In this document: one piece after another, positions 1 to 51,391 of the stretch
Layout: each line of letters begins with the position of its first letter
Position numbering within the stretch: position 1 is the stretch's first letter
DNA from: Elusimicrobiota bacterium
Lineage (GTDB): Bacteria > Elusimicrobiota > Endomicrobiia > CG1-02-37-114 > XYA2-FULL-39-19
DNA length: 51,391 bases
Direction of reading: 5' to 3'
Assembly (NCBI GenBank): GCA_018816525.1
Contig: JAHIVV010000026.1
Span: 1 to 51,391, forward strand
Position numbers and translations under genes: made by a program
Notes under the pieces: model-generated
Databases searched by the model: none
What the model was told of the DNA's origin: nothing
Seen by the model: the letters and a program-made list of their open reading frames with translations, nothing else

Positions 1-510
1 AACTGGACTCATGTAAGAAGGCTTATTGGCTGGGACAGATTTGATACCCAAAAAGCTGTTGATGCTATGAATGACCTTTACAGAAACGAACTAAGGCTAT
101 TTATGAACCTCTTCATGCCTTCTGTTAAACTTATTCAGTGTAAACGTATTGGTTCAAAACTTATACGTAAGTATGACGAACCCAAAACACCTCTGGCACG
201 CCTTTTGGCTTCGGAACTTGCCAATACACAAAAAATCAAAGACCTGGTTAACCTACGCAACTCATTGAACCCTTTCCAACTATCACAAACTATTGATAAA
301 AAATTAACACGCATTGGGAAAATGGCTAATCATAAACGCGTTGCTAATTCTAATTTCACCATTAACCTTTCAAACAACAAAACAGTTAAATTAACTCAAA
401 TAGAAAAAGATACTTTAACAGAATTATCTAAGTATTTCCCGGGATTAAAAGTAGTTACAAAAACACCAAATACCAATGCTAAATTTACTAATCCCAAAGT
501 TACATTTTAG
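1..510 (+). CDS. IS481/integrase-type transposase, C-terminal part (5' end outside window)
   Basis: The reading frame is open from base 1 to the TAG at 508-510, so the N-terminus lies outside the window. It reads NWTHVRRLIGWDRFDT, then ALY-like NDLYRNELRLFMNLFMPSVK, then a basic stretch with KYDEPKTPLARLLAS. This order is the tail of the rve-type integrase catalytic region found in many stand-alone transposases, where RRLxGxDR is followed by LYxxLRLxxNFFxPxxKL and a tail with TPxxRLLAS. The DDE residues would lie mostly upstream and cannot be checked. The last 60 residues are Asn/Lys/Thr-rich and resemble no domain I know. The neighbouring pil genes run the other way, so this is an independent mobile unit. 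The family label IS481/IS1202-like is from memory of motifs. Confidence 0.75.
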   Translation, partial: NWTHVRRLIGWDRFDTQKAVDAMNDLYRNELRLFMNLFMPSVKLIQCKRIGSKLIRKYDEPKTPLARLLASELANTQKIKDLVNLRNSLNPFQLSQTIDKKLTRIGKMANHKRVANSNFTINLSNNKTVKLTQIEKDTLTELSKYFPGLKVVTKTPNTNAKFTNPKVTF

Positions 511-552
511 ATGGCGCGACATGCACCTACTAAAGTTACCTTTTTAGATGGC
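496..552 (+). repeat. Two direct copies of a 20-21 base motif at the IS end
   Basis: Copy 1 is at 496-515 and copy 2 at 532-552. They share AAAGTTAC, then TTTTAGATGGC, and differ by one substitution and one extra T. Copy 1 overlaps the transposase stop codon. Tandem subterminal repeats of this kind are typical transposase binding sites, so I infer the same role here. Confidence 0.6.
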
Positions 553-566
553 TTGACAGGTTGATT

Positions 567-585
567 TTAAAAATATCATTTTTAA
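567..585 (-). terminator. AT-only hairpin just after the pilC stop; possible weak terminator
   Basis: TTAAAAAT (567-574) and ATTTTTAA (578-585) are a perfect inverted repeat around ATC, one base beyond the pilC stop codon. The stem has no G-C pairs and no separate U-run follows on the minus strand. It could end the pil unit weakly, or be a chance AT-rich repeat. Confidence 0.3.
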
Positions 586-586
586 A

Positions 587-1813
587 TTAACCTTTACTCA
601 TTTGAGATGTTAACTCGAGCATGGGAAGAAACATCGCGAGCACCATCCCGCCAATTACTCCACCCATAAAGACAATAATCAAAGGTTCTATCATGCTTGT
701 CATCCCTTTAACGGCATCGTCAACCTCTCTGTCGTAAAAACTTGCAATTTTTGTCAACATCATATCCAGTGTTCCGGTTTCTTCTCCTACAGAAATCATT
801 TGGATGACCATGGGCGGGAATATTTTGCTTCGTTTTAAGGGTTCGGTAATCCTTTCACCTTCGCGGATAGCTTCTTTTGCGCTTAGGAGAGCATTCTCAA
901 TAACCAGATTTCCGCTGGTTTTTGCTACGGTTTCAAGCGCCTGCAGAATAGGTACTCCCGATTTAACTAATGTGCCGAGAGTACTGGTAAATTTTGCTAT
1001 ACTCATTTTTCTGATCATTATGCCAAAAACAGGAATATTAATTTTAAGATTATCCACCTTTAACGCGAAATTCCTTGAACGTTTAATCCCTTGTTTAAAG
1101 CCTATAAATCCGCCAATGCCAAATAGGATGAGAATCATTAGATATTTCTGAAGAAAACTACTCAGTGCTAACAATACTCTGGTCGGCAAGGGTAATTTCA
1201 CGCCCATTTCCCCAAAAATCGCTGAAAATTTTGGTATTACTACAATAAGCATAAAAGCAGAAGCGCCTACGGCAATACAAGCAACGACTATGGGGTACAT
1301 CATAGCGCCTTTAATTTTGCCTTTTAACTCTTCCGACGATTCCAAATAACTTGAAAGCCTGTCCAGAATTATATCAAGAATACCGCCGATTTCTCCGGCT
1401 TTTACCATGGAAATGTATAACTCACTAAAGGCTGCAGGATGTTTTTTCATAGCATCTGCGATAGAAATACCGGATTCAATATCCTCCCTGATTTTGCTTA
1501 TGACTTTTTTAAAATTTTTATTTTCTGCTTGTTCCTCCAAAATGCTTAAACCCTGCACGATCGGGACTCCGGATGAAACTAACGTAGAGAGCTGTCTGGA
1601 AAAAAGACACAAGTCTTTTGCAGGCACCCCTTTTCCAAAAGGAAGAAGATTCATCAATGAAGTCAAGCCTCTTTTTTTTACTTCATTGATTTCTAGAACG
1701 ATGAATTTTTGCGCATGCAATTTTTCCATAGCCATGCGCAGGTCCGAGGCTTCAAGTAAACCAGTCGAAATCCCGCCCGAAGGCGCCTTGACTTTATAGT
1801 TGAATTGTCCCAT
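587..1813 (-). CDS. pilC: Type IV pilus inner-membrane platform protein PilC (type II secretion F family)
   Basis: PilC is the polytopic inner-membrane platform on which the PilB and PilT motors act. The 408 residues match the usual length of about 400. An N-terminal segment (about 1-65) is followed by two copies of the T2SSF domain. Each starts near a LFSRQLSTLVSSGVPI-type helix (about 68-90, with the counterpart FTSTLGTLVKSGVPILQ near 272-290), and each ends in a long hydrophobic helix. The C-terminus has the conserved SMIEPLIIVFMGGVIGGMV segment. It lies directly downstream of pilT and pilB, which separates PilC from a GspF of a type II secretion system. No gsp genes are visible, but no pilins or pilQ are in the window either. 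The start has no close alternative, and the gene is last in its unit. Confidence 0.93.
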   Translation of the reverse strand: MGQFNYKVKAPSGGISTGLLEASDLRMAMEKLHAQKFIVLEINEVKKRGLTSLMNLLPFGKGVPAKDLCLFSRQLSTLVSSGVPIVQGLSILEEQAENKNFKKVISKIREDIESGISIADAMKKHPAAFSELYISMVKAGEIGGILDIILDRLSSYLESSEELKGKIKGAMMYPIVVACIAVGASAFMLIVVIPKFSAIFGEMGVKLPLPTRVLLALSSFLQKYLMILILFGIGGFIGFKQGIKRSRNFALKVDNLKINIPVFGIMIRKMSIAKFTSTLGTLVKSGVPILQALETVAKTSGNLVIENALLSAKEAIREGERITEPLKRSKIFPPMVIQMISVGEETGTLDMMLTKIASFYDREVDDAVKGMTSMIEPLIIVFMGGVIGGMVLAMFLPMLELTSQMSKG

Positions 1814-1841
1814 AAATTAAACAACCCTCTGTGAACGAATG

Positions 1842-2936
1842 CTATATTTTTGGTGCGGGTACATTTTCTTTTTGTATCAATCTTTTTAAGTCTTCCGAGT
1901 CGGTTGTATGCATTAGCGCTTCCTGGTATGTTATTTGTCTGCGCAAATAGAGGTTAGCCAGAGCCATATTCATAGTCTGCATTCCAAATTTGCCTCCGGT
2001 TTGCATGGAAAGGTATATCTGTTCCGTTTTCATGTCTCGGATCAAATTACGTATTGCCGGGGTTACTATTAATACTTCCGCAGCAAGGACTCTGCCTGTT
2101 CCAGAAGCGTGGGCTAAGAGAGTTTGCGAGAAAACTGTCTGCAGAGTGAATGATAATTGGGAGCGCACCTGAGATTGCTGGTGCGGCGGAAAGACATCAA
2201 CCATGCGGTTTATTGACGATGCGGCATCAGTAGTATGTAAAGTAGCAAAAACTAAATGGCCCGTTTCGGCAATTGTGATTGCGCTTTGAATAGTATCCAG
2301 GTCTCTCATTTCGCCGACAAGAATAATATCCGGATCCTGCCTTAAAACATATTTTAGGGCTGTTGAAAACGAGTTTGTATCCGATCCAACTTCTCTTTGA
2401 TTGACTACTGATTTTTTGTGAATGTGTATATATTCAATCGGGTCTTCTACTGTCATAATATGCGATTGTTTGTGCTCGTTTAAAAAATCTATCATTGAAG
2501 CCAGGGTTGTGGTTTTACCGCTTCCAGTCGGGCCGGTAACCAGGATAAGCCCCTTAGGGATTTTCATAACTTCATAGGCTACAGCAGGAATGCCCAATTC
2601 TTCAAAAGTAGGAATTTTGTTTGGAATTGAGCGGAAAGCGGCTCCGAGTGTGCCTCTTTGGCGGTAAACGTTCATTCTAACCCTGCCGACGCCTTTTATA
2701 CCGAAAGACAAATCAAGTTCATTGTTTGCTTCAAATTTTTCTTTCTGAGTGTCAGTCAGGAGCGAATAGATTAATCTCTGGCATAAATCCGGTGTTAATT
2801 TTTCATATTCTGTGGGAACCAGTTCACCGTCTATTCTCAGCATCGGAGGTATACCGTTGGTCAAATGCAAATCGCTTGCATTTTTCTCCACCATCAACAA
2901 AAGTAAATCCTGCATATTTAAAATTCCGCTTGACAT
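1842..2936 (-). CDS. pilT: Twitching motility ATPase PilT
   Basis: PilT is the hexameric cytoplasmic ATPase that depolymerises the pilus and drives retraction. The 364 residues fit the family (about 345-370). The N-terminal domain starts with LLLLMVEKNASDLHL, the Walker A is GPTGSGKT (about 135-142), and the DPIEYIH and RQDPDIILVGEMRD segments are the Asp box and Walker B. The C-terminus contains TPAIRNLIRDMKT, the PilT signature AIRNLIRE with Asp for the last Glu. There are no zinc-binding Cys pairs, unlike the neighbouring PilB. The gene sits 12 bases downstream of pilB and 28 bases upstream of pilC. A PilU paralogue is less likely given the intact AIRNLIR motif. Confidence 0.95.
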   Translation of the reverse strand: MSSGILNMQDLLLLMVEKNASDLHLTNGIPPMLRIDGELVPTEYEKLTPDLCQRLIYSLLTDTQKEKFEANNELDLSFGIKGVGRVRMNVYRQRGTLGAAFRSIPNKIPTFEELGIPAVAYEVMKIPKGLILVTGPTGSGKTTTLASMIDFLNEHKQSHIMTVEDPIEYIHIHKKSVVNQREVGSDTNSFSTALKYVLRQDPDIILVGEMRDLDTIQSAITIAETGHLVFATLHTTDAASSINRMVDVFPPHQQSQVRSQLSFTLQTVFSQTLLAHASGTGRVLAAEVLIVTPAIRNLIRDMKTEQIYLSMQTGGKFGMQTMNMALANLYLRRQITYQEALMHTTDSEDLKRLIQKENVPAPKI

Positions 2937-2948
2937 TTTGTGCTCCCC

Positions 2949-4709
2949 TTAAACTGTTTCTACGTCCGTGTCACCTGTCGTCACCCTCAGAACTTCTTCC
3001 ACAGTTGTTACTCCGCCGAGAAGTTTTCGCAGTCCGCTCTCGCGCAGTGTTAACATCCCATTTTTTCTGGCTAACTGCTTAACTTTGTGTGTAGGCTCTT
3101 TATTTAAAATGAGTTCTTTCATTTCATCACTCATTTCCATTACTTCATAACAGCCTAAGCGGCCTTTATAACCCCTTGAACAATTTTTGCATCCTTTTCC
3201 CCTGTAGAGGGTAGCAGTATTTTTACCGCCGAATTGTTCCGGTTTTACGCCCAATGCTATAAGATGTTCAACAGGAACCTCGTAAGGCTCTTTACAATTT
3301 TTACATATAGTTCTCAACAATCTCTGTGCAATTACCATTGCGACTGTTGATGTTGTTAAAAATGGTTCAACACCCATATTTGACAACCTGGTGACAGTGC
3401 TTGCAGCGTCGTTTGTGTGCAAAGTGGCAAAAACCAGGTGTCCAGTTAAAGCTGCATTGATAGCGATTTCTGCTGTTTCCTTGTCACGAATTTCTCCTAC
3501 TAGGATTATGTTCGGGTCTTGCCTTAAAAATGACCTTAAACCCGCGGCGAAGGTGAGCCCTATATCAGCTCTCACATGGACCTGATTAATGCCTTCTATA
3601 ACAAATTCAACCGGATCTTCTATAGTCGAAATGTTGATATCTGGCTGGTTCAGTGTAGTTAAAGCCGAATACAGAGTAGTTGATTTTCCGCTTCCTGTAG
3701 GACCCATGACAAGGTTTATTCCAAAAGGCAATTGAATATTTTTTTCAAATATTGAAAGAGTTTCCGGTTCAAGCCCGAGTTTATGAAGGTCTACGCAAAG
3801 CGCGCTTGCGTCGAGAATACGCATGGCTATTTTTTCTCCGTTAATCATGGGCAAAACGGAAACACGGAAGGATATTTCTTTGTTCATAATCTTTATTTTT
3901 ATCCTTCCGTCCTGGGGTAAGCGGTGTTCTGCTATATCCAGGTTAGCCATAATTTTTAATCTCGAAATTACAGCATTCTGCATTTTTTTCGGCGGGCCCT
4001 GTTGTTCGTGAAGCACTCCGTCAACTCTGAAACGCACTCGGAGGATTTTTTCATAAGGTTCAATGTGTATATCGCTTGCTTTTTGTTTGATTGCGCTTGT
4101 CAAAATAAAATTTACAATTTTAATAACTGGGGCCTCTTCCGACATCGCTTCAAGAGTGATATTGTCGGTTTCAACTTCTTTTTCTTTAAGAATTTCCAAG
4201 TTTGCTTCTTCTATGGTTATGGTTGATTCGATGTTTTTCAAGACATTTTCCATAGAACCCTTTACCGTATAATATTTTTCAATAGAATCCTTGATCTCTT
4301 TTTCAGAAGAAATCACAACCTGTATATCATAACCGGTCATAACTTTTAAATCATCTATCGCAAAAATATTGAATGGATCAGCCATTGCTATAGTCAGTAT
4401 TTTACCTTTTTTTTCAATAGGAATTAATGTTTGATGCCTTATAATGCTTTCAGGCACGGATTCCAAGGCTTCTTCAGAGATTTCACCGAATTCAAAGAGA
4501 GAGATAAATTGCATGCCGGCTTGTTTGCCCAGAAAGGCTAAAAGCACTTCTTCGGTTACATAGCCAAGCTGCACCAGGATATAGCCTAATTTGCCTCCTG
4601 ATTGTTTCTGTATATCAAGAGCTTCTTTATGTTGTTCCGGGGTTAGTATCCCCAGGTTAACCAACATTTCACCTAACTTTTTTAAAGGTATTACTTCTTG
4701 TCTTGCCAT
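2949..4709 (-). CDS. pilB: Type IV pilus assembly ATPase PilB (GspE/PulE family)
   Basis: PilB powers pilin polymerisation at the cytoplasmic base of the pilus. The 586 residues are typical. An MshEN/GspE N-terminal domain covers about 1-145, starting LGEMLVNLGILTPEQ. The ATPase core has ASDIHIEP (about 211-218), Walker A GPTGSGKS (about 336-343), IEDPVEF, and RQDPNIILVGEIRD for Walker B. Two CxxC pairs (CKNC and CKNC) lie about 40 residues apart in the C-terminal part, the zinc site typical of PilB/GspE and absent from PilT. The gene starts 2 bases after the coaD stop, so the two are probably co-transcribed. Confidence 0.95.
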   Translation of the reverse strand: MARQEVIPLKKLGEMLVNLGILTPEQHKEALDIQKQSGGKLGYILVQLGYVTEEVLLAFLGKQAGMQFISLFEFGEISEEALESVPESIIRHQTLIPIEKKGKILTIAMADPFNIFAIDDLKVMTGYDIQVVISSEKEIKDSIEKYYTVKGSMENVLKNIESTITIEEANLEILKEKEVETDNITLEAMSEEAPVIKIVNFILTSAIKQKASDIHIEPYEKILRVRFRVDGVLHEQQGPPKKMQNAVISRLKIMANLDIAEHRLPQDGRIKIKIMNKEISFRVSVLPMINGEKIAMRILDASALCVDLHKLGLEPETLSIFEKNIQLPFGINLVMGPTGSGKSTTLYSALTTLNQPDINISTIEDPVEFVIEGINQVHVRADIGLTFAAGLRSFLRQDPNIILVGEIRDKETAEIAINAALTGHLVFATLHTNDAASTVTRLSNMGVEPFLTTSTVAMVIAQRLLRTICKNCKEPYEVPVEHLIALGVKPEQFGGKNTATLYRGKGCKNCSRGYKGRLGCYEVMEMSDEMKELILNKEPTHKVKQLARKNGMLTLRESGLRKLLGGVTTVEEVLRVTTGDTDVETV

Positions 4710-4711
4710 GA

Positions 4712-5191
4712 TTATTTACTAAATTTCTCCTTGATTTTTTTAGCAACATTTGTAGGGACTAAATTATCAATTTTACCCCCCAGTCCGGCAATTTCTTTTA
4801 CAAGGCTTGAGGATAAAAAGGTATAACTTTCATCGGGAATGAAAAAAATAGTTTCAATTTTTTTGCTCAATCTGCGGTTCATTAATGCAAGCTGGACCTC
4901 ATATTCAAAATCACTTATTGCCCTGAGTCCTCTTATAATTACGGTAGCTTTCTTTTTTTTTACATATTCGACAAGCAGCCCTGAAAAAATGTCCACTTCA
5001 ACGTTTTTGAGTTTTTTTATAGATTGAACAAGCATAAGCTTGCGTTCTTCAACTGTAAAGGTAGACTTCTTGTTAGTATTATCTGTTACGGCAATTACAA
5101 CTTTATCGAAGATCTTACTGCTGCGAAATATTATTTCGGTATGGCCGTTGGTTGGAGGGTCAAAACTGCCCGGATATACTGCAATTTTCAT
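4712..5191 (-). CDS. coaD: Pantetheine-phosphate adenylyltransferase
   Basis: CoaD transfers AMP from ATP to 4'-phosphopantetheine, giving dephospho-CoA, the fourth step of coenzyme A synthesis in the cytoplasm. The protein has 159 residues, the normal size. YPGSFDPPTNGH (5-16) holds the nucleotidyltransferase (T/H)xGH motif. IIRGLRAISDFEYE and the C-terminal SSSLVKEIA segment are also CoaD signatures. The gene is followed 2 bases later by pilB; coaD next to unrelated genes is common. A promoter-like pair lies so close upstream that the mRNA could be nearly leaderless. Confidence 0.97.
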   Translation of the reverse strand: MKIAVYPGSFDPPTNGHTEIIFRSSKIFDKVVIAVTDNTNKKSTFTVEERKLMLVQSIKKLKNVEVDIFSGLLVEYVKKKKATVIIRGLRAISDFEYEVQLALMNRRLSKKIETIFFIPDESYTFLSSSLVKEIAGLGGKIDNLVPTNVAKKIKEKFSK

Positions 5192-5197
5192 GAGTAT

Positions 5198-5226
5198 AAC
5201 ATATATTATTTATGGGCGTTTGTCAA
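5198..5226 (-). promoter_or_regulatory. Sigma-70-type promoter for coaD-pil, possibly leaderless
   Basis: On the minus strand TTGACA (5221-5226) is followed by 17 bases and TATGTT (5198-5203). The coaD ATG (5189-5191) begins after only 6 more bases, so the expected transcription start falls at or next to the start codon. No Shine-Dalgarno sequence fits in this space. The -35 is perfect and the -10 is moderate. Confidence 0.6.
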
Positions 5227-5252
5227 TATTTTCACCAGTTAATTTTCAACAG

Positions 5253-7346
5253 TTAACCGACAGGGAATAAACTGAGTTTTTTTGAATATTTCTCAAGTAA
5301 TTCGTTTTTTAAATCAAGATATTCGGGGTTTCCAGTGAGTTTTCCGTTTGAAATAATTTCTTCAGCAGTTTTTTTTGCGGAATTTATTACATCTGTATCT
5401 TTCGTGATACTGCCGATTTTCAGTTCCGATAATCCGTGTTGGGCTGTTCCAAAAAATTCTCCCTGCCCGCGCAATTCCATGTCTGTTTCGGCAATTTTGA
5501 ATCCATCATTAGTTGAAAGCATTGTTTCAATTCTTCTTTTCGAATCTTCTGTTTTGAGGGTGCCGATAAGCAGGCAAAAAGATTCCATGCTGCTTTTTCT
5601 TCCTACACGGCCGCGCAATTGGTGAAGAGTCGCAAGGCCGAACCTGTCTGCATGTTCTATGGCAATTACATTCGCATTCGGCACATCTATGCCCACCTCT
5701 ATGACTGTAGTTGCAATCAGAATATCAAATTTATTTTCTTTAAACTCAAGCATTATTTTTTCTTTTTCCCGCCCTTTTAATTGGCCGTGCAGTAATCCCA
5801 CCCTGAACTCACGGAATTCTGTCTCCGCAAGATGTTTGGCCTGGGTAACTGCTGATTTAAGCTCAACTTTATCTGATTCCTCAACGAGCGGAAAAACAAT
5901 ATACGCCTGGAACCCTTTTTTGATTTCTCTTCTGATAAATTGGTAAGCATCTTTGTCAGAAGTATGAATGGTTTTTACCGGCAGCCTGCCTGGAGGCATT
6001 TCGTCTAATGTTGAAATATCCATATCGCCATAAACTGTCAATGCCAGAGTCCTGGGTATCGGTGTGGCTGTCATAATTAACGTATCGGTTGAGCTTTTTT
6101 CTTTTAGAAGCTGTCTTTGAGCCACGCCGAATTTGTGTTGTTCATCGATAACTATTAAGGACAAATATTTAAATTTAATTTTTTGTTCAATCAACGCATG
6201 GGTTCCGATTACAATGTTTATTTCTCCGTTTTGTAATTTTTGAATTGTGGTTTTTTTAATACTTGCAGAAGTTGACCCGGTTAAAAGGCCGACGCGAATG
6301 TTGAGCCCGTTAATGAATTGTTTTATGGTATAAAAATGCTGTTCAGCCAGTATTTCCGTAGGCGCCATAAAAGCAACCTGATATCCATTTTCTATCGCAA
6401 GAAGTACCGCACTTAGCGCTACAACGGTTTTTCCCGAGCCCACATCACCTATAAGAAGCCTGTTCATGGGCTGTGCGCGCTGCATGTCCGAAAAAATTTC
6501 ATTAATAACTTTTTTTTGAGCTTTAGTGAACTCAAAATTCAGATTGTTTTTGAAGGGAGTCAAGTATTTTTTTAATATCGTGTATGAGTGCGGTTTATCT
6601 TTTTCTAAATATTGTTTCCTTGATAGCTGCATAGCAAGCTCGAGCAGTATAAATTCATCAAAAGCGAGCTTCTTATGTGCTGTTTTTAAAGATGAAAATT
6701 CATCAGGAAAATGAATTTGTTCCAGGGCCTTTTTTGAACTAATGAGTCCATTTTTTCTGCGGATTTCTTCTGGAATAGTTTCTGGATAAAAACAGGAATA
6801 CTTTTCTGAAGCTGTTTTTATCAGGGTTCTTAAAAATTTGCCATTAATTCCGTCGGTCAGCGGGTAAATGGGCACAATACGATTTGTGTGTATTGTGCTA
6901 TAGCCTGCTTCAGAAATCAATTCATATTCCTCTACTTTGATTTGTTTAGAATTATAAAATTTTTCTATTTTCCCGTGGAGTATTATTTTTGCTCCGTAAG
7001 AGAAGTCCTTTTTTAATTTGCTAAACACATCGTATTTATAATTCGGTTTTCTGTAGAAGGTCGCATAAATAAGCCCGGTAGAGTCAGAGACGGCAGCCTT
7101 GAAAGCCCATAGGTAAGGATTGTGTTTCATCAAATCGGCAAGTTTAACTATGCCCGAAATGGTAGCTTTTTCATCTTCCTTCAATTCTGCGATTTTTTTG
7201 TACACTCTGCGGTCATCATATTCTTTTGGAAAATAGGTGAGTAACTCACAAATAGTGTTTATCCCTAATTTTGAGAGCAGTTTAGCTTTTTGAGGCCCTA
7301 CGCTTTTAAGGAATTTTACCGGGTTAGAGAGAGGGGTAATATTCAT
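5253..7346 (-). CDS. recG: ATP-dependent DNA helicase RecG
   Basis: RecG remodels stalled replication forks and branch-migrates Holliday junctions. The 697 residues match the family. The N-terminal OB-fold wedge domain covers about 1-250. Motif I is GDVGSGKT, motif II is DEQH (in VIDEQHKFGVAQRQ), motif III is TATPIPRTLA, and the C-terminal helicase domain has IEVGIDVPNAN and QLRGRVGR. The DEQH box and QLRGRVGR/wedge arrangement separate RecG from PriA and UvrB. It is divergent from rpmB, with overlapping promoters and 78 bases between start codons. The ATG at 7344-7346 lacks a good ribosome binding site. Confidence 0.96.
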   Translation of the reverse strand: MNITPLSNPVKFLKSVGPQKAKLLSKLGINTICELLTYFPKEYDDRRVYKKIAELKEDEKATISGIVKLADLMKHNPYLWAFKAAVSDSTGLIYATFYRKPNYKYDVFSKLKKDFSYGAKIILHGKIEKFYNSKQIKVEEYELISEAGYSTIHTNRIVPIYPLTDGINGKFLRTLIKTASEKYSCFYPETIPEEIRRKNGLISSKKALEQIHFPDEFSSLKTAHKKLAFDEFILLELAMQLSRKQYLEKDKPHSYTILKKYLTPFKNNLNFEFTKAQKKVINEIFSDMQRAQPMNRLLIGDVGSGKTVVALSAVLLAIENGYQVAFMAPTEILAEQHFYTIKQFINGLNIRVGLLTGSTSASIKKTTIQKLQNGEINIVIGTHALIEQKIKFKYLSLIVIDEQHKFGVAQRQLLKEKSSTDTLIMTATPIPRTLALTVYGDMDISTLDEMPPGRLPVKTIHTSDKDAYQFIRREIKKGFQAYIVFPLVEESDKVELKSAVTQAKHLAETEFREFRVGLLHGQLKGREKEKIMLEFKENKFDILIATTVIEVGIDVPNANVIAIEHADRFGLATLHQLRGRVGRKSSMESFCLLIGTLKTEDSKRRIETMLSTNDGFKIAETDMELRGQGEFFGTAQHGLSELKIGSITKDTDVINSAKKTAEEIISNGKLTGNPEYLDLKNELLEKYSKKLSLFPVG

Positions 7347-7352
7347 GTGCTT

Positions 7353-7381
7353 TTGACATTTTATAATATAATTTGTATAAT
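7353..7381 (+). promoter_or_regulatory. Consensus promoter for rpmB
   Basis: TTGACA (7353-7358), exactly 17 bases, TATAAT (7376-7381): both hexamers match the sigma-70 consensus perfectly. A leader of about 35 bases then carries GGAGG ahead of the rpmB ATG. Strong expression is expected for a ribosomal protein gene. Confidence 0.8.
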
Positions 7382-7386
7382 CTCAA
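7358..7386 (-). promoter_or_regulatory. Promoter for recG
   Basis: On the minus strand TTGAGA (7381-7386), 17 bases, TAAAAT (7358-7363). The recG ATG follows 11 bases after the -10, giving a predicted leader of only about 4-5 bases. It overlaps the rpmB promoter on the opposite strand almost base for base. Confidence 0.55.
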
Positions 7387-7424
7387 ATTGCGAAAATTCG
7401 TATTTATTTATTGGAGGATTTAAG

Positions 7425-7616
7425 ATGTCATACAAATGCGTTGTTTGTGATAAAGGGCCTTCAGCCGGAAAAAATGTAAGCCATTCAAAGAGAGCAACAC
7501 TTAGATTGTTCAGGCCGAATCTTCAAAAGATGAGAATTAAATTTGAAGGGTCTGTTCAGAGAGCTTATGTTTGTACAAAATGCCTTAAGGCAAATAAAGT
7601 GGAAAAAGTATTATAG
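7425..7616 (+). CDS. rpmB: 50S ribosomal protein L28
   Basis: L28 is a small protein of the large ribosomal subunit. I chose the ATG at 7425 because GGAGG lies 8-12 bases upstream and the protein then starts MSYKCVVCDKGPSAGKNVSH, as L28 does. The frame remains open further upstream, but that part is not ribosomal-protein-like. The 63 residues hold two CxxC pairs (C5/C8 and C50/C53), so this is the zinc-ribbon (C+) form. The central SKRATLRLFRPNLQKMRIK is the L28 signature. It stands alone on the plus strand, converging with msbA (4 bases between stop codons). Confidence 0.96.
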   Translation: MSYKCVVCDKGPSAGKNVSHSKRATLRLFRPNLQKMRIKFEGSVQRAYVCTKCLKANKVEKVL

Positions 7617-7620
7617 TTTT

Positions 7621-9336
7621 TTAGATTATTTGCAGCTGATGAAGCCTTCTATAAAGCCCTTCTTTTTTAAAAAGCTCTTCATGTGTGCCTGTGTCTACAA
7701 TACTGCCGTTTTCCAGGACAATTATTTTATCTGATTTTTTTATCGTGGCCAGCCTATGAGCGATAATTAATGTAGTCCTTCCCTCCATTAATTTTTCGAG
7801 AGCATTTTGCACTAATTGTTCTGATTCAGCATCCAGGTTGCTTGTTGCTTCATCCAGTAAAAGTATTTTTGGGTTTCTAATTAGAGCCCGCGCTATGGCT
7901 ATTCTCTGCTTTTCGCCGCCGCTTAAAAATACGCCCCTCTCTCCGACTAAGGTGTTATATCCATTTGGAGCTTTTTCTATAAACGCATGCGCCTGGGCTA
8001 GTTTTGCGGCATTTACAATTTGTTCTTCGGTTGCATCAGGATTGCCGTAAGAAATATTGTAATGTATTGACTCATTGAATAAAATGGTTTCCTGCGTTAC
8101 AATGCTCATCTGGCCGCGTAATGATTTCAACGTTCCTTCTTTGATATCCTTTCCGTCAAGTGTTATTGTTCCTTTTACAGGGTTGTAGAACCTTAAAAGC
8201 AGGTTTATTATCGTGGATTTTCCTGAGCCGGAAGGGCCTACGATTGCAACCACTTCTCCTGATTTTACTTCGAAATTTACATCTTTAAGCACTATATCAT
8301 CTTTATCGTACTCAAAGCTGACATGTTTGAACTCAATTTCATTTTTAAACGGTTCAATTTCTTTTGCGTCATGGTTCTCGCTAACTTCCGGAACTTGGTT
8401 AAGTAATTCAAATATTCTTTCACTGGCAGAGATGGCCTGTTGTATTTGCGGATTGAGATTTGCAAAATTTTTTATCGGCTGGTAAATAGAAAATGCAGCA
8501 GCAAAGAAAGCAAAAAATGAACCAGGGGACCAAACTCCGGAAATAACGTCCTTGCCTGCAAAAAACAATACAAGCCCTACTGCAAAAGCACCGATAAATT
8601 CCATAAGCGGCGAAGATAAAGCCTCAATCTTTGTAAATCTCATAACCAGAGTATATAAGTCCCAATTGATCTTTTTGAACCTTTCTATTTCTGTCTTTTC
8701 CCTGTTAAAAGCCCTGGTGATATTGATAGCCATAATAGATTCCTGCAGGTTTGTATAGAGTTCAGCCATCTGTTTCTGCCCTTCTCTGGATAGATTGCGT
8801 AATCTTCTGGAGAAATTTATTATGGGAAAGGATACAAAAGGAAAAACGATAAAACTGATAAGCGCAAATTTCCAGTTGAGGTAAAAAAGCATGACGATTA
8901 GGACGATAACAGTTAATCCGTCGCAAACCAGAGTTGCCGGCGCCCTGTTCAACGCAAATTGGAGGGCAGAAATATCGTTTGTTAAACGCGACATTATTTT
9001 GCCCGTAGTGCCTTTTGAATAGAAACTCGTTGACAGCCTCTGCAATTGTTCGTACGATTTGTTTCTGATGTTAAGAGTTATTCTTTGGGCTATATAAGAC
9101 ATAAAATAATTCTTACCATAATTAAATAAACCAAGCAGGAAATAGGCTATGGGAATCGAACAGACTATGAAGTAGAGCGAGTGCATATCCTTGGCGATAA
9201 ATACTTTATCTATCATCGGCTTAAGAAGATATCTTATAAGGCCCGTAAGGCCTGAAACTATTGCCATGCAGAAGAGCGCAACAAAAAATCTGCTTTTATA
9301 GGGTTTAAAGTATTTATACAGCTGTTTATAATCCAT
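7621..9336 (-). CDS. msbA: Lipid A export ABC transporter, permease-ATPase (MsbA type)
   Basis: Half-size ABC exporter, active as a dimer in the inner membrane, flipping lipid A-core to the periplasmic face. The 571 residues divide into a six-helix transmembrane domain (about 1-310) and an ATPase domain with Walker A GPSGSGKST, signature LSGGEKQRIAIARA and Walker B ILLLDEATSNLD. Sequence alone would only say ABC exporter with fused ATPase. The MsbA call rests on its place at the end of the lpx unit, with the start overlapping the end of lpxB by 11 bases. No lpxK follows it, though msbA-lpxK pairs are common. Confidence 0.85.
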   Translation of the reverse strand: MDYKQLYKYFKPYKSRFFVALFCMAIVSGLTGLIRYLLKPMIDKVFIAKDMHSLYFIVCSIPIAYFLLGLFNYGKNYFMSYIAQRITLNIRNKSYEQLQRLSTSFYSKGTTGKIMSRLTNDISALQFALNRAPATLVCDGLTVIVLIVMLFYLNWKFALISFIVFPFVSFPIINFSRRLRNLSREGQKQMAELYTNLQESIMAINITRAFNREKTEIERFKKINWDLYTLVMRFTKIEALSSPLMEFIGAFAVGLVLFFAGKDVISGVWSPGSFFAFFAAAFSIYQPIKNFANLNPQIQQAISASERIFELLNQVPEVSENHDAKEIEPFKNEIEFKHVSFEYDKDDIVLKDVNFEVKSGEVVAIVGPSGSGKSTIINLLLRFYNPVKGTITLDGKDIKEGTLKSLRGQMSIVTQETILFNESIHYNISYGNPDATEEQIVNAAKLAQAHAFIEKAPNGYNTLVGERGVFLSGGEKQRIAIARALIRNPKILLLDEATSNLDAESEQLVQNALEKLMEGRTTLIIAHRLATIKKSDKIIVLENGSIVDTGTHEELFKKEGLYRRLHQLQII

Positions 9337-10435
9337 TTATCTTCTCCAAAATAAGTTTTGCTGTGCGGTTGTATACACCCGGTTCTCCAAGGATATCCCT
9401 GACATTTTCAAGCTTTTGTTTAATATCGGCTAATTTGTTTTCGTCCGAAATTATATTTAAAACTGTATTAGCAATTTTATCAGGCTGAGCGTCGCGCTGT
9501 AAAAACTCAGGGACCAGTTTTTCATTGGTCAATAAATTTGTAATTGTAACCGAAGACACCTTTATAATTGATTTGATTAGAAAATACAGGGGCCAGGGCA
9601 ATTTGTACATCACAAGCATAGGCAAACCAATTAAAGTATTTTCCAAAGCTACCGTACCGCTTGTCGTTATGGCAAAATCAAAATTCGCTCTTGTTATATA
9701 ATCAGATTCATAAAGAATCTCAAATCCGTCTTTTGGAACGTTCATGTAACAATTTTTTAAAGAATACAGGCCAATAATCTTAAATATAATTTGAGGGTAT
9801 TTGTCTTTGATTAATTTGGCTGTATCGAGCATAGTTTGCAAATTCCAGGACACTACCTGTTTTCTGGATCCGGGGAACAATCCGATAGTGAAACCTTCTG
9901 AAGAAGAATTTTTTAAGGCCTTATGAGGCATTGTTGGGATAGTATCAAGCAAAGGGTTCCCGACAAAAGTAACGGGTACGCCGGCCTGGGAATAAATCTT
10001 TTCCTCAAACGGAAATATGACTGAAATATGATTTACAAATTCTTTAATTGCATTGATTCTTTCAGGCCTTGTGGCCCAAATTTGCGGGCTGATGAAGTAA
10101 TAAACCGGTATATTCTGTTTTTGGGCCTGCTGTGCGAGTTTTATATTAAATCCATAAAAATCTACAGGTATTATTGCTGTTGGTTTGTTCTTTTTTAAGT
10201 AACCGGCTATGTCCTCGTTAAGTAACTTTTTTAAATTAAAATATTGTTTTACCGAAGGCAGTCCATGAAGATTAAGTCCGACAATATCATAGATGAAAGT
10301 ATCACTGGTTTCATTTAGCTTTTTACCGCCTACAGCGCTTATATGAATCCCTGAGTTTAGTTTTTTAATTTCTCTGGCAAGATTTGCTGCATGCAGGTCC
10401 CCGGAAGGGTCGCCCGCTGAAATCAATATTTCCAT
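9326..10435 (-). CDS. lpxB: Lipid-A-disaccharide synthase
   Basis: LpxB joins UDP-2,3-diacylglucosamine to lipid X, giving the beta-1,6-linked lipid A disaccharide at the inner-membrane surface. The 369 residues fit the family (about 380). The N-terminus has ISAGDPSGDLHAANL, the typical motif with Asp in place of the common Glu (GExSGD). YFISPQIWATRPERI, FVGNPLLD and LFPGSRKQVV are the other GT19 landmarks, and TSGTVALENTLIGLPMLVMYK forms the donor-binding end. It is 4 bases from the upstream dehydrogenase and overlaps msbA downstream. Confidence 0.95.
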   Translation of the reverse strand: MEILISAGDPSGDLHAANLAREIKKLNSGIHISAVGGKKLNETSDTFIYDIVGLNLHGLPSVKQYFNLKKLLNEDIAGYLKKNKPTAIIPVDFYGFNIKLAQQAQKQNIPVYYFISPQIWATRPERINAIKEFVNHISVIFPFEEKIYSQAGVPVTFVGNPLLDTIPTMPHKALKNSSSEGFTIGLFPGSRKQVVSWNLQTMLDTAKLIKDKYPQIIFKIIGLYSLKNCYMNVPKDGFEILYESDYITRANFDFAITTSGTVALENTLIGLPMLVMYKLPWPLYFLIKSIIKVSSVTITNLLTNEKLVPEFLQRDAQPDKIANTVLNIISDENKLADIKQKLENVRDILGEPGVYNRTAKLILEKINGL

Positions 10436-10439
10436 AGGC

Positions 10440-11387
10440 CTATATTTCTGATTTGTGGATTTGAAGTTTATTCAGGATTTCAAGAGCAAGCGCGAGAGCA
10501 TCTTTCCCATGCTCTCCTGTAACTAAAGGAGATTTGCCTTCCCTTACGCAATCGATAAAATGTTCAAGCTCTTTTCTAAGGGGCTCCAAGCGTTCCGTTT
10601 TTGGGCTGGAGATTTCTATATCCTTCATTGAAGCGGCATCCTCGGATTTTTTTCTGTATATCCTGTATCTTTGGGCTGCATAATCAACAGAGATGTACGC
10701 GTCAGGCTGGAAAATACGCAGTTTTCGATATTTCCCGAATGAAGCCCTGCTGGCTGACAGGTCTGCTATACACCCGTTATGAAATCTTAGCCGCACTTTA
10801 ACAATATCTTCATGTTTAGAGAATATTTTTGTCCCATAGGCTTCCAAATCTTTCACTTTGCTTCCTGCAAGAAACGGTATAATGTCTAAATCATGAATCA
10901 TCAGGTCCAGGACCACTCCTACGTCTGCTACCCTTGGGTCATAAGGCCCGAGCCTGTCCGATTCAATGAATTTTGGATTTTTAATATGTTTTTGCAACGA
11001 TAAAATCGCTCCGTTGAACCTTTCGATATGCCCGATTTGCAGCACAACGCTGTTTTTTTGGGCGAGCTGTATCAATTCTTCTGCGTGGCTGACTTCAGTG
11101 GTAAATGGTTTCTCAATCAGGCAGTGTTTGCCTGCAGCCAGAACTTCCTTTCCTATTGAATAATGCAGCGTAGTAGGGACCACGATACTTACAGCATCAG
11201 CGCCTTTAATTGCTTCCCTGAAATCGGTATAGCCTTTTGTCTGGAATTGAGTTGAAATTTTTTCAGAGCGTTTTTCGTTTAAATCAACTATACCGGTCAG
11301 CGTTACACCCGGAATTTGCGAATAATTTCTTGCATGGTGCTGTCCAAGGTTGCCCACTCCGATTACGCAAACATTGATTTGTCGCAT
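10440..11387 (-). CDS. Gfo/Idh/MocA oxidoreductase in the lpx unit; possible UDP-GlcNAc 3-dehydrogenase (GnnA-like)
   Basis: An NAD(P)-dependent sugar dehydrogenase of 315 residues. The Rossmann motif GVGNLG is at 10-15, the catalytic EKP at 92-94 and GHIERFN at 119-125. The C-terminal alpha/beta domain includes VADVGVVLDLMIHDLDI. The family is certain, the substrate is not. GnnA oxidises the 3-hydroxyl of UDP-GlcNAc so that the aminotransferase GnnB can make the diamino sugar used for amide-linked lipid A, and gnnA is often found inside lpx clusters. Position between lpxI and lpxB fits that. No GnnB-like DegT aminotransferase is in the window, so the role is inferred. A strong mRNA hairpin precedes the gene. 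Confidence 0.8.
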   Translation of the reverse strand: MRQINVCVIGVGNLGQHHARNYSQIPGVTLTGIVDLNEKRSEKISTQFQTKGYTDFREAIKGADAVSIVVPTTLHYSIGKEVLAAGKHCLIEKPFTTEVSHAEELIQLAQKNSVVLQIGHIERFNGAILSLQKHIKNPKFIESDRLGPYDPRVADVGVVLDLMIHDLDIIPFLAGSKVKDLEAYGTKIFSKHEDIVKVRLRFHNGCIADLSASRASFGKYRKLRIFQPDAYISVDYAAQRYRIYRKKSEDAASMKDIEISSPKTERLEPLRKELEHFIDCVREGKSPLVTGEHGKDALALALEILNKLQIHKSEI

Positions 11388-11400
11388 TATTTCCTCTTTA

Positions 11401-11437
11401 ATGCCCCATGCTAGTCGCTAGGAAGACTCTGGGGCAT
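11401..11437 (-). repeat. Stable two-step hairpin between lpxI and the dehydrogenase gene
   Basis: ATGCCCCA (11401-11408) pairs perfectly with TGGGGCAT (11430-11437), and inside it AGTC (11413-11416) pairs with GACT (11425-11428). It fills most of the 56-base gap and lies just upstream (minus strand) of the lpxI stop codon side. No U-run follows, so a simple terminator is unlikely. It may be an mRNA processing or stability element, or a REP/transposon-end relic. Confidence 0.55.
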
Positions 11438-11443
11438 ATTCCC

Positions 11444-12262
11444 CTATACCCCTACGATAGATATTCCATATTTGTCGGCTAAAGCGAAAACCTCTTCTTT
11501 GTTGATTATACAGGTTTTGCCTGCTTCAATCGCCAATGTTTTTGACTTTATTTTTTTCATATTTTTAATTGTCCTGGTGCCAATAACCGGTAAATCAAAC
11601 CGGAGGTCCTGGTGTAGTTTTGCAACTTTTATTATGACGGTCCCCGGCCCGGCCATTTTGCCTGAACGAATTATACAAATATCTGTGCCTTCAAGGGCTT
11701 CAATGGCTATAACGCATTTATTTTTTACAACTATCGTTTGGCCGATATCATGCCTGGATAATTCTTTAGCAAGAGGAAAGCCGAAGTTAATATCATCATT
11801 GCTCATTATATCCGGTTTAGATTCGGTGAGAATACCTTTTTTCGCTAGATTGTTTTCAAGAATTGGAAGAATCTGAAGCAATTCAATACCCTGTGTTTTT
11901 AACGCATTGGCTATACCGCCAAGGATTGAATCTGCTTTTTTATCCTTGATGTTGTCAAGTATTCCCTGCATCACGGAATCAAGTTTCAGGTTTTTGTCAA
12001 ATAACCGTTTGTGGCTTATTAAACCGGCAATAATGGCTTTATCAACTTTTTTTAATTTGAAATAATCAATCGCTTTGCCAAGTGCGCCAAATTCGAATAA
12101 TTGAAATTCTTTCACGTATTGCTTTATTTTGTTATTTGTTTCACCTTTAAAACCGGTTGCATAAATTCCCGTATTTCCGGAATATTTCTTTATTTCTTCA
12201 GCGATAAGAATAGGGAATTTCCCCCTGCCTGAAATAATGCCGATTTTTTGAGGTAAGTTCAT
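11444..12262 (-). CDS. lpxI: UDP-2,3-diacylglucosamine pyrophosphatase LpxI
   Basis: LpxI cleaves UDP-2,3-diacylglucosamine to lipid X and UMP, replacing LpxH in many bacteria. The 272 residues match the LpxI/DUF1009 family. The N-terminus IGIISGRGKFPILIAEE, the central KAIIAGLISHKRLF and the C-terminal half with GPGTVIIKVAKLHQDLRFD and VPVIGTRTI-like LPVIGTRTIKNMK are characteristic; the last holds the catalytic Asp region of the family. Start and stop overlap the neighbour lpxA by 4 bases (ATGA type), so translation is likely coupled. No lpxH is present in the window. Confidence 0.93.
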   Translation of the reverse strand: MNLPQKIGIISGRGKFPILIAEEIKKYSGNTGIYATGFKGETNNKIKQYVKEFQLFEFGALGKAIDYFKLKKVDKAIIAGLISHKRLFDKNLKLDSVMQGILDNIKDKKADSILGGIANALKTQGIELLQILPILENNLAKKGILTESKPDIMSNDDINFGFPLAKELSRHDIGQTIVVKNKCVIAIEALEGTDICIIRSGKMAGPGTVIIKVAKLHQDLRFDLPVIGTRTIKNMKKIKSKTLAIEAGKTCIINKEEVFALADKYGISIVGV

Positions 12263-13047
12263 ATTTTTGTTAAAGCTGTCCGGCAGAATCCCCGCTTTGA
12301 TGTTTTCACAAAATTTATCAAATGGGTGACTTCTTCCCCCATGTTTTCTTCTTCTTGCATTTTTTCTACGATTTTTAGAGCTTCAGTGAACATTGTTTTT
12401 GATTCAAAAAGCTGCCAATAAACTTTCTTGATGTTTTTTATGGCCTGTGGAGTTATCCCGTGCCTTCTTAACCCTACTTTATTAAGACCGTATAGTTTTG
12501 CCCGGTCGCCGTTTGCGAGCATGTAGGGCAGAATATCCTGAGTTATCATAGCTCCTCCGCCAAGCATTGCAAGCCTGCCAATGCGGACAAATTGGTGCGC
12601 TGCTGCAAGGGCTCCAAGGATAGCTCCGAATTCAACAAGGACATGACCGCCGAGAGAAGCGCAATTAGCCATGTAAATATTGTCTTCAAGTATTGAATCG
12701 TGGCCGACATGAGAATAGGCCATAAGAAAGCAATTGCTGCCCACTTTCGTGGATTCATTTATTGACCCTCTGTGAATGGTAACAAATTCCCTTATGGCGT
12801 TATTATTTCCAATAATACAATTATTCGAACCGCCTTTGAATTTTGTATCCTGTGCATCATTGCCCAGGGCTACATGGTTCGAAATTTTATTGTTTTCACC
12901 GATTTGGCAATATTGGATAAAAGTGTAAGGGCCGATTGTTGTATTTTTTCCGATAGAAACATTTTTGCCGATGATTGCATAAGGGCCTATATCAACTGAT
13001 TTGTCTATTTGAGCGCTTTTATCAACTATGGCAGTAGGGTGTATCAT
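12259..13047 (-). CDS. lpxA: UDP-N-acetylglucosamine acyltransferase
   Basis: LpxA puts the first 3-hydroxyacyl chain on the 3-position of UDP-GlcNAc (or on the amine of a 3-amino analogue), the first step of lipid A synthesis. The 262 residues are full length. The left-handed beta-helix begins IHPTAIVDKSAQIDKSVDIG and repeats hexapeptides to about residue 190. The catalytic His lies in AYSHVGHDS (about 125). The C-terminal helical domain contains LNKVGLRRHGI. It overlaps lpxC-fabZ by 4 bases upstream and lpxI by 4 bases downstream. Confidence 0.96.
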   Translation of the reverse strand: MIHPTAIVDKSAQIDKSVDIGPYAIIGKNVSIGKNTTIGPYTFIQYCQIGENNKISNHVALGNDAQDTKFKGGSNNCIIGNNNAIREFVTIHRGSINESTKVGSNCFLMAYSHVGHDSILEDNIYMANCASLGGHVLVEFGAILGALAAAHQFVRIGRLAMLGGGAMITQDILPYMLANGDRAKLYGLNKVGLRRHGITPQAIKNIKKVYWQLFESKTMFTEALKIVEKMQEEENMGEEVTHLINFVKTSKRGFCRTALTKI

Positions 13048-14396
13048 AATTTATTCTCCGCGGGTTTATCAACTATAATAAACATAAATTCAGTCTCGGT
13101 TATTAGTTCGCCGTTTATGAAGGCCTCGCCTTTAACTGTTCCTGACCTGCCTCTGGCGCGAATGACTTCTATTTTCAATTCAATTGTATTTCCCGGCAAA
13201 GCGGGTTTACGGAACTTTGTTTTATCAATAGTCATAAAATAAGCCAGTTTGTTGGTTAAATCCGGGCGAGACAGGAAGAGCACACAGGCTGTTTGCGCAA
13301 GGGATTCAACTATCAGCACACCAGGCATAATCGGGCTTCCCGGGAAATGCCCGCGGAAAAAATCTTCTTTTCCTGTAAGAATTTTTTTACCTATAGCGCT
13401 TTTCCCGGCTTCGGTGATGGTAACTTTGTCAATCATTAGAAAAGGATCCCGGTGAGGAATGATTTGTTTTATTTCCTCAACATTTAATTCACGTCCTACG
13501 ATGTTGTCTAAGTTTGTTTCTGGCATTTTTTCTTCCCCTTTATTTTCTTTACGAGACACGGATTCTTCAATTTTTTTTACAAAATTTATATTATGTTTGT
13601 GTCCCGAACATTTCACTTTTATGCGCGCTTTTAGCGGCCTGCCAAGCAGGTATAAATCACCTATTACGTCGAGAAGCTTGTGCCTGACGAACTCGTCATT
13701 GTATCTTAATTTTTCAGGATTGTGAATTTTGTCCATTCCGATAACTACTGCATTATGCAGGCCGCCGCCTTTTGCAAGACCCTTTTTATGGAGAGTTTCA
13801 ATTTCGTAGTCAAAACAAAAGGTCCGGGCCTGGGAAATCTCATTGATAAAGTTTTCAGGAGTTATAGTAAGTTCTAACCGTTGAATTCCGATAAGCGGAT
13901 GATTATATTCAATTTCGTAGTCAATTATCAAATTATCGCTGGGAAATGCGCTTAATTCAACTTTGATTTTTTCTTCGGAAATGTAAGTTACGGGATTTTG
14001 CAGGGTTATATAATTTTTGGGAACATCCTGTTCGACTATACCTGCCTTTTTTAAGTAATCTATAAAAGGTTTTGCGCTTCCGTCAAAAATAGGAGGCTCA
14101 TTGTTGTCAAGAATTATTTCAATGTTATCTATGCCAAGCCCGTAAAGAGCCGCAAGAAGGTGTTCAACGGTATAGACCATCGGTGTATCATTAACACCGA
14201 TAGTAGTGCCCCTTAATAATCCCATAACATTACTCACGCGGGCAGGTATTACCGGATGGCCCGGCAAGTCTTTTCTGATGAATTTTACGCCATAATTGAC
14301 AGGTGCAGGCTTAAACGTCAATTTAGTGACGTTGCCTGTGTGCAGGCCCTTGCCCTTAATTGTCAGTTCTTTGGAAATCGTTTTTTGATTTTCCAT
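13044..14396 (-). CDS. lpxC-fabZ: LpxC-FabZ fusion: UDP-3-O-acyl-GlcNAc deacetylase and 3-hydroxyacyl-ACP dehydratase
   Basis: A bifunctional 450-residue protein. Residues 1-280 are LpxC, the zinc deacetylase that commits the pathway: VEHLLAAL carries zinc ligand H79, HKLLDVIGDL carries H239 and D243, and CSGHKHN carries the catalytic His. After a charged linker (about 281-300), residues 300-450 are FabZ: PHRDPFLMID (catalytic H315), GHFPGSPIMPGVLIVESLAQ (catalytic E364). The fusion is known from Bacteroidota, Elusimicrobiota and relatives. It ties the fate of 3-hydroxyacyl-ACP, the shared precursor, to both lipid A and fatty acid synthesis. Both active sites look intact. Confidence 0.96.
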   Translation of the reverse strand: MENQKTISKELTIKGKGLHTGNVTKLTFKPAPVNYGVKFIRKDLPGHPVIPARVSNVMGLLRGTTIGVNDTPMVYTVEHLLAALYGLGIDNIEIILDNNEPPIFDGSAKPFIDYLKKAGIVEQDVPKNYITLQNPVTYISEEKIKVELSAFPSDNLIIDYEIEYNHPLIGIQRLELTITPENFINEISQARTFCFDYEIETLHKKGLAKGGGLHNAVVIGMDKIHNPEKLRYNDEFVRHKLLDVIGDLYLLGRPLKARIKVKCSGHKHNINFVKKIEESVSRKENKGEEKMPETNLDNIVGRELNVEEIKQIIPHRDPFLMIDKVTITEAGKSAIGKKILTGKEDFFRGHFPGSPIMPGVLIVESLAQTACVLFLSRPDLTNKLAYFMTIDKTKFRKPALPGNTIELKIEVIRARGRSGTVKGEAFINGELITETEFMFIIVDKPAENKL

Positions 14397-14406
14397 AATC
14401 CTTAGC

Positions 14407-15255
14407 TTATTTGCCTCTTAATCTTTCAAGTATTTTGTTTGTAAGGTCTATGCCGCCGCTGCCATAAAGAACGTTGGTTTTTTCTATTACGATTGAAATG
14501 TTTTCCTCTTTGGCGAGATCTTCTATTATTTTATAGAGTTCGCCCATAAGCGCTAAAGTTTTGTTCTTCTCATATTCTTTGAGGTCTTTTTCATTTTTCT
14601 TTTTGTAGTCCGTATATTCTTGTTGTTTTTTTGTTATTAAATCTTTCTTAAGCACAAGATCCGTTTCTTTTTCGCTTATTTGTTTTTCATCGGCTTCTAT
14701 TGTGGAGTTTACTTTGTCATATTGCGCCTGTATACTCAACCCAGGTTGTTCTGTTTGAATTGCTTGTGTAGAAACAGAAATACTATTTGTTCCGGTTGCA
14801 GTTGAAATAGCGGGAATTGTTAATGTTGAAGATGAACCAACAGGCACAGTTCCAGTGGAAACCGAAACTATTGCGCTGGACGATATCGGTGGTGTTGGCT
14901 GTTGTGTCTGTATTTGCGGCTGTTGCATTTGGACAGATAATCGTTGTTTCTGTACTTTTAAAGCCATCGACTCCTGTTTTAGCTGCTTGATTTGCGTTTC
15001 CAGGTCAGTGCAGGAAGATTTTATTACTGAAATTTCAGAGTCAATCCCCGAGAGCTCCAGTTTTTTTTGTTCAGCTATTTTTTCATAATCTTTTTTTGCG
15101 GTTTTAACCGGAGGATATTCGCCAAATATTTTATTCATGTCTACATAACCAACGCTAATCCCTCCTGTTCCTTGAAGCGGAATTTCAATAGAGTTCAACG
15201 ATGACTCTCCAATTAAACAGATTAAACAAAAAGCGATAAAAAATAGTTTTTTCAT
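14407..15255 (-). CDS. OmpH/Skp-family periplasmic chaperone with a long Gln/Ser/Thr-rich insert
   Basis: Skp-type trimeric chaperones hold unfolded outer-membrane proteins in the periplasm. The protein has a signal peptide (MKKLFFIAFCLICLIG), then GYVDMNKIFGEYPPVKTA (36-53), the usual N-terminal strand and helix of OmpH, and two coiled-coil arms (about 55-110 and 175-245) that return to IVIEKTNVLYGSGGIDLT near the end. Typical Skp has about 165 residues; this has 282. The difference is mostly residues about 110-172, a low-complexity Gln/Pro then Ser/Thr/Val-rich segment placed at the tip of the coiled coil. It lies between bamA and lpxC, the normal place for skp. Confidence 0.85.
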   Translation of the reverse strand: MKKLFFIAFCLICLIGESSLNSIEIPLQGTGGISVGYVDMNKIFGEYPPVKTAKKDYEKIAEQKKLELSGIDSEISVIKSSCTDLETQIKQLKQESMALKVQKQRLSVQMQQPQIQTQQPTPPISSSAIVSVSTGTVPVGSSSTLTIPAISTATGTNSISVSTQAIQTEQPGLSIQAQYDKVNSTIEADEKQISEKETDLVLKKDLITKKQQEYTDYKKKNEKDLKEYEKNKTLALMGELYKIIEDLAKEENISIVIEKTNVLYGSGGIDLTNKILERLRGK

Positions 15256-15275
15256 TTTATTTTCTCTTTAATACA

Positions 15276-17573
15276 TCAGAATATCTGCCCTATGGTGAAA
15301 TAAAATTCCGGAGGCTGTTGGCCTGGTTTAGCCTGGTTTGGCCAACCCCAGTCGAGCCTGATCGGGAAAACTGGTGTTGTAAACCTTATCCCGAATCCCC
15401 ATCCTGATTTCATTAAGTTATCCCATGTTCCGTGTAAACGCCAGTCATCTGTTTCACCTACAGAAAGCCTTACATCATCAAGTTTATTCCAGGCTCCGCC
15501 AAAATCGTAAAAAAAAGCTCCCTGGAGAATTGTATGTTTGTTTTCCTGCACAATAGGAAATTTATATTCAAAATTTCCAACGATAGATACATTTCCTCCA
15601 TTTAAAGAAGGAGTAAGGTCGTTTTGAGAATATCCTCTAATGGAATTAGGCCCGCCGGCATAAAATTTGTATAAAGGCTGTGAGTCAATATTGTAATCAT
15701 TAAATGGCTGAACATACTTAAATACTGCATTTGCAGAAAAAACAAATTTCCAAAATGTCGGGAAAAACCAGCTTGATGATAAGACAGGTTTCCAGAAATG
15801 AACATTGCCGCCGAAAGGGCCTCCTGCTATTTGCAGTGATGCCGAATTTTTACTGCCTTTTGAAGCATCGAAGACATTGTCCCGGGTATCATAAATAATT
15901 TGGCTGGTAAAACTCGACGTCAACTCTTTGCCTGCTATAGCTCCGCTTGCGACCCTGCTTGTAGCCTGTACATCGTAAGTGTTGACATTTTCATATCCAT
16001 ATATGAACAAGAGTGAGAGGTAGTCGCTCAATCTGGGACCTACACGAAATTCGGTTCCCTGTTTGTGATAAGTATAAAGCCAATCACTGCCAGAATATTG
16101 TTTTCTGGTCATATCATATAATGTTACACCCAAGCTAATAGGTTTTTGCATCAGCCAGGGTTCGGTCCAGCTTATTTCGTAATTTTGTATCCGATCACCA
16201 AATTCCCACATCAAATTTAATTTCTGGCCTCTTCCAAACAAGTTCATGTGGTTTACCTGAAGCGTACCGGTAAGTTTGTCTACGCTTGAATAACCTGCTC
16301 CTGCCTGGAGCATTCCGGGTTTACCTTCTGTTACATTCAGGACTAAATCAGCCGTGTCAGGAATACTTGTATTTTGTATATCCACCTTTACATCATCAAT
16401 AAAACCAAGATTGTATATTCTTTCAAGGCTTCTTCTAAGTTTTACACCGCTGAATGGGCCTGTTTCTTTTAGTAATATTTCCCTCTTTATTACATATTCC
16501 TTTGTGTAATTCAAGCCATCAATATAAATCTTTCCTGAGTAAACTATGCTATTTTCTTTGATTTTGAAATTGATCTCCATAAGCCCGCTTTCGGGGTATT
16601 TAGTAAATTCCGGAACAATTTCTGCCTGCAGGTAACCTTTGTCTCCATAGATTTCAGATAGTGCTAGTTGGGATTGGTCAATGTTTTCTTTTTTGTACAA
16701 TTCCTTAGTTTTTATTGCTAAGTTTTTTCCTAATTCTTTATCTGTATAAATGCTGTTTCCGGAAAATGAGATTTTTGATATTTTGTATTTTGGCCCTTCA
16801 GAAACTACGATTTTTATGGTTGTTTTGGTCCTGTCGTCGTTGTAGGATATATCGGGTGTTGAAACTTCTACGCTTTCAAAACCATTATTTTTGTAAAAGT
16901 CATTTATTTTTTTCAAGTCGTCATCAAGCGTTTTAGTCTTAAATATTTTCTTTTTCTTTGTGTCCATTAAACCCATGATTTTTTTTGGTTTATAATTTTT
17001 TGTACCGGTTATTTCAACTTTTTCTACGGTAACCTTCCTGCCTTCACTTACAAAAAAAATAAGGTTTGCCTGGTTTGTTTTTTTATCAATGTTTAAGTCA
17101 TAAGTTACCTGAGTGTCTGCATAGCCCTTGTCGCTGTATAAATCTATAATTTTCTTTATATCAGATTCAAGGTCATTTTTATCCATATATTCTTTTTCTT
17201 TGACAGTGATTTCATCTTTGATTGTTCCCTTGGACAATTTTTTATTGCCTTTGAATTCGATTTTTTTCAAATAAGGCTTTTCTTTAATAATAAATGTTAC
17301 TGCATAGGCATTTGTATCAACTTCAACAGTGACATCTTCAAATTTGCCTATTTCTAAAATACTGTTTAAATCAATTTTCAGGTCTTCAGAAGAATATATG
17401 TCCTTAACCTTTGTTTTTATTTTTTTTCTTATTTCTTTCTCTTTTACATTTATGTTCCCTTTTATGTCTATCCTTGATATCATGTCCAATGCAAATACAT
17501 ATTCAACGCCGGCTGATAAAAAAAACATTAATAATGCCGGAAGTAAAAGCCTGTTTGAGTTATTTCTTTTCAT
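15276..17573 (-). CDS. bamA: Outer membrane protein assembly factor BamA
   Basis: BamA is the core of the machine that inserts beta-barrel proteins into the outer membrane. I chose the ATG at 17573 because GGAG lies 7-10 bases upstream and the protein then starts with a clean signal peptide (basic MKRNNSNR, hydrophobic core, cut near VFA-LD). A start 30 bases earlier would add a basic tail before it. The 765 residues hold about five POTRA domains (to about 420) and a C-terminal Omp85 barrel with GGPNSIRGY (the lid loop VRGF/Y-type motif) and the terminal aromatic signature ending in QIF. The gene overlaps the end of tamB by 14 bases. Confidence 0.96.
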   Translation of the reverse strand: MKRNNSNRLLLPALLMFFLSAGVEYVFALDMISRIDIKGNINVKEKEIRKKIKTKVKDIYSSEDLKIDLNSILEIGKFEDVTVEVDTNAYAVTFIIKEKPYLKKIEFKGNKKLSKGTIKDEITVKEKEYMDKNDLESDIKKIIDLYSDKGYADTQVTYDLNIDKKTNQANLIFFVSEGRKVTVEKVEITGTKNYKPKKIMGLMDTKKKKIFKTKTLDDDLKKINDFYKNNGFESVEVSTPDISYNDDRTKTTIKIVVSEGPKYKISKISFSGNSIYTDKELGKNLAIKTKELYKKENIDQSQLALSEIYGDKGYLQAEIVPEFTKYPESGLMEINFKIKENSIVYSGKIYIDGLNYTKEYVIKREILLKETGPFSGVKLRRSLERIYNLGFIDDVKVDIQNTSIPDTADLVLNVTEGKPGMLQAGAGYSSVDKLTGTLQVNHMNLFGRGQKLNLMWEFGDRIQNYEISWTEPWLMQKPISLGVTLYDMTRKQYSGSDWLYTYHKQGTEFRVGPRLSDYLSLLFIYGYENVNTYDVQATSRVASGAIAGKELTSSFTSQIIYDTRDNVFDASKGSKNSASLQIAGGPFGGNVHFWKPVLSSSWFFPTFWKFVFSANAVFKYVQPFNDYNIDSQPLYKFYAGGPNSIRGYSQNDLTPSLNGGNVSIVGNFEYKFPIVQENKHTILQGAFFYDFGGAWNKLDDVRLSVGETDDWRLHGTWDNLMKSGWGFGIRFTTPVFPIRLDWGWPNQAKPGQQPPEFYFTIGQIF

Positions 17574-20500
17574 TTTTTTTCTCCGTTTCCTTGGGCCAGC
17601 CAAACCGCCATTGGGGTTCTATTCTTATTTGGTAGTCGCCGTCTCTTATTAGAGAACTTTTTGTTGGTTCATATCCGTAAATGCCGCGGATAAATATATT
17701 GCCCTTCCACCTATAGTCAAGTTCAAATTCGTGACGCAAATTCAATCTCTGTTGTGCTTCCTGCAAAGTAATTGCATAACCTAATAGCAGGTCCCCTGTA
17801 ATATATTTTTGCAAGGCATACCTGGTTCCTGACATTATATCTACTATTGAAGGGTTAGTATTGTTTATTGTTTCATCCTGTGCAGAGGGTACCGTTGTTA
17901 CATTTATAGTATCAACTATCCCGCTTTGTTGAAGCAATCTTTTAGCCAGGGGAGACGCAAGAGAACCATCAAATAACCTGATTAATTGTTTTCTAAGAAG
18001 CAAATTTCTTTCTGTCGGCGTGATATTGTCAGTCAACCCGTAGGTTGCCTGGACAAGTTTTTCAGAACTCATGTCCGGGTGTTCCGCGGACGAAAACTTT
18101 GGAGCAATCTGGCCTATAGGGCTCCTGGGTATTATCATTTCGATTGTACCCGTTTCTTTTCCGGTTGATGTCGGTTCGGCGCCAGATGTAAATATTCCGG
18201 CAGTTTCTGCCCTTACCTGAAGAAAGCATTCTGAATTAATAACTTCGAAAAGGGCGTATTTAAGTTCATAGATCTTGTTTAGATAATTTAAGTTACCGTT
18301 TTGCGATTCAATACTGCCGTTAACAATTAATCCCGGTAAATTTCCATTAAGCCTGATCTTTCCTGTAAGCAGGGCGCTCATCATGCTATTTTCGTACCAG
18401 GTATTTTCCCCCGGCCTCAATTCAACGTCCCAAACCACATTTTTAAAACTTGTTGAAAAGAAACTATTACCTGAAACGTTAGGAGGCGGCGGGTAACAAA
18501 AATGAGCATTATCAAGTTGTATATACCCGTTTAATTTTGGGCTTTCACTTTTGCCTGTGAATTGAAGGCTTGTTTTTACATCAGCAAAAGAATAATTTTT
18601 TATTACGCCCTCTAAACCCATAGTTTTGAAAACAATATTTGTAGGAATTGGCAGTTCAGGAACGAATATTTTGATGCCTTTTTTTCCCGTGGTATTTAGG
18701 GATAAATTATATTCGTTTATGCTAAAGAGTTCGCCAAGTAACAGATATCCGTCAAGTTTGACAGTACCGTCGCCGATTTTTCCGGAGCATTCTTTTATTT
18801 CAAGTTTGTTGTCAGTAAATGCAACTCCAAGATTGAAGTTTTCCAATTTATTGAAGTAACTTTTTGATTCTATTTGGGCGTTGGACACGATGAGATACCC
18901 GCCGTAGATCGGTTGGTCAGCTTTGCCGGAAACCTGAAGTTTTGCTTCGATTTTACCCCGAGCTGATTTTATATTGTCCGAAATTGATTCTAATATCGCC
19001 AGGTCCCCTTTTTCGATTTGAAAAGAAAGGTTTATATTATTGTCGCCAGGACTGTTTTTTACTGTTTCTGTAAATGCCAGAGGTATCCTGCCTTTGCCTG
19101 AAACAATAAGCTGTTCTTTGCTATTATTGTCGATTCTTACAAGCCGCGCATTTGTTAATTCCAGTACATTGTCTTCGTAATTTAACTGCAGGTTAGCGTT
19201 TGTAAAAGGGATAGAGTAAAAGTCTCCGGCAGATATATTGATGGTACCTGCTATATAGGGCTTCTTAATTTCATCTTTTAAAATAACAGTAAAATCAGTG
19301 GATCCGCTCAACGGCATCTGCTGGTCGAGAAGTCCGGTAATAAAATCAAGGTTTATATTATTTCCTTCAATTGTCAGGTTTGAGTTATTCTGTGAATAGG
19401 TTCCATTAAGCTTAAACAAATAACTTCCTTTTATGTTTGATTTTGGCGCCACTATGAAATTAGTAAAAGTTGTTTCTTTTGGGTTAGAAATGTCAATTTT
19501 CCCGGAAGTTACGAATTTTTCATTTTTTTGGGGAATCAGTTCAATTATTTTTCTGTTATCTTCAGAAGTAAATTGTATTTTCATATTTGTGTCTTTAAGG
19601 TTTTGCTGGTTTACCCATAAATCCTGTGTTGATATCGTTGAGGCGACAATAAGTTTTTCCTTGGAGTTTTTTATACTGCCTGAAAGACCTAATTTGCCGA
19701 ACATAGTAACAGGCCCAAAAATATAATTTTTAAGCTCCATGTTACAGTCAAATCCCCAGTCCCCCGGTTTAGAAAAATCCATTTTACTGCCCTTCGAAAT
19801 TGAAATTCTCTGATCAGCTGACTCGATATCCAGTTTGTTTACTGTTATTGAGTTAAAACTGCTGTTCATTTCTATAGAAAGATCTAAAGATTTCCACTTT
19901 TCGGGAAGTATGTTTCCTGAATAAAGCAATGAATCAGATTGAATATTGAGTGTGGTCGTCAGTTTAGAGAGGTTTCCGATTACAATAAAAGACGGTTTGA
20001 CATTCCCCTCTAGCGGAAGTTTAAACGAAAAAAGCTTTTCAGTTAAAACATTCAAAGTTGTTATATTCATATTTGAAAACGCGACATTTGACGTCAGTTC
20101 CGGTGAATTTGAAAGGTTATTAATATTTATTGTGAATCTCCCTTTTTCCTGCGACAATATTTGCAGTTCGCCATGGGATTTAAACGTATCGCCGGTCAAA
20201 GATCCTCTCCCCTTCAAATTGGCATCAATTTTTTTATAGGAAAGGTTTGTTGACTTAAAATCAAACCCCAATTGAGGTTTAGTAAGGGTACCGAAAATTC
20301 TCATGTTCCCGCTTAATTTTCCGCTCAAATCTTTTATCCTTAAGTTTAAAATATTAAAATCATTCAAATTTGCGTAACCTTTTAAAATTCCGGTATCCGT
20401 GAAATAATTAATGTCTCCGCTAATGGAATTCATTGCTTTTATGTTTGTGATTGACACTACATCGTTTTCAAACACGAATTTTGCTTGGATTTGACCCAAG

Positions 20501-22017
20501 AGATAATCGCTAATCATTAAGTTCGTGCCGTTCATTTCCCCGGACACAATTTTACTGTATGTGTTTGCTTTTCCAGAAAAAGCAATATTTCCGCTCATCT
20601 TATTTTTGCCTAAGGGGTAATTTGTCAGGCTAACGCTCATTTTGTAATCATTAAAAACATTCTCTTTTGTGCCGGCGCTGAAAAAAAACGCGGCATTTTC
20701 TTTACCCGTAAGATCGTCGAAAAACAGGCAATTCGACAATTGAATTTGGTCGTCGCTGATTTGAAAGCCGGCATTAATCTTTTTACTCCCGGTAATAAAC
20801 ATTTTACCTGAAAATCTTTTTTTATTATTGAAGGCAGATTGCCTGGCATTTAGCGCTAAATTATATTGAGGGCCGTTTAAATCCGCAGTTCCGTTCAATT
20901 TGTAATTTTTATCTTTATAACTTACATCAAATTTAACAAAATTGGATTTAATGGGCCCCAGTTCCAGATTCTTTCCTAGCAGGCTGGCATTAATTGAAGG
21001 ATTTGATAAATTGCCTGAGGCAATAACGTCGGCATTAATGAGGCCTTTAGCCGAAGGAAATAAACTTTCAGTCAGGATATTCGTAAAAGAGGCCTTAACT
21101 TTTATGTTTTCCTTTGAAATAAATCCGGAAGCTGATATCTCTTGTGAGTCGCCTGCCATTTGAAAACCGACTATATTGAAAATTCCGCTTGAAAATACGA
21201 TTTCAGTATTTCCGTTCAAAATATTTTTGCCAGAATTAAAGATCAGAAGATTGATTCTCGAATAAATGGAAGGGCTGTTGCCAAGGCCTGAAAGTTTAAA
21301 TGCACCTCTTCCTTCCAGTCTCATATTACTGCCATAATTTGAAACTATTTTAAGTTTTCCGTGGATGTGTTCTTTTACCGGGAATGCGCCTTCCAAAAGA
21401 ACGGAAGTCTTTCCTGATGCAGCAGTCAAGTTATTTGTATCGACTTTTAAATTCCAGCGCTGATTTCTTTTATTGGAAACGAGCTTTATTCTTGCATTTC
21501 CGTAACCGGATGCAGAAATATCTGTTTCAAACGAATCTATGGTTTTTGACAAAATAAGCCTTCCCAGTTTGCTGTTTATAGCTATTCCATTTTTAAGAAT
21601 GTTTATTTTTGCGTTTTTCCAGTCAAGGAGCATTTCCCCGAAAGATGTGTTTCCTGAATTAGCTCCAAACGGTAAAGCTGAAATAGCCCCGATATTTAAT
21701 TCCGGGTTAACCAGTAATACCTCACTGAACGAATAAGAGATATTCCTTGTTTTAATTAGTTTTATAAGGTTAAACCGTAAAACAACTTTATCTGCCTTAA
21801 AATTTGAATCATTCTGCCATGCAGAGGCTTTGTTTAAAATAACAGCAGGCGGGAAAGAAATTGATATTAAGCCTGCTTTAAAACCTATATTGTATTTTTC
21901 TAAATACTCTGCCGAATAGTTTTTAACTATTTTAGGCAAATATGTAAGAAGGCAAACACTTCCGGCAGTCAATATTATAAGCGTTGCCAGCAAACAATAT
22001 AAAAAATATTTTTTCAT
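17560..22017 (-). CDS. tamB: Translocation and assembly module protein TamB (AsmA-like, DUF490)
   Basis: TamB-type proteins are anchored in the inner membrane and span the periplasm as a long hydrophobic groove; they are implicated in outer-membrane assembly and phospholipid transport. The 1485 residues start with a transmembrane helix (about 5-27), followed by long beta-helical AsmA/TamB-like repeats, and end in the DUF490 C-terminal domain with NGNLNYLNKIYEL, QLIRLFDGSLASPLAKRLL and YEPTKSSL. A Lys/Glu-rich tail follows where many family members end in an aromatic residue. I start at ATG 22017; the preceding TTG is not supported by a ribosome site. Placed next to bamA, here acting as the TamA partner candidate. 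Confidence 0.88.
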   Translation of the reverse strand: MKKYFLYCLLATLIILTAGSVCLLTYLPKIVKNYSAEYLEKYNIGFKAGLISISFPPAVILNKASAWQNDSNFKADKVVLRFNLIKLIKTRNISYSFSEVLLVNPELNIGAISALPFGANSGNTSFGEMLLDWKNAKINILKNGIAINSKLGRLILSKTIDSFETDISASGYGNARIKLVSNKRNQRWNLKVDTNNLTAASGKTSVLLEGAFPVKEHIHGKLKIVSNYGSNMRLEGRGAFKLSGLGNSPSIYSRINLLIFNSGKNILNGNTEIVFSSGIFNIVGFQMAGDSQEISASGFISKENIKVKASFTNILTESLFPSAKGLINADVIASGNLSNPSINASLLGKNLELGPIKSNFVKFDVSYKDKNYKLNGTADLNGPQYNLALNARQSAFNNKKRFSGKMFITGSKKINAGFQISDDQIQLSNCLFFDDLTGKENAAFFFSAGTKENVFNDYKMSVSLTNYPLGKNKMSGNIAFSGKANTYSKIVSGEMNGTNLMISDYLLGQIQAKFVFENDVVSITNIKAMNSISGDINYFTDTGILKGYANLNDFNILNLRIKDLSGKLSGNMRIFGTLTKPQLGFDFKSTNLSYKKIDANLKGRGSLTGDTFKSHGELQILSQEKGRFTININNLSNSPELTSNVAFSNMNITTLNVLTEKLFSFKLPLEGNVKPSFIVIGNLSKLTTTLNIQSDSLLYSGNILPEKWKSLDLSIEMNSSFNSITVNKLDIESADQRISISKGSKMDFSKPGDWGFDCNMELKNYIFGPVTMFGKLGLSGSIKNSKEKLIVASTISTQDLWVNQQNLKDTNMKIQFTSEDNRKIIELIPQKNEKFVTSGKIDISNPKETTFTNFIVAPKSNIKGSYLFKLNGTYSQNNSNLTIEGNNINLDFITGLLDQQMPLSGSTDFTVILKDEIKKPYIAGTINISAGDFYSIPFTNANLQLNYEDNVLELTNARLVRIDNNSKEQLIVSGKGRIPLAFTETVKNSPGDNNINLSFQIEKGDLAILESISDNIKSARGKIEAKLQVSGKADQPIYGGYLIVSNAQIESKSYFNKLENFNLGVAFTDNKLEIKECSGKIGDGTVKLDGYLLLGELFSINEYNLSLNTTGKKGIKIFVPELPIPTNIVFKTMGLEGVIKNYSFADVKTSLQFTGKSESPKLNGYIQLDNAHFCYPPPPNVSGNSFFSTSFKNVVWDVELRPGENTWYENSMMSALLTGKIRLNGNLPGLIVNGSIESQNGNLNYLNKIYELKYALFEVINSECFLQVRAETAGIFTSGAEPTSTGKETGTIEMIIPRSPIGQIAPKFSSAEHPDMSSEKLVQATYGLTDNITPTERNLLLRKQLIRLFDGSLASPLAKRLLQQSGIVDTINVTTVPSAQDETINNTNPSIVDIMSGTRYALQKYITGDLLLGYAITLQEAQQRLNLRHEFELDYRWKGNIFIRGIYGYEPTKSSLIRDGDYQIRIEPQWRFGWPKETEKKNEKK

Positions 22018-22050
22018 CAATTGTCAGTTTTCTAAGTTTGGTTTAAAGGT

Positions 22051-24561
22051 TTAAATTAAATTTTTTTTCACCACAGGTATTACATTTGAGATGAATTTTA
22101 TCTTTTTATTTTCCTGGTCAAAATCAGCATATATTTTTGTTAAGTTCCCTGCGGGCCCTGCGACAACATTTTTTGAAAGAATATCTTCGGAAATAGCATC
22201 TTCGAGGTGCCTCTGTATAGTTCTTTGCAGCGGCCGGGCGCCATAATTTGAATCAAAACCGTTTTCCAGGAGGAACTCTTTTGCTGTTTCGGAAAGTTCA
22301 ATCGTTAATCCTTGTTTTTCCAGCTTTATTTTAACTCTTTCTAAAAGAAGGTCAAGGATCTTCTTCATTTCAGGCTTGCCAATCGGGTGGAAAACAATCA
22401 TGTCGTCAATTCTATTAATAAACTCAGGATTAAAAGTTTTTTTAACTTCTTCAAGGATTGTATCTTTTATTGAAACATAAGTTCTCTGGGAATCCTCCTG
22501 AACAAGGAAACCGAGCGCTTTCCCTTTTGAAATTAGCCTTGCTCCGACATTTGAAGTCATGATAATGATGGTATTTTTAAAACTTACTTTGTGACCTAAG
22601 CTATCGGTCAGGTTGCCTTCTTCAAATATTTGAAGCAATAAATTGTAGACCTCCGCATGAGCTTTTTCAATCTCATCCAGCAGTACTACCGCATAAGGGC
22701 GCCTGCGGACTTTTTCGGTCAACTGGCCCCCTTCTTCATAACCCACATAACCCGGAGGGGCTCCTATAAGCCTGGAAACAGAAAATTTTTCCATATATTC
22801 GGACATATCTATTCTTATTAATGCGGTATCATCGCCGAAAAGAAATTCCGCAAGAGTCCTGGCAAGTTCTGTTTTTCCCACGCCGGTGGGCCCGAGGAAA
22901 ATAAAACTGCCAATTGGTTTTTTGGGGTCTTTAAGGCCTGTCCTGGAACGCCTGATTGCCTGTGAAATGGACCGGATTGCTTCGTCTTGGCCAATTACGC
23001 GCCCGTGAAGCTCATCCTCCATTTTTAGCAATCTTTCTTGTTCTTTTTCAGTTATTCTGGTTATTGGTATGTTCGTCCATTTCGAAATGACATAAGCAAT
23101 GTCGTCTTCGGTAACCGGCGGAAAGATGGCGTCCCTTTTTTCTCTCCACTTTTTTTTCATTTCCTCAATGGCGCGTTTCATTTCTCTTTCTTTGTCACGT
23201 AATCTTGCAGCTTTTTCATACGCCTGCTTGGAAATTGATGATTCTTTATCTTTTATGACAGCTTCGAGTTCCTCTTCTTTTTCTTTGATTTCGGGTGTTA
23301 CCTGGGATACTTGCAGTCGGGCCCTGGATCCGGCTTCGTCAATTATATCTATAGCTTTATCCGGCAAATACCTATCAGAGATAAACCTGTCTGAAAGATA
23401 GGCTGCCGTTGCTAAGGCCTCGTCCGTATATTTTACTTTATGGTGGCTTTCATATTTTTCTTTTAAACCTTTCAAGATTGCAATGGTGTCTTCAACAGTA
23501 GACGGGTCAACAACTATCGGCTGGAATCTTCTTTCAAGCGCCGGGTCATGTTCAATATGTTTGCGGTATTCATCAAGAGTGGTAGCTCCGATGCATTGAA
23601 GTTCGCCGCGCGCTAATGCGGGTTTCAGCATATTGGAAGCGTCAATAGCGCCTTCAGCCGCGCCTGCACCTATCACCGTGTGCAATTCATCTATGAATAG
23701 TATGATGCTGTTTTTTCCGCGGCGGATTTCATCCATGATGTTTTTAAGGCGCTGTTCAAATTCGCCGCGGTATTTTGTTCCTGCAACAACCGCAGATAAA
23801 TCGAGCGTGATCACACGCTTGTTGTTTAATATTTCGGGTGTTTCACCTTTAGCTATTCTTTGTGCAAGCCCTTCAACGATTGCGGTTTTACCGACACCCG
23901 GGTCACCGATGAGTACCGGGTTGTTTTTAGTCCTGCGTGAAAGGATCTGTGTTAGGCGCTCTATTTCATTATCCCTGCCTATTACCGGGTCCAGTCCGCC
24001 TTCTTTTGCCAGTACTGTAAGGTCCCTGGAAAATTCATCCAGTGTAGGCGTTTTAGTTTTCGTTTTATTGGATACGCGATGCCCGCCTGAACTAATAGGC
24101 GGGTGTTGATTTTGCTGTGATTTTGTAGGTTCACCTAGCAGATTAACAACTTCTTCCTTGACATCTTCTATTTTTACTCCGAGGTTTTCGAGGACTCTAG
24201 CTGCGATTCCCTCTTCTTCTTTTAGCAAGCCCAGCAGAAGGTGCTCAGTGCCTACGTAATAATGGCCCATGGTGCCGGCTTCGTCTACGGAAAGTTCCAG
24301 TACTTTCTTGGCCCTGGAGCTGAAAGGTATTTCACCCAAAAGCATTATATTGTCCCCGGTTCCTACAACTTTTTCTACTTCATTTCTCAGTTTTCTAAAA
24401 TCAATACCCAGATTTGCGAGCACCTGGGCAGCGACACCCTCGCCCAGAGCAACAAGCCCGAGCAGTAGATGTTCTGTGCCGACATAATCATGATTTAACC
24501 GTTTCGCTTCTTCCTGCGCAATTGAAATAACCTTTTGCGCCCGTTCAGTAAACCTGTTCAT
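22051..24561 (-). CDS. clpC: ATP-dependent Clp protease ATP-binding subunit ClpC
   Basis: ClpC is a hexameric AAA+ unfoldase that feeds ClpP. The 836 residues show a duplicated Clp_N domain (1-145, with [11 protein letters not shown] twice), AAA domain 1 with Walker A GDPGVGKT (about 219-226), a middle domain with a UVR motif ([19 protein letters not shown]), and AAA domain 2 with GPTGVGKT and the C-terminal D2-small domain. The UVR motif and short middle domain mark ClpC rather than ClpB or ClpA. In many bacteria clpC follows ctsR-mcsA-mcsB. Here only a 35-codon mcsA-like relic precedes it, and its TAA overlaps the clpC ATG. AGAGG lies just upstream of the start. Confidence 0.96.
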
Positions 24562-24668
24562 TAGTTCCTCTTTTTAATTGAATTATTAAACGGTCCCGGA
24601 TGCATGCTGCCTGTTTGTTTGAACTCAGAATATGTTATGCCGCATTCCGGGCACACGTGACTAAGCAT
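24561..24668 (-). pseudogene. 35-codon reading frame with an McsA-type zinc-finger motif; relic of mcsA
   Basis: Between ilvE and clpC the minus strand has an ATG frame of 35 codons. It begins MLSHVCPECGITYSEFKQTG, closely matching the second zinc-finger start of McsA (CPxCGxTYxxFxxTG, normally continuing GRLGCxxCY). After that Gly the sequence turns to SMHPGPFNN, so the second Cys pair and the UVR part are gone. The first finger of McsA is also missing. The stop overlaps the clpC start (TAATG), which is where a functional McsA/McsB locus would sit. No good ribosome site precedes it, since the ATG is one base after the ilvE stop. It could still be translated by coupling. Relic status is my inference from the truncation. 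Confidence 0.6.
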
Positions 24669-24669
24669 T

Positions 24670-25548
24670 TTAGTAAATCGGTACTCCAGTACTGCGTGTG
24701 AGTTCACGAAATTCTTTAATAAGTTTCAGCGTTATTTTCCCGGGGTTTCCGTTACCAATTTTTCTGTTGTCTAAACCAACTACAGGGATGATCTCTGCAG
24801 CAGTCCCGGTTAAAAAACACTCATCTGCCGTATAGACGTCATAGACAGTGAATATATCCTCTTTAACAAGCAGTTTCATGTGGGTTCTTGCCAAGTCCAT
24901 AACTGCCTCGCGGGTTATACCTTGTAAAGCTCCTGCCCAGGTAGGAGGAGTTATTAAAATATTATGTTTTAAAATAAAGACATTGTCGCCAGTACATTCG
25001 GCGACATAACCGTCTTTATTGAGCATGATAGCTTCAGGCGCACCCATAGTTGTGGCTTCAATTTTGGCCAGAATGTTATTGAGATAGTTTAAAGATTTAA
25101 TACAGGGGTTGATAGAATTTACCATGTTTCTTCTTGTTGACACGGTAAAAAGCTCTAACCCCTTTGTATAAAATTCACTAGGATATAGAGTGATTTTGTC
25201 AACAATAATAAAAATTGTAGCTTTAGGGCATTTTCTCGGATCGAGACCGAGATCACCAACCCCTCTGGTTACTACCAGCCTGATATAAGCATCCTTTGAT
25301 TTGTTGGCCCTGAGTGTTTCAAGAGTTGCAATTTCCATTTCTTGTTTCTTCAAAGGAATGGTAAGCGTAATAGCTCGGGCTGAGTTATAAAGTCTGTCCA
25401 GATGTTCTCTTAGTTTAAATACGCGGCCGTTATAGGCACGGATACCTTCAAAAACACCGTCCCCGTATAATAATCCATGGTCAAATACTGAGATTTTTGC
25501 ATCTTCTTTTTTTACCAATTTTCCGTTTAAATAAACCAAATTTGACAT
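24670..25548 (-). CDS. ilvE: Branched-chain amino acid aminotransferase (class IV)
   Basis: A PLP enzyme that transfers amino groups between branched-chain 2-oxo acids and glutamate. The 292 residues match the family. VFDHGLLYGDGVFEGIRAYNG (about 22-42, quoted in part: HGLLYGDGVFEG) is the class IV entry motif, the Schiff-base Lys sits in IKSLNYLNNI, and AECTGDNVFI followed by LQGITREAVMDLA completes the site. D-amino acid aminotransferase and aminodeoxychorismate lyase share this fold; the SLNYLNN plus GDGVFEGIRAY combination favours IlvE. It lies between lysS and the mcsA relic. Confidence 0.9.
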   Translation of the reverse strand: MSNLVYLNGKLVKKEDAKISVFDHGLLYGDGVFEGIRAYNGRVFKLREHLDRLYNSARAITLTIPLKKQEMEIATLETLRANKSKDAYIRLVVTRGVGDLGLDPRKCPKATIFIIVDKITLYPSEFYTKGLELFTVSTRRNMVNSINPCIKSLNYLNNILAKIEATTMGAPEAIMLNKDGYVAECTGDNVFILKHNILITPPTWAGALQGITREAVMDLARTHMKLLVKEDIFTVYDVYTADECFLTGTAAEIIPVVGLDNRKIGNGNPGKITLKLIKEFRELTRSTGVPIY

Positions 25549-25574
25549 TTTAAATAAAACCTCCAGTTTTATGA

Positions 25575-27071
25575 TTAAGTTCTAAGCAATGGGAATAATA
25601 TAACTTCACGTATAGAGGGAGAGTTTGTTATCAGCATTGCAAGCCTGTCTATTCCTATTCCTAATCCGCCGCAAGGCGGCATACCGTGCTCAAGAGCCAT
25701 AACGAAACCCTCATCCATGGGATGGATATCGTCTTTCTGGTTCTGGCTGCAGAAGCGTTTTCTTTGTTCTTCGGGGTCATTTAACTCTGAATATGCGTTG
25801 GCCATCTCCATGCAGGCTACAAATAATTCGAACCTGTCTGCAGTAATTTCATCCTTCGCTTTTGAAAGAGGCGAATAGGCAAGAGGATAATCCGTGACAA
25901 AAGTCGGGTTGAAAAGTTTTGGCTGTATAAATTGATCAAAAAGATGATCGAAAATCTTTTTATCTGTTGTATCCGGCGTCATTTCCAGTTTGACTTCAGC
26001 AGCGAAATCTTTTATACAGTTTTTTGCGACCAGTTCAAGAATATTTACTTTCTTATCAAAAGTTTCCTGAAACAATTCATTCATAGTGGCTATTCTGAAA
26101 TTAGTTAAATCAATAGGTTTTCCCTCAATATTAATTTTGTCTTTTAAGTCCATTGTTGTTGCTATGTTTATCAATAAATCCTGGGTCAGTTTTATCATAT
26201 CCCGGCAATTTGAATAGGCCTGATATACTTCTATCATGGTGAATTCAGGGTTATGCTGGCGGTCAATGCCTTCGTTTCTGAAAGATTTTCCTATTTCAAA
26301 TACTTTTTCCAACCCGCCGACAACAAGCATTTTGAGAGACAATTCTGACGCAATACGCAGGAATAAATCCATATCATAAGTGTTATGATGTGTCTTAAAC
26401 GGCCTGGCAATGGCTCCGCCTGCCAGGTGCTGTATAATAGGTGTTTCGACCTCAAGAAAACCCAATCCGGTTAAATAATTTCTTATCTGGTTGATTAACT
26501 TTGAACGTTTAACAAAAATGTCTTTTACATCCGCGTTTGAAATTAAGTCCAAGTATCTCTGCCTGTAACGGGTATCAACGTCCTTAAGCCCGTGCCATTT
26601 TTCGGGCAGAGGCCTGAGCGATTTGGATAATATTTGAAAGCTTTTTACGTAAACGGTCAGTTCGCCGGTTCTTGTTCTGAAAGGTTTTCCTGTCACTCCG
26701 ATAAAATCACCAATATCAATAAGCTCGATAAAATTTATATAATTTTCCTGCCCTACTATGTCCGTTTTAATATAAGCCTGTGATTTTCCTGTATAATCCT
26801 GAATGTGGAAGAAGGTTGCTTTTCCCATTTGCCTGCGGGCAACAATCCTACCGCAAACTTTAATTTCCCTCTCTATAGATTCTTCTGATTTCAAACCTTC
26901 AAACTCTGTTTTCATGGCAGAGAGTGTATGGGTATAATCAAATTTATCCGGATAAGGATTAATGCCTGAAGCTATAATTTTATCCAGCTTTTCTTTGCGG
27001 TTCTCTACCAATTTTTCAATCGGTAGTGTTGTTTCCTGCATTTCTGTTTTTACGGGTGTTTTGTTTTCCAT
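25575..27071 (-). CDS. lysS: Lysyl-tRNA synthetase, class II
   Basis: LysS charges tRNA-Lys. The 498 residues show an N-terminal OB anticodon-binding domain (about 60-175, with GRIVARRQMGKATFFHIQD) and a class II catalytic core: motif 2 FRNEGIDRQHNPEFTMIEVY and motif 3 GLGIGIDRLAMLITNS. The N-terminal 30 residues (Lys/Glu/Thr-rich) extend a little beyond typical. It begins one base after the stop of the receiver gene and probably shares its promoter. Confidence 0.97.
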   Translation of the reverse strand: MENKTPVKTEMQETTLPIEKLVENRKEKLDKIIASGINPYPDKFDYTHTLSAMKTEFEGLKSEESIEREIKVCGRIVARRQMGKATFFHIQDYTGKSQAYIKTDIVGQENYINFIELIDIGDFIGVTGKPFRTRTGELTVYVKSFQILSKSLRPLPEKWHGLKDVDTRYRQRYLDLISNADVKDIFVKRSKLINQIRNYLTGLGFLEVETPIIQHLAGGAIARPFKTHHNTYDMDLFLRIASELSLKMLVVGGLEKVFEIGKSFRNEGIDRQHNPEFTMIEVYQAYSNCRDMIKLTQDLLINIATTMDLKDKINIEGKPIDLTNFRIATMNELFQETFDKKVNILELVAKNCIKDFAAEVKLEMTPDTTDKKIFDHLFDQFIQPKLFNPTFVTDYPLAYSPLSKAKDEITADRFELFVACMEMANAYSELNDPEEQRKRFCSQNQKDDIHPMDEGFVMALEHGMPPCGGLGIGIDRLAMLITNSPSIREVILFPLLRT

Positions 27072-27072
27072 A

Positions 27073-27477
27073 TTATCCTACTATTTCCTTCACTTTTTCT
27101 CTCAATAATTTAGTGTTAAAAGGTTTTGCGAAAAAATGTTTTACGTTTTTTGACATCATGAATAAATCCAACATCATGGGTTTCGCTGTAACGACTATTA
27201 CTGGAATATTACATAACTCCGGTTTTTGCGCCATCTTGCTGAGAATTGTATAGCCATCAACTTCAGGCAGCATAATATCCAACAAAATCAGATCCGGGAT
27301 TATAGGGGTTAACCCAAATTTACCAGTCGGGCCGATATGTTCAATGCCCAGCAGTTCGAGAGCTTCGCCTCCAGTATCTGCATGCTTAATATAGTAACCG
27401 TCTCTTTCCAGGACAAATCTTATAAGTGTTTGGACTTCTTTATCATCTTCAACTATTAGAACGGTTTTTACAGACAT
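27073..27477 (-). CDS. Stand-alone response regulator receiver protein
   Basis: A single CheY-like domain of 134 residues with no output domain. The acidic pocket is E10-D11-D12 (VLIVEDD), the phosphoacceptor D67 is in LILLDIMLP, the switch Thr is in VIVVTAK and the Lys in FFAKPFN. A stretch of about ten residues (GIEHIGPTGKFG) lengthens the loop before strand 3. It heads the run of genes lysS-ilvE-clpC-tamB-bamA-lpx. No cognate kinase is in the window, so its partner is unknown. Confidence 0.9.
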   Translation of the reverse strand: MSVKTVLIVEDDKEVQTLIRFVLERDGYYIKHADTGGEALELLGIEHIGPTGKFGLTPIIPDLILLDIMLPEVDGYTILSKMAQKPELCNIPVIVVTAKPMMLDLFMMSKNVKHFFAKPFNTKLLREKVKEIVG

Positions 27478-27512
27478 AATCCCCCGTTTATATAATAGGA
27501 TATAATTATATT

Positions 27513-27541
27513 ATTTTACTACATAACCTCTATTTTTGCAA
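27513..27541 (-). promoter_or_regulatory. Promoter upstream of the receiver-lysS unit
   Basis: On the minus strand TTGCAA (27536-27541), 17 bases, TAAAAT (27513-27518). The -35 overlaps the last codons of prfB. The leader to the ATG at 27477 is about 30 bases and contains a GGGGG run 4-8 bases before the start codon. Confidence 0.5.
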
Positions 27542-28646
27542 GTTTTTTGCAAGATAAGCTTCGATAAAAAGGTCGATGTCACCATCCATAACCAGGTTGA
27601 CATTGCCTATTTCTGCGCCGGTTCGGTGGTCTTTTACTAATTGGTAGGGCATGAAGACGTAGGAACGGATTTGATTGGCCCAGCCGATATTACCCTTTTC
27701 TGAGTAATGTTTTTCAATTGCTGAACGCAATTTGTCCTGCTCCAGTTCATAAAGTTTTGCTTTCAGGATTTTCATCGCAGAGATTTTGTTTTTTAGTTGG
27801 GAACGTTCATTCTGGCATTGGGTTACAGTTCCGGTCGGGATATGTGTTATTCTTACAGCAGAATCGGTTTTTTGGAGGTGCTGTCCGCCATGACCTGATG
27901 CACGGTAAGTATCTATTCTGATATCTTCATCTTTTATTTCGATCTTTATTTCATCTTCTATTTCAGGGAGCACATCGCAGGATGCAAAAGATGTGTGCCT
28001 GCGCTTATTTGCGTCAAAGGGTGAGATGCGTACAAGCCGGTGAACGCCTACTTCACTTTTTAATAAACCGTAAGCATAAGGCCCGCGTACAAAAAAAGTA
28101 ATACTTTTTATTCCCGCGCCATCACCCGGTAAAATGTCTGATTGTTCAAGGGTAAATCCTTTTTTTTCAGCCCAGCGGGCGTACATTCTGAAAAGCATTT
28201 CTGCCCAGTCGCAGGCTTCGGTACCGCCTGCGCCTGCATGAATGGAAATTATGGCGCCGAGTTTATCCTGAGATAGAGAAAGTTTAGTTTTTATTTCAAT
28301 CAAAGCTATATCTTTTTTAAGTACTGTGAGTTTATCAATGAATTCCTGTTCAAAATGTTCATCTAATTTGTCGCTTTCGGAAAGTTCTATTATTGTGTCT
28401 AAATCGGAAAGTTCTTTCTTTAGGTTTGTGTACGAAGCAACGTCAGACTTTGCTAAATCCAGCTGCCTCATAATTTTTTGGGCGTCCTGGGTGTTGTCCC
28501 AGAAGTTGGCTTGGGCTGTTATTTGCTGAAGTTCGGCTATTTTCTTTTCTTTGTTTTCAACGTCAAAGGAACCCCCTCAAAGTGCCAACCTTTTCAGAAG
28601 CCTTGCTTAATTCATCCTTTAATTCCCTGATCGTATAATGTTGCAT
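27530..28646 (-). CDS. prfB: Peptide chain release factor 2, with programmed +1 frameshift
   Basis: RF2 ends translation at UGA and UAA. The gene is in two frames. Codons 1-27 start at ATG 28646 (MQHYTIRELKDELSKA) and end at an in-frame TGA (28563-28565); the remaining 344 codons continue in the +1 frame from GAC (28562-28564), giving about 371 residues. The shift site is AGGGGGTTCCTTTGAC, identical in layout to the E. coli autoregulatory site (internal Shine-Dalgarno, then CTT TGA C). Later landmarks are the SPF tripeptide (ISPFDANKRRHTSF) that reads the stop codon and the catalytic GGQ (SGHGGQHLQK). A conventional call starting at 28471 would lose the N-terminal domain. Confidence 0.95.
28562..28577 (-). 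promoter_or_regulatory. Programmed +1 ribosomal frameshift site of prfB
   Basis: On the minus strand AGGGGG (28572-28577) acts as an internal Shine-Dalgarno; CTT (28566-28568) is the slippery Leu codon and TGA (28563-28565) the in-frame stop. When RF2 is scarce the ribosome slips to TTT and continues with GAC. The spacing equals the well-studied E. coli site. Confidence 0.93.
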
Positions 28647-28652
28647 ATCCCC

Positions 28653-28681
28653 ATTTTAGCATTTTAAACAATATTTTTCAA
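28653..28681 (-). promoter_or_regulatory. Possible prfB promoter placed for a leaderless mRNA
   Basis: On the minus strand TTGAAA (28676-28681), 17 bases, TAAAAT (28653-28658), then 6 bases and the ATG. The start of transcription would fall at the ATG. GGGG within those 6 bases is too close to be a normal ribosome site. Confidence 0.45.
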
Positions 28682-28732
28682 AAAAGGGTCGTTCCTGTTA
28701 AAACTATTAACCCGATTGCTAAGCCTGATTTT

Positions 28733-30244
28733 TTATGAGTATTCATGATGTTTTGATTTTGCAAAAGGAATAATTGTCATTAGAGCACAAAAAAGAATAA
28801 AAACGTCACCAAAGCGAGAGTAAAATGAAACAGTTTGGTTTGGGTGTATGATGTATGTTTGGGCAGCGGTGGTAAAAATTACTGTTTTGCTGATTATTCT
28901 GCCGCAGGAATCAATATGCCCGGAAATACCGGTATTTGCACAACGTATAACCGGCTTTCTGTTTTCTATTGCACGGAAAACATTGAATGAGAAATGCTCG
29001 TACGGAGCTGATGTCCTCAAATACCACGCATCATTGGTTAAATTAATAATAAATTCCTGTCCTTTGAATTTTCTTATAAGTTCCGGGAAAATCGCTTCAA
29101 AACAAATATTGCTTGAAAATTTAACAGGTTTTAAATCAGCGCCAATCGGCAAATCAAAAACCGTATAATTTTTTCCTGATGTAAAATCCCCTAACTCATT
29201 TACAACTTTTATGTATTTTGAGAGAAATGATTTTAGCGGAATAGTTTCCCCAAAAGGCACAAGATGCATTTTGTCATATTTTGCTGCTAACTTTCCTTCG
29301 GAAGAAATTAGAATTGCTGAATTGAAATATTTGCCTTCTTTATAATCCGCCGAACCAATTAGATGGAAAGTCCTGGTTTCTTTAGCTAAATCGCAGGCCC
29401 ATTTTGAAAAATATTTTTCTTCAAGTAAAAATCCTGGAACGGAAGATTCCGGCCAAACAATCAGGTCAGGTTTTTCTATTTTGACTACATCTTTTGCCAG
29501 CTTATCATAAACGCCAATTATTTCATTTGCAAATTTCTGGTCCCATTTTTTATATTGGTCGATATTGCCTTGTAGTATGGAAACCTTAACTGAGGTTGAT
29601 GAGTTGCTAGGCGTAAGCTGAGAAGTTGATAAGTGAAAAAGTCCGTAAACTAAACAAAAAAGAAAAATAGCCGAAGAAAATGCAAAATTTCCAATTTTAT
29701 ATTTTAAATTACTTTCACGCATCAATTGAAAAATGCATGAATTCACCAATACAATTGAAAAAGAAACACCATAAACTCCTGTGATATCGCCTATTTGAAT
29801 TACCGGCAGAAAACTACATTGAGAATACCCAAGAATACCTCCTGGAATTCCGCCGAAAAGATGACCGCGTAAATATTCTAAGACTACCCAAAGAGAAGCA
29901 CAAAATAAACTGAAAACAATTCCTATTGATTTAAAATAATTGACAACAAAACAGAAAACACCCAAATAAATTGACAAATAAATCGAAAGCAATAAAAGCA
30001 CAAGTAAACCCAGCAACCAGGATTCGCCGGCCGCGGTGAAAGTTGGCACAAACCAGTATAGATAACCGCAGTAAAAAACCACACCGGAAGTCAACCCGGC
30101 AAAAAAGGCTTTAGCGGGTTTAGCTTTTTGAATTGTAAATAATAGCGGAATGAGCGAAATCCAAGCAAGAAAAAAAAGGTTTGATTTTGGGAAGCATAGA
30201 AAAAGCAGTATTCCTGTAAGTGTTTGGAGAAAAAAATTAAGCAT
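28733..30244 (-). CDS. lnt: Apolipoprotein N-acyltransferase
   Basis: Lnt adds the third acyl chain to the N-terminal Cys of lipoproteins at the periplasmic face of the inner membrane. I use the ATG at 30244, which overlaps the secA stop by 8 bases and begins directly with a membrane helix (MLNFFLQTLTGILLFLCF); a longer frame would only translate the secA tail out of frame. The 503 residues have about seven membrane segments and a periplasmic nitrilase domain. The catalytic triad is visible as E266 (WPESSVPG), K325 (YDKMHLVPFGE) and C381 (NICFEAIFPEL). A final membrane helix ends the protein. Confidence 0.93.
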   Translation of the reverse strand: MLNFFLQTLTGILLFLCFPKSNLFFLAWISLIPLLFTIQKAKPAKAFFAGLTSGVVFYCGYLYWFVPTFTAAGESWLLGLLVLLLLSIYLSIYLGVFCFVVNYFKSIGIVFSLFCASLWVVLEYLRGHLFGGIPGGILGYSQCSFLPVIQIGDITGVYGVSFSIVLVNSCIFQLMRESNLKYKIGNFAFSSAIFLFCLVYGLFHLSTSQLTPSNSSTSVKVSILQGNIDQYKKWDQKFANEIIGVYDKLAKDVVKIEKPDLIVWPESSVPGFLLEEKYFSKWACDLAKETRTFHLIGSADYKEGKYFNSAILISSEGKLAAKYDKMHLVPFGETIPLKSFLSKYIKVVNELGDFTSGKNYTVFDLPIGADLKPVKFSSNICFEAIFPELIRKFKGQEFIINLTNDAWYLRTSAPYEHFSFNVFRAIENRKPVIRCANTGISGHIDSCGRIISKTVIFTTAAQTYIIHPNQTVSFYSRFGDVFILFCALMTIIPFAKSKHHEYS

Positions 30245-32864
30245 TAGTGCCGCAGCATTTTTTGTATTTCTTCCCGCTTCCGCAGGGACAGGGATCGTTA
30301 CGACCAAGTTTCTTGGCAATGTCAGGAATATCTTTTGATACTTTTGAAGGATTTACAGATACTTTCAATTTTGGCGCGCCTTTAGGCGTTCCTGTCGTCG
30401 TGTCAGGGGCGGTTCTCCTTATAGTTTCAGTTACCGGTTGAATCCTCAATGCATACTCAACTGTACTTTCACGAATACGTTCCATCATAAGGCTGAAAAT
30501 TTTAAATGCTTCCTGCTGGTATTCTATCAAAGGGTCTTTCTGACCGTAAGCGCGAAGGCCAATACCTTTCTTGAGCTGGTCCAACTCATAAAGGTGTTCG
30601 CGCCAAGCGGTATCAATCATGTGAAGCAAAACCATTCTTTCCAGCTCGCGCATAGTGTCTTTGCCGAAATTTTGCTCCCGGGTGTTATAAACAGCTAGTA
30701 TTTTTTCTTCAAGCGTTTCTTTCAATAATTGCCTGTCAAACCTGAGTATTTCATCCTGCGTTAATTGCAAATCAATGTTGAACACGCGTTTAAGCCATAG
30801 AGTTAAACTTGGCCATTCCCATTCTTCAGGATGTTTCTTAACTGCCCACTGCTCAATTTTTTCGTCAATAGATTCGCTTACCATATCTTTGATTTGCTGA
30901 GATATATCTTCGCCTTCAAGTATTTCGTTGCGTAATGAGTAAATAGCCTCTCTCTGTTTGTTCATTACGTTATCGTACTCAAGCAATTGTTTTCTGATAT
31001 CAAAATTCATCGCTTCAACTTTTCTTTGCGCATTTTCTATTGCTTTGCTGATCCAGGGGTGTTCGATATTCTCCCCTTCCTTCATGCCAAGTCGTTCCAT
31101 GAGCCCGGACATTCTTGCTCCGCCGAAAAGTCGCATAAGTTCGTCTTCAAGAGAGATAAAAAATCTTGTTGAACCCGGGTCACCCTGCCTGCCGCCTCTT
31201 CCGCGAAGCTGGTTGTCAATACGCCTCGATTCATGGCGTTCGGTGCCTACTACATGGAGTCCCCCGGCATTTATGACAAGCTGTTGTTCTTCTAAATTCG
31301 GCGGGTTGCCGCCGAGAATAATATCTACGCCTCTTCCCGCCATATTTGTAGCCACAGTCACTGTGCCCTTTTTGCCTGCCTGCGAAATTATCTGGGCTTC
31401 CTGTTCGTGGAATTTTGCGTTTAAGACCTGGTGAGGTATCCCGCGCCTGCGCATCATGCCGGAAAGTTTTTCATTTTTTTCAATAGATCTTGTGCCGACA
31501 AGGACCGGCTGGCCCTTTTTCCAGGATTGTTCTATTTCGTCAACAAGCGCGCTCCATTTCTCTTTTTCCGTGCGGTAAATAACGTCGGAATTATCAATCC
31601 TGATGTTTTGCTTGTTGGGCGGGATGCTTATAACGTCAAGTTTGTATATATCCCAGAATTCAGACGCTTCCGTTTTAGCGGTACCTGTCATTCCTGATAT
31701 TTTTTCATACATTCTGAAATAGTTCTGGAAAGTAATCGTGGCCAATGTCTGGTTTTCTTCGGCAACCCGCAGGTTTTCTTTTGATTCAACTGCCTGGTGA
31801 AGCCCGTCTGACCATCTGCGGCCCGGCATCAGCCTTCCTGTAAATTCGTCAACTATTATTACTTGTCCGTCTTTAATAACGTAATCAACATCGCGTTTGA
31901 AAAGGTTATGAGCCCGCAGAGCTGCTGTTATATGATGAACCCACTCTGATTCCAGATCGTCATAAAGATTTTCAATACCCAGCAGTCTCTCGCATTTTGT
32001 CACTCCGGTCTCGGTTAGCGTTACCGAATGCGCTTTTTCATCTACTATGAAATCATAGCCTTTTGCCAAATCTATGCCTTTGTATTTTGCTTCCATTTCT
32101 TCAGCATCTGTTACAAATTTCCCTCTTAAATGGGGCACTAAACGGTTTGCAAGGACATATTTTTCAGTTGATTCTTCCGCCGGGCCCGATATAATAAGAG
32201 GCGTACGCGCTTCATCGATTAAAATTGAATCAACTTCATCGACTACCGCAAAATACATCGGGCGCAACACTCTTTCGTCTTTTTTTATTACCATATTGTC
32301 GCGAAGGTAGTCAAAACCGATTTCATTATTTGTAACGTATGTAATGTCGCATTGGTACATTTTTTGCCTTTCTTCAGGAGTCATGTCATGCTGAATATAT
32401 CCTACTGTTAAACCGAGCGCCTGGAAAACCGGCCCCATCCAGGCCGGGTCACGTTTTGCCAGGTAATCATTCACCGTGACTATATGAACGCCTTTGCCCG
32501 TCAGGGCGTTTAAATAAGCAGGAAGAGTTGCTACCAGGGTTTTTCCTTCACCTGTTTTCATTTCGGCTATTTTACCTTCGTGTAAAACCATTCCGCCTAC
32601 CAATTGGACGTCATAATGCCTTAATTTTATTGTTCTTTTAGATGCTTCCCGCGCGCAGGCAAACGCCTCAGCGAGAATATCGTTTAAAGATTCGCCTTCT
32701 GCAAGGCGTTTTTTGAATTCGTCAGTTTTGTTTTTCAGCTGTTCGTCTGAAAGTTTTTCGATTTCTTCTTCCAAAGAATTAATAACCTCAACCAGGGGCC
32801 CAAGTTTATTAATTACCCTCAAATCCTTTGTGCCGAAAATAGATTTTAAAATTTCATTAAGCAT
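30237..32864 (-). CDS. secA: Preprotein translocase ATPase SecA
   Basis: SecA drives export of unfolded preproteins through SecYEG. The 875 residues show the DEAD motor: Walker A in AEMKTGEGKTLVATLPAYL (key GEGKT), VDEVDSILIDEARTPLI, the preprotein cross-linking domain, and the second motor domain with TNMAGRGVDIILGG and QLRGRGGRQGDPG. The C-terminus carries the SEC-C zinc motif CPCGSGKKYKKCCG used to bind SecB or phospholipid. A Thr/Pro-rich linker (about 825-850) precedes it. The stop overlaps the lnt start, suggesting translational coupling. Confidence 0.97.
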   Translation of the reverse strand: MLNEILKSIFGTKDLRVINKLGPLVEVINSLEEEIEKLSDEQLKNKTDEFKKRLAEGESLNDILAEAFACAREASKRTIKLRHYDVQLVGGMVLHEGKIAEMKTGEGKTLVATLPAYLNALTGKGVHIVTVNDYLAKRDPAWMGPVFQALGLTVGYIQHDMTPEERQKMYQCDITYVTNNEIGFDYLRDNMVIKKDERVLRPMYFAVVDEVDSILIDEARTPLIISGPAEESTEKYVLANRLVPHLRGKFVTDAEEMEAKYKGIDLAKGYDFIVDEKAHSVTLTETGVTKCERLLGIENLYDDLESEWVHHITAALRAHNLFKRDVDYVIKDGQVIIVDEFTGRLMPGRRWSDGLHQAVESKENLRVAEENQTLATITFQNYFRMYEKISGMTGTAKTEASEFWDIYKLDVISIPPNKQNIRIDNSDVIYRTEKEKWSALVDEIEQSWKKGQPVLVGTRSIEKNEKLSGMMRRRGIPHQVLNAKFHEQEAQIISQAGKKGTVTVATNMAGRGVDIILGGNPPNLEEQQLVINAGGLHVVGTERHESRRIDNQLRGRGGRQGDPGSTRFFISLEDELMRLFGGARMSGLMERLGMKEGENIEHPWISKAIENAQRKVEAMNFDIRKQLLEYDNVMNKQREAIYSLRNEILEGEDISQQIKDMVSESIDEKIEQWAVKKHPEEWEWPSLTLWLKRVFNIDLQLTQDEILRFDRQLLKETLEEKILAVYNTREQNFGKDTMRELERMVLLHMIDTAWREHLYELDQLKKGIGLRAYGQKDPLIEYQQEAFKIFSLMMERIRESTVEYALRIQPVTETIRRTAPDTTTGTPKGAPKLKVSVNPSKVSKDIPDIAKKLGRNDPCPCGSGKKYKKCCGTNA

Positions 32865-32877
32865 TTTCCGAAGGTCC

Positions 32878-33546
32878 TTATTTAAAATGGTTTTTTTTGA
32901 TTATTGAGACAATTTCTTCCGGAGTTTCAACAACTTTGAATATGTCCAGGTCGCAATTTGAAATACAGTTTTCTTTGAGCATGCTGTTTTTCATCCAGGC
33001 GATAAGGTCTTTCCAGTATTCTTTGCCTACCAGTATAACCGGAAACGGGCATATTCTTTCGGTTTGGATGAGCGTAATGGCTTCATAAAACTCGTCTAAA
33101 GTACCAAAGCCCCCCGGCAGAACAACAAAAGCTTTTGCATATTTCGTGAACATTACCTTGCGCACGAAAAAATACCTGAACTCAAGCATTACGTTCATAA
33201 AAGGATTTGGTTTTTGTTCCATAGGAAGTATTATGTTAAGGCCTACAGATTTTCCTCCTCCCGCGCTGGCTCCTTTATTAGCAGCCTCCATTACCCCCGG
33301 GCCGCCTCCCGTAATTACAGAATAGCCTGATTTAGCCAACAAATATGCAGTTTTCTCTGCGATTTTATAATATTTAGTATTTGGTTTAAGGCGGGCTGAC
33401 CCAAAAAAACATATACCTTTTTTTATCCTGGAAAGTGTTTCAAAACCGTCAATAAATTCTGCCATGATCCGGAATATGCGCCAGGTATCTTCATCATGCA
33501 CGTCGTTATGGTTAAGCGTTTGATTGAACCTTTTCATTTTCTTCAT
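32878..33546 (-). CDS. LOG-family protein (putative nucleoside 5'-monophosphate phosphoribohydrolase)
   Basis: LOG-family enzymes release the base from nucleoside 5'-monophosphates, including cytokinin precursors; in most bacteria the true substrate is unknown. The 222 residues contain GGPGVMEAANKGA (81-93) and PGGFGTLDE (144-152), the two signature motifs, with a Rossmann fold between. AGGAGA precedes the ATG at 33546, which decides the start. The protein is of the longer subgroup that begins with about 40 extra residues (DTWRIFRIMAEFIDGFETL). It is 13 bases upstream of secA on the same strand. Confidence 0.88.
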   Translation of the reverse strand: MKKMKRFNQTLNHNDVHDEDTWRIFRIMAEFIDGFETLSRIKKGICFFGSARLKPNTKYYKIAEKTAYLLAKSGYSVITGGGPGVMEAANKGASAGGGKSVGLNIILPMEQKPNPFMNVMLEFRYFFVRKVMFTKYAKAFVVLPGGFGTLDEFYEAITLIQTERICPFPVILVGKEYWKDLIAWMKNSMLKENCISNCDLDIFKVVETPEEIVSIIKKNHFK

Positions 33547-33738
33547 ATATTCTCCTAGATAACCTTCCCTGCATGTTCTGTCGAAAATACGGTAAATATC
33601 TGTGGTTGTTTATTGTTTTTTTGCAATATTTTTCAAACATGCCTTCAGTAAACCTGTCAATATCCTTTCTTTCTATAAGGTTTAATGATAATTAGAACCG
33701 TATATTTCCTTTAATCTCTTTTCCAGTTTTGCCTGCAT
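33547..33738 (-). pseudogene. Possible frameshifted small gene between the epimerase and LOG genes
   Basis: The 208-base gap is not empty of coding signal. On the minus strand an ATG at 33738 opens 18 codons (MQAKLEKRLKEIYGSNYH) to a TAA at 33682-33684. In another frame overlapping that point the sequence continues protein-like with ERKDIDRFTEGMFEKYCKK and on into YLPYFRQNMQG, with codon use like its neighbours and no ATG before FTEGM. Joined by one frameshift these make about 60-65 residues ahead of the LOG ribosome site. I do not recognise the product, and the joined frame could be chance. Confidence 0.3.
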
Positions 33739-33754
33739 AATTATGCCATTATAT

Positions 33755-34675
33755 TCATTTCATTATAGATTTGAAATATGCTACGGTTGTCTTTAAACCT
33801 GCATCTAAATTTGAGGTCGGAACAAATCCAAGTTTTTTAATTTTATTTACATCTGCAAGGGAATGTTTAATATCTCCCAGGCGTTCTTTTTCATGTACAA
33901 TTTTTGATTTAGAACCGCAGAATTTAATGATTTTGTCAGCCAGCGCATTGATCGTAATTTTTGAGCCATACGCGACATTATAGACCCCGCTGCCTTTTTC
34001 TGCGGCAAGTATATTTGCCTGTACCGCATCTTTAACATATATAAAATCTCTTGTTTGTTCGCCGTCGCCATAGATTACAACATCTTCGTTTTTAACTGCT
34101 TTCGAAATGAAAATTGGCACAGCGGCCGCATATTGAGATTTAGGGTTCTGCCTTGGGCCGAAAACATTGAAATACCTGCAGGCTGCGCTTTTTACTCCCC
34201 ATGCGTTTTGATAAAGCGAAAGATAATATTCGCCGGCCAATTTCGTTACCGCGTAAGGGCTTTTAGGCTCTGGAAACATGGTTTCAACTTTGGGCATCGT
34301 TGGATTATCGCCGTACATTGCAGCAGATGACGACAGCACTATTTTTTTAACATTGTTTTCTTTAGCTGCTTTTATCAGGTTAATTGTCCCTTCTGCGTTT
34401 ATTTTTATACATTCAATCGGTTCAAGAATACTTTCAGGCACGCTTATCATAGCCGCCAGGTGAAAAATATAGTCAACGCCTTTTGTCGCTTTAAGCAATG
34501 CGCGGTAGTTAGTAATGCTATCCTGGATAAATTCAACCTTGAAATTTTCTATGTTTTTTATAAACCCGCTTCTTAAATTGTCCAAGACAAGCACTTCTGT
34601 GTTCGGCTTATTTTGCCAGTATTCTACAATATGGCTTCCGATAAACCCGGCTCCTCCTGTAACTAATATTTTCAT
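33755..34675 (-). CDS. NAD-dependent sugar-nucleotide epimerase/dehydratase (extended SDR)
   Basis: An extended short-chain dehydrogenase of 306 residues, close to UDP-glucose/UDP-GlcNAc 4-epimerases. The Rossmann motif GGAGFIG is at 7-13, LDNLRSG follows strand 2, the catalytic SSSAAMYG Ser region is near 115-122, and the YxxxK pair is Y141/K145 (SPYAVTKLAGE). RYFNVFGPRQNPKSQYAAAVP is typical of the WbpP/GalE-type group. Exact sugar is not readable. It lies alone between two gaps with broken frames, and GAGG precedes the start by about 9 bases. Confidence 0.88.
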   Translation of the reverse strand: MKILVTGGAGFIGSHIVEYWQNKPNTEVLVLDNLRSGFIKNIENFKVEFIQDSITNYRALLKATKGVDYIFHLAAMISVPESILEPIECIKINAEGTINLIKAAKENNVKKIVLSSSAAMYGDNPTMPKVETMFPEPKSPYAVTKLAGEYYLSLYQNAWGVKSAACRYFNVFGPRQNPKSQYAAAVPIFISKAVKNEDVVIYGDGEQTRDFIYVKDAVQANILAAEKGSGVYNVAYGSKITINALADKIIKFCGSKSKIVHEKERLGDIKHSLADVNKIKKLGFVPTSNLDAGLKTTVAYFKSIMK

Positions 34676-34701
34676 TTTATTGTACCTCTAAAACAGCATC
34701 T

Positions 34702-34794
34702 TTAACAAGGTAAAATGGGATATACTGCTATTTTATTTACAAACAAAGACACTTTTCTTTTATCAGTTTCTTCAACAACAAATCCGGTTGCAGG
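34702..34794 (-). pseudogene. 30-codon open stretch, possible out-of-frame continuation of the upstream small gene
   Basis: After the TGA that ends the small frame at 34799, a shifted frame is open for 30 codons (PATGFVVEETDKRK and so on) to a TAA at 34702-34704. It begins directly after a TAG and has no start codon or ribosome site of its own. Together with the 58-codon frame it would make a protein of about 90 residues broken by one frameshift. No family recognised. Confidence 0.3.
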
Positions 34795-34798
34795 CTAC

Positions 34799-34975
34799 TC
34801 AGGACTGAATTCGCTTTGTATCTTTTAGGATTGCTGAAAGCAACCCGGAAATACTTTTTGAAACAGAAATTTCTACTTGAGCGAATTTTTCTGCAAGAGC
34901 AGATATTTTAGCCGTAACGGAAGAGGCCTTTTCAATGTTGTGATTATTGAGAATTGATTCTATCTCTGGGGGCAT
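34799..34975 (-). CDS. Small hypothetical protein downstream of two receiver genes
   Basis: A 58-codon frame starts 14 bases after the stop of the receiver gene at 34990. It reads MPPEIESILNNHNIEKASSV, then alternating Ala/Ser/Lys/Leu helices (AKISALAEKFAQVEISVSK) and ends KDTKRIQS. Composition suggests a short coiled coil, and codon use resembles the neighbours. There is no clear ribosome site, so translation would depend on coupling to the receiver gene. The shifted frame that follows hints that it was once longer. No homologue recognised. Confidence 0.4.
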   Translation of the reverse strand: MPPEIESILNNHNIEKASSVTAKISALAEKFAQVEISVSKSISGLLSAILKDTKRIQS

Positions 34976-34989
34976 AAAACGATTGAGAT

Positions 34990-35364
34990 TTATTTTGTTA
35001 CCAGAATATCTTTTACTTTTGCAGTTAAATCCTGAAGTTTTACAGGTTTGACCAAATAATCAGATGCAGTATGAATCAAGGCATTGATTCCGATTGTTTG
35101 TTCAAGTTTTGCCTGGTCAAAAGCAGTGCATATGATTACAGGAAGTTTTGGGTATTTTTCGCGTGTTCTTTGTAATACGCTCAATCCGCTGGCATCCGGA
35201 AGTTTCATATCAAGCAACATCAGGTCGGGTTGTGTTTGCGCGAGGTATTCAAGCGCCTGTGCTGCATTATTTGCCACTGATAAGTCAAAACCGCATTTTT
35301 TTAGCGCAGTAGCGAATATTTCACTTAAAAGTTCTTCGTCTTCGACAACAAGTATCTTTTTCAT
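34990..35364 (-). CDS. Stand-alone response regulator receiver protein
   Basis: A single CheY-like domain of 124 residues without output domain. The acidic pair is E8-D9, the phosphoacceptor D52 (LMLLDMKLPDASG), the switch Thr in VIICTAF and the Lys in DYLVKPVKL. It follows a second receiver gene by 33 bases, so the two form a pair of single-domain receivers with no kinase in the window. The pair may work in a phosphorelay or chemotaxis-like path; nothing here shows which. Confidence 0.9.
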   Translation of the reverse strand: MKKILVVEDEELLSEIFATALKKCGFDLSVANNAAQALEYLAQTQPDLMLLDMKLPDASGLSVLQRTREKYPKLPVIICTAFDQAKLEQTIGINALIHTASDYLVKPVKLQDLTAKVKDILVTK

Positions 35365-35397
35365 TTAATCATCCTTTCGCAGTATTTGTCACTTAGA

Positions 35398-35766
35398 CTA
35401 GATTCCGAGGATTTCCTGTACTCTCTTTTTTAACTCAGGCAAAGGAAAAGGCTTAATAAGCAAATCAACCACTTGGGTAGAATCGATTTCACTCATAGAT
35501 GCCTGGTCCATATAACCGGTGCAGAATATCACCGGAAGCCCAGGGTGAGTTTTTTTTAGTTCTTTTGAATACTCAAGGCCTGTTTCTTCAGGAAGTTTCA
35601 TGTCAAGAATTGCCAGGTCAACTGTTTTATCTTTTATCATAAGCCTGGCTTCTTTAACACTAGCTGCCGGAATAATACGGTATCCCTGGTTTTTTAATGC
35701 TGCGCTCATAATTTCCATGAAAGAATCAAGGTTCTCAAGAACAAGTATCGTTTTGTTTTTTTCCAT
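35398..35766 (-). CDS. Stand-alone receiver protein with an altered acidic pocket
   Basis: A single receiver domain of 122 residues. The phosphoacceptor D55 (LAILDMKLPEETG), the Thr in VIFCTGY and the Lys in LIKPF are present. In the N-terminal metal pocket the usual Asp-Asp or Glu-Asp is E11-N12 (ILVLENLDSF), so one Mg2+-coordinating acid is replaced by Asn. D14 may or may not compensate. Phosphorylation could be weaker or the domain could work without it. It is the first gene of its unit, with a near-consensus promoter upstream and no evident Shine-Dalgarno. Confidence 0.88.
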   Translation of the reverse strand: MEKNKTILVLENLDSFMEIMSAALKNQGYRIIPAASVKEARLMIKDKTVDLAILDMKLPEETGLEYSKELKKTHPGLPVIFCTGYMDQASMSEIDSTQVVDLLIKPFPLPELKKRVQEILGI

Positions 35767-35785
35767 GTCTGCATGTCTGGATTAT

Positions 35786-35814
35786 ATTATATAATATATT
35801 TGCTTTGATTTCAA
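35786..35814 (-). promoter_or_regulatory. Promoter for the receiver pair
   Basis: On the minus strand TTGAAA (35809-35814), 17 bases, TATAAT (35786-35791). The leader to the ATG at 35766 would be about 12 bases. It overlaps the likely promoter of the divergent plus-strand unit. Confidence 0.6.
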
Positions 35815-35827
35815 TAATAAGTATAAT
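35799..35827 (+). promoter_or_regulatory. Probable promoter for the DHS-like/AEC/aminotransferase unit
   Basis: TATAAT at 35822-35827 is perfect; the -35 is poor (TTTGCT at 35799-35804 with 17 bases spacing, or TTGCTT with 16). A leader of about 30 bases with AAGGGA precedes the ATG at 35863. Confidence 0.4.
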
Positions 35828-35862
35828 AACTTAAACAATGATTTTTACGAAAGGGATAATAC

Positions 35863-36906
35863 ATGGAATATAAAGGTAAATTCAAAATATTTAACAATTC
35901 ACAAATAAAAACATATCCTCTGAAACAAAGAAAAAGCAAAGTATCTGTAGGCCTTTTTGTAGATTGTAAAAAACTTGAAAATTCAGAAATAATCCAGCCA
36001 TTAAAAGAAATAGAAAATATCGCGAATGCGGTTGTAGCTGCACGTAAAAATAAAAAACCAATAATTGTAATAACCGGCGCCCATCTTGTAAAAAATGGCC
36101 TTTCTCCTATAATTGTCGATTTGATGAAACGTAATATCATAACACTTTTTGCTACTAACGTGGCATCGGCAATCCACAGTTTTGAACTCTCTTTAATCGG
36201 TGAATCGAGCGAAAATGTAAGGGACGGCCTTAAAAAAGGCGAGTTCGGCATGGCCTTTGAAACAGGAATGTATATAAACCAGGCTTTAATTAAAGGAAAC
36301 AGCATGAAACTTGGTTTTGGCGAAACTATGGGCAGATTGTTTACGGATTCAGTTTTCAGAAAAAGCGTAATTAATGCTGGTGTTAAAGGAAATAAATACA
36401 GGGGTTATTATATGCCGTTAAACGGTTTTAAATATGAGGAAAACTGTATTTTTGCACAGGCAATTAAATTGAATATTCCAGTAACGGTACATGCAAGCAT
36501 TGGGACTGACATTGTAGACCAGCATTGTAATTTTGACGGAGCTGCAAAAGGGGCCACCAGCGCGCGGGATTTTCTTATTTTTGTAAATGAGGTTACAAAA
36601 CTTACACAAGGCGGCGTCATTTTAAATATAAGTTCTGCGGTAATGGGGCCGGAAGTTCTATTGAAAGCAGTTTCAATGGCGGCTAATGTTGGTAAAGCGC
36701 CTAAAAACATAGTAACAGGTGATTTTGATTTGCGCCCGTACGGAAACGAAGATAAAAATGAAGGCAGGTACCACTATTATTTCAGGGACCAGAAAAGCAT
36801 AGTTAAAAGAATACCGGAAGTTTATTCAGGCAAAGGTTATTATATAGAAGGCGATCAGAAAGAAACTATTCCTTCCTTATATCAATACATCCTAAAGCTG
36901 CTATAA
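35863..36906 (+). CDS. Deoxyhypusine-synthase-like protein of unknown function
   Basis: A 347-residue protein whose middle (about 65-135) reads PIIVITGAHLVKNGLSPIIV, then ATNVASAIHSFELSLIGESS, then KGEFGMAFETG. This pattern (GxHLxKxGLxPxxxDLM, ATNxAxxIHxFExxxIGxxS) belongs, as far as I recall, to a bacterial family in the DHS-like NAD/FAD-binding superfamily with no assigned reaction. The end has DFDLRPYGNEDK and YYFRDQKSIVKRIPE. I do not see the Lys-containing GGGxxKHH-type active site of true deoxyhypusine synthase. It begins an operon with an AEC permease 1 base downstream and a class III aminotransferase, which suggests amine or amino-acid metabolism; that is inference. Confidence 0.65.
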   Translation: MEYKGKFKIFNNSQIKTYPLKQRKSKVSVGLFVDCKKLENSEIIQPLKEIENIANAVVAARKNKKPIIVITGAHLVKNGLSPIIVDLMKRNIITLFATNVASAIHSFELSLIGESSENVRDGLKKGEFGMAFETGMYINQALIKGNSMKLGFGETMGRLFTDSVFRKSVINAGVKGNKYRGYYMPLNGFKYEENCIFAQAIKLNIPVTVHASIGTDIVDQHCNFDGAAKGATSARDFLIFVNEVTKLTQGGVILNISSAVMGPEVLLKAVSMAANVGKAPKNIVTGDFDLRPYGNEDKNEGRYHYYFRDQKSIVKRIPEVYSGKGYYIEGDQKETIPSLYQYILKLL

Positions 36907-36907
36907 C

Positions 36908-37831
36908 ATGATATTAATAATAAATATTATTTTCCCCATTTTTGGCGTTATCGGGCTCGGGTACCTGCTTAAAAGAAAAAACTTTCTGACACAGGAAAGT
37001 ATAAACGTTATGAACAGGTTGTTGTATTTTTTCGGTTTGCCTGCGCTTATTTTTTTAAGCATTGTCCAGTTTGAATTTGACAAGGTTTTCAATCTTGCAA
37101 GCGTTACAGGAATAATTATTACTACGGTTTTAACCTGTATTCTAGCCTGGGCCTGCAGCGGTTTTATAAAGATTAATGCGCAAAGGGGCTCATTTATCCT
37201 CGGATGTTTCAGGACCAATATGGCGTATGTCGGGTTTCCTATTATTACCAATTTATATGGTAATTTAGGGCTGGCAAAAGCGGCAATTATTGGAGGAGCA
37301 TTTGCTATTGTTGCTGTTATTTTGTCAGTTATTATCCTTGAATACTACAGGCCGCAAGGCAAACAAGAAAAAAACACATTGAGTTTGCTGAAATCAATAA
37401 TATACAATCCATTAATAGTTTCATCTGTAGCAGGCCTTATTTTCGCGGTATTAGGCATAAAACTTCCTTCTGTTTTTTCCAAATTTCTTGATCTTCTTTC
37501 AAAAATGTCTCTGCCCATGGCCCTGCTTAGCGTTGGCGCATCTATAACTTTTACTTCTATCGTCAACAATTTGAACCTGCAGACTATAATTATATTCGTA
37601 AAGTTGATTTTTATGCCAATTATTGCTTTAATGATTTATACGTTTTTAATTCCAACAACGTTACTGGATTTAAAAATCGGGGTTTTGATCATTGCAATGC
37701 CAACCGCAGTTTCGTCTTTTGTTATGGTTAAAGAAATGGAAGGCGATTATGATATGATGGCTAATACGATTACTTTAACAGCTATTGCGTCGATGTTCAC
37801 TCTCTCGTTCTGGCTGCTAATACTGAAATAA
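36908..37831 (+). CDS. AEC-family permease (auxin efflux carrier family)
   Basis: A 307-residue membrane protein with about ten hydrophobic segments in two halves of five. IFPIFGVIGLGYLLKRKNFL (N-terminus) and the second half starting near LKSIIYNPLIVSSVAGLIFA are typical of bacterial AEC proteins, as is the helix-breaking FRTNMAYVGFPI. Known bacterial members move malonate, malate or other organic anions; the substrate here cannot be read. The ATG lies one base after the stop of the DHS-like gene, so translation is coupled, and both genes likely serve the same metabolite. Confidence 0.85.
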   Translation: MILIINIIFPIFGVIGLGYLLKRKNFLTQESINVMNRLLYFFGLPALIFLSIVQFEFDKVFNLASVTGIIITTVLTCILAWACSGFIKINAQRGSFILGCFRTNMAYVGFPIITNLYGNLGLAKAAIIGGAFAIVAVILSVIILEYYRPQGKQEKNTLSLLKSIIYNPLIVSSVAGLIFAVLGIKLPSVFSKFLDLLSKMSLPMALLSVGASITFTSIVNNLNLQTIIIFVKLIFMPIIALMIYTFLIPTTLLDLKIGVLIIAMPTAVSSFVMVKEMEGDYDMMANTITLTAIASMFTLSFWLLILK

Positions 37832-37889
37832 AAATTTGGGGCGCCGTTTTTTCCTTTAAGGGGGACGGGATCCTTACTCAGGAGGTTTT

Positions 37890-39290
37890 ATGGCAAAAGA
37901 GTACGAATTAAAAGTTAGGAAGATTCAAAAAGTTAAAACACCTTTTAGGAACATGGTAACAAATGAGTTCCCGGTTAAAAAGTCGGTTCAAATCCTAAAA
38001 AAATTGAGAAAATACGAGCCGCGTTCAATGTCCGGCCAGCCGCTGGCGTTATGGGATCGTGCTGCTGGCATCAATGTATTTGATAAATACGGCAATAAAT
38101 GGCTGGATTTTAGCTCCGGAGTACTTGTTGCAAATGCGGGCCACTCAAACCCTGAAATAAAGAAAGCTATAATAAAGCAGACTCAAAAAGGATTATTGCA
38201 CAATTATTGTTTCCCGTCCGAAATAAGAGCAACCCTTATTGAGAAAATTGCAAAATTAGCCCCTTATCCGTTAAAAAAAGTCTTTTTATTGACAACCGGC
38301 GCTGAATCCACCGAAGTTGCAATAAAATTATCCAGAACCTGGGGATTGAAAATAGGCGGGCAAAATAAAATAACCATAGTATCTTTTTCAGGCGCATTTC
38401 ACGGAAGAACCATGGGGTCGCAGATGATCGGCGGCTCACCCGATTTAAAAAAATGGATTGTAAATCTGGATAAAGACATGGTTCAGGCCCCGTTTCCTTA
38501 TTGTTACCGCTGTCCGTGGGGTAAGGATAAATACCAAAATTGCGATGTAGAATGTTTCAATAATTTTGTGAAATTTTTGAAACATAAAAAACTTGACCCT
38601 GCAAAAAATATCGCAGGAGTTATTTCAGAAACTTACCAGGGCGGAAATGCTACATTCATGCCAAAAAAGTTCGCCCAACTGCTAAGAGCTTTCTGCAATA
38701 AGAGCAAAGCATTACTTGTTTTTGATGAAGTTCAGGCTGGTTTTGGCAGAACCGGCAAAATGTTTGGTTTTCAACACTACGATATTGTCCCTGATATAGC
38801 TTGTTGCGGCAAAGGAATATCAAGTTCCCTTCCTCTATCAGCAGTTATAGGGAGACCGGACATAATGGATATGTATGAGCCCAATACGATGACCAGCACC
38901 CACACCGGCAATCCGGTTTGTTCTGTTGCTGCTATAGCTAATATTGACTATTTGGTAAAACACAAATTAGCCGAAAATGCCGCAAAAATCGGAAAATACT
39001 TAGAAAAAGAATTACTTAAGCTTGTGGAAAAATATCCTGATGTAATGGGATGCGCTCAGGGTAAAGGGCTTGTTTATACTTTACATGTAGTCAAATCCGG
39101 AACCAAAGATCCTGATGGAGATTTGGCTCATGATATTGTAGGCAGATGCGTAGAAAAAGGATTGATGCTGTTTTCCCCGGTAGGTACAGGAAGCGCTTCA
39201 ATAAAACTTACACCGCCTTTGACAATAAATGAAACAGCGTTGAAAGACGGTATAAAAGCGCTGGATGAAGCTATTGCAGACTTAATATAA
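37890..39290 (+). CDS. Class III aminotransferase with a four-cysteine insert
   Basis: A PLP-dependent enzyme of the 4-aminobutyrate/ornithine/acetylornithine group, 466 residues. FSSGVLVANAGHSNPE, TTGAESTEVAIKLSRTW, SFSGAFHGRTMGS, DEVQAGFGRTGKMF (279-292) and the Schiff-base K308 (CCGKGISSSLPLSAV) are all in place. C205, C208, C218 and C222 form a CxxC-x9-CxxxC motif in an extra loop, which could bind zinc or a cluster. Substrate is not resolved. AGGAGG sits ideally before the ATG at 37890. It closes the plus-strand operon and is followed by a strong terminator. Confidence 0.88.
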   Translation: MAKEYELKVRKIQKVKTPFRNMVTNEFPVKKSVQILKKLRKYEPRSMSGQPLALWDRAAGINVFDKYGNKWLDFSSGVLVANAGHSNPEIKKAIIKQTQKGLLHNYCFPSEIRATLIEKIAKLAPYPLKKVFLLTTGAESTEVAIKLSRTWGLKIGGQNKITIVSFSGAFHGRTMGSQMIGGSPDLKKWIVNLDKDMVQAPFPYCYRCPWGKDKYQNCDVECFNNFVKFLKHKKLDPAKNIAGVISETYQGGNATFMPKKFAQLLRAFCNKSKALLVFDEVQAGFGRTGKMFGFQHYDIVPDIACCGKGISSSLPLSAVIGRPDIMDMYEPNTMTSTHTGNPVCSVAAIANIDYLVKHKLAENAAKIGKYLEKELLKLVEKYPDVMGCAQGKGLVYTLHVVKSGTKDPDGDLAHDIVGRCVEKGLMLFSPVGTGSASIKLTPPLTINETALKDGIKALDEAIADLI

Positions 39291-39311
39291 ACCTTTAAAC
39301 TTTCTGTAAAT

Positions 39312-39345
39312 AAAAAAAGCTCCAGTTTTGACTGGAGCTTTTTAT
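39312..39345. terminator. Bidirectional intrinsic terminator between convergent units
   Basis: AGCTCCAGT (39318-39326), loop TTTG, ACTGGAGCT (39331-39339), flanked by A-run and T-run on both sides so the stem extends through A-T pairs. It lies 22 bases after the aminotransferase stop and 24 bases after the transketolase stop on the other strand, ending both units. Confidence 0.93.
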
Positions 39346-39368
39346 TTAGGTAGCTTAAATTAAATCTG

Positions 39369-41405
39369 TTATTTCTTTTTTTGTATCAAAAGTTTCCTTG
39401 CTTTTTCAACAAAGTATTCAGCGGTCAAACCGAACAGTTTCATTAATTCCCAGGGCTGGCCCGAGTCGCCGAACTTATCTTCAACACCGATCATATCCAT
39501 CAACAAAGGTGATTTAAATTTTTTGTTGCGTGCGATAGCTCCTGCGACAATATTCCCCAAACCGCCGACTTGATGTTCCTCAGCAGTAATTACAACACCT
39601 GTTTCTTGCGCCGCTTTAAGTATTGACTTCGTATCAAGAGGTTTAATTGTATGGATATTTAATATCCTGGTTTCAATCTTAAACTGTTCTTTCAATATCC
39701 ATGCAGCTCTCATTGCTTCCGGAACCATCGGGCCGCAAGCTATTATCGTAAGCCGCTCTTTTTCAGATTTATAATTTGTCGCAAGTTTTGTTTCAAAAGC
39801 GTCTATAAATTTTTCTTTTACACCTCTGAATCTGATAACATTTGCAACTCCAAATTTATAGGGGGTGTCTGTTTTTGTTACCATCGGAGTTGCTTCCCTT
39901 GCATATCTGATACAAGCAGGGCCTTTAACTTTTGTAACCGCTTGCGTAGCTTTTTCTGTCTCCATTGAATCGCAGGGAACTACCATGGTCATATTCGGCA
40001 AGTAAGCCATGAGCGCAATTTCTTCAAGAGCCTGGTGAGTTGCACCATCGGAACCGACTGAAATTCCCCCGTGCGCTGATGCGATTTTAACATTTAAGTT
40101 GTTATAACAAAGAGTGGTCCTGATCTGATCCCAGTTTCTTCCTGTGACAAACACTCCGTAGGAACCGATAAAAGAAGTTTTTCCTTCCTTTGCAAAACCG
40201 GCTGCTACAACCGTCATATTTTGTTCGGCTATACCCATGCTGAAAAACCTGTTTTTTCTTTCCGGGTGGTTATTATAAAACTCATCCATTTTTATTGAAG
40301 ACGTTATATCCGACCCATGAGCAATAACATTTTTGTCTTCACCTATTTTTTCAAGGGCTCTGCCGAATCCGAATCTGGTGGGTTCCATGTCAACTTTCAT
40401 AACGGCAGGGTCTGAATTCCACCAGTAATTCTTTTTGAATTTCGGGACCATGGCGTCAACTTTTTTTACCACTTTTTTATGATATTCTTCAACCGAACTA
40501 AAAATCTGGTCCAATCTTTCTTTAGGGAATTTATCAGCTATACCGATGTTTTTTAACGCTGTTTCAAGCGATTCATCACCGCATCTTCCGTGTTTTGGCG
40601 GGACTCCGTGGTATCCTACGACATTTTCCGCGTAAGAAATACATTTCCCTTTAATAGTGTTGAATATTATCACTGTGGGCATGCCTTTTACGGTCTTTGC
40701 CAGTTCAAATGCGTCAACTATCTTTTGCATGTCATGGCCGTCAGTAACAATTACGTTCCAGCCGAAAGACCTGTATTTATCTTCCAGCGGCTCAACATTC
40801 ATGACTTGCGCGACAGGCCCGTCTATCTGGAGTTTATTTCTGTCAATTATGCCTAATAGGTTGTCCAGGTTATAGTGCGCAGCTGACATGGCTGCTTCCC
40901 ACACAGAACCTTCCTGCTGTTCGCCGTCACCCATAATGCAATACACCCTGTAATCTTTATTTTCGAGTTTTGCGTTTAAAGCGCTGCCGACAGACACGCC
41001 AAGCCCCTGGCCCAGGGATCCGCTCGAAATTTCTATACCGGGAAGTTTAAATCTGTTAGGATGTCCTTCAAAACCCGACCAAAGTTTTCTTAATTTTGCT
41101 GTTTCTTCAATATTGTAATAACCTGCGGCTCCAAGCGAAACATAAAGCGCAGGAGCTTTGTGGCCTGCTGACCAGAAAGCCCTGTCTCTGTCAGCCCAAT
41201 CAGGGTTTTCAGGATCGTGTTTCATTACTTTTAAATATAACGCGGCAGAAATATCCATGATTGACATGGTCCCGCCGGTATGGCCGGATTTTGCCAAGGT
41301 AATGCCTATCATGTTCCAGGCACGCATTTCTTTTGTTTTCTCAACCAATTCATGGATTGTGTAGTCTTTTCTTAGCTTGCCTGTCTTCGAATTCATCAAT
41401 GCCAT
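39369..41405 (-). CDS. tkt: Transketolase
   Basis: A thiamine-diphosphate enzyme moving two-carbon units between sugar phosphates. The 678 residues carry the TPP motif GDGEQQEGSVWEAAMSAAHY with the distal NKLQ, the N-terminal SGHTGG, SSGSLGQGLGVSVG, and a C-terminal pyrimidine domain with GIAEQNMTVVAAGFA and HGGISVGSDGATHQALE. Its style resembles the archaeal/bacterial split two-subunit enzymes, here as a single chain. It is last in the sugar operon, close downstream of a TIM-barrel isomerase, so it may process the operon's own sugar product. 1-deoxy-xylulose-phosphate synthase is less likely given the motif set. Confidence 0.92.
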   Translation of the reverse strand: MALMNSKTGKLRKDYTIHELVEKTKEMRAWNMIGITLAKSGHTGGTMSIMDISAALYLKVMKHDPENPDWADRDRAFWSAGHKAPALYVSLGAAGYYNIEETAKLRKLWSGFEGHPNRFKLPGIEISSGSLGQGLGVSVGSALNAKLENKDYRVYCIMGDGEQQEGSVWEAAMSAAHYNLDNLLGIIDRNKLQIDGPVAQVMNVEPLEDKYRSFGWNVIVTDGHDMQKIVDAFELAKTVKGMPTVIIFNTIKGKCISYAENVVGYHGVPPKHGRCGDESLETALKNIGIADKFPKERLDQIFSSVEEYHKKVVKKVDAMVPKFKKNYWWNSDPAVMKVDMEPTRFGFGRALEKIGEDKNVIAHGSDITSSIKMDEFYNNHPERKNRFFSMGIAEQNMTVVAAGFAKEGKTSFIGSYGVFVTGRNWDQIRTTLCYNNLNVKIASAHGGISVGSDGATHQALEEIALMAYLPNMTMVVPCDSMETEKATQAVTKVKGPACIRYAREATPMVTKTDTPYKFGVANVIRFRGVKEKFIDAFETKLATNYKSEKERLTIIACGPMVPEAMRAAWILKEQFKIETRILNIHTIKPLDTKSILKAAQETGVVITAEEHQVGGLGNIVAGAIARNKKFKSPLLMDMIGVEDKFGDSGQPWELMKLFGLTAEYFVEKARKLLIQKKK

Positions 41406-41421
41406 TTTTTAATTCTCCTTT

Positions 41422-42339
41422 TTAAACTCTGTTCCAGGCTTCCCTTAGAACTCTTTTTGAGTTAGCTATAAGAACTTCCGGGTTTTCTCCGGGAAGCGGT
41501 TTGACCTCAAAACTTACTATTGGAAGATTGTCTGTTTTTTTGCCCAAATACCCGACATCAAATAAACATTTGAGGAAATCCGTCAGTTCTTTTACCCCGT
41601 TTTCACCTGTTGAAATACCAAATCTTGGGTGCTGGTCGCCGTATCCCGGAGCGTTTTTGTCTTTCATTATAGCATTGCCCATGTGCGCGTGGACTAAGTA
41701 ATCTTTTACCGCGGAAAGAGATTGCTTGGGTGTTTCGTACAACAACGGCATATGACTTAAATCAACCATAAGCCCGAAATTTTTGCATTCTTTTCTTACT
41801 TCTTTCGCAATTTTAGCTGCTTCATCGGAAGGGCCGATCAGAGATTTTTTATCTATGTCGCGGTCAAAGGTTTCAAGTACGAAATTAAGATTTTTTGTAG
41901 CCGCATATTTAGAAAGTTCAATTAACGACGAAATAAGGGCTTTTTTAGCTTCTTCCCTCTTTTCCGGGCCCGGGTCTGCTCCGCTTAAAATTGCCACTGC
42001 TTTTGCTCCCAATTCTTCGGCCTCATTAATTCTTTCTTTGAGAAAATCAACAACTTTTTTTCTTTCAACCGGATCAATCGAGTTTACATTATACTTGTTT
42101 ATCAGAAGCGTCGGCTGGGCTCCGTAAGCAACAGTAAGATGACTTTGTTCAAGCATAGCCCTAGCTTTTTTTCTGATTTCTGGGTCTTTCATCCAGGAAA
42201 CTTCAACAGCCGAGAAAAAGTCGTCTTCGCAAATTTTTTGAAGAGTTTCAAGTATCGGGCCTTCGCCTTTCATCGTTTCCGGGTAAATCATAAAATGGAT
42301 TATCCCGACTTTCATGTAATCATGAATTGAATCTTTCAT
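41422..42339 (-). CDS. Sugar phosphate isomerase/epimerase (xylose-isomerase-like TIM barrel)
   Basis: A 305-residue AP-endonuclease-2/IolE-type TIM barrel. Candidate metal ligands are in FVLETFDRD (Glu), LMVDLSHMP (Asp, His), VHAHMGNA (His) and VSFEVKPLPGE (Glu). This set fits metal-dependent keto-sugar epimerases and isomerases. GGAGG precedes the ATG at 42339, so I keep that start rather than the Met at codon 9. It lies between the UxaE-like gene and transketolase and likely acts on the same sugar. Specific reaction unknown. Confidence 0.8.
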   Translation of the reverse strand: MKDSIHDYMKVGIIHFMIYPETMKGEGPILETLQKICEDDFFSAVEVSWMKDPEIRKKARAMLEQSHLTVAYGAQPTLLINKYNVNSIDPVERKKVVDFLKERINEAEELGAKAVAILSGADPGPEKREEAKKALISSLIELSKYAATKNLNFVLETFDRDIDKKSLIGPSDEAAKIAKEVRKECKNFGLMVDLSHMPLLYETPKQSLSAVKDYLVHAHMGNAIMKDKNAPGYGDQHPRFGISTGENGVKELTDFLKCLFDVGYLGKKTDNLPIVSFEVKPLPGENPEVLIANSKRVLREAWNRV

Positions 42340-42372
42340 TTTGAACCTCCAGAACAGTGATCCCGTTACCCT

Positions 42373-43527
42373 TTAAAGGACAAAACATGGATCCACGTGC
42401 AATTTAATATGTTTTTTAAACACTTCATAATGCTCGTCAGAATGGTTTTTAAGGGCTTCGAAACATCCGTTAAAAAATCTATCTACAGTCAGTATGGAGC
42501 CGTAAGTTACGTGAAGCAACTGACGCAAGTCGCCATTGCCTGTTTTGGTGTCCAATAAAGCAAAAATATCCTCGCCTTTGAGCTTTGATATTTCAGGGAT
42601 ATTTTTAGTATTCGTGGATAATTCATAACTGGCGCGGTCTTTTTCAAATTGTTTCATCGATATTGCGTAAATTTCTTTAAAAAGGTCCGGGTTATGTTTT
42701 GCGACTATTCTCAACTCTTCCAGGTAATAAGTACCCGCTGATTTCAAATGGTAATTATTCTTTGTGTGTTTTGCAAGAATTGGGTATATGGAAAATTTGT
42801 CGCTGCCTGAATGAACGCAAAGCCTTACCCCGTATTTGTTGAGAATTTTGAGTATTTCAATCAGGTATCTCTCAAATTCGACTGTGTTTTTGTCATCCCT
42901 TTTTTCCAGATAATAGTCTATGGCTTTCTCAAAAAATCCCGGGAATCTGGGGGCAAGTTCATCAACTTTTATTTTTCTTTTTTTCAATTCTTCCAGGGCG
43001 AATATGACTTCGTCGAATTTTGTCGTATATTCAGTCTCGTCAAACGAAACTTCAACTGTGAAATCCTTTCCTTTCTTCAATTCAGCAGTCAGGTTTATAA
43101 GTTTTGTTAATTGTTCTACCGCTTCTTTTATGCTCTTTTTAAGCTCATTTGAAACATCATAAGTGAAATGTGTGCATCCGCCTGCAACTGCGGCTTTAAT
43201 ATGTTCCTCGGTTTTCAGGTGGTCTCCATCAGCTGACCAGGGGATCGTAAGATTTGCCTCCTGGGATGAGTAGGCGCCAAGGTCAATCACGTTTTCGTAA
43301 GTCCTGCCGGTCCTTTCAAGTTCCCTTGCTGACTGTTGCGCAAGAACAACCTGAATTCCCAGCTCTTTGGCTACTTTGGCTTGAATTACATTGCCCAGGC
43401 CGTAAGCGCATCTGTAGCCGACTCCGAACACAAAACCGTTTCTTATAACACTGGGATTTGTGTGCGGGTATTTTTTACGCAGTTTTACTGCTTTTTCATG
43501 AGTAATAGGATTATTGCTGCTGTTCAA
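42373..43527 (-). CDS. UxaE-like (tagaturonate/ketose epimerase family) protein, TTG start
   Basis: A 384-residue protein with LAQQSARELERTGRTYENV (62-80), SADGDHLKTEEHI (98-110) and VHSGSDKFSIYP (238-249), which I recognise as hallmarks of the UxaE family that epimerises tagaturonate to fructuronate using a metal. The start is TTG at 43525-43527: AGGAG lies 6-10 bases upstream, inside the last codons of the preceding gene, and no suitable ATG is nearby. The frames overlap by 17 bases. Others in this operon (transketolase, transaldolase-like) suggest a different ketose or ketose phosphate may be the substrate. Confidence 0.72.
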   Translation of the reverse strand: MNSSNNPITHEKAVKLRKKYPHTNPSVIRNGFVFGVGYRCAYGLGNVIQAKVAKELGIQVVLAQQSARELERTGRTYENVIDLGAYSSQEANLTIPWSADGDHLKTEEHIKAAVAGGCTHFTYDVSNELKKSIKEAVEQLTKLINLTAELKKGKDFTVEVSFDETEYTTKFDEVIFALEELKKRKIKVDELAPRFPGFFEKAIDYYLEKRDDKNTVEFERYLIEILKILNKYGVRLCVHSGSDKFSIYPILAKHTKNNYHLKSAGTYYLEELRIVAKHNPDLFKEIYAISMKQFEKDRASYELSTNTKNIPEISKLKGEDIFALLDTKTGNGDLRQLLHVTYGSILTVDRFFNGCFEALKNHSDEHYEVFKKHIKLHVDPCFVL

Positions 43528-45556
43528 GTTCTTCTCCTAATAGGTTAAAATCACCGATAAACCCGGTTCTGACTGCATCCTTTTCCTGTTCTGTTGTAGG
43601 AAATTTGTCTACAACTTTTGCGAATAAGGTTTGCTGCGCAAATGCGTGGGATGCAAGCTGGTCGGTTGTAATGCCTTTTGTACCATATTCTTTTTTGTAG
43701 AGCTTAAAGTAAGAAAGCACTTCTTTAAGCGCTTCATCAACTTCATAAGATTGCGCGAACTCTTGGGCAATCACGGAACTGTAAAGCTGGGCAATCATGT
43801 TTTTGCTTACGGGCTTTTCAATGTTTTTTTGATTTGCTTTAAAGGTTTTCCAGTTTTCTATCTGTAAAGCGCAGTCAGGAAAATGCCCCTGTGAAAACAT
43901 TCCCAGTAATTGTTCAACGTGCGGGAATCTTTCTCCGTATGGAGGCCTCATGGATGCCTGCAAATCTCCGGTTTCCCATGCTTCCAGGCCCTGTTTTTTC
44001 AGAACCGGCGATTTTTTCAAGCCTGTCATGATTTTATGCGAACGTTTTGAAATGGCTTCAGCTATCGTGCAAATTGCCAGGTCCTGTGGAAAAAGCTTAC
44101 CCTGGTATTTATAGTATTCTGAAGGTTTTATTTCTTCAGGTAATATAAATCCTGCTTCCTTTGCTAATAACCTTACTTCAGGGGCATCCAGTGTGCCGTT
44201 TTTCTTATTATCTATCATACCTGCTTCATCGGCTTTTAATTGGTTGTTTTGTTTCTTAAACGCATTGACAAGTTTCTGTATAGCGTACCATCTTAATGCG
44301 GCTTCAACACGCCCGCCCATTTTTGTGATTATTGAATGGGTTATAAGAAAATGTTTCTTTCTTGCTTTTGCGTGCCCGCGGGTTTGGCAGAAAAATGACC
44401 ATAAACCGTCGGTTACAAAACCGGCTACGGTTACGTTGCAATTTGCACCTTCTGCAATTACCTGTTCCATCGCGCTTCCCGAATCGCCTTCGGCAAGATT
44501 GAAGTTGCCTTTCTTTACCTGTTCCACAAGAAGTTTATCTATATCGCCGTATACCCCTTTACTGGAGCCATCAACTTTATAGAAAACATGCGACTGGCCT
44601 TTGCGCGCTTTGATTTCGTCAGGCGTCATTGTCTCTTCAAGAAAAAGCCCTGAATCATAATTCATGCATTCCTGGTTAAATTCTTTGTGGAGTGTTAATA
44701 TATCGCTTTTAAGCTTTTCAGGCTGGTTATAAGTCCTGGGATTTACCTGAAAACTGATTTTTCCTTTTTCTGTAAGAAGAAATACTGCCCTCTCGGACAA
44801 TCTTGCCTTGTAGCCGGCAATTTTTGTAGCTCCGCGTACAAGTTCTTCTCTTGAGAGTTTCCCTTTGTTAGCAAGGGCGAATTTTCTTTTCATCGCCTGA
44901 AGTTCGTCATCTTCGGCCAGCGCCAGGCGGGCCAACGTGGGGTTCATCATTACAAGGTTTGCGCCCCAGAGAACTCTTGCTTCCATGATACCTAAACCAT
45001 AATCTACACCGATTATGATATCCGTTTTCTCTTTTATTTTTCTTAAATTTGATTTTTTACCGAAATCAGCCCAGAAAGTTATCCAGCTTTTTACTGAATC
45101 CGTGCCGATTTCTTTGGATTTCTCAGCCATAAGGCCTTTTCCAGCCGTGGTCATGATTTTTGAAAGGCGTGTTTTTTCTTTATTGAGCAACCCTGACATG
45201 ATTTCTTTATTTTCTGATTCGAATTTTTCAAGAAAGGATGCAAGGTTTTTTACTTCCTTTTTTAGTGTTTTATCGCTGACTATGTTTTTTTTATGCCTTT
45301 TTACGTTCTGAAGGTTTAGTTTTAATTCACAGGATCCGTTTAAAGCTATAGTTACCCAGATAAGAAGATTAAAAATCTTTTCTTTCTCTTCAGTTGAGCA
45401 GTTATTAATTGTTTTTGAAAAACCGTCCTGCAGTTCTTTTATATTTGCGGAAAAATTCTTGGGATTTGTAAAGCAGGTAATATTGTCAAATGCCTGCGCT
45501 TGCGACATTAAATCGCCTTTTGCCTGTTTGATAATCTTTTCAACTTTACTATCCAT
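43511..45556 (-). CDS. Very large transaldolase-like protein
   Basis: A 681-residue cytoplasmic protein, twice the usual transaldolase size (220-380). Its middle carries in the right order the landmarks of the family: GANLVMMNPTLARLA (198-212; compare VTTNPSLL), GKISFQVNPRTYNQ (265-278; compare RVSxEVDPR), FYKVDGSSKGVYG (325-337) with K327 at the Schiff-base position, and EGANCNVTVAGFV (369-381; compare EGINxNVTLLFS). About 180 residues precede this core and roughly 230 follow it. I assign fold and likely chemistry, not substrate. It follows the MalG-type permease by 123 bases with AGGAGC before the ATG, and overlaps the UxaE-like gene. Co-occurrence with transketolase supports a pentose-phosphate-type role. 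Confidence 0.6.
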   Translation of the reverse strand: MDSKVEKIIKQAKGDLMSQAQAFDNITCFTNPKNFSANIKELQDGFSKTINNCSTEEKEKIFNLLIWVTIALNGSCELKLNLQNVKRHKKNIVSDKTLKKEVKNLASFLEKFESENKEIMSGLLNKEKTRLSKIMTTAGKGLMAEKSKEIGTDSVKSWITFWADFGKKSNLRKIKEKTDIIIGVDYGLGIMEARVLWGANLVMMNPTLARLALAEDDELQAMKRKFALANKGKLSREELVRGATKIAGYKARLSERAVFLLTEKGKISFQVNPRTYNQPEKLKSDILTLHKEFNQECMNYDSGLFLEETMTPDEIKARKGQSHVFYKVDGSSKGVYGDIDKLLVEQVKKGNFNLAEGDSGSAMEQVIAEGANCNVTVAGFVTDGLWSFFCQTRGHAKARKKHFLITHSIITKMGGRVEAALRWYAIQKLVNAFKKQNNQLKADEAGMIDNKKNGTLDAPEVRLLAKEAGFILPEEIKPSEYYKYQGKLFPQDLAICTIAEAISKRSHKIMTGLKKSPVLKKQGLEAWETGDLQASMRPPYGERFPHVEQLLGMFSQGHFPDCALQIENWKTFKANQKNIEKPVSKNMIAQLYSSVIAQEFAQSYEVDEALKEVLSYFKLYKKEYGTKGITTDQLASHAFAQQTLFAKVVDKFPTTEQEKDAVRTGFIGDFNLLGEELEQQQ

Positions 45557-45679
45557 TTTTTTGCTCCTTTTTTTGATAGGAAAATCTTGTTTGGTTGGGG
45601 TTTCCTTAAATTTTAAAACAGCCTAAATTTTACTATTTTATTGTTTTTTTAAAAAATATTTAAATTCGGATTTTTCCGT

Positions 45680-47545
45680 CTATTTAAATACCGGTATTAT
45701 TATGCCTCTTAATATCACCTTTTGCATAAATATAAACAAAATTAAAGGCGGAACGGCAGAAATAATAAGCGCTGCGCTTACAACAAAACGCGGCGCCCAG
45801 CTCTGTAATTCAAACAGCCACACCATCAAGGTCCACATATTCGGATCCTGGCAGACAACAAGCGCCCAAGTCCAGGAACCGTACATTGCCGTAAAAGCGC
45901 TAAGCACAGTTACTGCCAATATAGGTTTGCACAATGGGAACGTGATTTTCCTGAAAATCCATAACTCACTTGCTCCTTCGATTACGGCGCTGTCATAAAA
46001 ATCCATGGGCAAACTGTCAAAAAACCCTTTAAGCAGGAATATGGAATAACCGGCGGCAGCGCCCGGCAGCAATATCGCTATGTAAGTATTCAGTAATCCT
46101 AACTGTTTAGTCAATAAAAATCCGGGAATATCGGTAACTTCAGCCGGAAAAGCCATAGTTACGAGCATTAAAAGCAGTATAGTGTAACTACTTTTTAATT
46201 TAAATCTTGAAAGCGCGTAGGCCGCCAGCGGATTAACCGTTATGGAAAGCAGAATAAAACACACGCATACGAATATGGTATTGGTCAAGGCCCTTCCGTG
46301 AATCAAAACCAGGCCGAAAACTTCACGGTAGTTTTTGGTAACCATGGTCCATCTGATCTTAAATTTGTTTTCCTGAACTTCTTTCCAATCAAACTGCGGC
46401 AAAAAGGGTGTAATCTGCGAAAAACTGTTATACTGCATTTGATAAGCCGCGTTTAAACTTTCTATAGAGTGATACTTATTTTTAAGGAATTCCTTGTATT
46501 TAAATTCACCTGAAGTCAGCCTGATGTTGCTTATCGGAACAACCTTTTCAATAAATTCAATGTAATGAATAAGCCTCAGCCCGTGATAGGGAATTTTCTC
46601 CGGTAAAACAACATCCGCATAACTTTTGTAATTAGTCCCATAATCCTGGTTCAAAATCTTGAGATCATTTCCATATTTTGATTTTACAAAATTCCTATAC
46701 GACGAATTAACATCAGATATAAAGGAAATATACCAGATGGGGATAACCTTTTCGACAAAATCCTTCCAATACTTAGCTTCTTTGGGATTGGAAGGCAGCG
46801 TTTGATTTAAAGTTAACTCTAAAAATGATTTATACTTTGTGCCCCACTCATTATTCAGCTTGTCAATTTTGCCGTACCTGACCCTCAAAAACCTCTGAAA
46901 CTTGCCTTCCATCGCAATGACCTGGAAATATTGATCAGGGAGCTCCTTTTTGAAATCACAGTAATCCCTGTACCTGATATCTTCAATCGGGAAATATTCT
47001 CTAATGAACCACCGTTCCGGCGCAATATTTGCGGCGTCCATCCAACCGGGGAATTTTTCATTTAACAGCAAATTGTAACTGTTTAAAGATTTGTATTTTT
47101 TCTTGAGAAAACCAATATAGGAAAAATTGACTGCGGGCGTTAAACCGTTTTTTGCATAAGAATGGCCCAGAAGCAAATATTCCGTCGGCAGCGTTTTTTT
47201 AAATTCCTGCCAGTCCTTGAATACGGCATCCGATTTAATGGGGGCTGTAACCGGCTGGATATCCTTGAATTTTATATATTCAGTCCGCATAACATCATTA
47301 TAGTTATCCATGGTTTCCCAATATTTAGAACAAACGTATTTCTGGTATAAAGCTTTGTCCTGATACAAATATTTGGGTAAAACAGTAAGATCTTCCACAT
47401 CAACAGGGCTTGAAATAGACCAGGAAACAACCAGCAATAAAGGATAAATCATTGAGATTGATCCCAATATAAGGAGAGTGTATATTACGGCAAGCACAAC
47501 TTTTCTTTCAACGCTGTTTTTTGCTACGCTGGTGTATAAAGACAT
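45680..47545 (-). CDS. MalG-type ABC sugar permease with a large repeat-bearing extracytoplasmic insert
   Basis: A 621-residue permease; standard MalG homologues have about 280. Residues 1-42 hold the first membrane helix. Residues about 45-400 are inserted before the next helix and should lie outside the membrane. The typical permease core resumes at about 410 (TNTIFVCVCFILLSITVNPL) with the EAA-type loop SAVIEGASELWIFRKITFP (519-537). The insert has about five repeats of 65-70 residues (starting near 66, 142, 215, 281 and 349) with the pattern Y..F(L/V)..KY....LN..Y.T.Y.SF....LP, then IP..YI. The repeats recall the Y..FL..KYG..LN..WGT.Y.SF segments seen in some glycoside hydrolases. It is 12 bases downstream of the fused SBP-permease. 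Confidence 0.85.
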   Translation of the reverse strand: MSLYTSVAKNSVERKVVLAVIYTLLILGSISMIYPLLLVVSWSISSPVDVEDLTVLPKYLYQDKALYQKYVCSKYWETMDNYNDVMRTEYIKFKDIQPVTAPIKSDAVFKDWQEFKKTLPTEYLLLGHSYAKNGLTPAVNFSYIGFLKKKYKSLNSYNLLLNEKFPGWMDAANIAPERWFIREYFPIEDIRYRDYCDFKKELPDQYFQVIAMEGKFQRFLRVRYGKIDKLNNEWGTKYKSFLELTLNQTLPSNPKEAKYWKDFVEKVIPIWYISFISDVNSSYRNFVKSKYGNDLKILNQDYGTNYKSYADVVLPEKIPYHGLRLIHYIEFIEKVVPISNIRLTSGEFKYKEFLKNKYHSIESLNAAYQMQYNSFSQITPFLPQFDWKEVQENKFKIRWTMVTKNYREVFGLVLIHGRALTNTIFVCVCFILLSITVNPLAAYALSRFKLKSSYTILLLMLVTMAFPAEVTDIPGFLLTKQLGLLNTYIAILLPGAAAGYSIFLLKGFFDSLPMDFYDSAVIEGASELWIFRKITFPLCKPILAVTVLSAFTAMYGSWTWALVVCQDPNMWTLMVWLFELQSWAPRFVVSAALIISAVPPLILFIFMQKVILRGIIIPVFK

Positions 47546-47557
47546 TTTTTTACCCTT

Positions 47558-49927
47558 TTAATCTCCGCCTCTTCTGAATTCTGCGTTTTTCAAAACACGA
47601 AGTTGGAAATATGTGAAACCGATTAATAACGAGCCCATTATCCAGGCCATGCTGGTCGCATAGCCGAATTTAAGATACATATATGCATTTTCCCAAATGT
47701 TTAAACCTAATACTTTAGTCACATTAGCCGGGCCGCCTCCCGTCATGGCCATTACCTGCGCGAACGCATGCATGGAGCCGATAAAGGTTCCGACAAAACT
47801 TATTATTATCAATGGTGCTAAAAACGGAATAGTTATGTACCTTAATTTGTGTATAACACCACAGCCGTCAAGCTCAGCGGCTTCGTACATGTCCGTGGGG
47901 ATTGTTTTTAATGCCGCCTGGAAAATCAAACTGGCCGCGCCGACACGCGCCCAAACTGAAGGAAACACTACGCATATCATGGCTATATTTGGATCATCAA
48001 GCCACCTCATGGGTTCCTTGACTATTTGACATGAAAGTAAAACTCTATTTAACAACCCCGCTTCAGTAGGATCATACAACTGCTTCCATAATACCATTAC
48101 CATCAGGCCAGTTATTACAGCAGGCAGATAAAACACCGTCCTAAAAAACACTTTGCCTATTTTTATCTCATCTACCATAATGGCGAATATTATCGGTATG
48201 ATGAATCCCAGGCCGATATACCAGAATGAATACTCGAAAGTATGCAAGGTAGATTCCCAGAACAAACGCGTAAAAATTACATTACGAAAATTTTCCAAAC
48301 CTATAAATTTGCTGGGAAGCACAAGGTTATAATCCTGAAAACCCATCAGTATTCCCCTGAGAAGCGGATAATAGGCCCAGATAAGTATCAATGATACCGC
48401 AGGAGCCAGCATGAGTATCGGAAGAGAATAATACGCAAGGGTTTTTTTATGCACAGCAGCCTCTCCCTTGTTTCCTGCGACTTTAGTAAAATTACCGATT
48501 ATTCTGCTTAGAAAAAAAGTTAGCAGAACTCCTGCAATTACTACTATTATCCAGGTTACTACGCTTCTTTTGTGTGTTTCTTCCTTGGACAGATACCCCA
48601 GCATCTTCTCTTCAGTAATTTTTACGGCTTCATCCAGCAAACCTTTTATATCCGCTTTCTCGCTCATGACTGACGATTCTACAGCCGGGCCCATATAGGA
48701 ATAAATCAAGTCGCAGTTTTTACCATAGGGCTCGGGCTTGCCGTTTGCCAGCGACTCATCAAGCGCCTCTTCCCATCCGGGAGGTATCTGCCAAAGGTAG
48801 CGTTCAAAACCGAATTTTCTTAAATATTTCGGGTTCAGCATTTTGGCGTAGCCGTTTTCTACCAATACCTTAACCTTTATTTTTTTTGCTTCGTCGCTTG
48901 CCATATATTTTACATATTCCCAGGCTGCATCCCGGGTTGCCTTATCTTTAATGGTTGCGTTTATGCCAAGCATTGATGCATTGATTTCGCTTATACCTTT
49001 TCCTATCGGGCCCTTGGGAACCGGAGCTATACCTATTAATTCAGGATCAACCGTTGATATAACGGTTTCAGTAAGATAATTGAAAATCATGCTTACACGT
49101 TCGTCTATCCAATCAGCATACATAGTAGAGCCGAAGTTGCATACTCCCCTGTATTCTTTGCCGCCTCTGGTCCATTTTCCGGCAATAAGTTTCTGGTAAT
49201 ATTTCAGTGCTGTTACAGCTTCCGGGCTGTTAAATACCGCATGCCAGTCGCCTTTCTCATCCTGAATAACAGCTTCCCCGCCTGCGGACCATAAAAATGT
49301 CATAAACTGCCAGGCAGCGATACTACCGCCGGATAAACCTAACCCGGTGCGCCTCTTTTCCGGAATATACAATTTCTTTGCATCTTCGTAGAGTTCATCC
49401 CAATCCTTCGGGGGCCCTTCAATTCCGGCTTCCTTGAAATGATCTTTTCTGTACATCAGTACCATAACTTCGGTTTCATAAGGTATGCACCAATAATGCC
49501 CGTATCTTTTTACTACCGGTAAAATTGCAGGATGAATTACATTTTCAATTTTTATATTATCTTTCTTTTCCCATTCCTTTATATAATTATCCAAAGGATA
49601 GAGAAAACCTTGGGTAATAAACGATTCTGATTTGCGGAAATTTATATACATAACATCAGGAGCATTGCCGCCCGCCATGGCGAGAAGCTGTCCTGCGTCA
49701 AAACTATCGCTTCCGGGAATTACAAGTAGTTTTGTGCCGGTGAGCAAAATATCAGGATGGAGTTGTTTAAAACGTTCAATTAGGACGTAATTAACTTTTT
49801 CGGTAATATTCCTGCCCCACCGGTTTGGCAGCTGCCAGAGATGCAGGGTAACCTTATTGTCTTTAGGGAAGCTTTGGGAAGCTGTGCAAAATAAAAAGAG
49901 GGCGAGTAAGGCGAATTTTTTTCTCAT
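47558..49927 (-). CDS. Solute-binding protein fused to a MalF-type ABC permease
   Basis: One 789-residue chain holding two parts of a sugar ABC importer. A signal peptide or signal anchor (1-22) is followed by a family 1 solute-binding domain to about 440 (VTLHLWQLPNRWGRN, GNAPDVMYINF, FMTFLWSAGGEAV, DAAWEYVKYMAS). A membrane helix (about 456-474) leads into a MalF-type permease (about 495-789) with KKTLAYYSLPILMLAPA and EAA loop EAAELDGCGVIHKLRYITIP (682-701). The frame is continuous, so this is not a simple sequencing artefact of two adjacent genes. Tethering the binding domain removes the need for a free periplasmic protein. The ATPase must come from elsewhere. Confidence 0.9.
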   Translation of the reverse strand: MRKKFALLALFLFCTASQSFPKDNKVTLHLWQLPNRWGRNITEKVNYVLIERFKQLHPDILLTGTKLLVIPGSDSFDAGQLLAMAGGNAPDVMYINFRKSESFITQGFLYPLDNYIKEWEKKDNIKIENVIHPAILPVVKRYGHYWCIPYETEVMVLMYRKDHFKEAGIEGPPKDWDELYEDAKKLYIPEKRRTGLGLSGGSIAAWQFMTFLWSAGGEAVIQDEKGDWHAVFNSPEAVTALKYYQKLIAGKWTRGGKEYRGVCNFGSTMYADWIDERVSMIFNYLTETVISTVDPELIGIAPVPKGPIGKGISEINASMLGINATIKDKATRDAAWEYVKYMASDEAKKIKVKVLVENGYAKMLNPKYLRKFGFERYLWQIPPGWEEALDESLANGKPEPYGKNCDLIYSYMGPAVESSVMSEKADIKGLLDEAVKITEEKMLGYLSKEETHKRSVVTWIIVVIAGVLLTFFLSRIIGNFTKVAGNKGEAAVHKKTLAYYSLPILMLAPAVSLILIWAYYPLLRGILMGFQDYNLVLPSKFIGLENFRNVIFTRLFWESTLHTFEYSFWYIGLGFIIPIIFAIMVDEIKIGKVFFRTVFYLPAVITGLMVMVLWKQLYDPTEAGLLNRVLLSCQIVKEPMRWLDDPNIAMICVVFPSVWARVGAASLIFQAALKTIPTDMYEAAELDGCGVIHKLRYITIPFLAPLIIISFVGTFIGSMHAFAQVMAMTGGGPANVTKVLGLNIWENAYMYLKFGYATSMAWIMGSLLIGFTYFQLRVLKNAEFRRGGD

Positions 49928-49945
49928 ATTTATAAAGTGTTCTTT

Positions 49946-49974
49946 AATTTAATAAATAATTTGCAAAATGTCAA
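49946..49974 (-). promoter_or_regulatory. Promoter of the sugar uptake/catabolism operon
   Basis: On the minus strand TTGACA (49969-49974), 17 bases, TAAATT (49946-49951). The ATG at 49927 follows after a leader of about 11 bases with no obvious Shine-Dalgarno. An inverted repeat lies immediately upstream of the -35. Confidence 0.6.
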
Positions 49975-49977
49975 GTG

Positions 49978-49990
49978 ATCGCATCGCGAT
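49978..49990. repeat. Inverted repeat next to the -35 of the sugar operon
   Basis: ATCGC (49978-49982), ATC, GCGAT (49986-49990): a perfect 5-base inverted repeat, 3 bases upstream of the -35 box on the minus strand. Placement suits an activator or repressor site, but a short repeat can be chance. Confidence 0.35.
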
Positions 49991-50014
49991 TTACGTTACC
50001 CAAAATAGAAGGGG

Positions 50015-50371
50015 TTATCCAAAAATCATATAGAGCGCAATCGCAAGGAGTGTTGATCCGAAAATTTTTTTGATAAAAAGAGGTGGAAGAAATACGGCAA
50101 GTTTACTACCGACAAATCCTCCAATAAAGAAACCTGCGCATATTAATGCTGCGGCAGTAAGGTTTACGTATCCCCCTTTGTAATATGTCCAAGCAGCAAG
50201 TAATCCTATCGGGGGAATCATTAATGCGAGCGTTGTACCTTGCGCCGATAGCTGACTGAATCCAAATCCATAGATCAATGCGGGTATAATTATAACGCCT
50301 CCGCCGATTCCTATCATACCGCTAATTGCGCCTGCAAACAGTCCAAGCAATATATACAATATCACTATCAT
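50015..50371 (-). CDS. Half-size TSUP (TauE/SafE) family permease
   Basis: 118 residues with four hydrophobic segments. ISGMIGIGGGVIIIPALIYG (16-35, quoted in 20) is the TSUP signature normally repeated in the second half of 250-residue members; only one half is here. Residues GFFIGGFVGSKLAVFLPP match the end of a TSUP half. GGGAGG lies about 10 bases before the ATG. Half-size members may act as homodimers; the substrate is often a sulfur oxyanion or organosulfonate but not readable here. It follows the NifX-type gene by 107 bases. Confidence 0.8.
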   Translation of the reverse strand: MIVILYILLGLFAGAISGMIGIGGGVIIIPALIYGFGFSQLSAQGTTLALMIPPIGLLAAWTYYKGGYVNLTAAALICAGFFIGGFVGSKLAVFLPPLFIKKIFGSTLLAIALYMIFG

Positions 50372-50445
50372 TTTGTCATTGCCTCCCTATCAATAGATTT
50401 TACTCATCCCAAAATGGTTAGAGGGTGCTACTATGTCTACTTCTC

Positions 50446-50460
50446 GAACGACTATCGTTC
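50446..50460. repeat. Perfect inverted repeat in the gap between the TSUP and NifX-type genes
   Basis: GAACGA (50446-50451), CTA, TCGTTC (50455-50460). In this 107-base gap it could be an operator or a small mRNA hairpin; no U-run follows on the minus strand, so a terminator is unlikely. Confidence 0.45.
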
Positions 50461-50478
50461 TCTATTTTTACCCTGCGT

Positions 50479-50844
50479 TTAATGGCAACTGTGCTGCGCG
50501 CAGGCATTTTCTATCGTTATTTCCTCGAGCTTTCCTTTAGTAAACTGGCTGGCAATGCTGTCTACTGTCCCGGCAACAGCCCTATAGGCTTTAATTCCGC
50601 CTTCATTTAGTTTTTGAACTGCTCTGCCTCCCATTCCGCCGCAGGCTACCGCATCTATCTTCTTCCCTGTTAATAAACCCATCGGCTGACACATACCATG
50701 AGAATGATGCTGATTTGAATTATCAATTATTTCAACCGTATCTTTCTCGATATCATAAACTGTAAAAAATGGTGCACTGCCGAAATGCCCGTAAACCTGC
50801 GCGTTTTTACCTTCTTTCGTTTCTGTAGGTATACATATTCTCAT
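50479..50844 (-). CDS. Dinitrogenase iron-molybdenum cofactor domain (NifX/NifB-type) protein
   Basis: A 121-residue single-domain protein. I start at ATG 50844 because GGGAGG lies about 8 bases upstream and the protein then begins MRICIPTETKEG; a start 33 bases earlier would read through the upstream gene. VYGHFGSAPFFTVYDIEKD, ACGGMGGRAVQKLNEGGI and a His/Cys tail (CAQHSCH) fit the NifX/NafY-like family that carries metal clusters. In anaerobes without nitrogenase such proteins commonly sit beside DUF134 genes, as here, and their role is unclear. No nif genes are visible. Confidence 0.88.
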   Translation of the reverse strand: MRICIPTETKEGKNAQVYGHFGSAPFFTVYDIEKDTVEIIDNSNQHHSHGMCQPMGLLTGKKIDAVACGGMGGRAVQKLNEGGIKAYRAVAGTVDSIASQFTKGKLEEITIENACAQHSCH

Positions 50845-50864
50845 ACAATTATCCTCCCTAGGTT

Positions 50865-51182
50865 TTATTTGCCGCACATCCGATACTTCCGCATCATTTT
50901 TACTGCGCCTCCTTCAATTCTTAGCGCTTTAGCATTTACTATCGCATCAGCTATTTTTTTATGAGCCAACATAATAATGTTTCCAAAGGTTTGTCTTGAT
51001 ATCCTCATCTTTTTCGCAGCTTCTTCCTGATAGAGTCCTTCAAGGTCAGCCAATCTTATGGCTTCAAACTCATCAATGGTTAAAACTATTTCATCTAAAA
51101 CCGAAAGAGGAATGCCTCTCGGCTTAAAATAATCTGCCTGTGGATTGCCGCAAACACGCCTGCATTTACATGGCCGGGACAT
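50865..51182 (-). CDS. DUF134/UPF0251 family predicted DNA-binding regulator
   Basis: A 105-residue protein with a Cys-containing N-terminus (RPCKCRRVCGNPQADYFKPRG) and a helix-turn-helix: LTIDEFEAIRLADLEGLYQE, then AAKKMRISRQTFGNII. The pattern SRPxxxRxV and DExEAIRLxDxxgLxQeeAA is typical of DUF134. AAGGA precedes the ATG. Its promoter carries a 24-base palindrome over the -10 box, so it probably represses itself and the downstream NifX-type gene. The Cys cluster may sense metal or redox; this is inference. Confidence 0.9.
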   Translation of the reverse strand: MSRPCKCRRVCGNPQADYFKPRGIPLSVLDEIVLTIDEFEAIRLADLEGLYQEEAAKKMRISRQTFGNIIMLAHKKIADAIVNAKALRIEGGAVKMMRKYRMCGK

Positions 51183-51195
51183 ATATTTTCCTTTT

Positions 51196-51219
51196 TATTA
51201 TTGGCATATGCTAATAATA
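51196..51219. promoter_or_regulatory. 24-bp near-perfect palindrome (probable operator) over the DUF134 -10 box
   Basis: The plus strand 51196-51219 is a palindrome with one mismatched pair: arms TATTATTGGCAT and ATGCTAATAATA, centre GCATATGC. The right half overlaps the -10 hexamer of the DUF134 promoter. This is the layout of a repressor site. Confidence 0.75.
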
Positions 51220-51242
51220 TAAAATAGCAACGATAATGTCAA
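51214..51242 (-). promoter_or_regulatory. Promoter of the DUF134-NifX-TSUP unit
   Basis: On the minus strand TTGACA (51237-51242), exactly 17 bases, TATTAT (51214-51219), then a leader of about 25 bases with AAGGA before the ATG at 51182. Confidence 0.75.
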
Positions 51243-51260
51243 GAGAGGTGGAGTAAATAT

Positions 51261-51282
51261 CCCACGAGCTTACGCTCGGGGC
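51261..51282 (-). repeat. IS200/IS605-type subterminal hairpin
   Basis: CCC-A-CGAGC (51261-51269), loop TTAC, GCTCG-GGG (51274-51281): an imperfect palindrome with one bulged A. It lies just past the TnpA stop codon, where IS200/IS605 elements carry the hairpin recognised by TnpA. A host terminator is less likely because no U-run follows. Confidence 0.7.
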
Positions 51283-51284
51283 AT

Positions 51285-51391
51285 TTAAATTCCTAACTCA
51301 AGCTTCGCTTGTCCAATATCTTCTTTGCCTTGTTGCTCTATATAGTCTTTTATCACGCGTTCATTGATTCCAACGGTCGAAACAAAGTATC
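51285..51391 (-). CDS. tnpA: IS200/IS605-family transposase TnpA, C-terminal end (rest outside window)
   Basis: On the minus strand the frame entering from the window edge reads YFVSTVGINERVIKDYIEQQ and ends KLELGI before the TAA at 51285-51287. YFxSTVGxNExxxKxYIxxQ is the conserved C-terminal helix region of HUH (Y1) transposases. The catalytic HUH motif lies beyond the window; the catalytic Tyr, in the preceding helix, also cannot be checked. The adjacent hairpin supports the call. No tnpB is seen. Confidence 0.85.
   Translation of the reverse strand, partial: YFVSTVGINERVIKDYIEQQGKEDIGQAKLELGI

Follow-up and report, generated by a model that had tools for sequence, protein, structure and literature searches.

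Background

In Thermotoga maritima, the UxaR regulon comprises gnd, uxaE, uxaD, gntE and gntK together with the importer aguEFG (PMC3750489). The gluconate 2-epimerase of this type of route has also been described (PMC7583248). A literature search for UxaE in combination with an epimerase and a transketolase found no description of the gene set reported here.

This set lies in a stretch of DNA of 51,391 nucleotides, referred to below as the window, which is contig C26 of the genome of an Elusimicrobiota bacterium (G000; 1.6 Mb in 93 contigs, 98.6% complete), a groundwater bacterium with a small genome. Its nearest relatives among the genomes compared are Elusimicrobia bacterium RIFOXYB2_FULL_48_7 (G238), which is of the same genus and whose assembly is 79% complete, and Elusimicrobia bacterium RIFOXYA2_FULL_39_19 (G239), which is of the same family. 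An earlier note on this DNA had joined six genes of the window into one operon for the uptake and catabolism of a sugar or sugar acid. We propose that the locus is probably made up of two units, a four-gene cytoplasmic sugar module that would feed the non-oxidative pentose-phosphate pool, and a neighbouring CUT1-type importer.

Gene content and organization of the locus

The six genes lie in a row on the reverse strand, and gene calling together with Pfam and NCBIfam searches confirmed their content, order and coordinates as given in the earlier note. In the order of reading, they encode a substrate-binding protein fused to a MalF-type permease (47558..49927; SBP_bac_1, E 1.9e-39; BPD_transp_1, E 1e-6), a MalG-type permease in which a loop of about 370 residues carries repeats (45680..47545; BPD_transp_1, E 4.5e-11; PF02449, E 1.6e-9), a 681-residue protein that we provisionally call transaldolase-like (TAL-like) after a weak TAL_FSA match in its core only (43511..45556), a short UxaE-like epimerase of 384 residues (42373..43527; PF16257, 307 bits against a cutoff of 27.1), an AP_endonuc_2 TIM-barrel sugar isomerase/epimerase of 305 residues (41422..42339; PF01261, E 1.2e-20) and a transketolase of 678 residues (39369..41405). 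The last four genes are referred to as the core. A class III aminotransferase gene on the forward strand (37890..39290; PF00202, E 9e-85) is convergent with the core.

The genes are indeed close packed or overlapping: 12 bp separate the fused importer gene from the permease gene, the TAL-like and UxaE-like genes overlap by 17 bp, and the two spacings that follow, on either side of the TIM-barrel gene, are 33 bp and 16 bp. The only real gap among the six genes, 123 bp at 45557-45679, lies between the permease and TAL-like genes. The terminator noted earlier at 39312-39345 was also recovered, as a strong intrinsic terminator on the reverse strand at 39314-39343, 3' of the transketolase gene and between the convergent genes; with its 13-pair stem and T run, it ranks first among 22 terminator-like sites of the region. 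The promoter that had been placed at 49946-49974 matches the consensus at 10 of 12 positions, but the region does not hold more matches of this type than shuffled sequence does (24 observed versus 33.4 expected), so that it cannot serve as evidence. An Rfam search found no element between positions 37000 and 51391 of the window, and a comparison of codon usage between core and importer was uninformative.

At 50015-51182 the window carries a separate upstream group encoding a DUF134-like regulator, a NifX/FeMo-co domain protein and a TauE/SafE protein that is short, its 118 residues being about half the family length. The nearby TauE gene prompted us to consider sulfo-transketolase and sulfo-transaldolase routes, which were set aside, as we saw no sulfoquinovose-specific gene among the neighbours. 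On the other side, at 35863-36906, is a gene for a deoxyhypusine-synthase-like (DHS-like) or ArgZ-C-like protein with a weak PF21570 match, which is kept beside the aminotransferase gene in G239.

Conservation of the locus in related genomes

With the 681-residue protein as a marker of the locus, 394 genomes were searched, 341 of the phylum and 53 from outside it. The protein was found in three (the window genome, G238 and G239) and is 79-81% identical between the window and the two relatives. The gene order in G239 (locus L013) is TAL-like, UxaE-like, a 168-residue protein, TIM barrel, a cyclophilin-like protein, transketolase and convergent aminotransferase, and that in G238 (locus L017) is TAL-like, a 140-residue protein, TIM barrel, transketolase and aminotransferase. 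The UxaE gene is missing in G238, where an assembly gap of 13 N's stands at the end of the TAL-like gene, in the place that UxaE would occupy. The four enzymes are a real, conserved and lineage-restricted group, as seen in a small comparison of three genomes, one of them without UxaE. A neighbourhood search had been suggested in the earlier note, with scattered homologues as the sign of an accidental grouping; the enzyme genes do not show that sign, as they occur together (all four in G239, and three in G238 beside the gap), and at these loci the importer is absent.

Both L013 and L017 have the homologous aminotransferase gene in the corresponding position, which makes it a neighbour of the core in three genomes. 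Synteny between the window and G239 extends further downstream of the core, over the DHS-like gene, a response regulator and an epimerase. The small proteins encoded between core genes of the two relatives (L013:12194-12700 and L017:4029-4451) are related, have no Pfam match and are absent from the window.

Directly upstream of the core, synteny stops. G238 and G239 carry genes there that we named by eye as encoding an MGMT-like protein, a lytic transglycosylase and UvrC, and inspection of both neighbourhoods found no importer at the core locus. The importer pair of G239 is on another contig (L078), with 42% and 41% identity to that of the window (the latter for the repeat-bearing permease), and its neighbours are sulfatase genes (two by Pfam and a third by eye) and a gene for a melibiase-like protein. 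The window genome itself has a second fusion of a substrate-binding protein to a MalF-type permease (L104:3856-6294, contig C24), 71% identical to that of the window, which adjoins a GFO/IDH/MocA oxidoreductase gene and has neither the repeat-bearing permease nor the core beside it. Since both relatives lack it at the core locus and its homologues sit elsewhere, the importer looks like a movable neighbour rather than a constant member of the enzyme group; it appears to have come to lie upstream of the core in this lineage, later than the core. The operon of the earlier note is therefore supported as a conserved group of four enzymes but not as one transcription unit enclosing the importer, and we rejected a single six-gene operon as the ancestral arrangement on the synteny in the two relatives. 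A recently gained importer could still be co-transcribed and functionally linked with the core.

The importer

In CUT1 systems, it is ordinary for the ATPase to be absent from the importer locus. The genome encodes every part of a CUT1 ABC importer, from the substrate-binding protein and the two permeases to an ATPase of the UgpC type. The binding domain precedes the MalF-type permease in one fused polypeptide, and a gene of its own encodes the MalG-type partner; EAA-type motifs were recognized by eye in the permeases. The earlier note had made a point of the lack of an ABC ATPase. None is encoded at the locus, but two UgpC-family ATPases are encoded elsewhere in the genome, one of them near a ROK glucokinase-family gene; these explain the absence, and the argument from a missing ATPase was rejected.

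The loop of the MalG-type permease (46310-47422) sits between TM1 and TM2. The repeats that had been noted in it are real: there are five, at residues 67, 143, 216, 283 and 350, each of roughly 67-76 residues, and they resemble a segment of GH42 (PF02449, about E 1e-9). The permease homologue of G239 keeps the repeat loop at 34% identity. In an AlphaFold2 model of low confidence (pLDDT 42) the loop is drawn as helical hairpins. The system is best read as a glycan importer of the CUT1 type whose binding domain is tethered and whose energy probably comes from a UgpC-type ATPase shared with other importers, and the tethered domain and large repeat loop make it a separate curiosity.

The UxaE-like and TIM-barrel enzymes

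Full-length UxaE proteins have about 475-520 residues, including N-terminal and internal segments, and, relative to the long form, the shorter window protein is missing about 64 residues at the N-terminus and about 57 internally. It matches tagaturonate/fructuronate epimerases in the PDB (9lhw, E 8e-63) and keeps the UxaE motifs AQQS-RE-RT, D-DH and HSGSDKFS. Short UxaE forms a single clade with a support of 1.0, containing the window protein and proteins or fragments of G239, which is of the same family, and of G339, G340, G236 and G378. Outside this family, the neighbourhoods that could be read are those of G339, G340 and G378, in which short UxaE is near AP_endonuc_2 barrels and GFO/IDH/MocA or alcohol dehydrogenases; the fragment in G378 is also accompanied by Gnd, LarA-family and PFK genes, which is the classical set in part. 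The short UxaE of G236 (L016:4547-5026) is a fragment with an internal TAA among unrelated genes and is apparently a decayed copy. In the out-of-phylum genome G341 (L075:3322-12063), a long UxaE gene adjoins a transketolase gene in a cluster that also encodes an SDR, Gnd, a LarA-family protein and a phosphofructokinase-like protein and that resembles the Thermotoga galacturonate route. UxaC (PF02614) has no match in G000 and is present in G238 and G239.

The TIM barrel was aligned with D-tagatose 3-epimerase (8xix), and the presumed metal ligands E, D and H are conserved. It reaches no NCBIfam equivalog cutoff.

The 681-residue protein

At full length, the 681-residue protein has no significant match in Pfam or NCBIfam and no match among PDB sequences. 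Its central 275 residues match only TAL_FSA (PF00923), at E 0.035 and 13.9 bits against a cutoff of 27, and this match is common to two of the three homologues; the label "transaldolase-like" of the earlier note is thus not established. Using hhalign, the protein was aligned in matching register with a segment of TalB (E 2.3e-4, calculated for one comparison; probability of 45%), and in Smith-Waterman comparisons with TalB two of the three members scored above all 500 shuffles and the third did not. Transaldolase profiles built here do not rank the protein above decoys, and its AlphaFold2 model has a mean pLDDT of 40. Residues D185, N205, Q270, K327 and T376 were placed by eye at TalB D17, N35, E96, K132 and T156, of which only T376 falls within the alignment computed by hhalign; in this placement K327, set against K132, would be the Schiff-base lysine. 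No distant homologues were found in plasmids, viral contigs or the 53 out-of-phylum genomes, the genome contigs being scanned with two heptapeptide patterns that are sensitive to close relatives only. Taken as sequence comparison, this is suggestive of kinship with transaldolases and gives a lead only. The protein and its pairing with short UxaE are the main novelty of the locus.

The transketolase and its pentose-phosphate context

The transketolase passes the equivalog model NF004559 with 606.6 bits (cutoff 488). In an alignment with E. coli TktA it is invariant at H26, H66, D155, N185, H261, R358, S385, E411, H461, H473 and R520 (TktA numbering), among which we take H26, H66, E411 and H473 to be catalytic and R358, S385, H461 and R520 to bind the sugar phosphate; judged by this alignment, the active site is intact. 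Profile searches of G000 detected no other PF00456-type gene besides one weak match (E 2e-5), and no match to Gnd (PF00393), which is also absent from four relatives of its order, G238 and G239 lacking it too. A separate Rpe gene and a separate small transaldolase gene are present, so that a second transaldolase is not needed. With a sole transketolase, no Gnd, and Rpe and a small transaldolase in place, the core transketolase is likely a housekeeping enzyme in G000. It need not be one in G238 and G239, since these also carry split transketolase genes. As the only transketolase detected in G000, the enzyme fits a place in central pentose-phosphate metabolism better than one in a dedicated catabolic branch.

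Proposed function and alternative explanations

In the four-gene module, the two epimerase-type enzymes would most likely change the configuration at C3 and C4 of a ketose or a ketose-phosphate. Together with the TAL-like protein, the transketolase would move two-carbon and perhaps three-carbon units into the pool of xylulose-5-P, erythrose-4-P and fructose-6-P, and the TAL-like protein may be a divergent class I (Schiff-base) transaldolase or aldolase. As no Gnd and no other transketolase were found, the module would carry the non-oxidative pentose-phosphate traffic of the genome. A bolder form of this proposal, which we put forward tentatively and think somewhat unlikely, is that the 681-residue protein represents a new lineage-restricted family of Schiff-base aldolases/transaldolases which, together with the C4 epimerase of short UxaE type, the TIM barrel of C3-epimerase type and the sole transketolase, makes up an undescribed variant of the non-oxidative pentose-phosphate pathway that takes in epimeric ketoses.

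A single operon would also suit six consecutive same-strand genes whose spacings never exceed 123 bp and which end in one strong terminator; a keto-sugar, uronate or oligosaccharide would then enter through the fused importer and be broken down by the four enzymes to pentose-phosphate intermediates. In its favour, uxaE of Thermotoga is co-regulated with an ABC importer (PMC3750489). We consider a single operon unlikely, as neither relative has the importer at the core locus, homologues of the importer elsewhere lie beside sulfatases (L078) or a MocA dehydrogenase (L104), the promoter match is no better than chance and G000 has no UxaC. The suggestion of the earlier note that a uronate is imported, epimerised and split has likewise lost ground, with no UxaC as the upstream isomerase, no Gnd and an importer that is not conserved with the core. 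It is also quite improbable that the locus is a variant of the UxaE hexuronate route of T. maritima, leading from tagaturonate through fructuronate and gluconate to the pentose-phosphate pathway. The UxaE domain is unmistakable, the G341 and G378 clusters with Gnd and LarA-family genes resemble the Thermotoga gnd-uxaE-uxaD-gntE-gntK set (PMC3750489), and UxaC does occur in G238 and G239. However, with neither UxaC nor Gnd matched in G000 the known Thermotoga-type route would not be available there, Gnd is missing from G238 and G239 as well, the window UxaE is a short form in a separate clade, and the core has no SDR or LarA-family gene.

The 681-residue protein could instead belong to a new family with no relation to transaldolases, and the quartet could act outside the pentose-phosphate network, for instance in the synthesis of an unusual sugar. 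The lack of a significant family match, the placing of the protein among decoys by our transaldolase profiles and the conserved neighbouring aminotransferase are all consistent with this. We nevertheless regard it as rather doubtful, given that TAL_FSA is the only Pfam match of the protein core, that two of the three members surpass every shuffle against TalB, though the third does not, and that hhalign matches the same C-terminal motif. We retain as probable a core that feeds the non-oxidative pentose-phosphate pool, with the importer as a separate neighbour. If the core works as proposed, it would provide an example of pentose metabolism by way of unusual epimerases, without a detectable 6-phosphogluconate dehydrogenase, and a new protein family for enzymology. 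UxaE-type C4 epimerases are, moreover, sought for rare-sugar production.

Comparison with known systems

As in the UxaR regulon of T. maritima, a UxaE-family epimerase gene here adjoins an ABC importer, and the Thermotoga system feeds the pentose-phosphate pathway, as is proposed for the core. Unlike that regulon, the locus has a short UxaE in a genome without Gnd or UxaC, its importer is not conserved with the core, and a transketolase, a TIM barrel and the 681-residue protein are found instead. The non-oxidative pentose-phosphate pathway is matched by a bona fide transketolase, the sole copy found, and by a possible transaldolase-like partner; it differs in that the transketolase gene is linked here to two epimerase-type enzymes, and the TAL-like protein, roughly double the length of TalB (317 residues), has no significant family assignment and occurs in a genome with a separate small transaldolase. 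The importer resembles the CUT1 systems MalEFGK and UgpBAEC in its substrate-binding protein, two permeases and UgpC-type ATPase, but here the binding protein forms the front part of a fusion with the MalF-type permease, the MalG-type partner has its loop of about 370 residues, and the ATPase is encoded elsewhere. Covalent linkage of a substrate-binding domain to the translocator is also known from GlnPQ (PMC8025302); that system takes up amino acids and has its domains in tandem, whereas the domain tethered here is a sugar-binding domain of the CUT1 type.
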